This document shows positions 1 through 48,030 of a stretch of DNA of 48,030 nucleotides, piece after piece. The DNA is from a virus, in the IMG/VR virus record IMGVR_UViG_3300035698_009141, positions 1 through 48,030 of that record, one strand, 5' to 3'. The notes below the pieces were generated by a model. It had not been told where the DNA came from and did not search any database. It worked only from the letters and a program-made list of their open reading frames with translations. The first letter of the stretch is position 1; each line of letters opens with the position of its first letter. The position numbers and the translations under genes are program-made.

Positions 1-1502
1 GATTTTACAACGGCTTCAATTTCCTTCATCGGTTCGGACAACATTTGAACGGTTTGACCTATTTCCACGCACTCAACGCCCTCATTCAGCAGGTTTGTGA
101 TAAGTTGTTGAGCATTCCAAGGATCATTGCACACTTCGCCACCACCATTCTCAGAACCAGACAAATCAAAGTCTTTAGCATCCTGTTTAATCGTGTCTTG
201 TATATGTTCAATATCAATACGTGAGCCTGGTGTTGCGTTTAAAGCCCCTTCATGCACCCAACCAGAGTAATGAGCCATATCTTCACCGAAAGTGCGTTCT
301 TCGGGTATCCAATACGTTGAAAACAGGTAATAATCGTCACCTTTCTTGAATAAATACATCTTGGCAGCAATATCTATTTTGGATGCAAGGTCAAGGCCGA
401 TATAACAAGGACTACCATGAAAATCAGACAAGGATATATCAGAGTCATAGCATCGTTCCCATTCTACCATGTTCATCCATGCACTCCCGGCGTTACTCCA
501 TACGTTCAAATGCTTACATTTTAAAATATTTTGCTTTGTTTTGTCCTGTAAGGCTATTTTGTGCCGTGATTTAAGGATTCTTTCTGATATTGACACCCCA
601 TGGTTGGGATTTGCCTTCTTCCAAACTTTAAAATCTGACCAATCATCCTCCTTGTCAATTGTATAAATCGCGGCGAATATTTCTTCATTTGCAATCTTTC
701 CATCAAGGATTTTTTCACACCGTTTCTGAAGCGAATAGCATGGATACGCTGTGTTCGTCCCAGCCGTTGTGACAACCCATAACATAGGTTGAGAACGAGC
801 TAACATACCAGTTGCACCTGTATCATACGAGCTTGAATTCTTTGCTTCATGGTACTCGTCTTGAATCCAACAATGGGGGCTTGCACCATCACCAGGATTA
901 CCAATTACTGTCTCAAATCTTGACCCAGATTCCAAAGAATAGATATTTCCAGGGTTTTTTCGGGTTCCCATTAGCTCAATTCCGAAGTTATTCCTGAAAT
1001 TTGTCTCTTTTTTTGCCATTAACCACGCAGGTCTGAAGACTTCAAATGCTTGTGCTTCTGAACTTGCTGCACTGTAAACTTCTGCACCCGCTTCACCATC
1101 AGCAGAAAACATGTAAAGCCCTACTGCTGCGGCACATAAAGATTTTCCATTTTTTCTCGGGACGAGCAAAAACACCTCAGTAAACCGTCTAGTATTGTCA
1201 TCTTTACGCACCCAACCAAACGGGACTCCAAAACAAAAACATTGCCACGGTTCAAGGACTATTTTAGTTCCCGCCCATTTACCTTTCACATGAGGCAGCA
1301 ACTGAACAAATTCTAAAAACTTTTCTGACTTGGATTTATCAAACTTATATGGGTATTTGGCTTTCTTGCTGGCTTCAAGGTCATCTAAATGGCGTTGACA
1401 GGCTTGACGGACTTGTAGGCATACGTCTATCTTGCCTGAGACGCATGAACGACAGTAAGTGGCGGCCTTATTTGAAAGGGGGTATCTATATTTATATGCC
1501 AT
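1..1502 (-). CDS. terL: Phage terminase large subunit (partial, runs off left edge)
   Basis: ATPase and nuclease that cuts concatemeric phage DNA and pumps it into proheads. About 500 N-terminal residues are visible. LLVPRKNGKS at residues 112-121 is the short P-loop of the Terminase_1/YmfN (HK97-like) class, IQDEYHE at 213-219 fits Walker B, TTAG at 245-248 fits the coupling motif, and GLDLASKIDI from residue 369 starts the RNase H-like nuclease domain. The ATG lies 4 bases after the stop of the preceding gene. It is the last gene of the packaging operon seen here. The family is certain; only the C-terminus is missing. Confidence 0.95.
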   Translation of the reverse strand, partial: MAYKYRYPLSNKAATYCRSCVSGKIDVCLQVRQACQRHLDDLEASKKAKYPYKFDKSKSEKFLEFVQLLPHVKGKWAGTKIVLEPWQCFCFGVPFGWVRKDDNTRRFTEVFLLVPRKNGKSLCAAAVGLYMFSADGEAGAEVYSAASSEAQAFEVFRPAWLMAKKETNFRNNFGIELMGTRKNPGNIYSLESGSRFETVIGNPGDGASPHCWIQDEYHEAKNSSSYDTGATGMLARSQPMLWVVTTAGTNTAYPCYSLQKRCEKILDGKIANEEIFAAIYTIDKEDDWSDFKVWKKANPNHGVSISERILKSRHKIALQDKTKQNILKCKHLNVWSNAGSAWMNMVEWERCYDSDISLSDFHGSPCYIGLDLASKIDIAAKMYLFKKGDDYYLFSTYWIPEERTFGEDMAHYSGWVHEGALNATPGSRIDIEHIQDTIKQDAKDFDLSGSENGGGEVCNDPWNAQQLITNLLNEGVECVEIGQTVQMLSEPMKEIEAVVK

Positions 1503-1505
1503 GTT

Positions 1506-1733
1506 TTACAGCTTCTTGTACCCGTGGGCTGGGCAAATCCATTCATGTTGTGTCCATTCGTGCTCAGAATAATCCCATGTTGGTTTTGTCTCCCAATTAT
1601 CGGCACAATTACACTCAAATCCTACCCCGAAACAACGCCTTACATCTTTGAATTTTACCCATTCGCCAGAGTCATCATACTCACCATATATTTCTTCATT
1701 GACATTATCAAAAACCATCGTATATCGTTTCAC
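1506..1733 (-). CDS. Hypothetical protein
   Basis: Unrecognised small acidic protein with Cys residues (CFGVGFECNC, EWICPAHG) that could bind metal. The frame is open further upstream to a TTG at 1775 that overlaps the previous gene, but AAAGGAGA lies just ahead of the GTG at 1733, which I take as the start. It sits directly before terL in the packaging operon. Product unknown. Confidence 0.55.
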   Translation of the reverse strand: MKRYTMVFDNVNEEIYGEYDDSGEWVKFKDVRRCFGVGFECNCADNWETKPTWDYSEHEWTQHEWICPAHGYKKL

Positions 1734-1768
1734 CTTCACTCTCCTTTGCTTAATGGGTTTCTTTTCAC

Positions 1769-1978
1769 TCACCAATATAACCCATCCCTGTTTTTAAAAA
1801 TTGGAATCTCTTTGCCCGCCCTCGCCGCCTGTTTACATTTTGCTCGTCTTGCTCGTTTGGTCATATATTTATACCAACTTGGAATTAGGAATCTCCTGTG
1901 TGAATATGCGCTTCTTCCTTCCCTCACATGTGGAAATGTTTTCCAAAAATCTTTTTTGTCTTTCCTGGTTCTGCTCAA
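1769..1978 (-). CDS. Small very basic hypothetical protein
   Basis: 69 residues, rich in Arg, Lys and aromatic residues, beginning MSRTRKDKKDFWK, so probably nucleic-acid binding (inference). It begins at a TTG that overlaps the TGA of the upstream gene (TTGA), with GGAGAAATGGG ahead as ribosome site. The coupling to both neighbours supports a real gene. No family recognised. Confidence 0.55.
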   Translation of the reverse strand: MSRTRKDKKDFWKTFPHVREGRSAYSHRRFLIPSWYKYMTKRARRAKCKQAARAGKEIPIFKNRDGLYW

Positions 1979-2217
1979 TATCCCATTTCTCCGGCCAATG
2001 ACAGCTTTAAAACCTCTATAAGTGCAATTGTCTCAGCATGTGTCATGTCGTTTCGGATATAAGACACATCATACTGACCGTCACTGTCATTAAGTCCAAT
2101 TATAAGGACTTTCTGACAGTTTTGAAAATCTCCACACGTAAGCGACTCAAGTGCATCATTAATCGCCTCAATTGGTGTCTTGAATTCTGTGCCATCAATA
2201 TTAATTACGTCTGCCAT
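1975..2217 (-). CDS. Hypothetical protein, 80 aa
   Basis: Acidic soluble protein starting MADVINIDGTEF. The ATG at 2217 is chosen because AAAGGA stands 9 bases upstream; a longer reading from 2241 would start inside the preceding gene. The C-terminus overlaps the TTG start of the basic protein that follows. Function unknown. Confidence 0.65.
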   Translation of the reverse strand: MADVINIDGTEFKTPIEAINDALESLTCGDFQNCQKVLIIGLNDSDGQYDVSYIRNDMTHAETIALIEVLKLSLAGEMGY

Positions 2218-2222
2218 ATCAT

Positions 2223-2369
2223 TTATTCCTTTGGTTTGCACTTAACGTCTTTATCTGTTTCCAAACACCATGATTTATATTCACCCTTTGGCGTAAGGAA
2301 ATATTTTGAGATTTTAAGACGCATATCCCTTTTAAATATCTTACCACATTCTGGACATTTGTAAATCAT
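2223..2369 (-). CDS. Small zinc-ribbon-like protein, 48 aa
   Basis: Short protein beginning MIYKCPECGKIFKRDM: one CxxC knuckle near the N-terminus and two later Cys residues (SWC, VKC), a plausible zinc-binding fold. Its ATG overlaps the TGA of the upstream gene (ATGA) and AAGAAGGGA lies ahead. Typical of the tiny zinc proteins phages carry near packaging genes; role unknown. Confidence 0.6.
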   Translation of the reverse strand: MIYKCPECGKIFKRDMRLKISKYFLTPKGEYKSWCLETDKDVKCKPKE

Positions 2370-2551
2370 ATGACCCCATCCCTTCTTGCTCTACGCTTTA
2401 TTTTATAATAGAGTCTCATTAACGTTGAATGGTGATGTTTGTTTTTCTTAACATCTTTTGCAGAATGGCCACCACACACGCAATTTTTTTTTGACCTGTC
2501 TTTCTGGTTTTTCTTCGCATTGATGCAATATGGATAATTCTTATAGCTCAT
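2366..2551 (-). CDS. Small basic Cys/His protein
   Basis: 61 residues, Lys/Arg/His rich, with CVCGGHSAKD and a KKNKHHH stretch. Start and stop are coupled to both neighbours by 2-4 base overlaps. Could be a nucleic-acid-binding or metal-binding protein; nothing firmer can be said. Confidence 0.5.
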   Translation of the reverse strand: MSYKNYPYCINAKKNQKDRSKKNCVCGGHSAKDVKKNKHHHSTLMRLYYKIKRRARRDGVI

Positions 2552-2877
2552 TGGTAATCACCAATATCTTTAACTTGAATTTTGCCACATTTCTTACAGG
2601 TTCTTTTATTATGAACATGTTTGAGTTTAATGTAAAAATCTTCTTTCCATATTGCTCTTTTCCAGGCAGACCAATAAATCCCCCTAAACCTAAAGGGCAT
2701 CGCATCGGGGGCATCATCCATAAAAGCATCATAAACCTTGTCCCTGAACCCATCAAAATCAAACCTTAATAATAACTCACCCTGATTCGTTGGTTTAAAT
2801 AAAAACTCGATATCATCCCAACTATTTTCATTAACAGCCTTATCTACTGCCATTAACATTAATTCATCTGTATCCAT
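2548..2877 (-). CDS. Hypothetical protein with C-terminal CxxC
   Basis: 109 residues starting MDTDELMLMAVDKAVN, with a TCKKCGK knuckle near the C-terminus. The ATG at 2877 has GAGG 9 bases ahead; an alternative GTG at 2892 overlaps the terS stop codon (GTGA) and would add five residues. Lies directly downstream of terS. Function unknown. Confidence 0.65.
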   Translation of the reverse strand: MDTDELMLMAVDKAVNENSWDDIEFLFKPTNQGELLLRFDFDGFRDKVYDAFMDDAPDAMPFRFRGIYWSAWKRAIWKEDFYIKLKHVHNKRTCKKCGKIQVKDIGDYQ

Positions 2878-2888
2878 TTGTTTAAACC

Positions 2889-3344
2889 TCACTTAAACTT
2901 TGCAAAAGGATTCTTATCACCATCATCCTTACTAATTGACACCCGTGAACGTGAAGCAGGTGTCATTCCAAACTCGCTTAGAAATTTCAGCATTGCCATT
3001 CTAGACTGATTAATTATCCCGACAACAGGACGCTGCACGTTATTACCATTCGTTGTCTGTTCTATCATCCATTTTTCAGCAAGCAAGTTCTTGGATACAC
3101 AAGCCTCAACCCACATTGAATACGCTTCACAGTAGGCAGCAAGTGCCGTTCCGTCTACTTCTGTCAGTAGGCCACAGTTAAAAAGTTGCTCTGATTTTGT
3201 AGCATATTCTTCTAAGGCTATTTCGTTCAGGTGTGCGGGCGGTTTCGGAATTGCCTTGTTCGGCTTGGGTTCGTTCTTTGGTTCCCGGCTCTTGTCTGTT
3301 GTGCCTTGGATTACTTTTAAGGCTGTTGGTTTCTTTATTGACAT
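2889..3344 (-). CDS. terS: Phage terminase small subunit, P27 family
   Basis: 151 residues. The opening KKPTALKVIQGT, then the Pro-rich PKPPAHLNEIALEEY, the middle SEQLFNCGLLTEVDGTALAAYC and the late ...FLSEFGMTPASRSRV are the hallmark segments of P27-type small terminases, which recognise phage DNA and recruit the large subunit. The length is normal. AGGAAAAATAAA precedes the ATG. It lies 1.4 kb upstream of terL with five small genes between, a slightly stretched terS-terL layout. Confidence 0.92.
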   Translation of the reverse strand: MSIKKPTALKVIQGTTDKSREPKNEPKPNKAIPKPPAHLNEIALEEYATKSEQLFNCGLLTEVDGTALAAYCEAYSMWVEACVSKNLLAEKWMIEQTTNGNNVQRPVVGIINQSRMAMLKFLSEFGMTPASRSRVSISKDDGDKNPFAKFK

Positions 3345-3345
3345 T

Positions 3346-3564
3346 TTATTTTTCCTCTGGTGCTGTTATCGGGCCAATCCATTTGCCTTCGATATCAACC
3401 AAATAATCAGTTGTGCCTGTTGCCATATATGCAACAGCCCTCAGCCCTTCTCCAAGTTTAAAATCATAAACCATAACAAATTCAGGTTCTCTATTGCCCA
3501 TTTTATTATCTATAAACCAATAATATCCGTCTATTGTTGGTTGGTCTTGCCATGTTGGTTTCAT
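3346..3564 (-). CDS. Hypothetical protein, 72 aa
   Basis: Compact, mixed alpha/beta composition starting MKPTWQDQPTIDGYYWF, with Trp and Tyr near the N-terminus, reminiscent of small phage proteins that begin WxxxPxxxGYYW. Strong ribosome site AAAGGAG. It abuts terS with one base between. Function unknown. Confidence 0.65.
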   Translation of the reverse strand: MKPTWQDQPTIDGYYWFIDNKMGNREPEFVMVYDFKLGEGLRAVAYMATGTTDYLVDIEGKWIGPITAPEEK

Positions 3565-3576
3565 TTATTTCTCCTT

Positions 3577-3843
3577 TTATTTTACCTTTTCATAACTCAA
3601 CTCAAAATATTTTTTCCGCATTACCGTGTAGGGATAATCCGGGTCACAATCTTCAAAAATAATATAATCACCTGGCATAACAAAATTGATATCATAATAC
3701 CCTGTCTGCAATAAGGCAAAGGCACCATTTTTGACGGGTATAAAAGCATCATACTTCGCAGTTAAAGGGGTAATTGCCTTGTGGTCTGAAAGTTTAAAAA
3801 CTTGTGTAGCTTCAATTGTTCTTGGTATTTCTATGTAAAGCAT
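3577..3843 (-). CDS. Hypothetical protein, 88 aa
   Basis: Mostly beta-strand composition, with VMPGDYIIFEDCDPDYPYTV in the second half, a PGD(W/Y)I segment seen in many small phage proteins of unknown role. Strong ribosome site AAGGAG. Part of the leftward packaging operon. Confidence 0.65.
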   Translation of the reverse strand: MLYIEIPRTIEATQVFKLSDHKAITPLTAKYDAFIPVKNGAFALLQTGYYDINFVMPGDYIIFEDCDPDYPYTVMRKKYFELSYEKVK

Positions 3844-3846
3844 TAT

Positions 3847-4128
3847 TCAATATACTCCTTTGCGACCACTGGTATGAATAATTGGTGAAGTAACTTTCTT
3901 CACATCACATCGTTCTAATATATTACCATTATTGGGGCATGGGGATGGATACCCATTAACATCTATCATGCCATCAATTGGGTGATCAAAATTAAGGCCT
4001 AACGGTGATCCTGTCCAATTATCTTTTAATTCTACACCGCAGATAGGACACTCCATCCTTGAACTATATCCGCTTATAAATGCCACCTTAACCTTCCTTC
4101 CGGGCCTCAATAAGTTCATTGTTTTCAT
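3847..4128 (-). CDS. Small CxxC protein
   Basis: 93 residues with MECPICGVEL near residue 25 and further Cys residues (SPCPN, ERCDV), a possible zinc site. TAGGAAATATCC precedes the ATG. The start lies 41 bases inside the upstream YopX gene, a longer overlap than usual here; a shorter start at residue 25 is possible. Function unknown. Confidence 0.55.
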   Translation of the reverse strand: MKTMNLLRPGRKVKVAFISGYSSRMECPICGVELKDNWTGSPLGLNFDHPIDGMIDVNGYPSPCPNNGNILERCDVKKVTSPIIHTSGRKGVY

Positions 4129-4417
4129 GGATATTTCCTATTATTTCAATATCATCCATATCAATACCATAAAATGATTTTTCACCCCATCCTTCGCAAT
4201 CTGTTACAAATGAGCCATCCCAAAAAGAAACAACCCCTATATAATTTTCAGAAATACACTTTAAGATATCGCCATCACAAATCTCCTCGCCTTTATTATC
4301 TTTTTCCCCTGTATATTGTTCAATAACATCAGTTGACTTAAAACCGAATTGATCACCCAATTTAATATACCAAAAAAGCTCATGCATTGGACTCCATATC
4401 CTAAATTTTAATTTCAT
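4088..4417 (-). CDS. YopX family protein
   Basis: 109 residues with the YopX pattern: KFRIWSP at the start, EQYTGEKDNKGEEICDGDIL in the middle, then a hydrophobic strand region and EIIGNIHENNELI at the end. YopX proteins are common in phages of many hosts and have no proven function. The ATG overlaps the TGA of the HNH gene (TGATG), so the two are translationally coupled. Confidence 0.9.
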   Translation of the reverse strand: MKLKFRIWSPMHELFWYIKLGDQFGFKSTDVIEQYTGEKDNKGEEICDGDILKCISENYIGVVSFWDGSFVTDCEGWGEKSFYGIDMDDIEIIGNIHENNELIEARKEG

Positions 4418-4779
4418 CACCCCTTCTTCCGACCCTCAATAATCTCATGGCAATCACGACACAATCCCATGAAGTTAGTTGGGTCAAGTCTTAGTTCTGG
4501 ATAATCTGCAACTGGCTTTATATGATGAACCAGGGTTGCAATTGCTATTCTTTGTAACGTATTACATCTCGCACAAAGAGGAAACCGCCTTAAATACATT
4601 TTCCTTGCCTTGTTCCAATTCCAATCATACCCGCGCTTGCTTGCATTTGGACGATACTTGTCACCCCTCTGCTTCGCCTCTTTTTGTTTTGCGTCAACTA
4701 TTGCTTGACAGGTTGGGCAATATTTGGTACGGGTTTTCTGCTTGCATCTTAGGCATAGTCTGTTGGGTGTTATTGGCAT
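4417..4779 (-). CDS. HNH endonuclease (packaging-region type)
   Basis: 120 residues. N-terminal zinc knuckles (CLRCKQ, CPTCQ), then TLVHHIKPVADYPELRLDPTN and GLCRDCHE, giving the HH, N and H residues of the beta-beta-alpha-metal nuclease fold. GAGGA precedes the ATG at 4779. HNH genes beside terminases in HK97-like phages assist DNA cutting during packaging, the likeliest role here (inference); a homing role is the alternative. Confidence 0.9.
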   Translation of the reverse strand: MPITPNRLCLRCKQKTRTKYCPTCQAIVDAKQKEAKQRGDKYRPNASKRGYDWNWNKARKMYLRRFPLCARCNTLQRIAIATLVHHIKPVADYPELRLDPTNFMGLCRDCHEIIEGRKKG

Positions 4780-5003
4780 GTTATCCTCGTTGTTACAAAA
4801 ACTACAAATAATAATAATGCGAATGATAGCGCAGGAGAAAAAAGACAAACCAAACCGATAACAAAAGCAATGCTAACTGTTCCAAGGAAGGCTATACAAT
4901 AAACAAAAATATCTTCTGCCAAGGATTCAATGCAAAAATAATAATTCCAATTGCTTATGATCCGGTCTAATTCGCTTAATCTTTGTTTTATTGTTACCGG
5001 CAT
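4770..5003 (-). CDS. Small membrane protein
   Basis: 77 residues with a soluble N-terminus and two adjacent hydrophobic segments (about residues 31-52 and 55-72). Overlaps the HNH start by 10 bases. Too little is seen to call it a holin, and it is not beside lysis genes. Role unknown. Confidence 0.6.
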   Translation of the reverse strand: MPVTIKQRLSELDRIISNWNYYFCIESLAEDIFVYCIAFLGTVSIAFVIGLVCLFSPALSFALLLFVVFVTTRITCQ

Positions 5004-5332
5004 TCTTTTTCAGCCTCTTGAAGCCTTTTTATAAGTCCAGTCAGGTCATTTCCCTCATATACCGCAAACAATTGGTCGTTTTCATGGAGGCCATCTCTAT
5101 CTTTGCAATTAAAATCAAGCCCAATAGAACCGCCAGCTTCTGCAATGTCACATTTATCAGAAAAATCTTCAGTTGATTCGCAGCCTATATTTTCGATTAA
5201 ATCCTGATAAAGAAAATCACCATCCCATGTGTCAACTTTAATCTTTAAGCCACGGAAAACACACGGTTCATATTTTGAGAAGACTGTTCCCTTTGGCAAT
5301 GACCTGAATGTTTCGAGATTTACTATTTTCAT
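4994..5332 (-). CDS. Hypothetical protein, 112 aa
   Basis: Acidic soluble protein starting MKIVNLETFRSLPKGTVF. Its ribosome site is supplied by the end of the methyltransferase frame: GGGGATAAT directly ahead of the ATG, one base after that frame's final TAA. This spacing shows the methyltransferase originally ran on to 5334. Function unknown. Confidence 0.7.
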   Translation of the reverse strand: MKIVNLETFRSLPKGTVFSKYEPCVFRGLKIKVDTWDGDFLYQDLIENIGCESTEDFSDKCDIAEAGGSIGLDFNCKDRDGLHENDQLFAVYEGNDLTGLIKRLQEAEKECR

Positions 5333-5333
5333 A

Positions 5334-5906
5334 TTATCCCCATTGTTCAGCCATTGCTTTTGCGATTCCAGAAAATGTTTTTGACCTTAATTTTGCCCTA
5401 TCTTTTGATGGACCCATCTTCCAAGTCTTTTGTTCTCTGCCGTCAACGATATTTGTTGGCTTCAATTTTGGCAATCACTTTAACCATAAACAGGTTGCTT
5501 TAGTTTCTCCATGTCCGAATTGCCAAGGCTGAATAATCTGGTCTGGTTTTCTATATTTTGTTGACATTATACCGATTGGGTTTTCAATGGCTATTTTAGG
5601 GCATTCTAAATTGATAAGGCGCATAAAAAAATTAATAGATGCTTGTTGACTACCATCGGCTTGTTTTTCTTTAAACCATCTGGCACCAGACACGGCAAGA
5701 TTTGTACATGGTGGAAAACCTATAATCATATCCCAATCGTTGCAGCCATTATTATATAAAATATCACCTAAAACGTCGCCTTGCATATGCCATTCAGGAT
5801 GACCACCAGAACACGGTTCAAGGTCGCACGAGTAAGCAACATGACCTCTTTTACGAAAGGCTTTTGTTACAGCTTGGCTTTCTTCGCATGCTATTAATAT
5901 TTTCAT
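5334..5906 (-). pseudogene. Phage C5-cytosine-type DNA methyltransferase, interrupted by an in-frame TGA
   Basis: Short SAM-dependent methyltransferase: MKILIACEESQ at the start, GFPPCTNLAVSGARWF (the PC motif of C5 enzymes), IAIENPIG, then RKPDQIIQPWQFGHGETKAT. The frame stops at TGA 5475-5477 after CLWLK, yet continues without a shift for 46 more codons (LPKLKPTNIVDGREQ ... SGIAKAMAEQWG) to TAA at 5334. Homologues carry Gly where the TGA stands, so a GGA-to-TGA change explains it. The product would lose the last quarter of the protein. A truncated but active form or a sequencing error cannot be excluded. Confidence 0.85.
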
Positions 5907-5908
5907 AT

Positions 5909-6103
5909 TTATTCCCGTTGCAGATCGGCATCATTACAATAAACAACCACGCCATCTTTTGTGATTTTGATTAAAAATTTAGAATACAAACCCTGCCCTG
6001 TTTCAATATTATTGATACCTTCTTCTTCAAAAAAATACATAAAGTTTTGGACTTCAGTTTCTTCGCCTGTCTTCAAATCTCTTACTGTAATTTTTATTGT
6101 CAT
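5909..6103 (-). CDS. Hypothetical protein, 64 aa
   Basis: Small acidic beta-rich protein starting MTIKITVRDLKTGEETEV. Good ribosome site (ATAGGAAACCAAA). Lies immediately upstream of the methyltransferase. Not recognised. Confidence 0.65.
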   Translation of the reverse strand: MTIKITVRDLKTGEETEVQNFMYFFEEEGINNIETGQGLYSKFLIKITKDGVVVYCNDADLQRE

Positions 6104-6112
6104 TTTGGTTTC

Positions 6113-6433
6113 CTATCGCAAAGCAGATACCTTCTGAGTTATCCGACCAATCTTGCCACTAATCCGTGACAGGTCTTGTTTTAGCAGCATTTTCTTATTT
6201 TTCTCTGACCTAAGACCTTGTAACCCGGCTACCCATCCAGCATTCCAGACTTTTCTTAATCCGGATGCCTTTTTGAACGGGTTTCTTTGCTTTTGCTGAT
6301 CCGTAATCCACTGGACAAAAGTTGGCTTGTCTGGGAGATTCTTTCCATGCAGATAAAACTCTTTCTTTGCGGAAAGGTACGCTTCCCTGCCAGCAGAAAA
6401 TGTTGATTCTTTTAGTTGGGCTTGTTTGCTCAT
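6113..6433 (-). CDS. Basic hypothetical protein, 106 aa
   Basis: Starts MSKQAQLKESTFSAGREAYL; Lys/Arg rich with several Trp residues, so perhaps DNA-associated. AAAGGGGGT before the ATG at 6433 is one of the strongest ribosome sites in the region and excludes the longer reading from 6472. Function unknown. Confidence 0.65.
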   Translation of the reverse strand: MSKQAQLKESTFSAGREAYLSAKKEFYLHGKNLPDKPTFVQWITDQQKQRNPFKKASGLRKVWNAGWVAGLQGLRSEKNKKMLLKQDLSRISGKIGRITQKVSALR

Positions 6434-6456
6434 TTTACCCCCTTTGTGATAATTTT

Positions 6457-7284
6457 TTATGCAACATTGCATCTATAATCATAATATCCACAACCCTTTT
6501 GCTTATGTATCTTCTTATGACAAGACTTACACACCACTAAAACGTTTTTAAGGTCTGCTGATAAAAGCGGTTGTTCTGTTGCTCCTTCGATATGATGAAC
6601 GTGCAGACCATTTTCGGTGCTTCCACATTTTTCACAGGTATAGTTTCTATCTCTCAATGCTATCTGTCTAAATGTTGCCGGGACTTCTCTTGATGTCCCT
6701 GATTTTGTAGATTTCGCTGTTAAGTTTCGCCAATACGTTGGACATTCTCTTTTGCACTTATCGGAACAATATAATTTTGCTTCCCCTTCATTGCTGCCGT
6801 TCAAAGACCCTATCCTGTGCATTACATCGGTGTTATTGGGTATGAATTCCCTTCCACAATATACACAAAGACAAACAAGATACCCCTTTGGGCCTTTCCT
6901 TATTGTTTCTGCGTAACCTATTTGTTTCGCGTACTGTTCATACATTGCGGGTGCTTTTCTTATCTTCAAGATTTTTTTTCTGTTCTTTTTGTAATATCTT
7001 TTAAACTGAAGCCTTGCTTCTTCTTTGTGTGAATCATAATATTTTTTATCTCTTATCTTTTTCTTTTCTGGATTGGCTTCACGATATCTCTTGCACCTCA
7101 AATTAAGTTCTGCACTATTATTCCTACGATATTTGCTTAACTTTTCAGCATTATCTTCGCGCCATTTCTTCTGACACGCCTTGCACGCACTTGTGAGTTT
7201 ATCCTTGCTGCTGTTATCAACAGAGAAACAATCCAAAGACAAAACTTTACAGCATCTGGAACATTTTTTGTATTTAACTGTCAT
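6457..7284 (-). CDS. HNH endonuclease with N-terminal zinc finger
   Basis: 275 residues. N-terminal CSRCCKVL plus SACKACQ form a four-Cys finger, then a long basic helical linker (residues about 30-110), a second Cys cluster (CLCVYCGREF, YCSDKCKREC), and a C-terminal HNH module with YTCEKCG, HVHHIEG, LKNVLVVCKSCHKKIH. The architecture fits a free-standing homing endonuclease. The ATG at 7284 overlaps the end of the preceding gene by 11 bases with AGGAAG directly ahead; 7296 is an alternative start. Confidence 0.88.
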   Translation of the reverse strand: MTVKYKKCSRCCKVLSLDCFSVDNSSKDKLTSACKACQKKWREDNAEKLSKYRRNNSAELNLRCKRYREANPEKKKIRDKKYYDSHKEEARLQFKRYYKKNRKKILKIRKAPAMYEQYAKQIGYAETIRKGPKGYLVCLCVYCGREFIPNNTDVMHRIGSLNGSNEGEAKLYCSDKCKRECPTYWRNLTAKSTKSGTSREVPATFRQIALRDRNYTCEKCGSTENGLHVHHIEGATEQPLLSADLKNVLVVCKSCHKKIHKQKGCGYYDYRCNVA

Positions 7285-7429
7285 CTTCCTGTGCATGATC
7301 TTTTCTTGCAGGTCTTTTTCGTGGTTCGTTCCATTCGTAGCTCTTACAGCGTGGGCATGTCCTGGGGTTGTCTACCATTGCGTTCCAAATCCAATTACAT
7401 CGTTTACATACTTTCTTGTTCTCATCCAT
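7274..7429 (-). CDS. Small zinc-ribbon protein, 51 aa, first gene of the packaging operon
   Basis: Contains VCKRCNWIWN and TCPRCKSYEWNEP, a four-Cys ribbon in the CxxC...W...CPxCkSxxW pattern common among tiny phage proteins. Start ATG at 7429, about 45 bases downstream of a good leftward promoter. Probably nucleic-acid or protein binding; function unknown. Confidence 0.7.
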   Translation of the reverse strand: MDENKKVCKRCNWIWNAMVDNPRTCPRCKSYEWNEPRKRPARKDHAQEDDS

Positions 7430-7478
7430 CTTTTTATCTCCTTGTAAATAATAATACTAACCAATACACTTATACAAC

Positions 7479-7507
7479 TATATACCATACCAATTACATA
7501 GAGTCAA
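7479..7507 (-). promoter_or_regulatory. Sigma70-type promoter for the leftward packaging operon
   Basis: On the minus strand: TTGACT, 17-base spacer, TATATA. Transcription would start near 7472, about 40 bases before the first gene of the 7.43-0 kb operon. Seen directly in sequence; activity is inferred. Confidence 0.65.
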
Positions 7508-7674
7508 TAGTATATAATTGTTTGGTACAATTTCGTGTTTTAATCCCCGCTTAAAATACTGCGACACAGACTTTTTTGGCTAATGCAGCGGTCTGGAAAA
7601 AAAAATGGTTATGATCTTGTATACCCTACCCTGGCGCGGCTTTACACCGTTCGTAATATTATTCAATGTTTTCC

Positions 7675-7707
7675 AAATATTACATATAGCCTGTCTTATT
7701 ATAATAC
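7675..7707 (+). repeat. 33-base direct repeat, copy 1 (promoter-like)
   Basis: AAATATTACATATAGCCTG followed by a TATAAT box; the second copy is at 7943-7975 with a few changes. Both contain TATTAC, a 16-base gap, then TATAAT, so they may be duplicated weak rightward promoters. Confidence 0.55.
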
Positions 7708-7942
7708 CCGTTTTTGCCGGTTTTACCTGTTTTCCACCTGCCCGGATTCGATATCCTGCCCGGATTAAAACAAAATCAATTTTTCCCACCCTGGTATCAA
7801 TCAATTATTTTTTTCCCTGCCTATTCCCGCATGATATTTTTTGGAGCTGGCAACCATGATTTTTTAAAATTGTTTTCGAGCTGGTATTTTTTGCATGGAT
7901 TATTTTTCTATGGATTATTTTTTTTGCTGCCAGGATAAAACA

Positions 7943-7975
7943 AAATATTACATATGGCCTGTGCTTATATAATAT
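7943..7975 (+). repeat. 33-base direct repeat, copy 2 (promoter-like)
   Basis: Second copy of the block at 7675-7707: AAATATTACATATGGCCTG then a TATAAT box with the same 16-base spacing from TATTAC. Lies about 105 bases ahead of the main rightward promoter. Confidence 0.55.
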
Positions 7976-8077
7976 TTTGCCTTGTTATCAGCTCGTTTTT
8001 TATATCCTTGTTTGAGCAGCTATATAATAAGGTATAAAATAAATATAAATATTATTATCTTTTTTTAATAAAAAGAC

Positions 8078-8105
8078 TTGCAATATACTTTTTTTGGCGT
8101 ATATT
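8078..8105 (+). promoter_or_regulatory. Rightward promoter 1 with operator-like palindrome
   Basis: TTGCAA, 16-base spacer, TATATT. Inside it lies the dyad ATATAC-N10-GTATAT (8083-8104). The same promoter and dyad recur at 12202-12229, followed by a similar ATTAATAAT-rich leader. It heads the 8.15-11.34 kb operon. A DNA-binding protein sitting on the dyad would block polymerase (inference). Confidence 0.7.
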
Positions 8106-8147
8106 TAATTTATGAATAATATTAATAATAATAAAAAGGGAGCAACT

Positions 8148-8291
8148 ATGGAAAAGTTTATAGCATTATTTTTAACAAGTCTAATCGGATTGACTGTATT
8201 TTATACAATCAATATTGTATTTTTTAATCGGGTTATTTTTATTAAAGGCTTGGGTTTTTTTAATCATATAGCCTTAACATTTCTTTTATAA
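8148..8291 (+). CDS. Small membrane protein, 47 aa
   Basis: First gene of the rightward cluster: MEKFIALFLTSLIGL opens one long hydrophobic segment, with a second, Phe-rich segment at the C-terminus. AAAGGGAG precedes the ATG. Early position and membrane nature would suit a host-interference or exclusion role, but nothing proves it. Confidence 0.6.
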   Translation: MEKFIALFLTSLIGLTVFYTINIVFFNRVIFIKGLGFFNHIALTFLL

Positions 8292-8305
8292 AGGATATCA
8301 AACCC

Positions 8306-8488
8306 ATGAAAAAAAATCTAATCGAGCATATTACAGCATGGATAGACCGAGAGTTTAATCCCTTGCATAGAGACGATGTATTGGCCGATATGATAGACGT
8401 AATGTCAGGCAATAGGGCAGGGAATAGCTTTGAGAATAAAGCAGCTCAGTATCTTATGGAATCTTACAATAATAAAAAGGATATTTAA
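8306..8488 (+). CDS. Hypothetical protein, 60 aa
   Basis: Soluble, acidic, helical composition (MKKNLIEHITAWIDREF...). Ribosome site AAAGGA. Second gene of the rightward operon, one short gap from its neighbours. Not recognised. Confidence 0.65.
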   Translation: MKKNLIEHITAWIDREFNPLHRDDVLADMIDVMSGNRAGNSFENKAAQYLMESYNNKKDI

Positions 8489-8490
8489 AC

Positions 8491-8661
8491 ATGGATACTT
8501 TCGAACTAGTCTTAATGGGTATCATGGTACTATCAAGCTTAATTATGCTTATTAGCTTGGTCCTTGCCGGTTTTGGCTTGCTTGCATTGGCAGTCAATGG
8601 CTTTGTATACTCATTGGCTGTAATGGTCTTGACTACTATTATAACTGTTATAATAACTTAA
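8491..8661 (+). CDS. Small membrane protein, 56 aa
   Basis: Almost entirely hydrophobic, two predicted transmembrane helices (about residues 5-28 and 33-55), starting MDTFELVLMGIMVLSS. It begins two bases after the preceding stop with AAAAAGGAT ahead. Function unknown. Confidence 0.6.
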   Translation: MDTFELVLMGIMVLSSLIMLISLVLAGFGLLALAVNGFVYSLAVMVLTTIITVIIT

Positions 8662-8679
8662 AAAGGGAGAATAAAACCC

Positions 8680-8772
8680 ATGAAATTAATAATCAAACTA
8701 ACAAATCTTTTTTGGGGCCTTGTCTTAGGTCTTTGTCTTTGGGCTTTTATCATTATCTTTTTATCATTTTAA
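8680..8772 (+). CDS. Single-pass membrane miniprotein, 30 aa
   Basis: MKLIIKLTNLFWGLVLG begins one basic-then-hydrophobic helix ending in LSF. AAAGGGAGA precedes the ATG at normal distance. Third membrane miniprotein in 600 bases, which suggests a functional group. Size makes it uncertain. Confidence 0.5.
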   Translation: MKLIIKLTNLFWGLVLGLCLWAFIIIFLSF

Positions 8773-8792
8773 TTTAAGGGAGAATCAAAACC

Positions 8793-9395
8793 ATGGAAAA
8801 ATATCAAAAAATAAATAGAATTATGACATACCTTGACAAGAAAAATATTGATTTTGATTATTATGATAGTCAATGCAATTTCGGATCTGAAAACAGTGAA
8901 AAGCCTTTAATATGTTCTAATTGGAATAAAGTATCGGATAAAATGGTAGATTATATCGAATCAATTATAGAAACTCACTGGAATGATGAAGTTACACGTT
9001 GTGGGTGCTGTAATGGTGCCATTTTGACAACCCCGTCCTATCATGGCGACCTGCCGGAGTATGTTATATTAGATTGCGATATAACCTGTAAAGATTGCAT
9101 TCTTGATGATGAAAGTATCCAGGATGAAATAATAGATCAATATAAAAACCAGACAAACAAGGCTATCATGCCATGGTTTTTTGATATCATTGAAAAACAA
9201 GGTTATGTCTGTTATTCACCAGATGAGTATTGCCAGATCTTTGAGACCGGCTTCCATCACGGCCAGAATGATAACCCAAAAGATATTGCAGAGGATATCA
9301 AAAAAAACCTACCAGATCATGATTACATATTTAAAATTGATAGTGCAGGACAGTTTGATATCCAATGGAGTGTATTTATTAAAAAACAAGAATAG
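8793..9395 (+). CDS. Hypothetical protein with two CxxC knuckles, 200 aa
   Basis: The largest protein of the rightward cluster. Central TRCGCCNGA and ITCKDCILDD could hold one zinc. The rest is acidic and rich in Asp and Tyr. The ATG follows AAGGGAGAATC. No family recognised. Confidence 0.75.
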   Translation: MEKYQKINRIMTYLDKKNIDFDYYDSQCNFGSENSEKPLICSNWNKVSDKMVDYIESIIETHWNDEVTRCGCCNGAILTTPSYHGDLPEYVILDCDITCKDCILDDESIQDEIIDQYKNQTNKAIMPWFFDIIEKQGYVCYSPDEYCQIFETGFHHGQNDNPKDIAEDIKKNLPDHDYIFKIDSAGQFDIQWSVFIKKQE

Positions 9396-9411
9396 AAAGG
9401 AAGGTTAAAAC

Positions 9412-9807
9412 ATGAAAGTATATCAAAAAATCTCAGGGTTATTACAGGCGATAAAAAATTGTGAAGAGTCAAATAATAATGAATGGCTTATCAAACACAC
9501 TGACAAATGCGAAAAAATTATTAATACCTGCCTGCCATTTGGTGCCGGTTTTGATAGTCAAACTTTCCTTGAAGATAATTCAACTCCTGAAAAACTTAAT
9601 ATTAAATCTGATTATCATTGCATGAATGATGGTGGATTTTATGATGGTTGGATTGAATTAAATTTTATCGTTACTCCGTCCTTGCAATATGGCTTTAACC
9701 TTAGAGTTAACTGGCATGGATACAATGGCAAGTATAAGGCAATTCTTGACGATTATATCTATGAGACTTGGCAATTATTTTTGGATAATGAATACCAAGA
9801 CGATTAA
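9412..9807 (+). CDS. Hypothetical protein, 131 aa
   Basis: Starts MKVYQKISGLLQAIKNC and ends in Trp, Tyr and acidic residues. The middle segment DGGFYDGWIELNFIVTPSL looks like a compact beta domain. The N-terminal YQKI followed by a helical run resembles the opening of the preceding 200-aa protein (MEKYQKINRIMTYL), so the two may share a domain. Function unknown. Confidence 0.7.
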   Translation: MKVYQKISGLLQAIKNCEESNNNEWLIKHTDKCEKIINTCLPFGAGFDSQTFLEDNSTPEKLNIKSDYHCMNDGGFYDGWIELNFIVTPSLQYGFNLRVNWHGYNGKYKAILDDYIYETWQLFLDNEYQDD

Positions 9808-9810
9808 ACC

Positions 9811-9867
9811 TTTTAACCTGCCTATAAATTATTTTGTGGGCAGTATTAAGCGGTTTAATATTAATCT
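9811..9867 (+). repeat. Intergenic hairpin element, copy 1
   Basis: AACCTGCC ... GGGCAG hairpin (imperfect stem) followed by GTATTAAGCGGTTTAATATTAA, itself a small dyad (TATTAA/TTAATA). Related copies at 10893-10945 and 11107-11135. It lies in the mRNA between two genes and has no U-tract, so it looks like an RNA-processing or stability element rather than a terminator. Confidence 0.6.
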
Positions 9868-9889
9868 AAAAAAGGAAGGATTAAAAAAC

Positions 9890-10054
9890 ATGGATGATAG
9901 ATTATTTAATGAATTAAAAGGTGATCCGCTTTATAACGCTGTATTGACCGCCACGAGTCAAAAAGAGTATGATAAGGCTGTTGATATTTTGTTATCTATC
10001 AGGGGATCTCAGGCCATTGAATTATTAAAAAAAGCTATTTTATTGAAAGGATAG
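9890..10054 (+). CDS. Hypothetical protein, 54 aa
   Basis: MDDRLFNELKGDPLYNAVL..., a short helical acidic protein. The start is set by AAGGAAGGA ahead of the ATG at 9890; the frame is open upstream only through the hairpin repeat. Unknown function. Confidence 0.65.
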   Translation: MDDRLFNELKGDPLYNAVLTATSQKEYDKAVDILLSIRGSQAIELLKKAILLKG

Positions 10055-10058
10055 AACT

Positions 10059-10295
10059 ATGTCAATCGAGCAAAAAATAAAACGTAACATGTTTATAGCC
10101 TGGTACCTGGGATATCGAAAAGACAAGCAAAATAATCTTGTTTGGTCCCTGATAGACTTTGGATATGCTTCTTTTTTTAACGTTTTGAATGGGACGTGTA
10201 GCCTTCAGGCAAGTATTGATTTTAGTATGGATAAATTTGAGACTGAAGTTAATAACGATTATCATAATTTAATGTCAATCTTAATAAAAGGATAA
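10059..10295 (+). CDS. Hypothetical protein, 78 aa
   Basis: Soluble protein starting MSIEQKIKRNMFIAWYLGYR. GAAAGGATAG provides the ribosome site within the end of the preceding gene. No family recognised. Confidence 0.65.
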   Translation: MSIEQKIKRNMFIAWYLGYRKDKQNNLVWSLIDFGYASFFNVLNGTCSLQASIDFSMDKFETEVNNDYHNLMSILIKG

Positions 10296-10301
10296 AATAA
10301 A

Positions 10302-10586
10302 ATGGGGGATTTAAACATCTATACAAGGGATATTGATTCTATCGTAACCGGTTTTGGTATTCATCAGCGCGTGGTGGCCTGTCAACCGGGTTTTGATCCA
10401 GATTATAATAGAACAGTTTTATGTTGCCGGGTTGACAGGGTAAACAGTTTACCGGACCCGGATATAAAACAAATTTTAACAGTAGCAAGAAAGGATCAAG
10501 GTGTGAAAGGCAAGTTTAAAATGATAGATAGATTTGAATGGGATAATGCCAGAAGAATAACATATTATTTCAAACGTATTCAATAA
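10302..10586 (+). CDS. Hypothetical protein, 94 aa
   Basis: Starts MGDLNIYTRDIDSIVTGFG; mixed alpha/beta composition with two adjacent Cys residues (VLCCRVDRV). AAAAGGAT precedes. Six bases from the previous stop. Unknown function. Confidence 0.65.
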   Translation: MGDLNIYTRDIDSIVTGFGIHQRVVACQPGFDPDYNRTVLCCRVDRVNSLPDPDIKQILTVARKDQGVKGKFKMIDRFEWDNARRITYYFKRIQ

Positions 10587-10609
10587 CCCATAACAAAGGA
10601 ATTAAAAAC

Positions 10610-10888
10610 ATGAAAAATCATGAGATCGAAGACCAGTTTACACGTGTCAATAGTGACGTTAACGGCAATCCACGATATGCAATCCATTTTTTGAATTGTG
10701 AACCAGCAGCATGGGTAAACTATGATATGACATTGCATGAAAGGTATTTAAAAGTTTGCAAACTTATGAATTCAATAGGGGGGCGCAAATTCCACAACAA
10801 GCAATATGGCGGTGGTATTGTATTTCAAAGTTATAGCCTGCCGGATACATGGGGCCATATAGAGCGCGTAAAGAATCAGATAGAATAA
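10610..10888 (+). CDS. Hypothetical protein, 92 aa
   Basis: Starts MKNHEIEDQFTRVNSDVNGNPRY. Preceded by the recurring leader CCATAACAAAGGAATTAAAAAC, which includes the ribosome site. Followed by the best copy of the intergenic hairpin element. Unknown function. Confidence 0.65.
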   Translation: MKNHEIEDQFTRVNSDVNGNPRYAIHFLNCEPAAWVNYDMTLHERYLKVCKLMNSIGGRKFHNKQYGGGIVFQSYSLPDTWGHIERVKNQIE

Positions 10889-10892
10889 TTTG

Positions 10893-10945
10893 ACTTTTTA
10901 ACCTGCCCACAATTCTATTGTGGGCAGTATTAAGAAGTTAACTTA
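10893..10945 (+). repeat. Intergenic hairpin element, copy 2 (perfect stem)
   Basis: CTGCCCACAA (10903-10912), 5-base loop, TTGTGGGCAG (10918-10927): a perfect 10-bp stem, then TATTAAGAAGTTAA. No U-run follows. Same module as 9811-9867. Confidence 0.7.
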
Positions 10946-10971
10946 TAACCCATAACAAAGGATCTGAAACC

Positions 10972-11109
10972 ATGGAAAAATATTTCATCTACAATTATTC
11001 AAATCTTACAACCTATATTAAAAAATTCAATAGCATTTCAAGCGCGCGCCATTGGGTTATAAATCATCTTGACTTGTCTATGGACTGGACTATTAAAATT
11101 TTTGTATAA
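10972..11109 (+). CDS. Hypothetical protein, 45 aa
   Basis: Starts MEKYFIYNYSNLTTYIKKF and ends WTIKIFV. The recurrent leader CCATAACAAAGGATC stands before the ATG. Aromatic-rich, soluble. Function unknown. Confidence 0.55.
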   Translation: MEKYFIYNYSNLTTYIKKFNSISSARHWVINHLDLSMDWTIKIFV

Positions 11110-11135
11110 AGTATTAAGCAGTTTAATATTAACTT
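11107..11135 (+). repeat. Intergenic hairpin element, copy 3 (3' half only)
   Basis: AGTATTAAGCAGTTTAATATTAAC repeats only the distal dyad of the elements at 9811 and 10893 (TATTAA-gcagt-TTAATA). The G+C-rich stem is missing. Confidence 0.55.
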
Positions 11136-11154
11136 AACAGGGAGGATTTTAAAC

Positions 11155-11340
11155 ATGGGTAATTTTTTATCTGAAATTGCAAGCGCCTATAAAACATTTA
11201 ATTTCCCGGCGACAAAAAGAGACCGGCAAAAAGTCTCAAAAACGGATTGTTATATTGACTATATTTTTGCAGGTGGTCGCCTGGGAGACATTGACTATTA
11301 CAGAGTCAAAAAAAATCAAATCACATCAAAACAAATATAA
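11155..11340 (+). CDS. Hypothetical protein, 61 aa
   Basis: Basic protein starting MGNFLSEIASAYKTF. CAGGGAGG precedes the ATG. Last gene before the terminator at 11372-11400. Unknown function. Confidence 0.65.
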   Translation: MGNFLSEIASAYKTFNFPATKRDRQKVSKTDCYIDYIFAGGRLGDIDYYRVKKNQITSKQI

Positions 11341-11371
11341 TTGGTTTTTGTAAACAAAATATATAACCATC

Positions 11372-11400
11372 AAACCCGGTCTATGTGGCCGGGTTTTTTG
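11372..11400 (+). terminator. Rho-independent terminator
   Basis: AACCCGG ... CCGGGTT with a short loop, followed by TTTTTTGTTTT. Ends the first rightward operon. Genes at 11477 and 11668 need read-through or another start. Confidence 0.8.
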
Positions 11401-11476
11401 TTTTAAAATTTATTAAAGTATCTTATCCAGGATATTTTAATAAGCGTTAAAACCATAAAATAAGGGGCTTCAAACC

Positions 11477-11635
11477 ATGAAAAGAATTGATTGTATCAAA
11501 CAGATGGAAAAGGAAATTTTATCATATCAAAAAACAGTCAAGGCATATTATGATATGAAATTATTTAAAAGGTGTGATTATTGGAAAGGCAAAATAAATG
11601 CATTAAAGGAAGCCATTGAACTATTAACGTTATAA
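11477..11635 (+). CDS. Hypothetical protein, 52 aa
   Basis: Basic, helical: MKRIDCIKQMEKEILSYQKT..., coiled-coil-like heptads. The leader AAACCATAAAATAAGGGG matches the recurrent leader seen before other genes of this cluster. Unknown function. Confidence 0.55.
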   Translation: MKRIDCIKQMEKEILSYQKTVKAYYDMKLFKRCDYWKGKINALKEAIELLTL

Positions 11636-11667
11636 AATTTAAACCATAACACAAGGGAGTTTCAAAC

Positions 11668-11838
11668 ATGTTTAATCATTGGATATGCTGGCAGGCAAAA
11701 TGTGTAAGGGATCTGAAAATCTGTAAGAATTGCATTGACTGTTTTAAAATAGATGATGGCTTTTATTGTGGGCATCCTTTCAATCCTTTCAAGGTTAGAA
11801 GTACAGGCCATTACAGGTGTTTTAAACCCAACAAATAA
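11668..11838 (+). CDS. Cys-rich small protein, 56 aa
   Basis: Seven Cys residues: ICWQAKC, CKNCIDC, FYCGHP, YRCFKP, suggesting a zinc-binding or disulfide-rich fold. Leader AAACCATAACACAAGGGAG carries the ribosome site. Similar in style to small phage proteins of the CxxCxxCF...YCxHP type. Function unknown. Confidence 0.6.
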   Translation: MFNHWICWQAKCVRDLKICKNCIDCFKIDDGFYCGHPFNPFKVRSTGHYRCFKPNK

Positions 11839-11918
11839 GCCAGCTCAAAAACAAAATGGATCAATATCAATGCCATTTCCAGGTCAAAAATCAATCGGAT
11901 AGGTTCGCGCATGGTCCG

Positions 11919-12180
11919 GGCTATGGTTTCTAGTTTTTGTAATGGCTTTTCAGATGGTTTCTAAAATTGACTATGGCTATCGCTACGGTTTCTAGAATTT
12001 GATATGCCGTTTGGTACGGTTTTTAAAATCCGCATGGCTGATAATTTTTATATGCAAACTCGGTACGGTTTTTAATTTTGAAAGGATCATTGGATGGTTG
12101 ATAAAATTTGTCGGATGGTTTCTAGTTTTTCAAAAAATATCGGATGGTTCACGATTTTTGGCATGGTTCGAAAAAATAAT
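11919..12180 (+). repeat. Phased array of about ten short asymmetric repeats
   Basis: Ten copies of roughly (A/G)(T/C)GGTTTCTAAAATTG. The GG pairs stand at 11925, 11956, 11987, 12018, 12036, 12067, 12096, 12117, 12146 and 12165, so steps are 31, 31, 31, 18, 31, 29, 21, 29 and 19 bases, close to two or three helical turns. All recognised copies lie on the + strand. The array fills the gene-free stretch 11839-12200 and ends just before promoter 2. It resembles iterons or clustered operator sites. Confidence 0.8.
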
Positions 12181-12201
12181 TTATTTTATTTAAAAAAAGG
12201 C

Positions 12202-12229
12202 TTGACATATACTTTAAAAGGCGTATATT
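12202..12229 (+). promoter_or_regulatory. Rightward promoter 2 with operator-like palindrome
   Basis: TTGACA, 16-base spacer, TATATT; the dyad ATATAC-N10-GTATAT lies at 12207-12228, matching the one at 8083-8104 with the same GGC next to its right arm. Drives the second rightward operon beginning at 12285. Confidence 0.75.
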
Positions 12230-12284
12230 CAACCTATGCAACATATTAATAATTATAATAACATTTAATTTAAGGGGAATCACA

Positions 12285-12701
12285 ATGAAACAAAAAGAAT
12301 TAATCGAATCAAGTAACATCACGGCAAAGCTTATCAGATCCACAGTTCAACAATTTGGTGGATGGGAATCTTTTCAAGAATCTGCCCAGGACGTTTCAAC
12401 CCATGGCATTGATGGTGGTTATGGTGCCTTTATTTATTATTCCGATACAGTCCCATTTTTTAAACGTAACAAAAAAGAAATTATGGAGCTGGCAAATGAT
12501 CAGGCTGAAGAATTCGGCCAAGGAACACTTGAAATGATCAATGGGTTTGGCTGCATGGAATCCCTTGACTTGACCATTGATGAACTTGCCAGGGCTATTT
12601 ATTCCGGCAAGGGTGATCTGACTACAAATATTTTTAATTGCTTGGCCTGGTATGCTGGTGAAGAAGTTTGCCGGTCTTATTGTGATCTGATTGAAGCTTA
12701 A
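12285..12701 (+). CDS. Hypothetical phage protein, 138 aa
   Basis: Middle segment GGYGAFIYYSDTVPFFKRNKKEI resembles phage proteins with an IYYxDTxxFFxxNxxxI motif whose function is unknown. AAGGGGAATCAC precedes the ATG. First gene after promoter 2, so likely an early product. Confidence 0.75.
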   Translation: MKQKELIESSNITAKLIRSTVQQFGGWESFQESAQDVSTHGIDGGYGAFIYYSDTVPFFKRNKKEIMELANDQAEEFGQGTLEMINGFGCMESLDLTIDELARAIYSGKGDLTTNIFNCLAWYAGEEVCRSYCDLIEA

Positions 12702-12718
12702 ACCCATATGTCACCTTA

Positions 12719-12768
12719 TATGGTTTTTGAAATTTACTAAGGCAGGGCGGATGGTTTTTTAAAATTAG
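12719..12768 (+). repeat. Repeat pair, 31-base spacing
   Basis: TATGGTTTTTGAAATTT and GGATGGTTTTTTAAAATT, GG positions 12724 and 12755. Same family as the 11.92 kb array. The second copy runs into the ribosome site of the next gene. Confidence 0.7.
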
Positions 12769-12779
12769 GGAGAATTTAC

Positions 12780-13103
12780 ATGGGGACTAAAATTTACACA
12801 AGCGAAGAAATTTTAAACAGCGATGATCTTTACGACTTGCAAGAAATGGCAAGCTCCGGCATACCTATCAAATACCAAATGACTAAAGGTGAGATTTTTT
12901 GGGTTAAATTTATCACCGATAAATATTGTGTCGCTGATTATATAACGGATAATTCAAGGTTTTTTGTTTTGACAATAGATGATATTGAAGCAATGTCAAA
13001 GGCTCTGGATGATGATTGCAAAGACTTTGGCAAGGCGGTTATGTTATCGGATGAAACAGCACTCCAAAAAATATTCTTCTGGCTCTATCAAGAATCAGAA
13101 TAA
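12780..13103 (+). CDS. Hypothetical protein, 107 aa
   Basis: Acidic protein starting MGTKIYTSEEILNSDD; AGGGAGAATTTAC precedes. The middle part (KGEIFWVKFITDKYCVADYI) looks like beta strands. Unknown function. Confidence 0.7.
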   Translation: MGTKIYTSEEILNSDDLYDLQEMASSGIPIKYQMTKGEIFWVKFITDKYCVADYITDNSRFFVLTIDDIEAMSKALDDDCKDFGKAVMLSDETALQKIFFWLYQESE

Positions 13104-13128
13104 ACCATAACAAAAGGAGACCGATAGA

Positions 13129-13365
13129 ATGGAAAATTTTAAGGCAGTTAAGGAAAGTAACATTGATTCTATAATTCTTAAAAGTGTTGATGAATTTGAA
13201 ACCTGGGCAGACGGTAATTGTGTCAGTCAGGAAGATATTTCAATTGTTATTGAAAATATTGGTATTAAAAATATTGTAATTTATACCTTTTCAGATGGTT
13301 CGGGTATTAAACGAGTTGAGGATCTTATTTATTTTGTCAAAAGTGTTGAGCCCTGGATAGTCTAA
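13129..13365 (+). CDS. Hypothetical acidic protein, 78 aa
   Basis: Starts MENFKAVKESNIDSIILKSV; strongly acidic. The leader AAACCATAACAAAAGGAG carries the ribosome site. Small acidic early proteins are often host-protein inhibitors, but nothing specific is seen. Confidence 0.65.
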   Translation: MENFKAVKESNIDSIILKSVDEFETWADGNCVSQEDISIVIENIGIKNIVIYTFSDGSGIKRVEDLIYFVKSVEPWIV

Positions 13366-13388
13366 AATATTTTTGCTATGCCACCATA

Positions 13389-13437
13389 GACGGTTTTTGA
13401 AATCCGCTATGGTTGGTTAGATGGTTTTTTAAAATTA
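13389..13437 (+). repeat. Repeat group, 31-base outer spacing
   Basis: GACGGTTTTTGAAATCC (GG 13392), an intermediate TATGGTTGG (13411) and GATGGTTTTTTAAAATT (13423). Outer copies are 31 bases apart. Confidence 0.7.
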
Positions 13438-13455
13438 GCTAGAGGAGATTTAGAA

Positions 13456-13779
13456 ATGGAAAAGTTAACGGAAAAACAAACGGAAAAAGATTTTCTATTA
13501 TGTGCCATTGATATTATATGTTGCCAAAGGGAATATGAGACAAAGAAATATCCAAGCGGCGGATATTACAGATCAGATGTTGAAATTGAAACAAAAGAAA
13601 GATGGACAGGAACTAAAACAGAAATCTTTGAAAGGTTTTATCACACAAACAATAAATTAAAATATTGTAATGGCAGTCATTGTTTGTTTGCCAATTTGAA
13701 TGACAGGCTTGACTATAATAAATTCTTTATAAAATACCACACCATAGCTAATTATTATGGCAATGGGGTTGTGGATTGA
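13456..13779 (+). CDS. Hypothetical protein, 107 aa
   Basis: Starts MEKLTEKQTEKDFLLCAIDIICC and has scattered Cys and Tyr residues. AGAGGAGATT precedes. No family recognised. Confidence 0.7.
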   Translation: MEKLTEKQTEKDFLLCAIDIICCQREYETKKYPSGGYYRSDVEIETKERWTGTKTEIFERFYHTNNKLKYCNGSHCLFANLNDRLDYNKFFIKYHTIANYYGNGVVD

Positions 13780-13803
13780 ATTTTTAACAAAGGAGAAAAG
13801 ATC

Positions 13804-14031
13804 ATGGCAGATCAAACAGTCGGCTACAAAATAACCAGGGAAACATCAAAATACAATAAATATATGAAATGGCATTTGGAATATTTCAGGGATAATAATT
13901 CCGGCCTTTCTTCTAACTGGTTCAAAACACAAAAAGAAGCGATACAAAATGTAGAACGGGCTATTTACAGGGGCAAAAAGGGATTTCCGATTGGTGATAG
14001 GTTAAGCTTTACTGATTATATAGCACTATAA
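13804..14031 (+). CDS. Hypothetical protein, 75 aa
   Basis: Basic, aromatic-rich (MADQTVGYKITRETSKYNKY...). The segment SNWFKTQKEAIQNVERAIY resembles the small alpha/beta repeat of proteins with a W(F)xTxxEAxxxxxRxxx helix, but the family is not certain. AAAGGAGAA precedes the start. Confidence 0.65.
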   Translation: MADQTVGYKITRETSKYNKYMKWHLEYFRDNNSGLSSNWFKTQKEAIQNVERAIYRGKKGFPIGDRLSFTDYIAL

Positions 14032-14080
14032 TACGGTTGGTAAAATTACAAGGCAGTATAGACGGTTGATAAAATTTTAA
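14032..14080 (+). repeat. Repeat pair, 29-base spacing
   Basis: TACGGTTGGTAAAATT (GG 14035) and GACGGTTGATAAAATTTT (GG 14064). Same family as the 11.92 kb array. Confidence 0.7.
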
Positions 14081-14091
14081 AGGATAATACC

Positions 14092-14328
14092 ATGAAAATA
14101 AATAAAAATACAATAGCGCTAAGAGCCCCATCAATTTTTACATCAAGAAACGGGAAAGAAGATTGCACTATCTGTAAACAAAAGAGATCGTATGGGTTCA
14201 CTCATAGTGACGGCAAAAGATATGCGAGCGTTTATAAAATAGCTTGTGAATCGGGAGAAGTCCTGCGGGGAACTGGTATTTCACCAGTACCAATGGGCTT
14301 TCTAAAAGATAACTGCCTTATAGATTAA
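14092..14328 (+). CDS. Hypothetical basic protein, 78 aa
   Basis: Contains EDCTICKQKRSYGF, one CxxC knuckle, and ends PMGFLKDNCLID. Ribosome site AAAGGAT. Unknown function. Confidence 0.65.
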   Translation: MKINKNTIALRAPSIFTSRNGKEDCTICKQKRSYGFTHSDGKRYASVYKIACESGEVLRGTGISPVPMGFLKDNCLID

Positions 14329-14359
14329 CGGCAGCATATAACATAAAGGAGAAATAAGC

Positions 14360-14581
14360 ATGGGAAAATTTGGTGAAATTTATATTGAATTGCAGGAAAG
14401 AAACATCACGTTACCGCATACCCTGGAATATAAAGAATATTGTGCTACATTATATCCGGATATGGGAATAGAGTTTCTTTATGCTGACGAGGTAGACGGA
14501 TACCGGCAAGCAAAATCGTTTCAAGAATTTGAAGAAATGGCAATCGCTTGGATGAAAACAGGGGAACTTCCAAAAGAATAA
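14360..14581 (+). CDS. Hypothetical protein, paralogue A, 73 aa
   Basis: Starts MGKFGEIYIELQERNITLPH. Its C-terminal two thirds (KEYCATLYPDMGIEFLYADE, VDGYRQAKSFQEFEEMAI) align with the protein at 14716-14940, so the pair arose by duplication. AAAGGAGAAATAAGC precedes. Unknown function. Confidence 0.7.
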   Translation: MGKFGEIYIELQERNITLPHTLEYKEYCATLYPDMGIEFLYADEVDGYRQAKSFQEFEEMAIAWMKTGELPKE

Positions 14582-14594
14582 CCCTATGTCACAC

Positions 14595-14692
14595 TCGATG
14601 GTTTTTGAAATTGCTTATAGCTGCGTAGATGGTCAATAATTTTGGCATGGTTAATATTTTTCTATGCACCTTCAGATGGTTTTTTATTTTTA
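14595..14692 (+). repeat. Repeat group of four
   Basis: GG positions 14600, 14631, 14649 and 14678 (steps 31, 18, 29): GATGGTTTTTGAAATT, GATGGTCAATAATTTT, CATGGTTAATATTTTT, GATGGTTTTTTATTTTT. It fills the 134-base gap between the two paralogues. Confidence 0.7.
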
Positions 14693-14715
14693 ATCTTTAA
14701 TCGAAAGGAATAACC

Positions 14716-14940
14716 ATGGTAAAATACACAGAGGATGAAATAAAATTACACGGGACCAAAACGCCCTATACAATTGGTAGCAAGAAATATCGTGCCATAT
14801 TATATTCATATGGAACAATAGAATTTTTATGCCTTGGTAAGGTAAAAGGATATAGAAAAGTAGAATCATTCGGAGTATTTAAAGAAGTTGCTCTTGATTG
14901 GATTATAGCAGGAATTTTACCGACAGAACAAACCGTTTAA
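14716..14940 (+). CDS. Hypothetical protein, paralogue B, 74 aa
   Basis: Starts MVKYTEDEIKLHGTKTPY; SKKYRAILYSYGTIEFLCLG and VKGYRKVESFGVFKEVALDW match paralogue A at 14360-14581 position by position. More basic than A, which suggests the copies have diverged in role. GAAAGGAATAACC precedes. Confidence 0.7.
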   Translation: MVKYTEDEIKLHGTKTPYTIGSKKYRAILYSYGTIEFLCLGKVKGYRKVESFGVFKEVALDWIIAGILPTEQTV

Positions 14941-14957
14941 AATAAGGAGAATTAAAA

Positions 14958-15167
14958 ATGAACAAAACGAAAATTAATGATGTCCCAATTCAGCCCGAAA
15001 AAACCTTTGCCAGATTTATCAAGGCAATCAGAAAACAAAAAAACTGGAACACAAAGCAGCTTGGGGAATGCCTGAACATCTCATCCAGGACCATTGAATC
15101 ATGGGAACAAGGCAGACGGCATCCAAAGGGTATCTTTGAGCTTATTGAACTGGCTAAGGAGTTATAA
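14958..15167 (+). CDS. Helix-turn-helix (XRE-type) DNA-binding protein
   Basis: 69 residues; TFARFIKAIRKQKNW then TKQLGECLNISSRTIESWEQ form an XRE/lambda-repressor-like helix-turn-helix with the typical S-xx-T-I-x-x-W-E-x-G-R recognition helix region. Only the DNA-binding domain is present. AAGGAGAAT precedes. It is the obvious candidate in this cluster to bind the 22-bp palindromes or the dispersed repeats (inference). Confidence 0.85.
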   Translation: MNKTKINDVPIQPEKTFARFIKAIRKQKNWNTKQLGECLNISSRTIESWEQGRRHPKGIFELIELAKEL

Positions 15168-15175
15168 GACGGGTC

Positions 15176-15222
15176 ATACGGTTGATAATTTTATATGACA
15201 CACCGGATGGTTTTTTAAATTT
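15176..15222 (+). repeat. Repeat pair, 29-base spacing
   Basis: TACGGTTGATAATTTT (GG 15180) and GGATGGTTTTTTAAATTTT (GG 15209). Same family as the 11.92 kb array, again directly before a ribosome site. Confidence 0.7.
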
Positions 15223-15238
15223 TAACAAGGAGAAGAAT

Positions 15239-15619
15239 ATGAAACTTACATCAGAAAACGTAACAGAGATTTTTATGAATTGTTTATTTAATGAAGATGA
15301 AAACAAATCCGATCCTGAAATAGTGGAAGGAATCCAAACAAGCTTTGGTTTTCATAAAGGCCGAGTGGCTGAACATACAAAAGAAATCTCAGAAATGTTG
15401 GCGCAGCTACCACTAGAATTTCAAGAAGAAAGTGGTGGTGGCATGTCTTTTTTGAATGCATGTAATGATTCTGACGGCGAACAATGGACAGGAATGCATA
15501 ATATAATGGATCAACTCTTTGTACTTGGCCAAGCATGTGGAAAGGTAAAGCCATTAATGCCCCGTGAAATGTGGAAAGTGTTGCCGGGCGGAATGCCGTA
15601 TTATATGGTTTTGTCTTAA
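15239..15619 (+). CDS. Conserved phage protein, 126 aa
   Basis: Starts MKLTSENVTEIFMNCLF. The patterns EIVEGIQTSFGFHKGRV, GGGMSFLNACNDSDGEQWTG, LFVLGQACGK and MWKVLPGGMPYY belong to a protein family widespread in phages of diverse hosts; its function is unknown. Start chosen at the ATG after AAGGAGAAGAAT. Confidence 0.8.
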   Translation: MKLTSENVTEIFMNCLFNEDENKSDPEIVEGIQTSFGFHKGRVAEHTKEISEMLAQLPLEFQEESGGGMSFLNACNDSDGEQWTGMHNIMDQLFVLGQACGKVKPLMPREMWKVLPGGMPYYMVLS

Positions 15620-15652
15620 CTGCAACTTGATTTTAATAAGGGGAGAGATGTT

Positions 15653-15832
15653 ATGGAAAAATCATTCAGCACCACACAAAACGTAGGCAAGGCAAAATAC
15701 CTCGTATCATTCACGGATGGAATTCAGACCCACAAAGACGGCAGCAGCTTTTTCGATATAAGGATCTTCAATAACAAAAGGAAATTAAACGCCTTTGAGA
15801 AAGGGTTGCGGTTTGCTGGTTACAAGGGTTAA
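15653..15832 (+). CDS. Small conserved phage protein, 59 aa
   Basis: KYLVSFTDGIQTHKDGSSFF and DIRIFNNKRKLNAFEKGL match a small phage protein type (KYxVSxxDGxxTHKDGSxFxDIxIFxxKxxL) of unknown role. GGGGAGAG precedes. Last gene of the rightward cluster. Confidence 0.75.
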   Translation: MEKSFSTTQNVGKAKYLVSFTDGIQTHKDGSSFFDIRIFNNKRKLNAFEKGLRFAGYKG

Positions 15833-15839
15833 TGCGTAT

Positions 15840-15897
15840 GCTGCCTGCTATGGTTGGTATTTTGCTATGGCAGGCAGGATGGTTTCCGATTTTTGGC
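15840..15897 (+). repeat. Stem-loop and repeat pair at the end of the rightward cluster
   Basis: CTGCCTGC (15841) and GCAGGCAG (15870) can pair over a loop that contains one repeat (GG 15852); a further copy is at 15869 and a final one, GATGGTTTCCGATTTTT, at 15881 (29 bases from the first). It could act as a transcription end point despite the weak U-tract. Confidence 0.5.
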
Positions 15898-15967
15898 CTA
15901 TTTTCCAAGCTGCTGATATTGCTACGAAAAAGACCAAATGTTCTTTAGGCTTATGACTTATTATTTT

Positions 15968-16219
15968 TTAATCATTAACAGTCAAATCTTGTGTAACATA
16001 TTGCAAACTTCTAATTGCTTCAGCTTTTGTTGTTTGCAATACGCAGCCCATATAAAAACCACTTCTGCCAGTTGTAATCTCTCTATCAACCGGAACAAAT
16101 GTCGGAGGAACTACGCTTGAATATTTCACTATTTTGGAAAGTACAACAACCATGTCATCTTGAAATACAAATGCTCCAACTGAAACCCAATTTATTTTGT
16201 ACGGATCTTCTATTTCCAT
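15968..16219 (-). CDS. Hypothetical protein, 83 aa
   Basis: Beta-rich protein starting MEIEDPYKINWVSVGAFVFQ. GGAGATTAA precedes the ATG and lies at the stop of the IS-interrupted membrane gene, so the two formed one operon. It converges with the rightward cluster. Unknown function. Confidence 0.65.
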   Translation of the reverse strand: MEIEDPYKINWVSVGAFVFQDDMVVVLSKIVKYSSVVPPTFVPVDREITTGRSGFYMGCVLQTTKAEAIRSLQYVTQDLTVND

Positions 16220-16393
16220 TTAATCTCCTATGTTCTCTTCGATGGTTTTTGATTTTCGATGTCCTTTTTCGTCATCGCACAATAAATCAAATGCAACGGA
16301 ATTGTGATGAATAGGCCAAAAAACCCAAACAAAAATGCTACAAAATGAAGGAAACAAAGTGACACTCCACGGGGCAAGCCACGTGGCTTCTGT

Positions 16394-17554
16394 TCAGTAA
16401 TCTGAACATTCTTTTTCTTGTTTCAACGACGGTTCTATTGAACCATCTTCACAAGCGTTAATTCCCGTATGCCCTACGGTACTGAGACCTACATTTCTAA
16501 TATTAAAAGATGCGTTCAAATCCCTATCTATAGATATTCCGCAATCAGGACAATTAAACACTCTTTTGTGTAATGGCATTTCATGAATACAACCACAATT
16601 TGAGCATGTCTTGGAACTTGGGAAAAACCTATCAATTTTGATATAGTGTTTAAATCTCCATCTGCATTTGTATTCGAGTTGCCTATTAAACTCTGACCAC
16701 GATACATCTCCAATGGATTTAGCAAGATAATGATTTTTCATCATTGTCTTAATATTTAGAGTTTCTACGGCTATCCCATCATATTTCTTGGCTATTGAAT
16801 CAGATGTTTTATGTAGAAAATCTTTACGGGCATCTCTTATCTTATTTTGAACTTTCCTAACCTTCAATCTCTGCTTAAATCTGTTTTTACTCCCTTTTTG
16901 TTTTTTACTTAATTTTCTTTGTTTTTTTGCTAATTTCTTTTCATATTTCTTAGTATGCTTAGGGTTGTTGACTATAGTCCCATCTGACAATGTAACAAAT
17001 TCTTTTATTCCAACATCACAACCTACGATACTATTAAATTTCTTTTCTTTCTCAATTATTTCATATTCACATAAAACAGAACAATACCACTTACTACCAT
17101 CTTGTGATATTGTAATTGATTTTGGTTTTCCTTTCATCGATCGATGCTTTACCCATTTTACTTCACCTATTTTAGGTATGAAAACGAATCCTTTTCCCAA
17201 TCTCCATGTTTGAGGACAAGCAAAGCCATCATTCAACAACATTTTCTTTTTGAAAGACGGAAATCCCTTTTCTTTCTTAAAAGAATCCTTCAAAGCTCTA
17301 TCAAATTGCCGTAAAACCATCTGTAATGATTGCGAAAAAGATTCTTTGAGAAATGGGTATTCTTCTTTGAGTTTTGGTAAAGAAACAGCCAATTCGTGAT
17401 AAAATTTAAACTTGCCGGTCTCTTTATAGCAACCTTGATTTACCTCAAGCGCATAGTTCCATAAAAATCGTGTATTACCACCACATTGAAGCAAGAGTTT
17501 CTCTTGCTCTTCGGAAGGTAAAATTCGATATTTATATCCTCTGCGCACTAACAT
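16394..17554 (-). CDS. tnpB: RNA-guided endonuclease TnpB
   Basis: 386 residues, full length for the family. N-terminal RGYKYRILPSEEQ; RuvC-like residues in VGCDVGIKEF (D180), VETLNIK (E264) and DRDLNAS (343-349); zinc finger CSNC (317-320) and CPDC (335-338). TnpB cleaves DNA with an RNA made from the element's right end and helps the transposon persist at its site. The ATG at 17554 lies one base after the tnpA stop with AAAAGGA ahead. All key residues are present, so it is probably active. Confidence 0.95.
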   Translation of the reverse strand: MLVRRGYKYRILPSEEQEKLLLQCGGNTRFLWNYALEVNQGCYKETGKFKFYHELAVSLPKLKEEYPFLKESFSQSLQMVLRQFDRALKDSFKKEKGFPSFKKKMLLNDGFACPQTWRLGKGFVFIPKIGEVKWVKHRSMKGKPKSITISQDGSKWYCSVLCEYEIIEKEKKFNSIVGCDVGIKEFVTLSDGTIVNNPKHTKKYEKKLAKKQRKLSKKQKGSKNRFKQRLKVRKVQNKIRDARKDFLHKTSDSIAKKYDGIAVETLNIKTMMKNHYLAKSIGDVSWSEFNRQLEYKCRWRFKHYIKIDRFFPSSKTCSNCGCIHEMPLHKRVFNCPDCGISIDRDLNASFNIRNVGLSTVGHTGINACEDGSIEPSLKQEKECSDY

Positions 17555-17555
17555 T

Positions 17556-17960
17556 CTATTTTCCTTTTTGTTCTGCAATATACTTCTTAATAGTTTCAGC
17601 AGAGACATTACCTATCGTTGATATAAATTTCCCTACCGACCAAAAAGAACCACATCTACCATAAAATGATTTCAACTTTGGATATTTTTTAAACAATTTA
17701 ATGGCTGTAATGCTTTTAAAAACTCTTACTATGTCCATAGGTGCAACAGTTGGCTTTGCCCCAACAAATATATGAATATGGTCTGGCATCACTTCCATTT
17801 GTATTATCTCGTAACCATATTTATTCGCCACATCTAACAATATTTCTTTTAAACTAATTTCAACATTCCCCTTCAAAACAGAATACCGAAATTTTGGGCA
17901 AAATATTATATGATATTGACAGAGGTATTTACAATGTGATGTTGACTTATATTCACTCAT
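17556..17960 (-). CDS. tnpA: IS200-type Y1 transposase TnpA
   Basis: 134 residues, the normal length. HUH motif in MPDHIHIF (H61, H63) and catalytic Tyr at residue 127 in AETIKKYI. It excises and inserts the single-stranded element next to a short target. The ATG overlaps the end of the RHH gene by 8 bases, so its translation is coupled to that regulator. Intact. Confidence 0.95.
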   Translation of the reverse strand: MSEYKSTSHCKYLCQYHIIFCPKFRYSVLKGNVEISLKEILLDVANKYGYEIIQMEVMPDHIHIFVGAKPTVAPMDIVRVFKSITAIKLFKKYPKLKSFYGRCGSFWSVGKFISTIGNVSAETIKKYIAEQKGK

Positions 17961-18114
17961 TTTTATTTTCTAATCCATATTTTTCTTTAATCGCTCTTCT
18001 AATTAAATCAAGATATGTCAAAGTAATTTCCTCTTCAATAGAAAACACTCTGGCAAGTCTTTTCATTTCCTCTTTCCATTCTTTTGGCAACGCCATGTTT
18101 ATCTGTGTATTCAT
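17953..18114 (-). CDS. Ribbon-helix-helix regulator inside the IS605-type element, 53 aa
   Basis: MNTQINMALPKEWKEEMKRL gives the N-terminal beta strand and first helix of an RHH (CopG/Arc-like) fold, followed by a second helix (TLTYLDLIRRAIKEKYG). AGGAGATACAA precedes the ATG. It is the first gene after the element's promoter, whose -10/-35 region carries two copies of ATATTGTA-like words, so it probably represses its own operon and thus tnpA (inference). Confidence 0.75.
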   Translation of the reverse strand: MNTQINMALPKEWKEEMKRLARVFSIEEEITLTYLDLIRRAIKEKYGLENKNE

Positions 18115-18137
18115 TTGTATCTCCTATTTACATATAC

Positions 18138-18165
18138 AATATACTATCATATTACAATATGTCAA
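18138..18165 (-). promoter_or_regulatory. Promoter of the IS605-type element
   Basis: Minus strand: TTGACA, 16-base spacer, TATATT. Words ATATTGTAATAT (18149-18160) and ATATTGTATAT (about 18132-18142) repeat across it, plausible operators for the RHH protein encoded 24 bases downstream. Confidence 0.7.
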
Positions 18166-18267
18166 GCTCTTTTTAAATTATTTCACCAATTCATCACCGC
18201 AGCAAGCAGACGGGGTTTTCTTGGCAGCGCGCTATAATACGTGTGCCATGGTTACTCTCCTTTGTCA

Positions 18268-18318
18268 TTTAATGTGGTTTTTAAAATTACAAATCATGCC
18301 CGATGGTTCATGTTTTTT
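18268..18318 (+). repeat. Repeat pair, 29-base spacing, inside the leftward block
   Basis: ATGTGGTTTTTAAAATT (GG 18276) and CGATGGTTCATGTTTTTT (GG 18305). Same family and same absolute orientation as in the rightward cluster although the genes here run leftward. Confidence 0.6.
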
Positions 18319-18514
18319 CAGGCGCTTCGTTTTTCTTACTGATACCAGCACCTATGCCCAACAATACTAACCCAGGCAGCATAAAGCACACCATGTTGAA
18401 TATAACACCTACCATCATGAATCCTTGAGATGATGTCGCCCATGGCATTAAAGCCACGTTACCCAAACCAATTATTCCCCAGGCTCCCCCGACTATCTTT
18501 AATAAAGCTCCCAT
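18308..18514 (-). CDS. Small membrane protein, 68 aa
   Basis: Two transmembrane segments (about residues 5-28 and 31-56) and a charged C-terminal tail KKNEAPEKT. AGGAGAAACAC precedes the ATG. It lies one gene upstream of the IS-split membrane gene in the original operon. Unknown role. Confidence 0.65.
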   Translation of the reverse strand: MGALLKIVGGAWGIIGLGNVALMPWATSSQGFMMVGVIFNMVCFMLPGLVLLGIGAGISKKNEAPEKT

Positions 18515-18532
18515 GTGTTTCTCCTATGTTAT

Positions 18533-18580
18533 GTGGTACGGTTTTTGATTTTTCCTATGCCATGTCCTATGGTTTTTTAT
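18533..18580 (+). repeat. Repeat pair, 31-base spacing
   Basis: TACGGTTTTTGATTTTT (GG 18540) and TATGGTTTTTTATTTTA (GG 18571), upstream of the leftward membrane gene. Last clear pair of the family. Confidence 0.65.
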
Positions 18581-18581
18581 T

Positions 18582-18737
18582 TTAGCTCATGTCGAAATCT
18601 ATTTTTGTGATGACAGTCGAATCTAACATATCCCCACGTTCTGTATTATTAAGCCTTCCTGGAAATCGTATATCATAAACTTCTGCCCCGGTATTCGCTT
18701 CAAATTTACCGACTGCATCCATGATTTCTCTTGCCAT
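18582..18737 (-). CDS. Hypothetical protein, 51 aa
   Basis: MAREIMDAVGKFEANTG... then YDIRFPGRLNN. It begins 32 bases inside the end of the upstream gene and its ribosome site is weak, so the start is uncertain. Composition looks coding. Function unknown. Confidence 0.5.
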   Translation of the reverse strand: MAREIMDAVGKFEANTGAEVYDIRFPGRLNNTERGDMLDSTVITKIDFDMS

Positions 18738-19125
18738 TGTTTCTTTTGGTGTTTCTTTTGTTTCTGTCCTCTGCTTTTTTTATTGATTCTTCTTCACAAT
18801 TACACTCAACGGCATCAACGCCCAACGCACACGTATCCAACAGGCCTTTAATCTCTTCTGCATGGTCTGCTTTAAGCTTTTCAACGTCTTCATGCTTGTG
18901 CCATTGGCCGTCTGGTGCTATCTTTTCGGAAAGAAGACTTACATTATTAGCATGATCATAGATTATATTTATTTCATACCGCTTCAGCACGTCATGCTCT
19001 TCACCTTCAACCAGCACACAATAGCTCGCATCCCTACAACTCTCAACCTCTTGGATCTTGCTACAATTCCACGGGTAAGTTGTGCGATAATAATCACATC
19101 CTATGTTTGTGCATTTGTGTTTCAT
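18706..19125 (-). CDS. Cys-rich hypothetical protein, 139 aa
   Basis: N-terminal KCTNIGCDYYRTTYPWNCS and further Cys residues (SCRDASYC) form a small Cys cluster known from several phage proteins of the C-T-n-x-x-C type. The tail is an Arg/Asn-rich repeat (RNKRNTKRNNGKRN). Start at the second Met (19125), where AAAGGAG has proper spacing. Unknown function. Confidence 0.65.
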   Translation of the reverse strand: MKHKCTNIGCDYYRTTYPWNCSKIQEVESCRDASYCVLVEGEEHDVLKRYEINIIYDHANNVSLLSEKIAPDGQWHKHEDVEKLKADHAEEIKGLLDTCALGVDAVECNCEEESIKKAEDRNKRNTKRNNGKRNHGCSR

Positions 19126-19163
19126 AATCATGCTCCTTTAAATATTATGTTTCAAGACAGCCA

Positions 19164-19439
19164 TCAAACAACGCTTTTTAAAGTAAACTTGGCGTTGAAT
19201 TGAACCATGCCGCACCCACATGATATTAATTGACCACCACATTGCGGACAGCGCTCAACGTCACACCCATTATGGTGATATCCACCGTGTTTAATCCCGC
19301 AATCGTGGCACCTTCCATTTGCTTCACCAAAATGTTCCGTTGATGCCATCAGTGTAACGCCAGTATCAAATTTGTATTTATATGCGTCACATGTATCTGC
19401 CATCGTCATTTCTCTTTTGCATCTACCGCATTTAGCCAT
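19164..19439 (-). CDS. Zinc-binding phage protein, 91 aa
   Basis: Three CxxC knuckles: [25 protein letters not shown], plus SCGCG. Probably two zinc sites. Starts two bases after the stop of the preceding gene. Members of this type are common in phage accessory regions; target unknown. Confidence 0.7.
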
Positions 19440-19441
19440 AA

Positions 19442-19609
19442 TTACTCCCTCTCCCGTTTCTCAATTATTGCCTCATCAAGCCACTTTGAAGCATTTTTCA
19501 ACCCTTTCAAGAACTTTTTATTTTCAGAGGAAATCTTATTCGAGTATTTTACTTTCTTGTTTGGGTTAGCTGGTCTTCCGGCACCTTTTCTTTTTCCACC
19601 GCTGGGCAT
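19442..19609 (-). CDS. Basic GxGRP-type protein, 55 aa
   Basis: Begins [19 protein letters not shown], an AT-hook-like basic N-terminus seen in many small phage DNA-binding proteins, followed by a helix ([13 protein letters not shown]). Likely binds DNA (inference). Overlaps nothing; the next gene begins right after its stop. Confidence 0.65.
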
Positions 19610-19621
19610 TTTAATTATCCT

Positions 19622-19726
19622 TCATTTTCGCTTACCGGCCAAATAATACATCCAGGCAGATACGTTCAGCATTTGATTTCTGATTTTCCGACGGTCTTCT
19701 TTTGTTACTGGTTTTACTTTTTTCAT
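19622..19726 (-). CDS. Very small basic protein, 34 aa
   Basis: MKKVKPVTKEDRRKIRNQ... ending YYLAGKRK. Ribosome site AACAGGAACC. Coding status is plausible from the tight fit to its neighbours and the lack of any other frame. Confidence 0.45.
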   Translation of the reverse strand: MKKVKPVTKEDRRKIRNQMLNVSAWMYYLAGKRK

Positions 19727-19788
19727 TTTTGGTTCCTGTTATCCAATGTTAAATTCACTTGCGCGAAGCAGTCAAGTGTAATGGTTTA

Positions 19789-19995
19789 TTATATGTTGAC
19801 GGTTAAAGTAAACGGAGCATAAACAAAAAGCAGATACCAAAGCCATCCAATAAAACAGGCTAAGGGCGCATACCACCACATATTTTTAAAACCAACACTG
19901 CTAAATTCTTCACCACCATGGAAACCGGCGAATCCTAGCGCCGCTGTTAAATAAACCAGTATTATTAAACTTAAAATAAATCCTATGAAAATCAT
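19789..19995 (-). CDS. Membrane protein, 68 aa
   Basis: Two transmembrane segments (residues about 2-24 and 41-63) with a short Gly/His loop between. GAAAGGAAATATC precedes the ATG. Unknown role. Confidence 0.65.
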   Translation of the reverse strand: MIFIGFILSLIILVYLTAALGFAGFHGGEEFSSVGFKNMWWYAPLACFIGWLWYLLFVYAPFTLTVNI

Positions 19996-20047
19996 TTGAT
20001 ATTTCCTTTCAACATATAATGCCGGGGATCAGCGGCGTTCAATCGGT

Positions 20048-20287
20048 TCACCGTCTCTGATCCAATTTCGGGTCATGAGGTTGATCACAAAACGGGCAGA
20101 CGCATCTATGAACGCCCGGCTGTATCTGAGTATTGGACGGCTCTTTGAGGATGAGAATGGCCAATTCATAAGCGTCAACACACCCCGCTGCATAGTTATA
20201 TGCTGCCTCTTTCTCCCTGGATGTGCGCTTTTTTACGGCCTTCCAGGTTGCTAATTTCTCTTCGATCCGTTTAATTTTTTGTTCCAT
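20048..20287 (-). CDS. Hypothetical protein with CPFC knuckle, 79 aa
   Basis: N-terminal coiled-coil-like helix (MEQKIKRIEEKLATWKAV), central AAYNYAAGCVDAYELAI helix and C-terminal HRCVCPFCDQPHDP, a possible zinc site. Phage accessory protein of unknown function. Confidence 0.65.
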   Translation of the reverse strand: MEQKIKRIEEKLATWKAVKKRTSREKEAAYNYAAGCVDAYELAILILKEPSNTQIQPGVHRCVCPFCDQPHDPKLDQRR

Positions 20288-20325
20288 TTGTCCGCTCCAA
20301 TAAGGCGTTATACAGTTTTTTTTCT

Positions 20326-20353
20326 GGATAACATTACAATTGTGGTGTTATCC
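20326..20353 (+). repeat. 28-base palindrome / hairpin
   Basis: GGATAACATTAC-AATT-GTGGTGTTATCC. Twelve base pairs form if two U.G pairs are allowed in + strand RNA; the DNA dyad has GGATAACA/TGTTATCC arms around ACAATTGT. No U-tract follows in either direction. Lies in the 88-base gap between two leftward genes; operator or RNA element. Confidence 0.6.
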
Positions 20354-20375
20354 TCCTATATTATTTCTTTTGCCT

Positions 20376-20585
20376 TTAATATGGTTTATTGCCTTTTTTA
20401 AATACTCTCCATTTTGAATCAAAGCTATGTGCCGGAGTTTTCCGCTGCACATACTCACCTGAATCGGTCAACGAATTAATCATCATTTGCCCTGCCGGTT
20501 CGTAATCGTCACGAATCTGGGATGTTAAAACACCATCAATGCCGCTGTTGTCAATTCTTTTTTTTAGTTGTTCAACTTCCATCAT
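20376..20585 (-). CDS. Conserved small phage protein, 69 aa
   Basis: VEQLKKRIDNSGIDGVLTSQ, IRDDYEPAGQMMINSLTDSG, EYVQRKTPAHSFDSKWRVF: a pattern I recognise from small proteins in many phages, probably a compact winged or helical domain. Function is unknown. AAGGATTAAGCC precedes the ATG. Confidence 0.75.
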   Translation of the reverse strand: MMEVEQLKKRIDNSGIDGVLTSQIRDDYEPAGQMMINSLTDSGEYVQRKTPAHSFDSKWRVFKKGNKPY

Positions 20586-20627
20586 GGCTTAATCCTTTAC
20601 CTTGCTTTTAATCATTTTTGGTTCCTG

Positions 20628-20840
20628 TTATCCCATAAATTCATCATAAGTCATATACCCAAGGTACGAACAGGAGATCAATATGGAATCTTGTTTAATC
20701 TCTGCTTCTCTTTTGGTATTGTTTATTTTGTTAACAGTAATGTTTTTATTAACAAAATTATTTTGTACAGATTCATATGCAACGTTGCCATTGTCAGTGA
20801 AATACATAAAACAAAAATTGAAATAATGTTGTTTTTCCAT
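20628..20840 (-). CDS. Hypothetical protein, 70 aa
   Basis: Asn and aromatic rich, starts MEKQHYFNFCFMYFTDNG. AAAGGAGACCAC precedes. Not recognised. Confidence 0.6.
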   Translation of the reverse strand: MEKQHYFNFCFMYFTDNGNVAYESVQNNFVNKNITVNKINNTKREAEIKQDSILISCSYLGYMTYDEFMG

Positions 20841-20855
20841 GTGGTCTCCTTTGGT

Positions 20856-21083
20856 TTATTTAAAAGGGTTCAAAAAGTTAGAATAAATATCACCACCAAA
20901 AGCCACACCCAACCACTGAGCAGCCATCAAATTCCGTTGCTTCCTGGCTTCTCGTTGTTCTGGTGTCATCGCTCGTTCAGCTTTAATTTTGGCAATGAGG
21001 CGGGCTTTGTCTATTTTCTTTTGGCGTGTTATGGCTATTGCCTTTCTCATCGCATAATTTCCACGGCGATTTGCTTCACCCAT
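20856..21083 (-). CDS. Basic helical prot, 75 aa
   Basis: MGEANRRGNYAMRKAIAIT... then Lys/Arg-rich helices and MTPEQREARKQRNLMAAQWL. A GEANRRG start with basic helices is common in small phage proteins of unknown role. AAAAGGAGCC precedes. Confidence 0.65.
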   Translation of the reverse strand: MGEANRRGNYAMRKAIAITRQKKIDKARLIAKIKAERAMTPEQREARKQRNLMAAQWLGVAFGGDIYSNFLNPFK

Positions 21084-21119
21084 TGTTTGGCTCCTTTTTT
21101 AAAAGCTTAAATTTTAAAC

Positions 21120-21449
21120 TTACTGATCCCGGCACAACCCGTTTTTGATTACATTTTTTACTTTTTCTTCAACTGCTAATGCCTGTATGTATTGCCTTGC
21201 TTTGATTTCTTCGATGTTTTGATATTTGACACCATATTTAGAAAAGCTGTCCTCAATTGACGAGTCAAAGGCATGGGGATAGTTATAAACCCACATATAT
21301 GTATTGATACCGTATGTACATTCTGTCAGGGTGTCAATTTCACAGGTTTGGCTTATCTTGGTGCTTGGTACAAAGCCCGCAAAATATGTGATAGTTGAAA
21401 CTGCTGCAACGAGTAAAAATATTACAAAAAATACGCCTTTATTATTCAT
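21120..21449 (-). CDS. Signal-anchored hypothetical protein, 109 aa
   Basis: N-terminal MNNKGVFFVIFLLVAAVSTI is a signal anchor; the rest, with two Cys residues (TCEIDTLTEC) and a third near the end, would face the periplasm. It could act at the cell envelope, for example in exclusion, but this is speculation. AAAGGAGACCCC precedes. Confidence 0.65.
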   Translation of the reverse strand: MNNKGVFFVIFLLVAAVSTITYFAGFVPSTKISQTCEIDTLTECTYGINTYMWVYNYPHAFDSSIEDSFSKYGVKYQNIEEIKARQYIQALAVEEKVKNVIKNGLCRDQ

Positions 21450-21588
21450 GGGGTCTCCTTTTTGTATGTGTTTATCTTAATAATATCTAAACCTACCACC
21501 CACCCAAGATTAAGTCAAGCCTAAATCAAAGAAAAATGAAAGTATTTTCTAACTGGCTGATTTAATAAGATCATGCGTATGTTCATTT

Positions 21589-21867
21589 TTAAAATTCGTC
21601 CACCAGAATATTTTCAATCGCCTTTGCCACAACAAAAGATATTACCATTTCATCGTATGGAAAATAATACTTTTCGTAATCCTCTCCATTGCTGTTGAAT
21701 TCTTCATAAGCCTTCATCAGCTCATTTTTTTCATCAACTGTTAGGCTTTCAATAATCTCTTTTTTACCGCTCCAATCCTGACAAACACGATCCCCGGCAA
21801 TGCTACCATGCATCCAACATATTTCAGATGCTATTTTTAATATTTTTGCTTGTAAACTTTTTTCCAT
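21589..21867 (-). CDS. Acidic hypothetical protein, 92 aa
   Basis: MEKSLQAKILKIASEICWMH..., acidic and helical. Start at 21867 after GGGGGAAAC; it lies 44 bases inside the end of the upstream HTH gene. Unknown function. Confidence 0.65.
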   Translation of the reverse strand: MEKSLQAKILKIASEICWMHGSIAGDRVCQDWSGKKEIIESLTVDEKNELMKAYEEFNSNGEDYEKYYFPYDEMVISFVVAKAIENILVDEF

Positions 21868-22075
21868 GTTTCCCCCGGTACAAACTAACATATTCAATCA
21901 TTTTTTTTATGTCTGAAATATCTATCCCCTTCCTGCACAAATCGTTTCTTACTGTTCCAATAGTTCTGTTTGTCATCATGGCTATGTCTTTGATGGTGTA
22001 TGTGTACTTGGTGTATCCACGGCCCCTTTTCCATTCTTTACCATGAAGCGGGTTATTGATATTTTCTACTGCCAA
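21824..22075 (-). CDS. Helix-turn-helix-like protein, 83 aa
   Basis: YTIKDIAMMTNRTIGTVRND reads as a helix-turn-helix (I-x-D-I-A-x-x-x-x-x-x-x-T-V-R) preceded by a basic N-terminus (GKEWKRGRGYTKY). Probably a small DNA-binding protein that may regulate this block (inference). Confidence 0.65.
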   Translation of the reverse strand: MAVENINNPLHGKEWKRGRGYTKYTYTIKDIAMMTNRTIGTVRNDLCRKGIDISDIKKMIEYVSLYRGKHGKKFTSKNIKNSI

Positions 22076-22078
22076 ACC

Positions 22079-22291
22079 TCATTCCTTGTTTCCACCAATG
22101 ATATTCATTAAATTTGCCACAATTGCTTTGTGTGATAGCATTTGCTGCTTGACAAGTAACAAATTTTCTATGTCAGAAGCGATGCTTTTTAACGCAAGAA
22201 CTTTTTCAAATGGCCTTGTGCCTAATTCTCCAACAACAAGGAGAATATCATTTTTAATCTTTTCTGATTCTGCAATATTAAATTCGCTCAT
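22079..22291 (-). CDS. Hypothetical helical protein, 70 aa
   Basis: MSEFNIAESEKIKNDILLVV..., long helices throughout (LALKSIASDIENLLLVKQQM). GAATGAAATATG-type weak ribosome site. Starts just ahead of the HTH gene. Unknown function. Confidence 0.6.
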   Translation of the reverse strand: MSEFNIAESEKIKNDILLVVGELGTRPFEKVLALKSIASDIENLLLVKQQMLSHKAIVANLMNIIGGNKE

Positions 22292-22341
22292 ATTTCATTC
22301 CTTGTTATAATAACACAGGGTATGTGTAATATTTTGCCAGT

Positions 22342-22506
22342 CTATTCTCTTTCCCCGTTGGCCCGTTTCAACCACTTAGACGCTCTTTCCCATCCGTCCC
22401 AAGCCCTGACTCTAAAATAAACAATTAAACCTATGATTGACAGGATCACAAACCAAACAACTGTGCCGGTTATTAATAGGATGGTTTTTATTATAAACAA
22501 CATCAT
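22342..22506 (-). CDS. Single-pass membrane protein, 54 aa
   Basis: Starts MMLFIIKTILLITGTVVWFV and has one long transmembrane stretch followed by RAWDGWERASKWLKRANG, a basic Trp-rich tail. Its ATG overlaps the TGA of the upstream gene (ATGA). Unknown role. Confidence 0.6.
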   Translation of the reverse strand: MMLFIIKTILLITGTVVWFVILSIIGLIVYFRVRAWDGWERASKWLKRANGERE

Positions 22507-22763
22507 AACACCCTCAGTCCCTTCCGTGAAAGAATATCATCCATAGCATCCAAAAACCATACAGACCAACGCCTTGACCATCGCAACGGCTTCCCGTTTA
22601 TGTCAAATAATTTTGCTTCACGGGCTTTATCGTCTGCTACTATTTCAGCTTCTGATTGGCATTGGTCAACCTCCGGAAAATAGTCTATTGGCTCTGTGCC
22701 ATTGCCGGTAACTTTTTTAAACTGCATCTTTTTGTTTTTCTTGCGTGGTGTCTTTTTTTTCAT
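22503..22763 (-). CDS. Basic N-terminus hypothetical protein, 86 aa
   Basis: MKKKTPRKKNKKMQFKKVTG is strongly basic; the rest is acidic with LRWSRRWSVWFLDAMDDIL. Coupled to the downstream membrane gene. Not recognised. Confidence 0.6.
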   Translation of the reverse strand: MKKKTPRKKNKKMQFKKVTGNGTEPIDYFPEVDQCQSEAEIVADDKAREAKLFDINGKPLRWSRRWSVWFLDAMDDILSRKGLRVL

Positions 22764-22766
22764 TTT

Positions 22767-22967
22767 TTATCCTTCATCCAAAAGTTTTTTACGGATTACG
22801 ACCAAAACATTCCACCGATTTCTCAAATCATCGTATTTATCCCATAAGTGTTCACGTAAACCTGTGTTATCACCTGTGTTATCGCAATAATCCATATAGG
22901 CAAGTTCTTTTTCAGGGTGTATTTCCTTCATTTCTTTTTCAATGTCTTGAATGGTTTTTTCTGCCAT
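22767..22967 (-). CDS. Hypothetical protein, 66 aa
   Basis: Charged helical protein starting MAEKTIQDIEKEMKEIHPEK. The ATG at 22967 has a strong GGAGGG, so the longer Pro-rich reading from 23027, which overlaps the previous gene, is rejected. Unknown function. Confidence 0.65.
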   Translation of the reverse strand: MAEKTIQDIEKEMKEIHPEKELAYMDYCDNTGDNTGLREHLWDKYDDLRNRWNVLVVIRKKLLDEG

Positions 22968-23007
22968 CTTTCCCTCCAGGTCAGGAGGCGGGTTGCCTCC
23001 TTGGTTT

Positions 23008-23385
23008 TTAGGCTTCGGTTTTTGCATAAAATAGTTTATACCCGTCAGACACTATAAACTCATGTGCCGCTTTGATTTTCTTAACGACATACTTTTCATA
23101 GGCTCTCATTTCCGGTTTAAATATATCCAACGCCGTGTCAATATCATCAATGATCTGATAAAGTTTTGCATCTATACTTGATTCATCAACCTCTTTGAGT
23201 TTTGAAAAGTCAAAGGGGTTGGGGTTGGAAATGGCATCAAGTATTCCTTGCCGATCTGGTGAAATTGGTTCTGTGTAACAATTATCACAAGCCCAAATAG
23301 CGGGAGCCTCGCCCTTTGGATTTACACGATGTAAATTTATTTCCATAACTGACTTGCCGCATTTGTTGCATTTTGGAGTTCCCAT
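23008..23385 (-). CDS. Zinc-knuckle hypothetical protein, 125 aa
   Basis: PKCNKCGKSVMEINLHR and WACDNCYTEP make a four-Cys ribbon with a short domain between, the layout of small phage zinc proteins; the C-terminal part is helical and acidic. AAGGAAGGGAAG precedes the ATG. Function unknown. Confidence 0.7.
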   Translation of the reverse strand: MGTPKCNKCGKSVMEINLHRVNPKGEAPAIWACDNCYTEPISPDRQGILDAISNPNPFDFSKLKEVDESSIDAKLYQIIDDIDTALDIFKPEMRAYEKYVVKKIKAAHEFIVSDGYKLFYAKTEA

Positions 23386-23419
23386 CTTCCCTTCCTTTCC
23401 CGTTTCCGGGGGTTATTTG

Positions 23420-23863
23420 TTATTCTGGCAAGACAATATCCTCAAAATTTATAATCTGTCTTTTTTTACCACAAGTTTTATCATCTTGCCTGTTAGGTTT
23501 AACCGTATATTGTGCGGCACCATACTTATAAACCCCCGTAATTCTACCTTTGGTTGTCTTTGTGCCGATAGGATGCGGCGGCTTGATATTAAACATTTCC
23601 ACCCATTCAAGCTGTGCTCTTCTGTGTATTTGACGAACATTAGAATCCATAGAATCCATATCTTCAACAAATATGGGGTCAACATCCCACCCACAATTTT
23701 CCATATACTTGGCAAGTTGAAATCCGTCCATTCCGTAACGATATACCTTGATTATATCTGTTTCCAGGAGATGCCTTTCGCTGATATCGATATTTGATGT
23801 TTGTTTTGCCGTGATACTTGCAGCTTCTGCAATCATTTCTTTATTGATCTTTGGTCTTTCCAT
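23420..23863 (-). CDS. Hypothetical protein, 147 aa
   Basis: Starts MERPKINKEMIAEAASITAK with AAAGGAGATCAA ahead. A helical N-terminal half (RYGMDGFQLAKYMENCGWDV) is followed by a beta-rich C-terminal half (KGRITGVYKYGAAQYTVKP), possibly a small nucleic-acid-binding domain. Overlaps the next upstream gene by 23 bases. Not recognised. Confidence 0.65.
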   Translation of the reverse strand: MERPKINKEMIAEAASITAKQTSNIDISERHLLETDIIKVYRYGMDGFQLAKYMENCGWDVDPIFVEDMDSMDSNVRQIHRRAQLEWVEMFNIKPPHPIGTKTTKGRITGVYKYGAAQYTVKPNRQDDKTCGKKRQIINFEDIVLPE

Positions 23864-24044
23864 TTGATCTCCTTTTGGTTGATACTGGGATAAAATCTTC
23901 AAGTGGACACCATTTAGGAATTGCCCACTCATCTTTAATATCTTTATCTTTTAAATCGCAATAAGTTCCCCGTAATTTGTCCTCTTTTTGGTAAGACAGT
24001 CTATGGTGGCAGTCTATGCAGTATTTTATTTTGATTATTTTCAT
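23841..24044 (-). CDS. Small Cys-cluster protein, 67 aa
   Basis: YCIDCHHRLSYQKED, TYCDLKD and KWCPLEDF: four Cys and two His, a small metal-binding protein type often found in phages (C-x-x-C-x-H ... C ... WCPL). AAAGGAATCC precedes. Role unknown. Confidence 0.7.
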   Translation of the reverse strand: MKIIKIKYCIDCHHRLSYQKEDKLRGTYCDLKDKDIKDEWAIPKWCPLEDFIPVSTKRRSNGKTKDQ

Positions 24045-24118
24045 GGATTCCTTTGGTCGGTTAATACCGGCTTCTCCCTTGGTATTTATTTGTGTTTATT
24101 TTTTGATGTTGTTTGAGT

Positions 24119-24625
24119 TTATTTGGTTAAAATTTTAATAGCTTTGTTCGCATGTTTAAGCGTTAATCCGTATTTCCAAGATGTCTGGACAAAATTGTTT
24201 CTTTGTTCAAAAAGCATATCGCTATCATCATCAATAATTACATAGGATTCAATTTCACAAACAATATCTTTTTCTATTTCCCAATTCCAAACAGGATAAT
24301 GAAACATATCTCTTAATAGTATTTTAATTTCACACCCTCTCGGAACACTAAAAGCATCTGTTGCCCTTAATTTTGGGGTTTCTCCAATAACTTCACCGCA
24401 TATTCCGACCATATTAAAAAGCGTTTGAAGATAGCTTAAATTCCCTTTTCTCCAGCAGGATGAAACAATAATCTTTGCCCCGGTTTCCCCTGTAATTTTA
24501 TTAAAGTTTTCAACACATTTAGGATCAAACTCTTTTGACTCGTCCCATGGCGTGAAATCTTTTCTTTGTCTATAATATGTGTCAGAATTAAAAACACCAT
24601 CTATATCAAGAAATATTATTTTCAT
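24119..24625 (-). CDS. HAD-superfamily phosphatase-like protein
   Basis: 168 residues. MKIIFLDIDGVFN holds the DxD catalytic motif (D7, D9), KIIVSSCWRKG the second motif (Ser), and YVIIDDDSDM the acidic metal-binding motif. Fits the HAD branch found in phages and in multi-domain RNA-repair proteins. The substrate may be a nucleotide or nucleic-acid end (inference). GGAAAGGATTAAAA precedes the ATG. Confidence 0.85.
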   Translation of the reverse strand: MKIIFLDIDGVFNSDTYYRQRKDFTPWDESKEFDPKCVENFNKITGETGAKIIVSSCWRKGNLSYLQTLFNMVGICGEVIGETPKLRATDAFSVPRGCEIKILLRDMFHYPVWNWEIEKDIVCEIESYVIIDDDSDMLFEQRNNFVQTSWKYGLTLKHANKAIKILTK

Positions 24626-24626
24626 T

Positions 24627-24764
24627 TTAATCCTTTCCGTTTATTTCAAGCATTTGGTCTTTTCCGTTCCTTCTTCTACAGGTTCTTTTTTCAAAATATC
24701 TTTTTAACCACTTGCCAACCGAAAAATCATTCTTCTGTTTCTTGTATCCGTTCTTGGCTTTCAT
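24627..24764 (-). CDS. Small basic protein, 45 aa
   Basis: MKAKNGYKKQKNDFSVGKWL then Arg-rich ...EKRTCRRRNGK. AAAGGAACCCAACC precedes. It fills the gap between the HAD and methyltransferase genes. Probably nucleic-acid binding; function unknown. Confidence 0.55.
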   Translation of the reverse strand: MKAKNGYKKQKNDFSVGKWLKRYFEKRTCRRRNGKDQMLEINGKD

Positions 24765-24776
24765 GGTTGGGTTCCT

Positions 24777-25550
24777 TTAAAATAATTGTGGTTGTGCTGT
24801 TAAAATGCGTTTGTTTATTATGTCGATATATTCTTCAGATATTTCAATACCGATATAATCCCTGTGATTTTCTATCGCCATTTTAGGAACTGTTCCAGAT
24901 CCGCAGAATGGGTCGAGGATTAAATCGCCTTTGTTTGACCATGAAATTATATGGTCATTTGCTAATTGTTCTGGGAATGGGGCTGGGTGTTTAGTATCTT
25001 TGGTCTGATTTGGTATTTTCCAAATATTGAAACGTCCACCCAACTTATCAAGTATTTTACCATATCCTGAAATTGGTTTAAACTTACCATTAACTTGCCT
25101 ATCCGTTCCTGTTAATTTAACACCAGGATTTTTATTTATTCTATCTCTAAGCACATTAAATATTTTTGGTTTACCCTTACTAAACACAAACATGTATTCA
25201 AAAACATTATGGCATCTATTTGATTCTGGAAATGAAAATCCGTCTTTTTGATATATCATAGTATCATGCAAATTAAACCCACATTCCATAAAATACAAAG
25301 CCTGTCTGAAACTTGTCCCTGTTTCCGATCCGTTTACAGTGGCATCGCCAACAACCCACACAACCACGCCGCCTTTTTTTGTAACGCGATATAACTGCCT
25401 TGCAATGGCTTCAAAATCAAAGGTATAACCACAATATTGGCGCAAATTATCATACGGAGGAGATGTGCAGGTCATATCTATGCAGTTATCTGGAAAGGTT
25501 TTCATAACTGCTGAACATTCGCCTTGTATGATTTTGTTTATCTCAAGCAT
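24777..25550 (-). CDS. Site-specific DNA methyltransferase (N6-adenine or N4-cytosine)
   Basis: 257 residues. TSPPYD at 29-34 is the catalytic (D/N/S)PPY motif IV and LDPFCGSGT at 212-220 is the SAM-binding motif I, placed after motif IV as in the beta class. SPPY is commonest in N4-cytosine enzymes but also occurs in N6-adenine ones. No restriction partner is seen, so it probably protects phage DNA from host restriction. Length is normal and complete. Confidence 0.92.
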   Translation of the reverse strand: MLEINKIIQGECSAVMKTFPDNCIDMTCTSPPYDNLRQYCGYTFDFEAIARQLYRVTKKGGVVVWVVGDATVNGSETGTSFRQALYFMECGFNLHDTMIYQKDGFSFPESNRCHNVFEYMFVFSKGKPKIFNVLRDRINKNPGVKLTGTDRQVNGKFKPISGYGKILDKLGGRFNIWKIPNQTKDTKHPAPFPEQLANDHIISWSNKGDLILDPFCGSGTVPKMAIENHRDYIGIEISEEYIDIINKRILTAQPQLF

Positions 25551-26034
25551 ATTTTTGTAACCTCATTTTAGGCACACCTGTCTTTTGATGCCCTTAGTCA
25601 CCTATGTATAATCTATTAAAGCTTAATCGTTCTCAATTCTTATCAGGGGAGCAATTAACGGAAGCTCGAAAACCTCACCAGCATTTTATGGATTGCTAAA
25701 CCAGGATACTGTTTCCGGTATCATTTGAGATTCATCCAGATTTTTACCTTGAAAACTTAGGATGCTATTAAAAGGGATCGTGACATTTAACCTATTTGTT
25801 TTGGGAACCGAGATTAACAGCCCAAAAAGGTCCGGCATCAATGACCAATTGAGAAAGGAATAAAAAAAGCCCGATAACGGATATGCGGCGTTATCGGGCT
25901 TTGGTGTAATTTGGGCTCCTGTCACGGATGCAACTTTGTCAACGCAAAGCGTATCAAAAGAAGCGAACCCAAAATTGTATATTTTTTCTTCATACCGTGA
26001 CATACACATATTTTATTCCTTTATTTACAAAGTG
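25551..26034. other. Stretch without a convincing gene; contains a strong terminator
   Basis: A leftward reading frame (25686-26009) with AAAGGAATAAAAT before its ATG is open here, but it runs through the perfect terminator hairpin at 25862-25902 and looks unlike its neighbours, so I treat it as doubtful or as a relic. A weak leftward promoter (TTGAGA, 17 bases, GATTAT; about 25608-25636) may serve the methyltransferase operon. Confidence 0.5.
25862..25902 (-). terminator. Intrinsic terminator of the leftward transcript
   Basis: Minus strand: AAAGCCCGATAACG, 9-base loop, CGTTATCGGGCTTT followed by a run of T. A 14-bp perfect stem plus a 7-base U-tract. It would end transcription arriving from 46 kb unless antiterminated, so the 15.97-25.55 kb genes need another promoter. 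Confidence 0.8.
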
Positions 26035-26226
26035 TCAACAACCTTCTTTGTACCCCAACCGTTCCAGGTATGTCATCCCATTCCCAACTATTCTTTTGTC
26101 AAGTTTTGCCAGAACCTTTGCTCGTCTTTCTTCACATTTGGTGGAACAGTATCCATTTACCCTGCTTTTCATCCAATCAACATCAAGATAGTATCTTAGA
26201 CATTCTGCACACCTTTTGATTTTCAT
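26035..26226 (-). CDS. Small zinc-finger-like protein, 63 aa
   Basis: MKIKRCAECLRYYLDVDWMK... and GYCSTKCEERRAK: CxxC near the N-terminus and CxxxC later, one zinc site in the style of treble-clef phage proteins. Start at the ATG 26226 (AAAAGGTGCAGGGT ahead). Unknown function. Confidence 0.65.
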   Translation of the reverse strand: MKIKRCAECLRYYLDVDWMKSRVNGYCSTKCEERRAKVLAKLDKRIVGNGMTYLERLGYKEGC

Positions 26227-26300
26227 ACCCTGCACCTTTTATAAATTTGTTTCATAAGCCTTTATACCACCACTTATTATACCGTGTCAAGCATTTTTAT

Positions 26301-26648
26301 TTATCGCCATATACTTATCTTAGCTTTTGGATATCTAATACAAGCTTCAAGATATTTTTCAAGCCACGGAACAAAATCTTCATATGTTCCCCACCCATTC
26401 GATGCGTTGAATTGTTTAAAGTATTCTGGAAACTTTTTCATTCTCTCAACACCATCACGCAAGGTTTCTATCATCTGTCCAGCAACCTCAATACCAAGTT
26501 CTTCTGGCCTCCAAACATAAAAATAAATACCCGCCTTACCTGCCATAGTATTAAGATTGTGCGTTATATTGGCATCAAAAGACTCAACATCCTCAAGTTC
26601 ATCACCACCAGCATCAATGTCCATATAAAGACCAACGGTAAGACTCAT
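26301..26648 (-). CDS. Conserved phage protein, 115 aa
   Basis: FDANITHNLNTMAGKAGIYF, VWRPEELGI, MKKFPEYFKQFNASNGWGTY and EDFVPWLEKYLEACIRYPKA form a well-known phage family with ANITHNL, NGWGTYE and YLEAC signatures. Function is undetermined. GAAGGAGACAAC precedes the ATG. Confidence 0.82.
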   Translation of the reverse strand: MSLTVGLYMDIDAGGDELEDVESFDANITHNLNTMAGKAGIYFYVWRPEELGIEVAGQMIETLRDGVERMKKFPEYFKQFNASNGWGTYEDFVPWLEKYLEACIRYPKAKISIWR

Positions 26649-26738
26649 GTTGTCTCCTTCTATATCCCAGAAGGATATTCTTTTGGCTTGACTGTCAAAT
26701 TTGGTTTAAAATAAACCGGAACGTCTGCTACCCTTGCG

Positions 26739-26933
26739 CTATTCAAATTTCTTATGCCAATATTTAGAATTTTGATCTATAATATCTGACAAATCTATAG
26801 AATGCTTGTCTTTTAATCTATTAACAATATTTTCAATTACCTCCCCCTGTTCTTGTAAAACATCGCATAAGATAGCAACCGTTTTAGCCAAATAATGATT
26901 AGACAGTTCTGTTTTTTCATTACACATTTTCAA
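26739..26933 (-). CDS. Hypothetical helical protein, 64 aa
   Basis: MKMCNEKTELSNHYLAKTVA..., helical and acidic, with LQEQGEVIENIVNRLKDKHS. Its start overlaps the end of the HNH gene by 14 bases, so it may travel with or be displaced by that cassette. A further short leftward frame (NSARVADVPVYF..., to about 26652) follows but has no good start codon. Confidence 0.55.
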   Translation of the reverse strand: MKMCNEKTELSNHYLAKTVAILCDVLQEQGEVIENIVNRLKDKHSIDLSDIIDQNSKYWHKKFE

Positions 26934-27621
26934 GGCTCCTTATATTATCCCAAGTTTCTGCTTTTATAATTACCATAAATTTTTCTGAAAGTTCTGAGTG
27001 ATACCATTCACATAATGCTTTCGCTTTTTTGCTTGAGTTACACGATACACATGCAGGCACCATATTATTAGGCTCTGATTTTCCCCCAGCCATGACTGGT
27101 GTTATGTGATCGATGGTAGTTGCAATATTTTTACCACAATATGCACACTTATTGTCAAAAAAATTAAATAAAATCTGCCTGATATCGTGCGGTATTATTC
27201 CTGCATTCCTTTTTCTACGTGTATTTTTAGCTATAACATATTCCTTACCTCCGTTGTGATACCACAATTTACTATATTCCCTGATACATATTTTACATTT
27301 ATTTTTAGGCCCCATTTCAACTTGATGTTTCCAGCTATTGCAAACAGAACACCAATTGTATCCAATACGTTTATGCAACATAAAAGATATTGGAGTCGGC
27401 CTTGTCTTTGTGATGGTTCTACAATTTTTACATACAGCATTATAGCCGTCCCATCTGCTTGAGTCTTTTGTAAAAAATTTTATTGATAAAAACTCTTTGC
27501 AACCAGTACATTTTTTAAAGCCAAGTTCGCTTATATCAATATAATCTTTCACACTTAATCCGGCCTTTGCGGACGCTGTTTTAATATGCCACCCATGTTT
27601 TATGGAAAGACAACTATTCAT
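26920..27621 (-). CDS. HNH homing-type endonuclease, 233 aa
   Basis: N-terminal finger CTGCKEF...AVCKNC, second cluster WCSVC...KCKIC, and C-terminal HNH nuclease: CAYCGKNIATTIDHITPVMA then NNMVPACVSCNSSKKAK (DH, N and the closing Cys pair). Downstream of and overlapping by 8 bases a ribbon-helix-helix gene, in the same arrangement as tnpA in the IS605-type element. Most likely a mobile free-standing endonuclease. Confidence 0.9.
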   Translation of the reverse strand: MNSCLSIKHGWHIKTASAKAGLSVKDYIDISELGFKKCTGCKEFLSIKFFTKDSSRWDGYNAVCKNCRTITKTRPTPISFMLHKRIGYNWCSVCNSWKHQVEMGPKNKCKICIREYSKLWYHNGGKEYVIAKNTRRKRNAGIIPHDIRQILFNFFDNKCAYCGKNIATTIDHITPVMAGGKSEPNNMVPACVSCNSSKKAKALCEWYHSELSEKFMVIIKAETWDNIRSLENV

Positions 27622-27760
27622 GTGATGATTTCCTTTTTTTAAGATATTCCCAAAATATATTTATAACCAACGCATTAACGGTCAATCCTTTTTCTTTCGC
27701 CATTTTTTTTAGCTTTAACCTTATCTCATTTGGCGGCCTTATCGACATTATCTTTTGCAT
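27614..27760 (-). CDS. Ribbon-helix-helix (Arc-like) regulator, 48 aa
   Basis: IMSIRPPNEIRLKLKKMAKE gives the Arc-type strand and helix A (MSIRxPxEIRxKLKxxA), then GLTVNALVINIFWEYLKK helix B. AAAAGGAGTTGAT precedes the ATG. The promoter in front carries repeated GATATC words, probably its own operators. First gene of a two-gene unit with the HNH endonuclease. Confidence 0.78.
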   Translation of the reverse strand: MQKIMSIRPPNEIRLKLKKMAKEKGLTVNALVINIFWEYLKKRKSSHE

Positions 27761-27764
27761 ATCA

Positions 27765-27850
27765 ACTCCTTTTTATGATATCTAAACGATATCTAAATAT
27801 ATAGCCTTTAAATAACCTTGTCAACTCTTTTTATGATATCTTTTTGCTAT
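27765..27850 (-). promoter_or_regulatory. Promoter and operator repeats of the RHH-HNH unit
   Basis: TTGACA (27819-27824), 17-base spacer, TATATT (27796-27801) on the minus strand. TTTAGATATC occurs twice 11 bases apart next to the start point, and AGATATCATAAAAAG appears both just before the ribosome site and just upstream of the -35 box. This is a classical layout for RHH autoregulation. Confidence 0.75.
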
Positions 27851-27954
27851 CTCAAATACTGTGCGTTACGTTGCAAGGCTTTTCTTTAACAATGCAATAC
27901 TTTTTTTAATGTTCCAATAAACCAAATAAATTAGTCTCCCATATCGTTCTCCTT

Positions 27955-28386
27955 TTAAATAGCCCACACACCACGAACAATCGGGTCAACACCCCTAAAA
28001 ATCGGAACATAATCATCGCACCCATCACAATCAGGATATTTTTCACAGCCTGGTTTTGACAAGCAGTATTCCCCTCTGCCGGAATATTTTATTTTTGGCT
28101 TATCTGGCAACCCACCATTTTTCTTTCTTTTCCTAGTCTTTGTCTTTGTGTGGGTTATTGAACATTCAGGACACCGAAACGGAAGCCCACCAAGTATTCC
28201 GGAATAGAGTTTTTTTCCACAGTCAGAACATAGAGTGATCCTCTTCTGTGCTATCCCAAGTTCATGAACGGGGCATACCTTTCCGTTCCAAATCTTTCCG
28301 TTTTTAAGCTTTAACCCGCAGGCTTTCTCTATTTTTGATTCATGTATCGTGCATTTGCATGAACAGTAAAACCATTTCTCAGTCAT
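27955..28386 (-). CDS. Zinc-ribbon-rich hypothetical protein, 143 aa
   Basis: Cys pairs at YCSCKCTIHE, TLCSDCGKKL, FRCPECSIT and EKYPDCDGCDD, suggesting two or three zinc sites joined by basic linkers (KTKTRKRKKNGG). Probably binds nucleic acid; function unknown. Overlaps the next upstream gene by 8 bases. Confidence 0.7.
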   Translation of the reverse strand: MTEKWFYCSCKCTIHESKIEKACGLKLKNGKIWNGKVCPVHELGIAQKRITLCSDCGKKLYSGILGGLPFRCPECSITHTKTKTRKRKKNGGLPDKPKIKYSGRGEYCLSKPGCEKYPDCDGCDDYVPIFRGVDPIVRGVWAI

Positions 28387-28606
28387 TTAATATCCTTTTG
28401 ACCTCATATCTTAATTTTAGTTGCAGAGTACGATCTCTTACTATCACATACGGCTCGTCTGAATCCTTTTCAAAGGCTGTGACTTCTTTGATGGTCAAAG
28501 GCGTTTCTTGGTGCTTTCCTGGCTGTTTGGTTGAATGGTTGGCACATTGGTATTGCCCCAAGCAAAATATGCAAGTTAGCCATGCAAGAATGACTATAGT
28601 TTTCAA
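28379..28606 (-). CDS. Secreted or lipid-anchored small protein, 75 aa
   Basis: MKTIVILAWLTCIFCLGQYQ is a signal peptide with Cys residues that could be lipidated; the rest is charged and soluble. Rz1-like spanin subunits share this look but are Pro-rich and sit with lysis genes, which is not the case here. Role unknown. Confidence 0.6.
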   Translation of the reverse strand: MKTIVILAWLTCIFCLGQYQCANHSTKQPGKHQETPLTIKEVTAFEKDSDEPYVIVRDRTLQLKLRYEVKRILND

Positions 28607-28812
28607 AGCGGTTTCTCCGGTCTATCTTTACAATATCTACATTCTGGATCTTCGCACTTACTCTCTGCCCAAATATTACAATCAGGACAATAATAAGAAT
28701 CATGTTTGACGCTATATTCTGTATTCAATCCACATTCAGGGCATTCACAGGTAAACGCTGTTTTAAATCTTATCTTTTCTTTATTGTTTTCAAATGTGAT
28801 CTCGCCTTTCAT
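28603..28812 (-). CDS. Zinc-ribbon protein, 69 aa
   Basis: CECPECGLNTEY, YYCPDCNIW, then KCEDPECRYCKD: a double zinc ribbon. ATGA-type overlap with both neighbours. Function unknown. Confidence 0.7.
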   Translation of the reverse strand: MKGEITFENNKEKIRFKTAFTCECPECGLNTEYSVKHDSYYCPDCNIWAESKCEDPECRYCKDRPEKPL

Positions 28813-29096
28813 TGCCCCGTCTCCATTCCAACTCTATCGTTTACCGTAACACGACATTCATTTTTACCTATAGCATCAACCCGTTCACCAGGATATTCAG
28901 CAAAAGTCAATCTTGATTCCAGGTCTTTGATTTCTTCTTTGAGTTGGTTATTTTCGGCTATCAGATCATTCATTGCTTTAAAGATATTTGTGACGAGTGC
29001 ATCTAATACTTCCATACCTGCCTGTGCTGATTCTTCGGGGATTATTTTTTTGTCGCGTACTTTCCGTGGGATATCTATGTGTTCTTGATTATTCAT
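28809..29096 (-). CDS. Coiled-coil hypothetical protein, 95 aa
   Basis: The middle portion (MNDLIAENNQLKEEIKDLES) has clear heptads. The ends are charged. ACAATAAAAA-type weak ribosome site before MNNQEHIDIPRK. Unknown function. Confidence 0.65.
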   Translation of the reverse strand: MNNQEHIDIPRKVRDKKIIPEESAQAGMEVLDALVTNIFKAMNDLIAENNQLKEEIKDLESRLTFAEYPGERVDAIGKNECRVTVNDRVGMETGQ

Positions 29097-29108
29097 TTTT
29101 TATTGTCC

Positions 29109-29499
29109 TTAATAATAATTATAGCCCTGCCCACCGTATGGGAAATCACCACCGGCACAGGGTTTTTTAGTTTCTTCTTCATCCATCCAAGCCATAAGTT
29201 TCATCAATCTTTCAAAAACTGGTATTCCCAATTCTTCGGCCCGTTTAATTTCCTTATCAACCCCACCACCCTTGCCTTTGCCTGAAATAACGTAAACGGC
29301 ATCAGCAACTTCCATCCAAGCCAATGACGCATTGTAAAATTTTTTAACGGGTATTTCTTTTGAGTGTAAACGTATTGCATATTCAGCGTCCATCCATGGT
29401 GGGAATGGTGCAAACCCAATATCAAATAATTGGGTCGCCATGTCCCACCTCAATAATATTGTCTGCTGAATAATTACCAGCAATATAAATTCGTTTCAT
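29109..29499 (-). pseudogene. DUF4406 (deoxyribosyltransferase-like) gene with a frameshift
   Basis: The gene begins at 29499 with an excellent ribosome site (GGGGAG) and reads MKRIYIAGNYSADNII, the nucleotide-binding start of DUF4406. That frame ends at 29422. The rest of the family (ATQLFDIGFAPFPPWMDAEY ... ASLAWMEVADAVYVISG ... IKRAEELGIPVFE) continues in the neighbouring frame down to 29109. One base missing or two extra near 29445-29455 explains it. No slippery sequence is seen, so a mutation or sequencing error is likelier than programmed shifting. Confidence 0.82.
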
Positions 29500-29510
29500 T
29501 ATAACTCCCC

Positions 29511-30089
29511 TCAAAACACCATTATGTCAGTGTTGGAACGCCTTGAAAACTTACCGCACTTAATGCAATTAAGCTCTTTGTTTCCATCTACACAATCAGG
29601 CAGCAAATCACAGACATAACATTTACCGTATTCTTTTTTATTCTGCTTTCCGTTTCTGTTTATGTATTTTTTCATGATGGTTGAGCTTCTGTTCTTCTTT
29701 ACCTTCCTGGCTTCTTTTGCCATTTGTTTCTGGATTATCCCAGGTACGGTTTCCAAAAACTTAATTGCTTTGCCTGTATCGGCTTTGTCAATTTCGGCAA
29801 GACTGAACCCATCCCGATTAAAAAACTTGGTTGACATAAAATGCGGTGCATAAATACGTTCAATTAAATTTGAAACACCCACGATAGACCTGCCTTTTTC
29901 AACAGCAATAAACGCATACTTCCCGTCTTTGGCACAATCGTTGATTAAATGAGAAATGTTGATTGGACCTCTGAAAGTGTATGTGTTGGTTTTTTTGGCT
30001 GTGTTGGGCCATAATATTGTATTCGCTCCAATTTCTTGCAATACAGCATTATTTATACATGCCGCCGTTATTTTGTTGTACTTTTCCAT
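29511..30089 (-). CDS. Hypothetical protein, 192 aa
   Basis: Starts MEKYNKITAACINNAVLQEI with AAAAGGAGTAAGACC ahead. The C-terminus has CYVCDLLPDC and CIKCGKF, a likely zinc site. The frame is open to an ATG at 30164 that overlaps the stop of the DUF6378 gene (ATGA), so a coupled start with 25 more residues is possible. Not recognised. Confidence 0.7.
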   Translation of the reverse strand: MEKYNKITAACINNAVLQEIGANTILWPNTAKKTNTYTFRGPINISHLINDCAKDGKYAFIAVEKGRSIVGVSNLIERIYAPHFMSTKFFNRDGFSLAEIDKADTGKAIKFLETVPGIIQKQMAKEARKVKKNRSSTIMKKYINRNGKQNKKEYGKCYVCDLLPDCVDGNKELNCIKCGKFSRRSNTDIMVF

Positions 30090-30160
30090 GGTCTTACTCC
30101 TTTTCTTGTTTTTTGTTTGATTCTGTCTTTCTGTTTCGTATATTTCTTTTTCTTTGGGGC

Positions 30161-30457
30161 TCATTTTGACCCTAAATCAGCAGCAATAGCTATATAGCCT
30201 GCCCCGTCTACATAGTTATCGGCTGTGAACTCTTGGCCGGACATCCTGGCAACCTTAAACAAGACCATCATTTCAGCAACTTCCTTGGGCTGTATTTTAA
30301 CTTCTGAACCTTCTGATGGTATAACCCCCTGGGCTTTCAGATACGTTGTCCAGTATTCACCGATAATTTTAAAAGAATCCTCTGGACTGCCGTATGAATC
30401 TTGGCGTTGTCCGTTGATTGTTTTTAATGCCCTTTTTAGAATCTTGCCTCGTTTCAT
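30161..30457 (-). CDS. DUF6378 domain protein
   Basis: 98 residues: NGQRQDSYGSPEDSFKIIGE, YWTTYLKAQG, KEVAEMMVLFKVARMSGQ and DNYVDGAGYIAIAADL match the DUF6378 pattern (YGxPxxxFxxIxxxW...DVAxMMxLxKxAR...DxxVDxAGY), a helical phage domain that looks related to MazG-type folds. Length normal. Coupled to neighbours by ATGA overlaps. Confidence 0.85.
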   Translation of the reverse strand: MKRGKILKRALKTINGQRQDSYGSPEDSFKIIGEYWTTYLKAQGVIPSEGSEVKIQPKEVAEMMVLFKVARMSGQEFTADNYVDGAGYIAIAADLGSK

Positions 30458-30822
30458 TTCCGTTCCTCCATAAATATTTCATTATTTACCAACAAAACAT
30501 CCGTTTTCTTACAATGCCAATAAGTCGCTTTTTTACACCTGACCTTTTTTAACTTCCTGAAACTCCAAATTTGAAGTTCATTATTTGCCGTCAACCAGGG
30601 CAGCACAAAAGGATTCTCTTTCAGTTTATCCCGATGTTTTGCCAAATCTGAACCAGTAGCCTGAACAGCTATAGTCCTTTTACCATCAAGACAAAGGATA
30701 TCGCAGAAATTAAACATATCTTCTCTGCGCCGAGTGTACGCATTCCACTTTTCTGTAATCCAGTATTGCCATTCGTATCCTTTGATCAGCTTTAGGCTAC
30801 GCTGTATTGATTTGGTTGCCAT
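30454..30822 (-). CDS. PD-(D/E)XK nuclease-like phage protein, 122 aa
   Basis: RREDMFNFCDILCLDGKRTI then AVQATGSDLAKHRDKL fits a D...(V/Q)xAT core of a small PD-(D/E)XK-type nuclease common in phages, with PWLTANNELQIWSFRK at the end. The canonical K is not obvious, so activity is uncertain. Sits just upstream of DUF6378 in the replication block. Confidence 0.65.
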   Translation of the reverse strand: MATKSIQRSLKLIKGYEWQYWITEKWNAYTRRREDMFNFCDILCLDGKRTIAVQATGSDLAKHRDKLKENPFVLPWLTANNELQIWSFRKLKKVRCKKATYWHCKKTDVLLVNNEIFMEERK

Positions 30823-30831
30823 CAGGTCTCC

Positions 30832-31011
30832 TTATTCTTCGCCAAAAAAATAATTATGTAATTTAACGAGAATCTTGGCTTGCTCTTTGGACAAAATAAG
30901 AGTCTCCCCCTCATTGCACCGATAACGCTCAACTTTATCAATCAGGAATTTAAACGGCTCTATTTCTTCTTGTTGTAATTCAATAATTATACTGCCTGTT
31001 TTTATCTTCAT
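30832..31011 (-). CDS. Hypothetical protein, 59 aa
   Basis: MKIKTGSIIIELQQEEIEPF..., acidic with a helical C-terminus. It starts about 30 bases after the ssDNA-binding gene ends. Unknown function. Confidence 0.6.
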   Translation of the reverse strand: MKIKTGSIIIELQQEEIEPFKFLIDKVERYRCNEGETLILSKEQAKILVKLHNYFFGEE

Positions 31012-31040
31012 ATTGTAACCTGCTGATTTTATTGGTTATT

Positions 31041-31349
31041 TTAAAATGGAATGGAATCGCTATCATCCGGTATTGGATTCTGCTGTTGTGCCGGTTGCTG
31101 ACTCTGTTGATCCGCCCTGCCTTTGTCAGTATAAAATATTTTACAGTTTCCAAGGATGTTACCCTTCACACCTTGCGCTCTTTCTTCTTTGCTGACATCC
31201 TGCGTAACCATCCCATGATTGCCGAATTGGTCTGTGTCTTCTGTGTCCAAGAAAACAGTTGCATCCAAATATATTGCCTGTTTACCTTGGAATAATCTTG
31301 CCTTGTCGATTTTCTTAACGTCTACCTTAATACTTACGCCATATTTCAT
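31041..31349 (-). CDS. Putative single-stranded DNA-binding protein, 102 aa
   Basis: KYGVSIKVDVKKIDKARLFQ, GKQAIYLDATVFLDT and DQFGNHGMVTQDVSKEERAQ are the beta strands of a known phage family placed among replication genes; it has a Gln/Pro linker and the acidic tail DDSDSIPF typical of SSB-like proteins, where the tail recruits partners. AAAGGAGGATTAAACT precedes. ssDNA binding is inferred from the tail and context. Confidence 0.8.
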   Translation of the reverse strand: MKYGVSIKVDVKKIDKARLFQGKQAIYLDATVFLDTEDTDQFGNHGMVTQDVSKEERAQGVKGNILGNCKIFYTDKGRADQQSQQPAQQQNPIPDDSDSIPF

Positions 31350-31372
31350 AGTTTAATCCTCCTTTGGTTAAT

Positions 31373-31651
31373 TTAAACACCCTCTGCTTCTATTCCCAGA
31401 ACAGAAAACAAATCATCCAACCCACCAGAATTACCAACCCAATCGTGAAAGTTGTTTAACTCTGGAAAGTCGTCAACCTCTTCAATGTCTTCAATTTCAT
31501 CTGGAATAATGTCTTCACAAAACGAGGCATAAGTCCCGTCATTGTCCAGCCTGATCATGATTTTCCCTTTATTGGCAAGAAGATATTTCCATCTTTCAAT
31601 ATCGGTTATCAATGCGTTCCATTCCTTGGCTATTTTCTTTAAATTTTCCAT
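31373..31651 (-). CDS. Acidic hypothetical protein, 92 aa
   Basis: Starts MENLKKIAKEWNALITDIER after GAGAGGAG. The latter half is highly acidic (PDEIEDIEEVDDFPELNN), a DNA-mimic-like composition. Sits between the helicase and ssDNA-binding genes. Unknown function. Confidence 0.65.
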   Translation of the reverse strand: MENLKKIAKEWNALITDIERWKYLLANKGKIMIRLDNDGTYASFCEDIIPDEIEDIEEVDDFPELNNFHDWVGNSGGLDDLFSVLGIEAEGV

Positions 31652-31737
31652 TTTGTTCTCCTCTCGGTAAAAACCGAATATGTTAAAAAATGAATCTGCT
31701 GCTGCTATGTTTTGTTTTATCATGTTGGTTGCTTTAG

Positions 31738-33231
31738 TTATGATGCCTTTTTATTCTTATACGCATACGCTATATTTAGATGCGTTATAAAACCCTTGAC
31801 TTCTTTGCCCACTGGTTCATATTTATCTTTTTGCATTGCATTGGGCCAGACCCCAAATTTCTCTTTGTATTTATGGGATGCAGCCCCATTGGACCAACCC
31901 TTATCGTGGCAATATTGATTAAGCTGATTAAAAAAACTCTGCTTTTCTTCTTTGGTATAATCCCTATTTGTTTTTCTTTTAAGCTTTTTTAATTCTCCTT
32001 CTGACACTTCAACGTCTTGGATGAAATCAGGGACAAAACCACACGCTGGACATTTTCTTGTCCCTGCCGGTTTGATAAAAGCACAACTCGGGCAGGCTTT
32101 AGGTAATTGTTCCGGGCGTTCTTTTTTCTTATTTTTTGAATCATGTTTTTTACCATCGTCTAATTGTAAAAACTCATATTCATCAGGGAACCCCAATCTT
32201 TCACAATTTCCACCCAAATCAAGAATAGTTGCTTTTTTTTTCCCTGGAAAAATTCTCAATACCCTTCCACATGTTTGCTCCCATTTGATATGTGACTTGG
32301 TTGCAACTGCCAAAACTGACACTTCGGCAGCGGGACAATCAAAGCCTTTTGTTGCTACCTCAACCGAACAAAGAATTAGTGTATCACCCTTTAAAAAACC
32401 GTTTAACGCTTCTTTTCGTTCTGCTGGTAGTTGATATGCATTAATCTGACAGGCTTTAATACCTGCATGATTAAAAGCATTTGAGATATGTTTAATGTGG
32501 GCTACATTCACACCAAAGACTATGGTTTTTTTACCTGGCGTTAATTTTTTCCATTGTGAAACAACGTCTCCGATTATATCAGCTTTGTCATATGCTTCGG
32601 ATAATGTTTTTTCGGTATATTCTCCAGCAACTATTTTTAGTTTACTTAAATCTGCTATGGTGGGTCCAAAGATTTCAAAAGAAACGAGTTCTTTATGTTT
32701 TACCATATCTTTAACTGAAACAGGCTCTATAAAAGTTTCAAAATATTTACCAAGTGATTTAGTATAGGGTGTGGCACTTAATCCTATCACAAAAGAATCT
32801 GGATTTATTTCTAATAACTTTTTATGGCCTGAATATAATGTGTGGGCTTCGTCTATTATTATTAAGCCATATTGGTCTATATCCCGTCTGTTTAATGTCT
32901 GAACGCTTCCTATTTGTACTTGTCTATCTGGAAAAAATTTAGGATTATCGGCTTGCCATATTCCACAAGAAATACCATACTTTGAAAAGGTATCGTCTGT
33001 TTGCCCTGCTAAAATAATTCTATCAACCACAAACAAACATTTTAAACCCCTTTTTACCGCTTCCCGTATGAAAAATGCAGCTAAAACAGTTTTCCCGAAG
33101 CCACAATTAGCTTTCAGGATAAATCTTTTTATGCTTGATCTGAATACGTCACGGCATGATTCTAAAGCAATTTCCTGTAGTGGCCTTAATACTATTTCTT
33201 CTTGCCCTAATTCTTCAAATAATTCTTGCAT
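31738..33231 (-). CDS. SF2 DEAD/DEAH-box helicase with zinc ribbon
   Basis: 497 residues. Walker A NCGFGKT (42-48), DEAH (127-130), SAT (152-154), and helicase C-terminal motifs (VEVATKGFDCP, QTCGRVLRI). Then CPSC...CPAC zinc ribbon and a basic C-terminal domain. Such UvsW/RAD25-like phage helicases remodel forks or recombination intermediates. Its start overlaps the primase stop (TAATG), so the two are made together. Confidence 0.93.
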   Translation of the reverse strand: MQELFEELGQEEIVLRPLQEIALESCRDVFRSSIKRFILKANCGFGKTVLAAFFIREAVKRGLKCLFVVDRIILAGQTDDTFSKYGISCGIWQADNPKFFPDRQVQIGSVQTLNRRDIDQYGLIIIDEAHTLYSGHKKLLEINPDSFVIGLSATPYTKSLGKYFETFIEPVSVKDMVKHKELVSFEIFGPTIADLSKLKIVAGEYTEKTLSEAYDKADIIGDVVSQWKKLTPGKKTIVFGVNVAHIKHISNAFNHAGIKACQINAYQLPAERKEALNGFLKGDTLILCSVEVATKGFDCPAAEVSVLAVATKSHIKWEQTCGRVLRIFPGKKKATILDLGGNCERLGFPDEYEFLQLDDGKKHDSKNKKKERPEQLPKACPSCAFIKPAGTRKCPACGFVPDFIQDVEVSEGELKKLKRKTNRDYTKEEKQSFFNQLNQYCHDKGWSNGAASHKYKEKFGVWPNAMQKDKYEPVGKEVKGFITHLNIAYAYKNKKAS

Positions 33232-34124
33232 TAGAAATACCTTTTCGCTGAATAAAGCAAATTGTTGATATCAGACTGCCCTAATTTTGGGTTGCAGGCT
33301 TCGGCCTCAAGATAAACCTCTGATTCTATTTCACTATAATTCAACCCACGATTGACCATACCGCCAATACGCTTGATCACATGGGCATTTCTTCCACCCT
33401 TTGAAGCCCCACGTGTTCCGGTAAATTCTTTTTTGTCTGCATATAAATCTTTTTTAAATTGTGGTGCTGAAAATTGTTTTCTTGGGGGTGGTGGAAATTC
33501 TTCTGACAACATACCAAAATCATATTTGTTGCCAGTATAATGAACTATCTGTGACATAAACCTTTTTTTCTTATTATGAAAAAACCCAGGGAATCTCAAC
33601 GTCCGGTTTAAATTCTTAACGGCAGGATCACAACCGTATTTTAAAATTATCCCTTCTTGCAACTGCCTAAAACATTCAAGGGGAATATTATCTGATAGCC
33701 AATACACATGATATTTCTTTTTTGATGACTCAACTATCAAGGATGGTTCAAGGTTAAAATTAGGTAACGCTTTGGTAGGATCATCAAAATCCCCGAATAT
33801 CGCCCGAACCTTAATTACATTTTCAGTTTTGCGCCCCTTACCATCCCCTTCGTTAATCATCATAAAAACACCGGCCCCAAGATCATTTAATTTTTCAAGA
33901 CCTTGGATTATTTTTGATTGTATTATGGTTATTCTGAAATCTATTTTTCCGTCAATCGGATATTGATTTTCAATAACAGAAACTGCCCTTATAAGATTTG
34001 TTTTACAAAAATTCTTATTATCCTTAAGAGACACAAATGTTTTTTCACCATAAAAACATTCAATAAAAAGCTTCCTATCTCTTTCCCATTTTTCATCACT
34101 TACGTCAGTTTGGTTGAATCTCAA
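33231..34124 (-). CDS. RepB-like DNA primase (archaeo-eukaryotic type)
   Basis: 297 residues. GVFMMINEGDGKGRKTEN, KVRAIFGDFDD (acidic metal motif at 111-115), VESSKKKYHVYWLSD and NRTLRFPGFFHNKKK are the RepB-primase signatures. C-terminal helical module (GGRNAHVIKRIGGMVNRGL). It probably lays down primers for phage replication together with the helicase. TTGAGATTCAACC-type context leaves the start a little uncertain. Confidence 0.88.
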   Translation of the reverse strand: MRFNQTDVSDEKWERDRKLFIECFYGEKTFVSLKDNKNFCKTNLIRAVSVIENQYPIDGKIDFRITIIQSKIIQGLEKLNDLGAGVFMMINEGDGKGRKTENVIKVRAIFGDFDDPTKALPNFNLEPSLIVESSKKKYHVYWLSDNIPLECFRQLQEGIILKYGCDPAVKNLNRTLRFPGFFHNKKKRFMSQIVHYTGNKYDFGMLSEEFPPPPRKQFSAPQFKKDLYADKKEFTGTRGASKGGRNAHVIKRIGGMVNRGLNYSEIESEVYLEAEACNPKLGQSDINNLLYSAKRYF

Positions 34125-34257
34125 GGTATCTCCTATATCTAGTATTATAATATATTATATATATATTTTGGTTATTGTATGTAGTTGGTAAGGGTTAAGG
34201 GTAAGGATAAGGATAAGGTAAAGGGGCATGTGCTGTCTGCATGCTGATAGTATGCTG

Positions 34258-34641
34258 TCAGCATGTTTTGTCTTGTTTATGTTTGGTTTTCCATCTAACT
34301 TCAGCCGCTTTTTTTGCCTGTTCACTACGTTCTTTTGCCTTACAAGCATATCCTTGATGGTCGCCCCAATCATGTATTTCATAGCACCCATTCCCATTTT
34401 GTTTTATAAAATTACATTTAACCATTGCCTCAACGAAAACGATTGGATCACCATCCCATTCGCCAGAAAAAGCGATATCTTCTTCGTCCCATCCTGATAA
34501 TATTCCCTCAGGATTAGATTGTGCAACAGATATCCATAAATCAATTAAATGTCCAGTGGCACCAGGTCCTAACAATTTTTCTAATTTTTTACGTTTCCTG
34601 TGACCCTTAAAGGAAGTTGCAAGTCTGATATCTTTATTCAT
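34258..34641 (-). CDS. Phage replisome-organizer / initiator-like protein, possibly cut short by TGA
   Basis: DIRLATSFKGHRKRKKLEKL, GPGATGHLIDLWISVA, NPEGILSGWDEEDIAF, YEIHDWGDHQGYACKAKERS and KKAAEVRWK define the N-terminal winged-helix module of DnaD-like phage initiators. The frame ends at TGA 34258-34260 after KTC, but goes on in the same frame for 20 codons (QHTISMQTAHAPLPYPYPYP) to 34195. Relatives of this type end in just such a Met/Ala then Pro-repeat tail, so the stop may be a mutation. Confidence 0.8.
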   Translation of the reverse strand: MNKDIRLATSFKGHRKRKKLEKLLGPGATGHLIDLWISVAQSNPEGILSGWDEEDIAFSGEWDGDPIVFVEAMVKCNFIKQNGNGCYEIHDWGDHQGYACKAKERSEQAKKAAEVRWKTKHKQDKTC

Positions 34642-34642
34642 T

Positions 34643-34837
34643 TTATTTCGCGGCAAGATACTTATTGATAGCAGCAACCAACACATCAGGCATGGCTTTT
34701 ATATATCCGTGTATCTGGTGATATATGGTAGAATAATTTGGACTTTCAGGAGATTCGATATAGTTTGAATAGAACCATTTAATACCACGTTGTTCTGTTT
34801 TTAATTTTTTAAGCAGCTTACCTTTAAGGTCTTCCAT
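34643..34837 (-). CDS. Hypothetical protein, 64 aa
   Basis: MEDLKGKLLKKLKTEQRGIK..., basic N-terminus then IHGYIKAMPDVLVAAINKYL. It precedes the initiator-like gene by one base and may act with it. No family recognised. Confidence 0.65.
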   Translation of the reverse strand: MEDLKGKLLKKLKTEQRGIKWFYSNYIESPESPNYSTIYHQIHGYIKAMPDVLVAAINKYLAAK

Positions 34838-34924
34838 GTTTTACCCTTCTAATAAATAATTGTTTACTATACTTAAACCACAATAAGAAACCCCTGTCAA
34901 GAACATATTAACCCCAACATAAGA

Positions 34925-35068
34925 TTACTTTTCTTTAGGCTCGTCCACCGGATGATGATTTCTCCGATTATTACATTCGGGGCAGCACCCAGGAGGCTTT
35001 CTTGATTTTGGGAACCATGTATTGCCACACCTATCGCATACCCATTCTATTCGTTGTTTTCGTCTCAT
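34925..35068 (-). CDS. Zinc-ribbon protein, 47 aa
   Basis: MRRKQRIEWVCDRCGNTWFP ... PGCCPECNNRR: CxxC ... CxxC ribbon with flanking Trp, a common phage miniprotein. The ATG at 35068 has AAGGAAG ahead; the longer reading from 35185 overlaps a better gene in another frame and is rejected. Confidence 0.7.
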   Translation of the reverse strand: MRRKQRIEWVCDRCGNTWFPKSRKPPGCCPECNNRRNHHPVDEPKEK

Positions 35069-35069
35069 G

Positions 35070-35237
35070 CTATTCTTCCTTTTTGGCTTTAATAGTGATT
35101 CTGATATCAATTCCATTCCTGTCCTCTGAATTGAGCATAGCAAAATCATCACCAGAAGCACAACCGCAATAACCATAAGTTTCATTAAGTTTTTTCACTG
35201 CAAAGTTTTTGATTTCTTCTAAAATTTTATCTTCCAT
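35070..35237 (-). CDS. Hypothetical protein, 55 aa
   Basis: MEDKILEEIKNFAVKKLNET, then YGYCGCASGDDFAMLNSEDR. AAAAGGAAAAGAAT precedes the ATG; its last codons carry the ribosome site of the zinc-ribbon gene. Unknown function. Confidence 0.65.
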   Translation of the reverse strand: MEDKILEEIKNFAVKKLNETYGYCGCASGDDFAMLNSEDRNGIDIRITIKAKKEE

Positions 35238-35254
35238 ATTCTTTTCCTTTTTGG

Positions 35255-35761
35255 TTATGCATTACTCCAAATGGCCAATTTTGTTGGTTTTTTGAAACTC
35301 CCAGACCAACCTGTTTTTTCTCCACATTCGCAACGGTAATTATGATCCAAAATAAATGGATTGCTTGAATACCTTCCGCAAGTACATTGACCGAAAGCAC
35401 CTGCGTCATGGGATAAGGTTCTCTGTATTTTTTCACTTTCGTTTTGTTGCATTCGCCGTTGGTAGCGATCAATTTCAGCAGCAATTAACGCCCCGGCTTT
35501 TATTAGTTGTTTTACCGGATCTTTCGGGGTTGGTTTGAAATAATCATCATCAAAAGGCCAAACCATATTTGCAGAATCCGAGTAAGTTCCTTTCCATGAA
35601 GAATGTTCAGTGGTGTGCTTCCCCGCCGCATCAAGGGCATACGCAGCGCCAGCAACAGCCAACGCCATATCTGGAAGTTGATCATCGTGATCTGGTGTCA
35701 ACCCTTCAACATCAAACTGCCGTTCTCTTTCCTCTGTTATTAATTCAATACCTGTTTTCAT
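35255..35761 (-). CDS. Conserved phage protein fused to a zinc ribbon, 168 aa
   Basis: TGIELITEERERQFDVEGLT, PDHDDQLPDMALAVAGAAYA, MVWPFDDDYFKP and VKQLIKAGALIAAEIDRYQR are the marks of a widespread phage family (GIELIxxERxRQ ... WPFDxxxWKP ... KAGALIAAEIDRxxR) of unknown role. The C-terminus adds QCTCGRYS and YRCECGEKTGW, a four-Cys ribbon not normally present, so this is a fusion. Confidence 0.82.
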   Translation of the reverse strand: MKTGIELITEERERQFDVEGLTPDHDDQLPDMALAVAGAAYALDAAGKHTTEHSSWKGTYSDSANMVWPFDDDYFKPTPKDPVKQLIKAGALIAAEIDRYQRRMQQNESEKIQRTLSHDAGAFGQCTCGRYSSNPFILDHNYRCECGEKTGWSGSFKKPTKLAIWSNA

Positions 35762-35820
35762 ATCCACCCCATTCTTTTAGTTAATCGTTTATTCATCCTG
35801 TCAACATAAATTTAATCTTT

Positions 35821-35973
35821 TCACAATCCAAATCGTCCGTTTTTTCTACGAGCCAATTCATCTATGCAGGCATTCCGTGTGGTATCATCCCAGTCGCAAT
35901 TAGCCTCAACCCATGCGAGATAATCTTCTTCCACAAAACGGATAAAACAACCTTTGAATTTTCCCCACGGCAT
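35821..35973 (-). CDS. DUF3820-like protein, 50 aa
   Basis: MPWGKFKGCFIRFVEEDYLA then WVEANCDWDD: the MPFGKYKG...DYLxW pattern of DUF3820 phage proteins. AGGTGGGAAA precedes the ATG at 35973. An ATG at 36000 overlaps the previous stop (ATGA) and would add nine residues. Confidence 0.75.
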   Translation of the reverse strand: MPWGKFKGCFIRFVEEDYLAWVEANCDWDDTTRNACIDELARRKNGRFGL

Positions 35974-35996
35974 TTTCCCACCTTTGATTTGTTTCT

Positions 35997-36215
35997 TCAT
36001 TTTGCAACCTCATTTATCAGTTTGTTAATTTCTTCATTGTTGAGACATTCTTTAAGCTGCCTTGCACATCTATAGCAGATATGGATACCATCGGTACTGC
36101 CATGACCGCCAAACGTAAAATTGGTTAAGTTTGAAAAATTAACTCCAAAAGACTGGTTAGGATTTTCTATTGTATCTCTGCAAATATTGCATGTATATAT
36201 TTTTTTCATTCCCAT
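35997..36215 (-). CDS. Zinc-knuckle protein, 72 aa
   Basis: YTCNICRDTIENP and IHICYRCARQLKEC: two CxxC pairs separated by a beta-rich middle, one zinc site. CAAGGGAGAA precedes. Unknown function. Confidence 0.7.
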   Translation of the reverse strand: MGMKKIYTCNICRDTIENPNQSFGVNFSNLTNFTFGGHGSTDGIHICYRCARQLKECLNNEEINKLINEVAK

Positions 36216-36243
36216 TTCATTTCTCCCTTGTTAAATTTCATAC

Positions 36244-36396
36244 TTAAATATCCCAAATAGTTTTTTTAATAATATCAATCCAACTAATTTTAATTTCTTC
36301 TATAATTTCTTCATCTACCCCATCAAGGTCAAACCCTGAACGATCAGATAAATCATCCATAATTTTTAAAACTGCCTGTTCAATTCTGTCTTCCAC
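36244..36396 (-). CDS. Acidic helical protein with GTG start, 50 aa
   Basis: GTG start read as Met: (M)EDRIEQAVLKIMDDLSDRSG, then DLDGVDEEIIEEIK and a Trp-containing end. GGAGAAATAAA precedes the GTG. Function unknown. Confidence 0.6.
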   Translation of the reverse strand: MEDRIEQAVLKIMDDLSDRSGFDLDGVDEEIIEEIKISWIDIIKKTIWDI

Positions 36397-36428
36397 TTTA
36401 TTTCTCCATAGTAAGGGTTAATTCTTAA

Positions 36429-36815
36429 TCAACATTTCTCTTTTTCTTTTGCCCTCTCAATATCAATCTGCGCGTATAATTTATCCACTTTTTTGTCAGC
36501 CCTCATTATCACCTCGGATTCCTTCAAATAATCCCTAAATTTTTTCTCATAGGGTTCCATCTTCTTTGCCAGCGCCATTTTTTCTTCCATGTTAGAGGTT
36601 TTATTAAACAGTTGTGCGTATTCATCCCGTTTTGACATATTAAGAGACTCTCCATACTTCAAGTGTTTCTCACGCCTTTTACGTATTCCTTCAGCTTTCA
36701 CTTGCCAGCGATAAAACAAAATATCGCTCATCTTTGGTGGACTCTGCATAAAAAAGACCCTACCTCTTACCCAATGTACCAATTCTTCTTTTGTCATTTC
36801 ATCAAGAATGTCCAT
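36429..36815 (-). CDS. Hypothetical charged protein, 128 aa
   Basis: Starts MDILDEMTKEELVHWVRGRV; long charged helices with KRREKHLKYGESLNMSKRDE. The leader just upstream is a 25-base near-copy of that before the gene at 36848-37249. Unknown function. Confidence 0.7.
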   Translation of the reverse strand: MDILDEMTKEELVHWVRGRVFFMQSPPKMSDILFYRWQVKAEGIRKRREKHLKYGESLNMSKRDEYAQLFNKTSNMEEKMALAKKMEPYEKKFRDYLKESEVIMRADKKVDKLYAQIDIERAKEKEKC

Positions 36816-36821
36816 AATTTT

Positions 36822-36846
36822 CTCCCGTTAAAAGTTTCCCGAATTT
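36822..36846 (-). repeat. 25-base leader repeat, copy 1
   Basis: AAATTCGGGAAACTTTTAACGGGAG on the gene strand, ending in the ribosome site of the gene at 36815. The second copy is at 37257-37281 with two changes. Confidence 0.65.
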
Positions 36847-36847
36847 A

Positions 36848-37249
36848 TCAATACGGATAATGAGCGTTTAGATCATCCTCATATACTTCTTGATTAATCG
36901 CACCCCAGAAAGTGTCTTTTTCTTGTGAAAATATAAAATCAACAGAAAATCCCGGCCCATTTTCGTTATCTGGTATCTGTAATCCTGATTGTCGTATGGC
37001 TGACAGCATACAGGCTGGGCAACCATCTGTGGCCTCTCTTAACGCATCAACACCAGCCTTATCACCAAGGCCAAGAGTTTTAATTAATTCAGCGATAGAT
37101 TTTTGATTCAAGCCTGCTGCATTGCACATTTTACAAACCCGGTCCGGATTATTCGTACAAGACTTTTCATGGCTGCTTAAATGTCCACCACTACAACCTG
37201 ATTTTTTGCAAAATTCACAATAATATCTCCAAACTTTTTTCTTTTTCAT
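36848..37249 (-). CDS. Zinc-finger phage protein, 133 aa
   Basis: YYCEFCKKSGCSGGHLSSHE gives CxxC and a His-rich finger, followed by VCKMCNAAG and DGCPACMLSAIRQSG. The pattern (CEFC..K..C..HExxC......CxxC......CPAC) is a known phage protein of unknown function, likely with two zinc ions. GGGAGGCAAGTA precedes. Confidence 0.78.
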   Translation of the reverse strand: MKKKKVWRYYCEFCKKSGCSGGHLSSHEKSCTNNPDRVCKMCNAAGLNQKSIAELIKTLGLGDKAGVDALREATDGCPACMLSAIRQSGLQIPDNENGPGFSVDFIFSQEKDTFWGAINQEVYEDDLNAHYPY

Positions 37250-37256
37250 TACTTGC

Positions 37257-37281
37257 CTCCCATTAAAAGTTACCCGAATTT
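37257..37281 (-). repeat. 25-base leader repeat, copy 2
   Basis: AAATTCGGGTAACTTTTAATGGGAG on the gene strand, ahead of the gene at 37249. Near-identical to 36822-36846, 435 bases away. Both end in a Shine-Dalgarno-like GGGAG. Confidence 0.65.
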
Positions 37282-37358
37282 GGGCAGATCACGCTTCGTT
37301 TAGCGGCCCGTTTGGCTTCGGGTGGCCACGGTGGATAAGGAGATCCACAATCAATTAA

Positions 37359-37577
37359 TCAATTAAATCCGTTTATAAACCTTTCCATTTCATGCCTTGT
37401 TGATAAGTGGTCGGCCATAAGCAGCGTCATTCCAAGGGTTATTCCACTGTGACCTTCTGTTTCTGGGTGTTTACCTAAATCTAAAGTCATTGAGGCATAT
37501 GCGCCTGTTAAATCTCCGTCATTCACATATTCCATTGCCCTGTCTTTGCACCATTGTACATGTTCTGATCTTGTCAT
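37359..37577 (-). CDS. Conserved phage protein, 72 aa
   Basis: EHVQWCKDRAMEYVNDGDLT, YASMTLDLGKHPETEGHSGI and LLMADHLSTRHEMERFINGFN form a common phage family; the ending F-I-x-G-F-N is the usual one. The same frame reopens after the TGA (LIDCGSPYPPWPPEAKRA... to 37263) but the family normally stops here. Confidence 0.85.
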   Translation of the reverse strand: MTRSEHVQWCKDRAMEYVNDGDLTGAYASMTLDLGKHPETEGHSGITLGMTLLMADHLSTRHEMERFINGFN

Positions 37578-37885
37578 TTTTTAACTCCTTTTTGGGTTTT
37601 AAAAATCTTATTTGAAAGCTCACCACTATCAATTTTTAAATGGCAGGATTTACAAAGACTAAATATCCCACTTAATACATCTTTTCCCCCAGCCCCGACG
37701 GTTGGATAATGGTGTGGTGCGATCTCGTTTCTATTAAGATATTTGCCACACCCAAGGCAATGCCTGTTGTCACGTTCCCAAGCTTCGGTAACAAGCTCCT
37801 TCCACGCTTTTGAATTTCTTGGTAGGTTACCATTGTCTGGTTTGAGACAGGGATGAAATTTAATATTTGGGATTCCAAGAATCAT
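37574..37885 (-). CDS. HNH-type endonuclease, 103 aa
   Basis: HCLGCGKYLNRNEIAPHHYP, AGGKDVLSGIFSLCKSCHLK: CxxC, HH and the closing CxxCH of an HNH fold. Short, without other domains. Overlaps the next gene by 4 bases. Either a small nicking enzyme or a DNA-processing helper. Confidence 0.82.
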   Translation of the reverse strand: MILGIPNIKFHPCLKPDNGNLPRNSKAWKELVTEAWERDNRHCLGCGKYLNRNEIAPHHYPTVGAGGKDVLSGIFSLCKSCHLKIDSGELSNKIFKTQKGVKK

Positions 37886-37888
37886 ATT

Positions 37889-38101
37889 TTATCCTTGCCT
37901 GCTATTCAATAAAATCAACACAAAAGAATAAATAACAGACATAAAAAATAATCCCCCACAAACATCAATAATCCAATAGAACTCAGGCTTGCGTGACATG
38001 ATCCCACTTATTTCTATAAAGAATTGAGAACCGAATAAAACCCCAGTTATTATAGTAAGGTTTCTTGCTATTGAATAGTCATATCTTTTTCTCATAGCCA
38101 T
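37889..38101 (-). CDS. Small membrane protein, 70 aa
   Basis: Two transmembrane segments (about residues 13-33 and 44-64) with a basic N-terminus (MAMRKRYDYS). Overlaps the upstream gene by 23 bases. Unknown role. Confidence 0.65.
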   Translation of the reverse strand: MAMRKRYDYSIARNLTIITGVLFGSQFFIEISGIMSRKPEFYWIIDVCGGLFFMSVIYSFVLILLNSRQG

Positions 38102-38309
38102 TTGTTCCTTTTGTATATTTTTTTATAGCATTTTTAATTTTTAAATCTTTGTTTTTGGTACAATCCAAATGAATATAAATTGTGTACGGGGGATCTGTTG
38201 AACACCCATTGCCATACAGTCTTAATTGCGGCCCTCCTATGACTTTATTACAAAAGACGCAGAACCTTTTTGCTCTTGGTTTTTTTATTACTTTGGCAGA
38301 TATTATCAT
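38079..38309 (-). CDS. Cys-knuckle hypothetical protein, 76 aa
   Basis: RFCVFCNKVIGGPQLRLYG ... IHLDCTKNK: one CxxC and a late HLDC in a treble-clef-like arrangement. Basic C-terminus. Function unknown. Confidence 0.65.
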   Translation of the reverse strand: MIISAKVIKKPRAKRFCVFCNKVIGGPQLRLYGNGCSTDPPYTIYIHLDCTKNKDLKIKNAIKKYTKGTNGYEKKI

Positions 38310-38318
38310 GGGTTCCTT

Positions 38319-38567
38319 TTATTCTTTTAATTCTTCTTCCCATGCGCATCCCTCCCATCCACCTCGGCCCTTGGCATTCATCGTGCCTTTTTCAAGCCGG
38401 TCAAGAATAGTGCTGCTACCACTTCCCAACCTTACGCATTCAAACCCCGTTGAAGTCATAACAATAAAAGCACAGCATTCTTCACCTTGTCCAACCTTGC
38501 AGATATCCCTGGCTTCATTCGCTGATAGTCTCACTTCTGTCGTCCAGTCACCTATAATTTTTCTCAT
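38319..38567 (-). CDS. Conserved small phage protein, 82 aa
   Basis: VRLSANEARDICKVGQGEEC and CAFIVMTSTGFECVRLGSG define a small phage family (A-R-x-I-C-K-x-G-Q-G...C) of unknown function. The leader carries AAAAAGGATAC. Directly downstream of the IS left-end-like remnant. Confidence 0.72.
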   Translation of the reverse strand: MRKIIGDWTTEVRLSANEARDICKVGQGEECCAFIVMTSTGFECVRLGSGSSTILDRLEKGTMNAKGRGGWEGCAWEEELKE

Positions 38568-38579
38568 TTTTAAGTATCC

Positions 38580-38619
38580 TTTTTAAATTATTTCTGCGTT
38601 TTTAACAGCACGCTATAAT
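38580..38619 (-). mobile_element. Remnant resembling the IS605-type left end
   Basis: Shares TTTTTAAATTATTTC (15 of 15, 38580-38594) and AGC(A/G)CGCTATAAT (38607-38619) with the left end of the IS at 18170-18238, in the same order and orientation, with 29 internal bases missing. Could be a miniature or abandoned end. No coding sequence is attached. Confidence 0.6.
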
Positions 38620-38634
38620 CCTCAACGCTTTTTA

Positions 38635-38985
38635 TTACCGAATATTAATCTCGGCCTTAGCAATGGAAATTAATGATCTGTAGCCTTCAATCTGGCTGTG
38701 AATCCGATTGACATTCTCTCTTGCACTCCTAAGAATACCATCTGCTATCTTATATGAAAGCCTTATTTTGGCTGTTTCCCCGGCTGCGAGTGCTGGGATA
38801 ACGGTTACTTTACTATCGGCTGCTAATAGCCTTAAATAAGCCTTTGCTTTTGATTCACGGTAAAGACATTCTTTCTCTGCCACGTCTCTCGTTAATCCTG
38901 TAATCTTGCTTGTTTCTGTCTCAAGTTCTTGTAATTTTGCGACGTAACCTTTTTTGAGAGTTAATATATCTTGGTATTCTTTCAT
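38635..38985 (-). CDS. Coiled-coil phage protein, 116 aa
   Basis: KEYQDILTLKKGYVAKLQEL... ESKAKAYLRLLAADSKVTVI, then SARENVNRIHSQIEGYRSLI: long helices as in phage proteins encoded beside recombination genes. AAGAATACCAAGA-type start context; the gene follows 38986 without a gap. Function unknown. Confidence 0.7.
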   Translation of the reverse strand: MKEYQDILTLKKGYVAKLQELETETSKITGLTRDVAEKECLYRESKAKAYLRLLAADSKVTVIPALAAGETAKIRLSYKIADGILRSARENVNRIHSQIEGYRSLISIAKAEINIR

Positions 38986-39246
38986 CTAAGCACCCTCAAC
39001 AAAATAATCATGCTCAAGTTTATGGCTGGACAATATTTCTTTTCCGGCTATCAAATATTGAATCGCTCTAAGCCGGGGATAATCTTTTTTAAAGCTCCGT
39101 GACATTTTGTTGAATTCTTTCAGCTTCATCTTGTCTCTGAGTGTTCCGATTTCTACAGGATGGTTTTTTATAATCCTGTCAATTTTGATGGTTACTTTCT
39201 TGCCTGGTACGATGAAATAGATGAAACTCTTTTTGTTTTTGTTCAT
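38986..39246 (-). CDS. Basic hypothetical protein, 86 aa
   Basis: MNKNKKSFIYFIVPGKKVTI..., beta-rich N-terminus then RDKMKLKEFNKMSRSFKKDY. Part of the leftward recombination block. Not recognised. Confidence 0.65.
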   Translation of the reverse strand: MNKNKKSFIYFIVPGKKVTIKIDRIIKNHPVEIGTLRDKMKLKEFNKMSRSFKKDYPRLRAIQYLIAGKEILSSHKLEHDYFVEGA

Positions 39247-39268
39247 TTTGGGCCTCCCGGTTATGCCA

Positions 39269-39712
39269 TTAGGTTAAATTATTTTTAATGACTGCATCTG
39301 TATATTTTTTAAGGCGCTCATGAGACAATTCATTTTCTCCACTTAATTTAAAAGTAAAAGCATCCTTGCCAATATTTTGATGAAATTCAACACATAAAAC
39401 TTGACCCGTTTCCTTTCCGAGCCTTGCTGATCCTATAAACCTTATTCGTTCACTGGACATCAGAGCCCGCCATCTTCTTGCATCTTGTTTAAGGTTATTA
39501 GAACAGCTATGCGAACCATCGAAACCATGCTTCCATACAAAACCACAAGTAGGGCATTCGTGAAGCTCATACGAACAGGCACTCGCCTTTAAAAGGCTAC
39601 ACATGTCCCAATTGTCATTTCTCCGATATGCGAAAGAAATCTTTGATATATGAAGCAATTTGTATCCCATAAATTTACAATATTTTTTTATTTGTTCATC
39701 GGTCACTTTCAT
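39269..39712 (-). CDS. Zinc-ribbon hypothetical protein, 147 aa
   Basis: HECPTCGFVWKHGFDGSHSC gives CxxC and a later HSC; then DARRWRALMSSERIRFIGSA, a motif known from phage proteins of unknown role. AAAGGAGACACC precedes. Complete. Confidence 0.72.
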   Translation of the reverse strand: MKVTDEQIKKYCKFMGYKLLHISKISFAYRRNDNWDMCSLLKASACSYELHECPTCGFVWKHGFDGSHSCSNNLKQDARRWRALMSSERIRFIGSARLGKETGQVLCVEFHQNIGKDAFTFKLSGENELSHERLKKYTDAVIKNNLT

Positions 39713-39740
39713 GGTGTCTCCTTTGGTTGTTTAATTTGTT

Positions 39741-40460
39741 TCAAATATTTGTTCCTTCCTTGTCAAATGAAAAAGTTGGTTTACCTGTTAATTCCTTTAT
39801 TTCTCTTATAGCAGTCTTCCTACAAATATTGTTTGCAGATAAATGTATTAAATATATTTCTTTTACCGCTGATAAATCGTTTGCCTTGAAAAACTCTTTT
39901 ACATTTTCTAAAGAAAAGTGGGATCGCATAATTCTGCTTTTTATAAATGCTGGGGTAACACCAGATTTAATGCTTTCATCAAGGATTTTTTTGGAGTAAT
40001 TTGCTTCGATTGCAAAAATATCAACATCTTTAAATCGGAATTTGCAGTAGGCTGTGTCAACTATATACACCAATTTACCACCCGTTTCGCTTTCAATGAT
40101 AAAGCCAACATTTGGGACATCATGTTCTAATGGGAATGGTAAAATCTTCAATGTGCCGATCTTAAACAATTTCATAGGTTCCATTTCGTGGACCCTATGA
40201 CCCGATACTTTTAATTTATTAATTGTATCGGGCAGTAGGTAACAATCCATTCCCATTGATAAAGCCTTTGGAATACCAGCACAATGATCAAGGTGACGAT
40301 GACTAGACATGGCCCCATCTATTTTATTCATGGTAAAATTTAAAGCGACTTGTGCCTTTTTGAACGACACGCCAAAGTCAATAATTATCGTTGTTTTACC
40401 ATCTGAGCAGGTATATAAATTCCCCTTGCTTGACGAATAATATGATTTAAAGTTTAGCAT
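39741..40460 (-). CDS. MBL-fold metallo-hydrolase, probable phage nuclease
   Basis: 239 residues. MSSHRHLDHCAG carries a HxHLDH-like metal motif (S-H-R-H-L-D-H), with later His in LEHDVPNVGF and VDTAYC, and HLSANN near the end. MBL-fold proteins often accompany RecT in phages and are thought to supply exonuclease activity (inference). The ATG at 40460 lies 14 bases inside the end of the HNH gene and has only a weak ribosome site, so translation is probably coupled. Confidence 0.85.
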   Translation of the reverse strand: MLNFKSYYSSSKGNLYTCSDGKTTIIIDFGVSFKKAQVALNFTMNKIDGAMSSHRHLDHCAGIPKALSMGMDCYLLPDTINKLKVSGHRVHEMEPMKLFKIGTLKILPFPLEHDVPNVGFIIESETGGKLVYIVDTAYCKFRFKDVDIFAIEANYSKKILDESIKSGVTPAFIKSRIMRSHFSLENVKEFFKANDLSAVKEIYLIHLSANNICRKTAIREIKELTGKPTFSFDKEGTNI

Positions 40461-41076
40461 ATTTCTTATGAGTAAGTGCTTGTTCGACACTCAATCCTTT
40501 ACTGAACCTATTGCATAACGTTCCTACAGATATACCGATTTCCTTTGACCATTGCCGCATGGTCATTGTTTTCCCGTTAAAAGTAAGCCTTTTGGTAACG
40601 GTAGTGTTCCTTTTTTGAGCGTCCATTGTAATCCAGGTACAATTTGACGGCTCATAATTCCCGTTTACATTAACCCTTTCTATGGTAAGATTTTTTTGAT
40701 ATCCGTTATTAATTGCCCATTTATAAAAAACCTCAACATCAAACCACTCTTTACAAATAGCTATTCCACGACCACCATAGTTTTTATAAAAATCATTATT
40801 GATATTTAAACAACGGCCCTTCATACCAATATGGATACTATAAATTCTTGATTTAGAAAGACCATGTTTAGTATTGACTTCCGCTGATACCTGTCGATTA
40901 TAGCAGCCACAACTAACTGTACTCCCATCCCTTAATAAATCTAATCTAACTGGCTTACAGACACCGCAATCACATACGCAATCAAAATATCTATGTTTGT
41001 TTCTTCTGGAAGTCTCTTCGACAATAGTTAATCGGCCATACTTTTTACCGGGTGCTGTTTCGGATGGTTTTAACAT
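40447..41076 (-). CDS. HNH/AP2-type homing endonuclease
   Basis: 209 residues. N-terminal domain with CDCG and SCGC (GKKYGRLTIVEET...), then the nuclease core YKNYGGRGIAICKEWFD, FYKWAINNGY, LTIERVNVNGNYEPSNCTW (the conserved N-x-x-P-x-N-C-x-W box), and a C-terminal helix-turn-helix (RQWSKEIGISVGTLCNR). AAAGGATCTTATT precedes the ATG at 41076. It separates recT from the MBL gene, which are usually neighbours, suggesting insertion. Confidence 0.9.
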   Translation of the reverse strand: MLKPSETAPGKKYGRLTIVEETSRRNKHRYFDCVCDCGVCKPVRLDLLRDGSTVSCGCYNRQVSAEVNTKHGLSKSRIYSIHIGMKGRCLNINNDFYKNYGGRGIAICKEWFDVEVFYKWAINNGYQKNLTIERVNVNGNYEPSNCTWITMDAQKRNTTVTKRLTFNGKTMTMRQWSKEIGISVGTLCNRFSKGLSVEQALTHKKYAKL

Positions 41077-41200
41077 AATAAGATCCTTTGACTTATTCCT
41101 TATTTGAAGTGTGTGGAGGGGCAAGTAAGGATGCTTGCTTTTCAACCGCTAAGTCTATCCACACAACAACGGTATACCTTTTAAAGTAAGATAGCAAGCT

Positions 41201-42151
41201 TTAAAACCCCGGATCAGCATTGGCTTTTTCTTCTGCCAAGGCCGCTTCCTGCTCTTCTGCCTCAATCTCCGCTTTGTCTTCATCTGACATTTCCCCTGAA
41301 TCTATTGGTTTATCAACAGAAGGAATATCAATAACCTGTTCATTAGCATTTTGACTGATCTCTTCCTGTGGAGACTCCTCAATCATTTCATACTCTTGTT
41401 TTTCAACAATTACGAAAGAAGCGTTGATCTTTTTAGGATCAAGCCGGATATGTTCAGTTGTCCTGTGAACAAGGGTTTTCAATCTCATTTTATCTTGATG
41501 TTTATCCCAAAACGTCTTTGACTGAGCATAAGATTTTGAAACCAAAAACTCTTTTTCTGATACCAGGACAAGAACATTTTTGGCAGCATCTGTGTATTCA
41601 ATATATCCAAAACCGCCAACGACTTTCCCTCGGTCAAAAGGCTCCATTATTTCAAATTCATAGGAATCAAGTTTTTGACCCTTGCCTTTTTTGATTACAA
41701 CGAACTTGTCTGTCGAATAAACAAGCTCATAGATGACGTTCTCAGGTTCTTCAGTCGCCATATTCCTGCGGTAAAAGTCGTTTCCTTCATACCCGATCCG
41801 TAAATCAATGTCATAAACTTTCTTTTTCCCGTTAAAATACGGAATTACAGACATATGGTTCGGAATTAAGGCATCAAGCCCAAGTTCAACCCTGTGGATT
41901 GCATCAATGGCAAGCTTTTCCATGTTTACGTTCTTCCACTCGTAGGGTGCCACTTTTCGGTTATCTTTCACCCTCTTCGCTTCAAGGTCTTTCAAGCTGA
42001 TATCGACTTTGATAAAAAGATGTTGGGCAAGCTTTTTCTGGTACGGCGAAAGTTCTAACCCGCCTATCGTGCTTTGGAATTCACCTATTACAGCGTTTGT
42101 GAATCTTTCTGACATTGTTCTTGTGTCTGTCTTTTGTATTGATTTAGTCAA
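41201..42151 (-). CDS. recT: RecT-family single-strand annealing protein
   Basis: 316 residues. LSPYQKKLAQHLFIKVDISL, ALIPNHMSVIPYFNGKKKVY, DIDLRIGYEGNDFYRR and EYTDAAKNVLVLVSEKEF correspond to the RecT core. The C-terminal 60 residues are an acidic tail. A TTG start (42151) with AAGGAGAATTAAA ahead fits best; an ATG 12 codons later is the alternative. It anneals complementary single strands in phage recombination, next to its likely nuclease partners. Confidence 0.88.
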   Translation of the reverse strand: MTKSIQKTDTRTMSERFTNAVIGEFQSTIGGLELSPYQKKLAQHLFIKVDISLKDLEAKRVKDNRKVAPYEWKNVNMEKLAIDAIHRVELGLDALIPNHMSVIPYFNGKKKVYDIDLRIGYEGNDFYRRNMATEEPENVIYELVYSTDKFVVIKKGKGQKLDSYEFEIMEPFDRGKVVGGFGYIEYTDAAKNVLVLVSEKEFLVSKSYAQSKTFWDKHQDKMRLKTLVHRTTEHIRLDPKKINASFVIVEKQEYEMIEESPQEEISQNANEQVIDIPSVDKPIDSGEMSDEDKAEIEAEEQEAALAEEKANADPGF

Positions 42152-42152
42152 T

Positions 42153-44120
42153 TTAATTCTCCTTGGTATTGTTAATAGTTAGTTCCTTACAGGAAGGATC
42201 AGCAATAAGGTTAATAAGTTGTGATTCTGATTCTATTTCAGACGTTATGGATTCTTTGTTGTCTATAAAAATCACAGACCTAAAATTGTAATATTCAGAT
42301 AATGTGTCGATGATATCAACCCCCACTTTTATTCTTGCACCTGTGTTTAGCCCATGGTTAAATTTGACCCCACCATAGGTTACGTGACAGCATTCGGATA
42401 TCGCAGAATTTATCTGTTTTTCAAACAAGGTAAACCGGGCCAACTTAAACCGTGAATTAATCGGCCCCTCTATCATTCCAACCTTCGCCACAATAAATTT
42501 TTCAATCAAAAAAAGCTCAGATTCAAGACGTTCAAACTCGGCAGCAAGGGTTTCTTCCTGTCCTTCAAGTTCTAATATTCTGGCTCGGCAGGACTCGGCA
42601 GCTTTCCAGGAGGCATCAAGCTCACCGTAAACGTCAATTTTTGTTTGGGTTTCGGATATTTCCTGCTGTGTGGTTTCTTCCTGAACACTGGACCCGTTCT
42701 CAAGGGCTTTAATTTCCTGTTCAAGGACTGCTTTGGCTTTATCGAGTACGTCGGTATCAACTGTGTCCTTAATCTTATCAAGATCAGCGTTTTCGGCTTT
42801 CAGGTCGATATCAATCCCATCAATATCTTCTTGTAAAGTATCAATTGATACCCCTGCCGCTTTAATATCCTTATTCCGCTGCTCGATATTCCCGGCCATT
42901 TCTTTGCCCTTGGCGGTAATCTCCGTCAATTGGTCAGATTTTTTTAGGTTGAAATCTGCCAACCGTTCAGCCTTTAAGCGGTTAAATTTTTCTATAGCTG
43001 CTTCAATCTGATCTTCAGGTAAGGCTTGGCCACATGTTGGGCAGGTATCATCGGTTAGAGGTTGTTCATCCTTTAGCGGCTTTTTATTATTTTCTTCATG
43101 CCAATCTGCCCGGACTTTCTCAATCGCTTCCTCGGACACCTTGTTTCTCTTTTCGTTCTGAAGAATAATAGATTCCTGATCTTTTATTTTTCCGTTTAAA
43201 ACACGGCTGGTCGCTTCCAATTTTTCAATGGCTTCCAAAAAAGGTTTTTTCTGACCAGCTTGATTTTTAGCAGCATCATTTTGGGCCTGTTGGATTTTCC
43301 CAGTAGTCTCATTCAACTCAATTCTTTTGGTACTCAACACCTCATTCGATTGAATGACTCTGAGCTTCTCTTTTTTCTCTTTCATGATCTTTTCGAGCCT
43401 GGGTTTTTCTTTTTGATCAGGCTTTACAGATTTCTTGACAACTTCCTGATTTTCACTGACCCTGGCCGGGATTTGCTCAAGTTCTTTGTTGATTTTTGAT
43501 TTTCGGGCCTTGATCTTTTTTTTATGATCCTCGATAGAACAATCTCCCAGAATGGAAGAAAGATTTTTGAACTTTTTATCTGAAGCAATAACATCCCCGT
43601 CTGAAACATCCCCGCACATTCCAATAAGGATTTGGCGGCGGACTGTCCAATTAAGATTGTTAAACTCATTTGGATTTGTTACCAGTTTAAATGCAGAGAT
43701 GTCTATAATCTCTGCTATTTTGCTGTCATATTCCTTTTTTGGGATCGGCACTTCATCAATCCAATGGTCGGTCTGATTACCCGTGAATTCTTTACGAGCT
43801 TCACCCCTTTTTTTTGTCCATTTTTCATAAAATCTCTTTTTGAGAACGATAGGATTTCCATTGTATTCAAGGAATCCTTCAACCTCAGTTTCAAGCTTAT
43901 GAATTTCTTGACCAGCCTCATCGACTGGTTTAAGCTGAAAATCAGATTTGCCCTGACTATCTTTTCCAAACAGTAAGTATTGAACGCCATCGGCCAAGGT
44001 TGTCTTGCAAGATCCATTTTTTCCGGAAACACTAATGTTCTCCCCGTTAGGCTCAAGAATAAAATCTTTAATCCCCTTAAAATTTTGATACCGGATTTTG
44101 TTAATTGTTAATGTGTTCAT
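42153..44120 (-). CDS. SbcC/Rad50-like ATPase with zinc hook and altered P-loop
   Basis: 655 residues: N-terminal ATPase half, long coiled coils, central zinc hook CPTCGQ near residue 360, and C-terminal half with VIFIDNKESI. Probably handles DNA ends with the MBL nuclease and RecT. The Walker A reads GKNGSCKTT (33-41); relatives have Gly where Cys38 stands (GGC to TGC), a residue needed for phosphate binding. Two bases separate it from recT. It may be inactive, or the base may be wrong. Confidence 0.9.
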   Translation of the reverse strand: MNTLTINKIRYQNFKGIKDFILEPNGENISVSGKNGSCKTTLADGVQYLLFGKDSQGKSDFQLKPVDEAGQEIHKLETEVEGFLEYNGNPIVLKKRFYEKWTKKRGEARKEFTGNQTDHWIDEVPIPKKEYDSKIAEIIDISAFKLVTNPNEFNNLNWTVRRQILIGMCGDVSDGDVIASDKKFKNLSSILGDCSIEDHKKKIKARKSKINKELEQIPARVSENQEVVKKSVKPDQKEKPRLEKIMKEKKEKLRVIQSNEVLSTKRIELNETTGKIQQAQNDAAKNQAGQKKPFLEAIEKLEATSRVLNGKIKDQESIILQNEKRNKVSEEAIEKVRADWHEENNKKPLKDEQPLTDDTCPTCGQALPEDQIEAAIEKFNRLKAERLADFNLKKSDQLTEITAKGKEMAGNIEQRNKDIKAAGVSIDTLQEDIDGIDIDLKAENADLDKIKDTVDTDVLDKAKAVLEQEIKALENGSSVQEETTQQEISETQTKIDVYGELDASWKAAESCRARILELEGQEETLAAEFERLESELFLIEKFIVAKVGMIEGPINSRFKLARFTLFEKQINSAISECCHVTYGGVKFNHGLNTGARIKVGVDIIDTLSEYYNFRSVIFIDNKESITSEIESESQLINLIADPSCKELTINNTKEN

Positions 44121-44461
44121 GTGGTTTCCTTTTTAAGTATTTTTCCCATTTCTTTTTTCACGCTCAAAAATTTTTCAAATTCGATAAACGCCTGTTCGAT
44201 TTCTTTGTGGGTCAGGGTTAATGTCAAACCGCCAATATCAATAGGGTATCTTGGGGACATGTCCTTAACTTCACATTTTTCAGGATCGCCACCACAATCA
44301 ACAATTGGGCAAAAATCTTCTTCTTGATTTTGTGGCCATGAAGGATGAAGACACCAATATTTCCAATCTGGACCGAGTTGTGCCGGGTGGCATGATGGTG
44401 AACAATAGTGTTTGCATTTCGATCCCTTAACCCTGAATTGCCCGTCTAATAAAATTGGCAT
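44117..44461 (-). CDS. Cys-rich hypothetical protein, 114 aa
   Basis: KCKHYCSPSCHPAQLGPDWK, YWCLHPSWP, DFCPIVDCGG and EKCEVK: about eight Cys and several His, so a metal- or cluster-binding N-terminal half; the C-terminus is a charged helix. Overlaps the ATPase start by 4 bases. Function unknown. Confidence 0.7.
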   Translation of the reverse strand: MPILLDGQFRVKGSKCKHYCSPSCHPAQLGPDWKYWCLHPSWPQNQEEDFCPIVDCGGDPEKCEVKDMSPRYPIDIGGLTLTLTHKEIEQAFIEFEKFLSVKKEMGKILKKETT

Positions 44462-44471
44462 AGCCCCTCCC

Positions 44472-44666
44472 TTATATTTCGATTTCCTTAAAACCCTTTT
44501 TTAAAAGGGAGATTTTTCTATCTTTTTCATCAAGAACAAGCCTTACCAATTCAGCAGGAGGCGTACCCATTGGGCCGTGTTCTTCTAATGCTGATTGAGA
44601 CAAATCAAGTTCATCCACTACGGCATAAAGCATTTCCCGATATTTGTTGCATTTTTTACAGGTCAT
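44472..44666 (-). CDS. Hypothetical protein, 64 aa
   Basis: MTCKKCNKYREMLYAVVDEL..., a CxxC knuckle at the start and an acidic helical body. Start context GAGGCAACCA. Unknown function. Confidence 0.65.
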   Translation of the reverse strand: MTCKKCNKYREMLYAVVDELDLSQSALEEHGPMGTPPAELVRLVLDEKDRKISLLKKGFKEIEI

Positions 44667-44677
44667 TGGTTGCCTCT

Positions 44678-44953
44678 TTAATTACCCTGATAAGAATTAC
44701 CGCCAAGGCCATCAGAACCAGCCATCCGTAAACCTGAAGCATTACCCATTTTTAACCCGTCAACAATATCTTGGGCGTGGGCAGCGATATTCCAAATTTT
44801 ATAGGCCGGAAAAAGAAACTCTTTTACCAGTTCGCCATCTTTTTTAATTTCAACCAAAGCGTCTGCTTTAGGATCTGTTAGATAAGTGGCTATAAATTCG
44901 TATCCATCAGTGACATCTTTGAAGGCTTCCTTATCTTTTATTATATTTTTCAT
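44678..44953 (-). CDS. Hypothetical protein, 91 aa
   Basis: MKNIIKDKEAFKDVTDGYEF, YPAYKIWNIAAHAQDIVDGL-like middle (read FPAYKIWNIAAHAQDIVDG), then a Gly/Ser-rich tail (RMAGSDGLGGNSYQGN). AAGGAG precedes; an ATG one codon earlier is equally possible. Not recognised. Confidence 0.68.
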   Translation of the reverse strand: MKNIIKDKEAFKDVTDGYEFIATYLTDPKADALVEIKKDGELVKEFLFPAYKIWNIAAHAQDIVDGLKMGNASGLRMAGSDGLGGNSYQGN

Positions 44954-44955
44954 CA

Positions 44956-45120
44956 TTATCTCCTTAAAATACAAGTCAATCCCAAACTACTCACAGCAAA
45001 TAAACAAACCCCTGCCGTGCTTACGATTACCTGATTTCCAAACCCGTTGACCTCTGACCCGGTTATTTGCAGACCAGATACCCATAATAGGGCCAAGATT
45101 GCTATTAATGATTGTTTCAT
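44956..45120 (-). CDS. Small secreted or membrane protein, 54 aa
   Basis: MKQSLIAILALLWVSGLQIT opens with a signal-like hydrophobic segment; a second hydrophobic stretch (VIVSTAGVCLFAVSSLGLTC) follows. Its stop overlaps the next gene's start region (TAATGATG). Unknown role. Confidence 0.6.
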   Translation of the reverse strand: MKQSLIAILALLWVSGLQITGSEVNGFGNQVIVSTAGVCLFAVSSLGLTCILRR

Positions 45121-45160
45121 TTGGTATTTACCTTTTAATCAGTATTGCTTGGGTTTGTTT

Positions 45161-45622
45161 TTACCATCCGAATAACCCACCTAATAAGCCTCCACCATAG
45201 TATTCTTCTGTTTCTGGTTCACGCCCAAGTAAGGTTTTAATTTGGTTCTGGTGGAGTTTCCATGCCATAGCAACTTTTTCGTGCCTTTCAGAAACACATT
45301 TGTCATTGCAAATAAGTTTAGCACATTCATACGGTTTCACAGGATGTATATCACAAAGCCCATCACGATTAAAAAACACACAGGTTCCTTCTGGGTCGCC
45401 TGGATATTCTGACCCTGTTGTTTCACCCACAAGAGCAGGAGCAAGAACAAATATCGGATCGTCGCCTTCCCACCAATTTATGCCGAGGTATTGATCGAAA
45501 AATTCTTTTATGGTCAACCCCATGTGTTTGGCTGCAATTTCTGCTTCTCCGGGTAGAAACCATCCAGGGTTATAAGTGCAAGCTCCTTTGCATTGTTCAC
45601 ATGTACATTCAAATTTAGGCAT
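45161..45622 (-). CDS. YkgJ-like cysteine-cluster protein, 153 aa
   Basis: FECTCEQCKGACTYNPGWFL and GTCVFFNRDGLCDIHPVKPY, ECAKLICNDKC: the paired Cys clusters of YkgJ-type (Zn/Fe-binding) proteins, which also occur in phages. Ends in a Gly-rich GGGLLGGLFGW tail. AAGGAGAAACCC precedes. Function unknown. Confidence 0.82.
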   Translation of the reverse strand: MPKFECTCEQCKGACTYNPGWFLPGEAEIAAKHMGLTIKEFFDQYLGINWWEGDDPIFVLAPALVGETTGSEYPGDPEGTCVFFNRDGLCDIHPVKPYECAKLICNDKCVSERHEKVAMAWKLHQNQIKTLLGREPETEEYYGGGLLGGLFGW

Positions 45623-45645
45623 GGGTTTCTCCTTATTTCGGGGGT

Positions 45646-45852
45646 TTATAATCCTTTGAGATCATTTTTCATGAGGATATCAACAGCTTTGTTTACGGCT
45701 TCCCTGAATGTTTGGGCTTGTTCGGGTGTTTTAATCATTATGCCATTTTTTGAGCTGGCCCCTACTTCCTGGCTGTATGTCACCATGACACCATCGTTAC
45801 TTGCGATTACTTCAACTTGTTTTGATTCCACATCGGTTGTGTAGATACTCAT
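45646..45852 (-). CDS. Hypothetical protein, 68 aa
   Basis: Beta-strand-rich first half (VEVIASNDGVMVTYSQEVGA) and a helical second half (AQTFREAVNKAVDILMK). AAGGAGAAACC precedes. Not recognised. Confidence 0.68.
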   Translation of the reverse strand: MSIYTTDVESKQVEVIASNDGVMVTYSQEVGASSKNGIMIKTPEQAQTFREAVNKAVDILMKNDLKGL

Positions 45853-45909
45853 TAGGTTTCTCCTTATTAATGTGTTAGCGGGGCAGGAATGTTCCCACCC
45901 CGCATTAGT

Positions 45910-46071
45910 CTAAACTTTTTCTACATATTCTACGTTTTCAAGAACTTGAATGGCATGTGCGGCATTCAAGGCAGCTTGTGTGAGTTGTAAAGCTTCAATC
46001 GCTTGAACATTCTTGCTTTTGTCCGAAAGAGTCTTAATGGCCTCTATCAATTTTTCTTTTGCATCTTCCAT
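45910..46071 (-). CDS. Helical hypothetical protein, 53 aa
   Basis: MEDAKEKLIEAIKTLSDKSK, then NVQAIEALQLTQAALNAAHA: all-helical, coiled-coil-like. AGGAGATAAAACCCT precedes. First gene of the leftward block after the RNA leader at 46.1-46.6 kb. Confidence 0.65.
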   Translation of the reverse strand: MEDAKEKLIEAIKTLSDKSKNVQAIEALQLTQAALNAAHAIQVLENVEYVEKV

Positions 46072-46074
46072 AGG

Positions 46075-46609
46075 GTTTTATCTCCTAATTAGTTTTTGGG
46101 GGGCAGGGATTTGACAAGTGGAGGTAAGCGGACCCCCATAAAAAAATACTTTTAACTGCTACTCGTATAGTCACCCTGCATGAGACTCTTATCGCATTGT
46201 CTGGTCTTGTGGGTCTCTTAACGCCTTAGTGTCTACCTAATTCCACCACCCCGCAATCTGTTTGCTATCTTATTTGATTTGTGTGACTGACAACCTGCCA
46301 GCCTAATAAGTTTCACATTTACACCTCCTGTGGCTCTTGCCATTTGATAGTCAGGGTTGGGATGGGCAATAGTAACTCTGCCGGGGCCAATTGGGGCCAA
46401 AAAATCAAGTATTTTCTCCAACCAAACCGCTTCTAAGCCTTTCGCTCCACGGTATGATTTGCGTCTCGTAGTTGACTTGTGGTTGCCATTGTCCATCCCA
46501 TATTTTCAAAGATCACTGTTTTAACCCGTTCCATCCTTGCTCTCGTAAGACGACATCCCAACGGAGTCGGTCTTGTATAAGAATCTGAGGAATGATCGAG
46601 TCCTGATTT
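46075..46609 (-). ncRNA. Long transcript leader or structured RNA, no convincing gene
   Basis: From the promoter start point near 46609 to the first good gene (46071) about 535 bases are transcribed leftward. The stretch is richer in G+C than its surroundings, has many short complementary words (for example GAGAC at 46214 with GTCTC at 46184, GGCCCCAATTGGCCCC near 46390) and contains the tRNA-like halves below. An 87-codon frame at 46233-46496 has no ribosome site and runs into the tRNA-like part; I do not accept it. Confidence 0.5.
46097..46255 (-). ncRNA. tRNA-Leu-like sequence with interrupted T-loop
   Basis: The minus strand begins TGCGGGGTGGTGGAATTAGG then TAGACAC, almost exactly the acceptor-D-arm of a tRNA-Leu, and ends TCAAATCCCTGC then CCCCCA, a T-arm and acceptor 3' side. 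GCAGGGT (46173-46179) would pair with CCCTGC to make a perfect T-arm with loop TTCAAAT, if 58 bases (46115-46172) were removed. The anticodon/variable region is about 14 bases longer than normal and does not fold as a standard anticodon arm. Remnant, intron-bearing tRNA or tRNA-mimic. Confidence 0.5.
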
Positions 46610-46615
46610 AAATGG

Positions 46616-46644
46616 ATTTTACATCCTGCAAAATATAAAGTCAA
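46616..46644 (-). promoter_or_regulatory. Strong leftward promoter
   Basis: Minus strand TTGACT, 17-base spacer, TAAAAT. It heads the leftward transcript that starts with the RNA leader. Its -35 box stands 19 bases from that of the rightward promoter. Confidence 0.75.
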
Positions 46645-46663
46645 GCCTTATCGTAAAAAAGAT

Positions 46664-46691
46664 TTGACAGACAGTCCTTTTTGTGTAATTA
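46664..46691 (+). promoter_or_regulatory. Rightward promoter
   Basis: TTGACA, 16-base spacer, TAATTA. Drives the operon from 46723. Back-to-back with the leftward promoter; the 19 bases between the two -35 boxes could hold a shared control site. Confidence 0.7.
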
Positions 46692-46722
46692 TATGGTAAA
46701 CAATAAATGAGGGAGTTTAAAA

Positions 46723-46947
46723 GTGACAAATTCAGAAAGATTAAAAGAAGAACTTAACCGAATAGATTTAACAAGAATAATCAAAAGGCTTGTGGCTTAT
46801 GGCTTTAAAGAGAGTAGCGTTAAGAAGGCTTTTATGCGTGGCTCTATATCGAAAGAACTGGCACCGGCATTAGAAGACTATACCTCTATCTCTGCTCTTT
46901 TCTGGATGCGACCTGACATTTACAAGACAAATGGTGAACGAAGATGA
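46723..46947 (+). CDS. Small helical protein, GTG start, 74 aa
   Basis: GTG with GAGGGAG ahead; TNSERLKEELNRIDLTRIIK then a basic helix-turn-helix-like segment (KESSVKKAFMRGSISKELAP). Possibly a regulator. Its stop overlaps the next start (ATGA), so both are coupled. Confidence 0.7.
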   Translation: MTNSERLKEELNRIDLTRIIKRLVAYGFKESSVKKAFMRGSISKELAPALEDYTSISALFWMRPDIYKTNGERR

Positions 46948-47879
46948 AAATGGCAGATATAATAAGATACTTAAATAGTAAGGGTATTAAAATTGTTTAT
47001 CCGCAATTAAAACTTATTTTATTAGATGGTGCAATGATACCATGGGAAAAAGCATATGAATTGTCTTTAGCATTTCCAGAAAACGATATTATAAAATGGC
47101 GGTTTATGAAAAGTGTTCAGTTAATGGAATTTCTTAGACCTAAAGTTAAAGAAACTTTTGTCTCTGGTATTAAAAAAACATCGAGGACAAAAAGAGTTAA
47201 AAGGATGAAAAGTATATTGTTAAAATACGGAAAAGATGTGTTTAAAGATTTAAAAAGTGCTAAAAACATACCTTATATTACGTTACAATCTGTTGCCGAG
47301 AAACATGGATTTTCAAGAGAATATGCCAGGCAACTATATGAGTTTGTCTATTTAGATACATACACAAATGCACACAACAAAAAAATGCTAACGGTGGAAG
47401 AAACTCAATGCCCTCATAATCCAGCCCACAAAGTCGCTGAATATAAAAAAGATTCCCTTAAATACAAAGGGGCTATAGCAGAAAAGTTATTTATGAACAA
47501 ATGCGAAGCGTTAGGTTTTGATGTATTGATACCATGCAAACCAATGTTCGATATAATTGTTAACAAATGGTTAATAGATGTTAAATCATGTACCAAATTA
47601 ACCAAAACAAGACCCGATGTGAATACCTTGTATAACCATTTTCATATAAGCCCAAAGCAAAGATCATTGTGCCATTTTTTCGCCTTGCATAGTGGGAACT
47701 CAGATTGTTTCTTTATTGTTCCAAACAAAGAGTTCGGGCATGCTTTTGATAAACAAAAAAGTATTTATATTGCAGACAAAAAATCAAACGATTGCCGTGC
47801 TAAAAATAAATATTTTGAATATAAAAATAGATTTGACCTCTTAGAAAATAAAAACGAGACTACCGGGGAGAAGAGATGA
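46944..47879 (+). CDS. PD-(D/E)XK nuclease with a sigma-region-4-like helix-turn-helix
   Basis: 311 residues. N-terminal helical domain (residues 1-50), basic linker (KKTSRTKRVKRMKS), then TLQSVAEKHGFSREYARQLY (113-132), which matches the helix-turn-helix of sigma-70 region 4 (T-L-x-x-V-A-x-x-x-G-x-S-R-E-x-x-R-Q). The C-terminal half has E180, D203 (PMFDIIVNKW) and IDVK (D212, K214), the PD-(D/E)XK nuclease core. Probably a sequence-specific phage endonuclease or mobile endonuclease. Confidence 0.78.
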   Translation: MKMADIIRYLNSKGIKIVYPQLKLILLDGAMIPWEKAYELSLAFPENDIIKWRFMKSVQLMEFLRPKVKETFVSGIKKTSRTKRVKRMKSILLKYGKDVFKDLKSAKNIPYITLQSVAEKHGFSREYARQLYEFVYLDTYTNAHNKKMLTVEETQCPHNPAHKVAEYKKDSLKYKGAIAEKLFMNKCEALGFDVLIPCKPMFDIIVNKWLIDVKSCTKLTKTRPDVNTLYNHFHISPKQRSLCHFFALHSGNSDCFFIVPNKEFGHAFDKQKSIYIADKKSNDCRAKNKYFEYKNRFDLLENKNETTGEKR

Positions 47880-48030
47880 CAACTAAAATTGAAGCTGTAA
47901 CAATTGTTACACGGCAAGGAGTGAACACCCATCGCATTGGATTGACATACAATGGATTAGTTTTGGATAGAATAACAGATTGCACTATGGAATATCCAGA
48001 AGCATTTGTCCCAATTTATCAGGGATACAC
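47876..48030 (+). CDS. Hypothetical protein (partial, runs off right edge)
   Basis: MTTKIEAVTIVTRQGVNTHR then IGLTYNGLVLDRITDCTMEY; 51 codons visible. The ATG overlaps the TGA of the nuclease gene. Beta-rich start. No family can be assigned from this piece. Confidence 0.65.
   Translation, partial: MTTKIEAVTIVTRQGVNTHRIGLTYNGLVLDRITDCTMEYPEAFVPIYQGY

Follow-up and report, generated by a model that had tools for sequence, protein, structure and literature searches.

A strand-fixed site family in the gene block of promoter P2

A family of 29 sites, and one weak further site, was found in IMG/VR virus record IMGVR_UViG_3300035698_009141, all of them bearing one asymmetric motif on the + strand and all lying in non-coding gaps. 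The sites are confined to the gaps of the gene block headed by a promoter that we call P2, and to those just beyond it. Their arrangement, a dense array directly upstream of P2 followed by dispersed, mostly paired copies, is most likely that of a dispersed network of asymmetric operators, comparable to the C1 operators of phage P1 or the stoperators of mycobacteriophages. The whole record of 48,030 bases was analysed and is referred to here as the window; it is linear, lacks terminal repeats and represents a fragment.

The dispersed copies were located by scanning the window, at a threshold of 10 bits, with a weight matrix built from the ten array copies alone; the array itself was left out of the counts. 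Outside the array the + strand gave 22 matches, 16 of which are non-coding, and the − strand gave eight, one of which is non-coding. All 16 non-coding + strand matches fall within 12.7–18.6 kb. Shuffled non-coding DNA yielded a mean of 1.5 matches and a maximum of 4 (100 shuffles). Since a matrix made from the array recovers held-out sites in this excess (16 against 1.5 expected), the array is part of a phage-wide site family. With weaker partners at the right spacing included, 19 dispersed sites form nine elements, A to I (Table 1), all of which lie beyond the coordinates covered by the original prediction. The sites beyond the 16 threshold matches were admitted through their spacing, a choice that in part determines both the total of 19 and the 29/31 rule given below.

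Neighbouring sites less than 60 bp apart, those of the array included, are spaced by 31 (n = 8), 29 (n = 7), 18 (n = 2), 19 and 21 bp, and never by 30 bp. When all copies are aligned, a second conserved part becomes apparent, an ATG that starts 13 bases before the Y of the YGGTT core in 11 of the 19 dispersed sites and four of the ten array sites (at most three at any other offset). The full site, TATG-N9-RYGGTTTnTRAWWTT, is asymmetric and about 28 bp long; its two half-sites are in direct orientation, 12 bp apart, and neighbours at a spacing of 29 or 31 bp nearly abut. No member of the family was found in the gaps of the gene block downstream of a second promoter, P1 (8.1–11.8 kb), or in the gaps of the main − strand gene block.

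Table 1. Coordinates of the array, promoter P2, elements A to I and neighbouring genes in the window
Feature	Position	Strand	Description
Dense array	11909–12180	+	ten sites and a weak eleventh at 11910
Promoter P2 and leader	12174–12261	+	strong sigma-70-type; TTGACA 12202–12207, TATATT 12224–12229
DUF7222 family gene	12285–12701	+	first gene of the P2 block; E = 4.3e-13
Element A	12704–12770	+	doublet 12721/12752 (31 bp), before genes 12780–13103 and 13129–13365
Element B	13374–13440	+	doublet 13391/13422 (31 bp), before genes 13456–13779 and 13804–14031
Element C	14020–14082	+	doublet 14034/14063 (29 bp), before genes 14092–14328 and 14360–14581
Element D	14584–14695	+	four sites 14599, 14630, 14648, 14677 (31, 18, 29 bp), before genes 14716–14940 and 14958–15167
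HTH_3 (Cro/C1-type) small protein	14958–15167	+	69 aa; E = 1e-5; candidate binding protein
Element E	15164–15226	+	doublet 15179/15208 (29 bp), before genes 15239–15619 and 15653–15832
Element F	15836–15898	+	doublet 15851/15880 (29 bp), between convergent gene ends (15832 +, 15968 −)
Element G	16228–16261	+	single site 16243, just upstream of − gene 15968–16219
IS200/IS605-type element	16394–18114		between elements G and H; TnpB 16394–17554, TnpA 17556–17960, small gene 17953–18114 beside
Element H	18261–18322	+	doublet 18275/18304 (29 bp), beyond the IS200/IS605 element, upstream of a very short − reading frame
Element I	18525–18588	+	doublet 18539/18570 (31 bp), just upstream of − ORF 18308–18514

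The dense array

The Y positions of the array (11924, 11955, 11986, 12017, 12035, 12066, 12095, 12116, 12145 and 12164) reproduce exactly the steps of 31, 31, 31, 18, 31, 29, 21, 29 and 19 bases that had been reported for ten copies on one strand. Their core had been given as YGGTT, which is the case for nine of the ten, the copy at 12035 reading TGGCT. In 2000 dinucleotide shuffles of 11839–12284, YGGTT occurred 1.6 times on average and at most seven times, and AYGGTT 0.47 times on average and at most three times, against nine observed in each case; the copy number thus withstands the comparison with shuffled sequence that had been proposed as a check. The array is the densest 262-bp stretch of the window for YGGTT, both strands considered, and Tandem Repeats Finder assigns it a period of 31 bp, as expected of tandem direct repeats of a fixed unit. 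The stretch was rightly described as otherwise empty, in that it appears to be non-coding (the longest ORF there has a codon score of −10 bits), and as lying before a promoter, whose TTGACA and TATATT boxes are separated by 16 bp (12202–12229; 11 of 12 matches). The original prediction further placed the steps near whole numbers of helical turns. A good fit to this (R = 0.85) is obtained only by forcing a helical repeat of 10.0 bp; with 10.5 bp per turn, R of the phase vector is 0.28 (p about 0.47), and helical phasing is unsupported. The array is better described as a series of nearly abutting sites with a period of 31 or 29 bp.

Twin promoters

P2 is a diverged copy of P1, the core of which lies at 8078–8105. 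In an alignment the similar segments are 8047–8137 and 12174–12261; the similarity starts where the array ends, and the array is present at P2 only. Perfect matches to TTGnnATATACTTTnnnnGGCGTATATT occur in the window at P1 and P2 alone, and in both an inverted repeat, ATATAC-N10-GTATAT (12207–12228 in P2), spans the core promoter and is possibly an operator for a dimeric repressor. The strongest indirect case for a regulatory role of the array is that, of two copies of one promoter, only the one at the head of the site-bearing block carries it. The near-duplicate pair, with the array at one member only, also offers a natural comparison for the effect of the array. Upstream of P1, the stretch 7430–8060 is a long, AT-rich, non-coding region with repeats of its own, AATATTACATATRGCC (7676, 7944) and ATGGATTATTTTT (7895, 7910), which are unlike the array at P2; a search of 7.4–8.1 kb for array-type sites returned one moderate match only, at 7911.

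Gene layout and elements A to I

Gene calls were made with a simple script. Small genes occupy the + strand from 8.1 to 15.8 kb, and the − strand carries genes for a terminase small subunit, an SbcC-like protein, a RecT-like annealing protein, a DNA helicase, a primase-like protein and a replication-initiator-like protein. The RecT-like gene is adjoined by an int-alpA RNA (RF02996; Rfam match of 39.9 bits, 41097–41165, − strand). Within the stretch of small genes, 10610–10888 encodes a Phage_TreK family protein (a Staphylococcus phage terminal-repeat-encoded protein), which suggests an early host-takeover region. Genome scans with helicase and TnpB queries returned no clear host.

Each of elements A to E stands before two small + strand genes; 28–39 bases separate the start codon from the second site of the pair or, in D, from the fourth site. 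Element D is flanked on both sides by paralogous genes (41–42% identity). The sites of G and I stay on the + strand beside − strand genes, and those of H beside a very short − strand reading frame, so that site orientation goes with the genome or with transcription from P2 and not with the adjacent gene. Codon use backs the − gene at 15968–16219, which scores +15.7 bits (competing + strand ORFs, −15.9 and −13.7), and the score of the − ORF at 18308–18514 is weaker (4.4 bits). Near H, at about 18180–18250 on the − strand, a reading frame opens with MAHVL, meets a TAG and continues in frame for 17 codons (RAAKKTPSACCGDELVK); it could be a decayed short gene or a product of chance.

Relatives and conservation

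Nucleotide searches of phage records, near and distant, with the array region gave no match, and a scan of viral contigs with three motif patterns gave isolated matches and no clusters. No relatives were found either when viral contigs were queried with 8793–9395, 15239–15619 and the paralogue pair of element D. The only two close relatives found, G001 and G002 (helicases 69–71% identical), are devoid of the array and of motif clusters, and also of homologues of the P2 gene block, and do not constitute a fair test of conservation. Relatives of the DUF7222 gene (48–52%) have no array upstream. Overall, the collections searched, which may omit near relatives, yielded no relative that carries these sites. 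In G001, direct repeats of GAGCGATTCGTT occur near a primase-like gene (L057:7269–7463), and these are possibly an iteron origin.

Proposed function and alternatives

The reading that we prefer, and to which we would give roughly even chances, is that one phage protein would bind the array and the doublets sequence-specifically and control how the P2 block is transcribed. The putative protein would read the asymmetric site of about 28 bp as TATG, then RATGGTT 12 bp on, and then an AT-rich tail. Many molecules of the protein would load on the tandem sites of the array, directly upstream of P2, and more would sit on the doublets in the gene gaps of the block; the latter could halt or delay RNA polymerase arriving from P2, or bar reading from either side. 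Initiation, elongation or both would then be repressed in the P2 block. We infer from the arrangement of the sites that a protein binds them, that a single protein does so, and that the outcome is repression or a transcription roadblock. If this is true, a single phage protein would coordinate a block of small, mostly uncharacterised genes, perhaps for early host takeover, via about 30 sites.

The HTH protein is a candidate only, on the ground that it lies in the P2 block. Cro/C1-type proteins usually bind inverted repeats, so the HTH protein would suit the promoter palindrome more than the asymmetric sites. Among the proteins scanned in this fragment, which include some but not all of its small ORFs, neither a repressor of the phage P1 C1, L5 or MrpR type nor an integrase was recognised; a temperate life style is therefore unproven. 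Two features of the layout speak against operators: element F lies downstream of both flanking genes, and the sites of G, H and I keep their strand irrespective of gene direction, unlike stoperators, unless transcripts from P2 read through that far.

Because the sites stand at module boundaries whatever the gene direction, and always on one strand, they could alternatively serve in recombination, the one-orientation sites delimiting exchangeable modules (a doublet and two small genes) that site-specific or homologous exchange between direct repeats would add, remove or duplicate. The exactly two genes after each of A to E and the paralogues on either side of the doubled element D would be consistent with such exchange, as would the ability of doublets B and F to form hairpins (z of −2.0 and −2.8). 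Hairpins are not general, however, as A, D, E and I gave z of −0.7 to 0.8 and no consensus structure was found across nine doublets. The only recombinase recognised nearby in the window is the IS200/IS605 transposase, the elements are without the common flanking DNA that recent exchange would predict, and the ten sites before a promoter are left unexplained; we consider recombination unlikely. Less probable still is a combined reading, in which the strand-fixed sites would both mark exchangeable two-gene modules and regulate them, one putative protein recognising the boundary doublets whatever the gene direction; if it were true, newly inserted modules would fall under control at once. An integron-like cassette array fits poorly, as structured inverted-repeat sites (attC) are not present at each cassette, with no consensus structure and strong folds in two of six elements. 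The lack of a consensus fold also weighs on an RNA-level element in the P2 transcript, acting in leader regulation, processing or antitermination. The sites of A to E would lie in a leader, directly before the ribosome binding site, and two doublets fold well, but the doublet gaps have no Rfam match, and with strong folds in two of six elements (B and F) an RNA element was rejected as a general explanation. The array is moreover upstream of P2, the sites of G, H and I are in antisense orientation to the genes beside them, and we regard an RNA element as very improbable.

The position of the second site of A to E relative to the start codon of the two-gene unit would also suit phage-specific promoters or activator sites, each doublet driving the next two genes via a phage RNA polymerase, a sigma-like factor or an activator bound to direct half-sites. 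Other phages are known to have early regions of small genes served by numerous promoters, and the doublets coincide with no strong sigma-70-like promoter on the + strand (no match above 9 of 12 in the doublet gaps). Yet F precedes no + strand gene, the sites of G, H and I face away from the genes beside them, the array is upstream of an ordinary strong sigma-70-type promoter, and the proteins scanned include no recognised phage RNA polymerase or sigma factor, all of which makes promoters an improbable explanation. An iteron-type origin, or plasmid-style maintenance, appears similarly doubtful. An initiator would here bind the tandem sites and open the AT-rich DNA near 12180, with the dispersed doublets acting in handcuffing or titration. 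The tandem direct repeats with T/A-rich stretches in non-coding DNA, with ten sites packed into about 260 bp and an AT-rich segment after them (12170–12200), would fit an origin. The copies are, however, dispersed through nine other gaps over about 6 kb instead of being gathered at one locus. A GC-skew change at the array, proposed as a check for an origin, is absent at 12 kb, the sign flips being at about 8, 16 and 46 kb, together with gene strand. No initiator gene was recognised beside the array; homologues of a replication initiator (at 34.3 kb), a primase and a helicase are found at 31.7–34.7 kb, some 20 kb away, with repeats of their own at 34.19–34.28 kb. Dispersal, GC skew and the remote replication genes thus disfavour one half of the original prediction, "an iteron origin or a cooperative operator array"; the operator half fits the dispersed family, with binding as a prediction. 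The short CCTTA-type repeats at 34187–34280, directly after the replication-initiator-like gene (34258–34686, −), are a better candidate for an origin than the 12-kb array.

Comparison with known systems

Iteron origins of theta plasmids and some phages likewise have tandem direct repeats beside AT-rich DNA. They differ from the present family in that its sites are dispersed in gene gaps, with no adjacent initiator recognised and no change in GC skew.

Phage P1 has 22 dispersed asymmetric C1 operators with the 17-bp consensus ATTGCTCTAATAAATTT (PMC8546580). In the half of the phage P1 record covered (AF234172), these operators lie at or near sigma-70 promoters, and Omat is on the strand opposite mat. 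As in the present family, they are asymmetric and dispersed, and their strand need not follow the controlled gene, as Omat illustrates. The doublets described here, by contrast, lie in gaps without a sigma-70 promoter, and tandem doublets or a ten-site array are not described for the phage P1 operators in the portion of the literature covered. The sequences differ too, ATTGCTCTAATAAATTT being unmatched here at up to three mismatches, and no C1 homologue was recognised among the proteins scanned.

L5-type mycobacteriophages carry more than 20 asymmetric sites, at promoters and in short intergenic gaps, that are proposed to stop initiation or elongation (PMC9283540, PMC6550527). These stoperators share with the present sites their asymmetry, their location at promoters and in short gaps, a bias to one orientation and a single genome-specific consensus (PMC9283540, PMC6550527). 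They are 13 bp long and their orientation follows transcription, whereas the sites here are about 28 bp long, form doublets 29 or 31 bp apart and have a fixed strand. Judged by gene direction, the orientation rule of stoperators does not apply here, since the array and A to E agree with it, G to I are reversed and F lies between convergent ends; it could hold if transcripts from P2 read through.

In SPbeta, the master repressor MrpR binds repeated SPBRE elements in various intergenic regions (PMC10516654). One repeated element in several intergenic gaps is also what is seen here, a likeness in repetition and location, and no protein with the tyrosine-recombinase fold of MrpR was recognised. 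By analogy, the family may work like the phage P1, L5 or SPbeta systems, and its doublet spacing of 29 or 31 bp, together with its fixed strand, sets it apart from the known dispersed operator systems compared.
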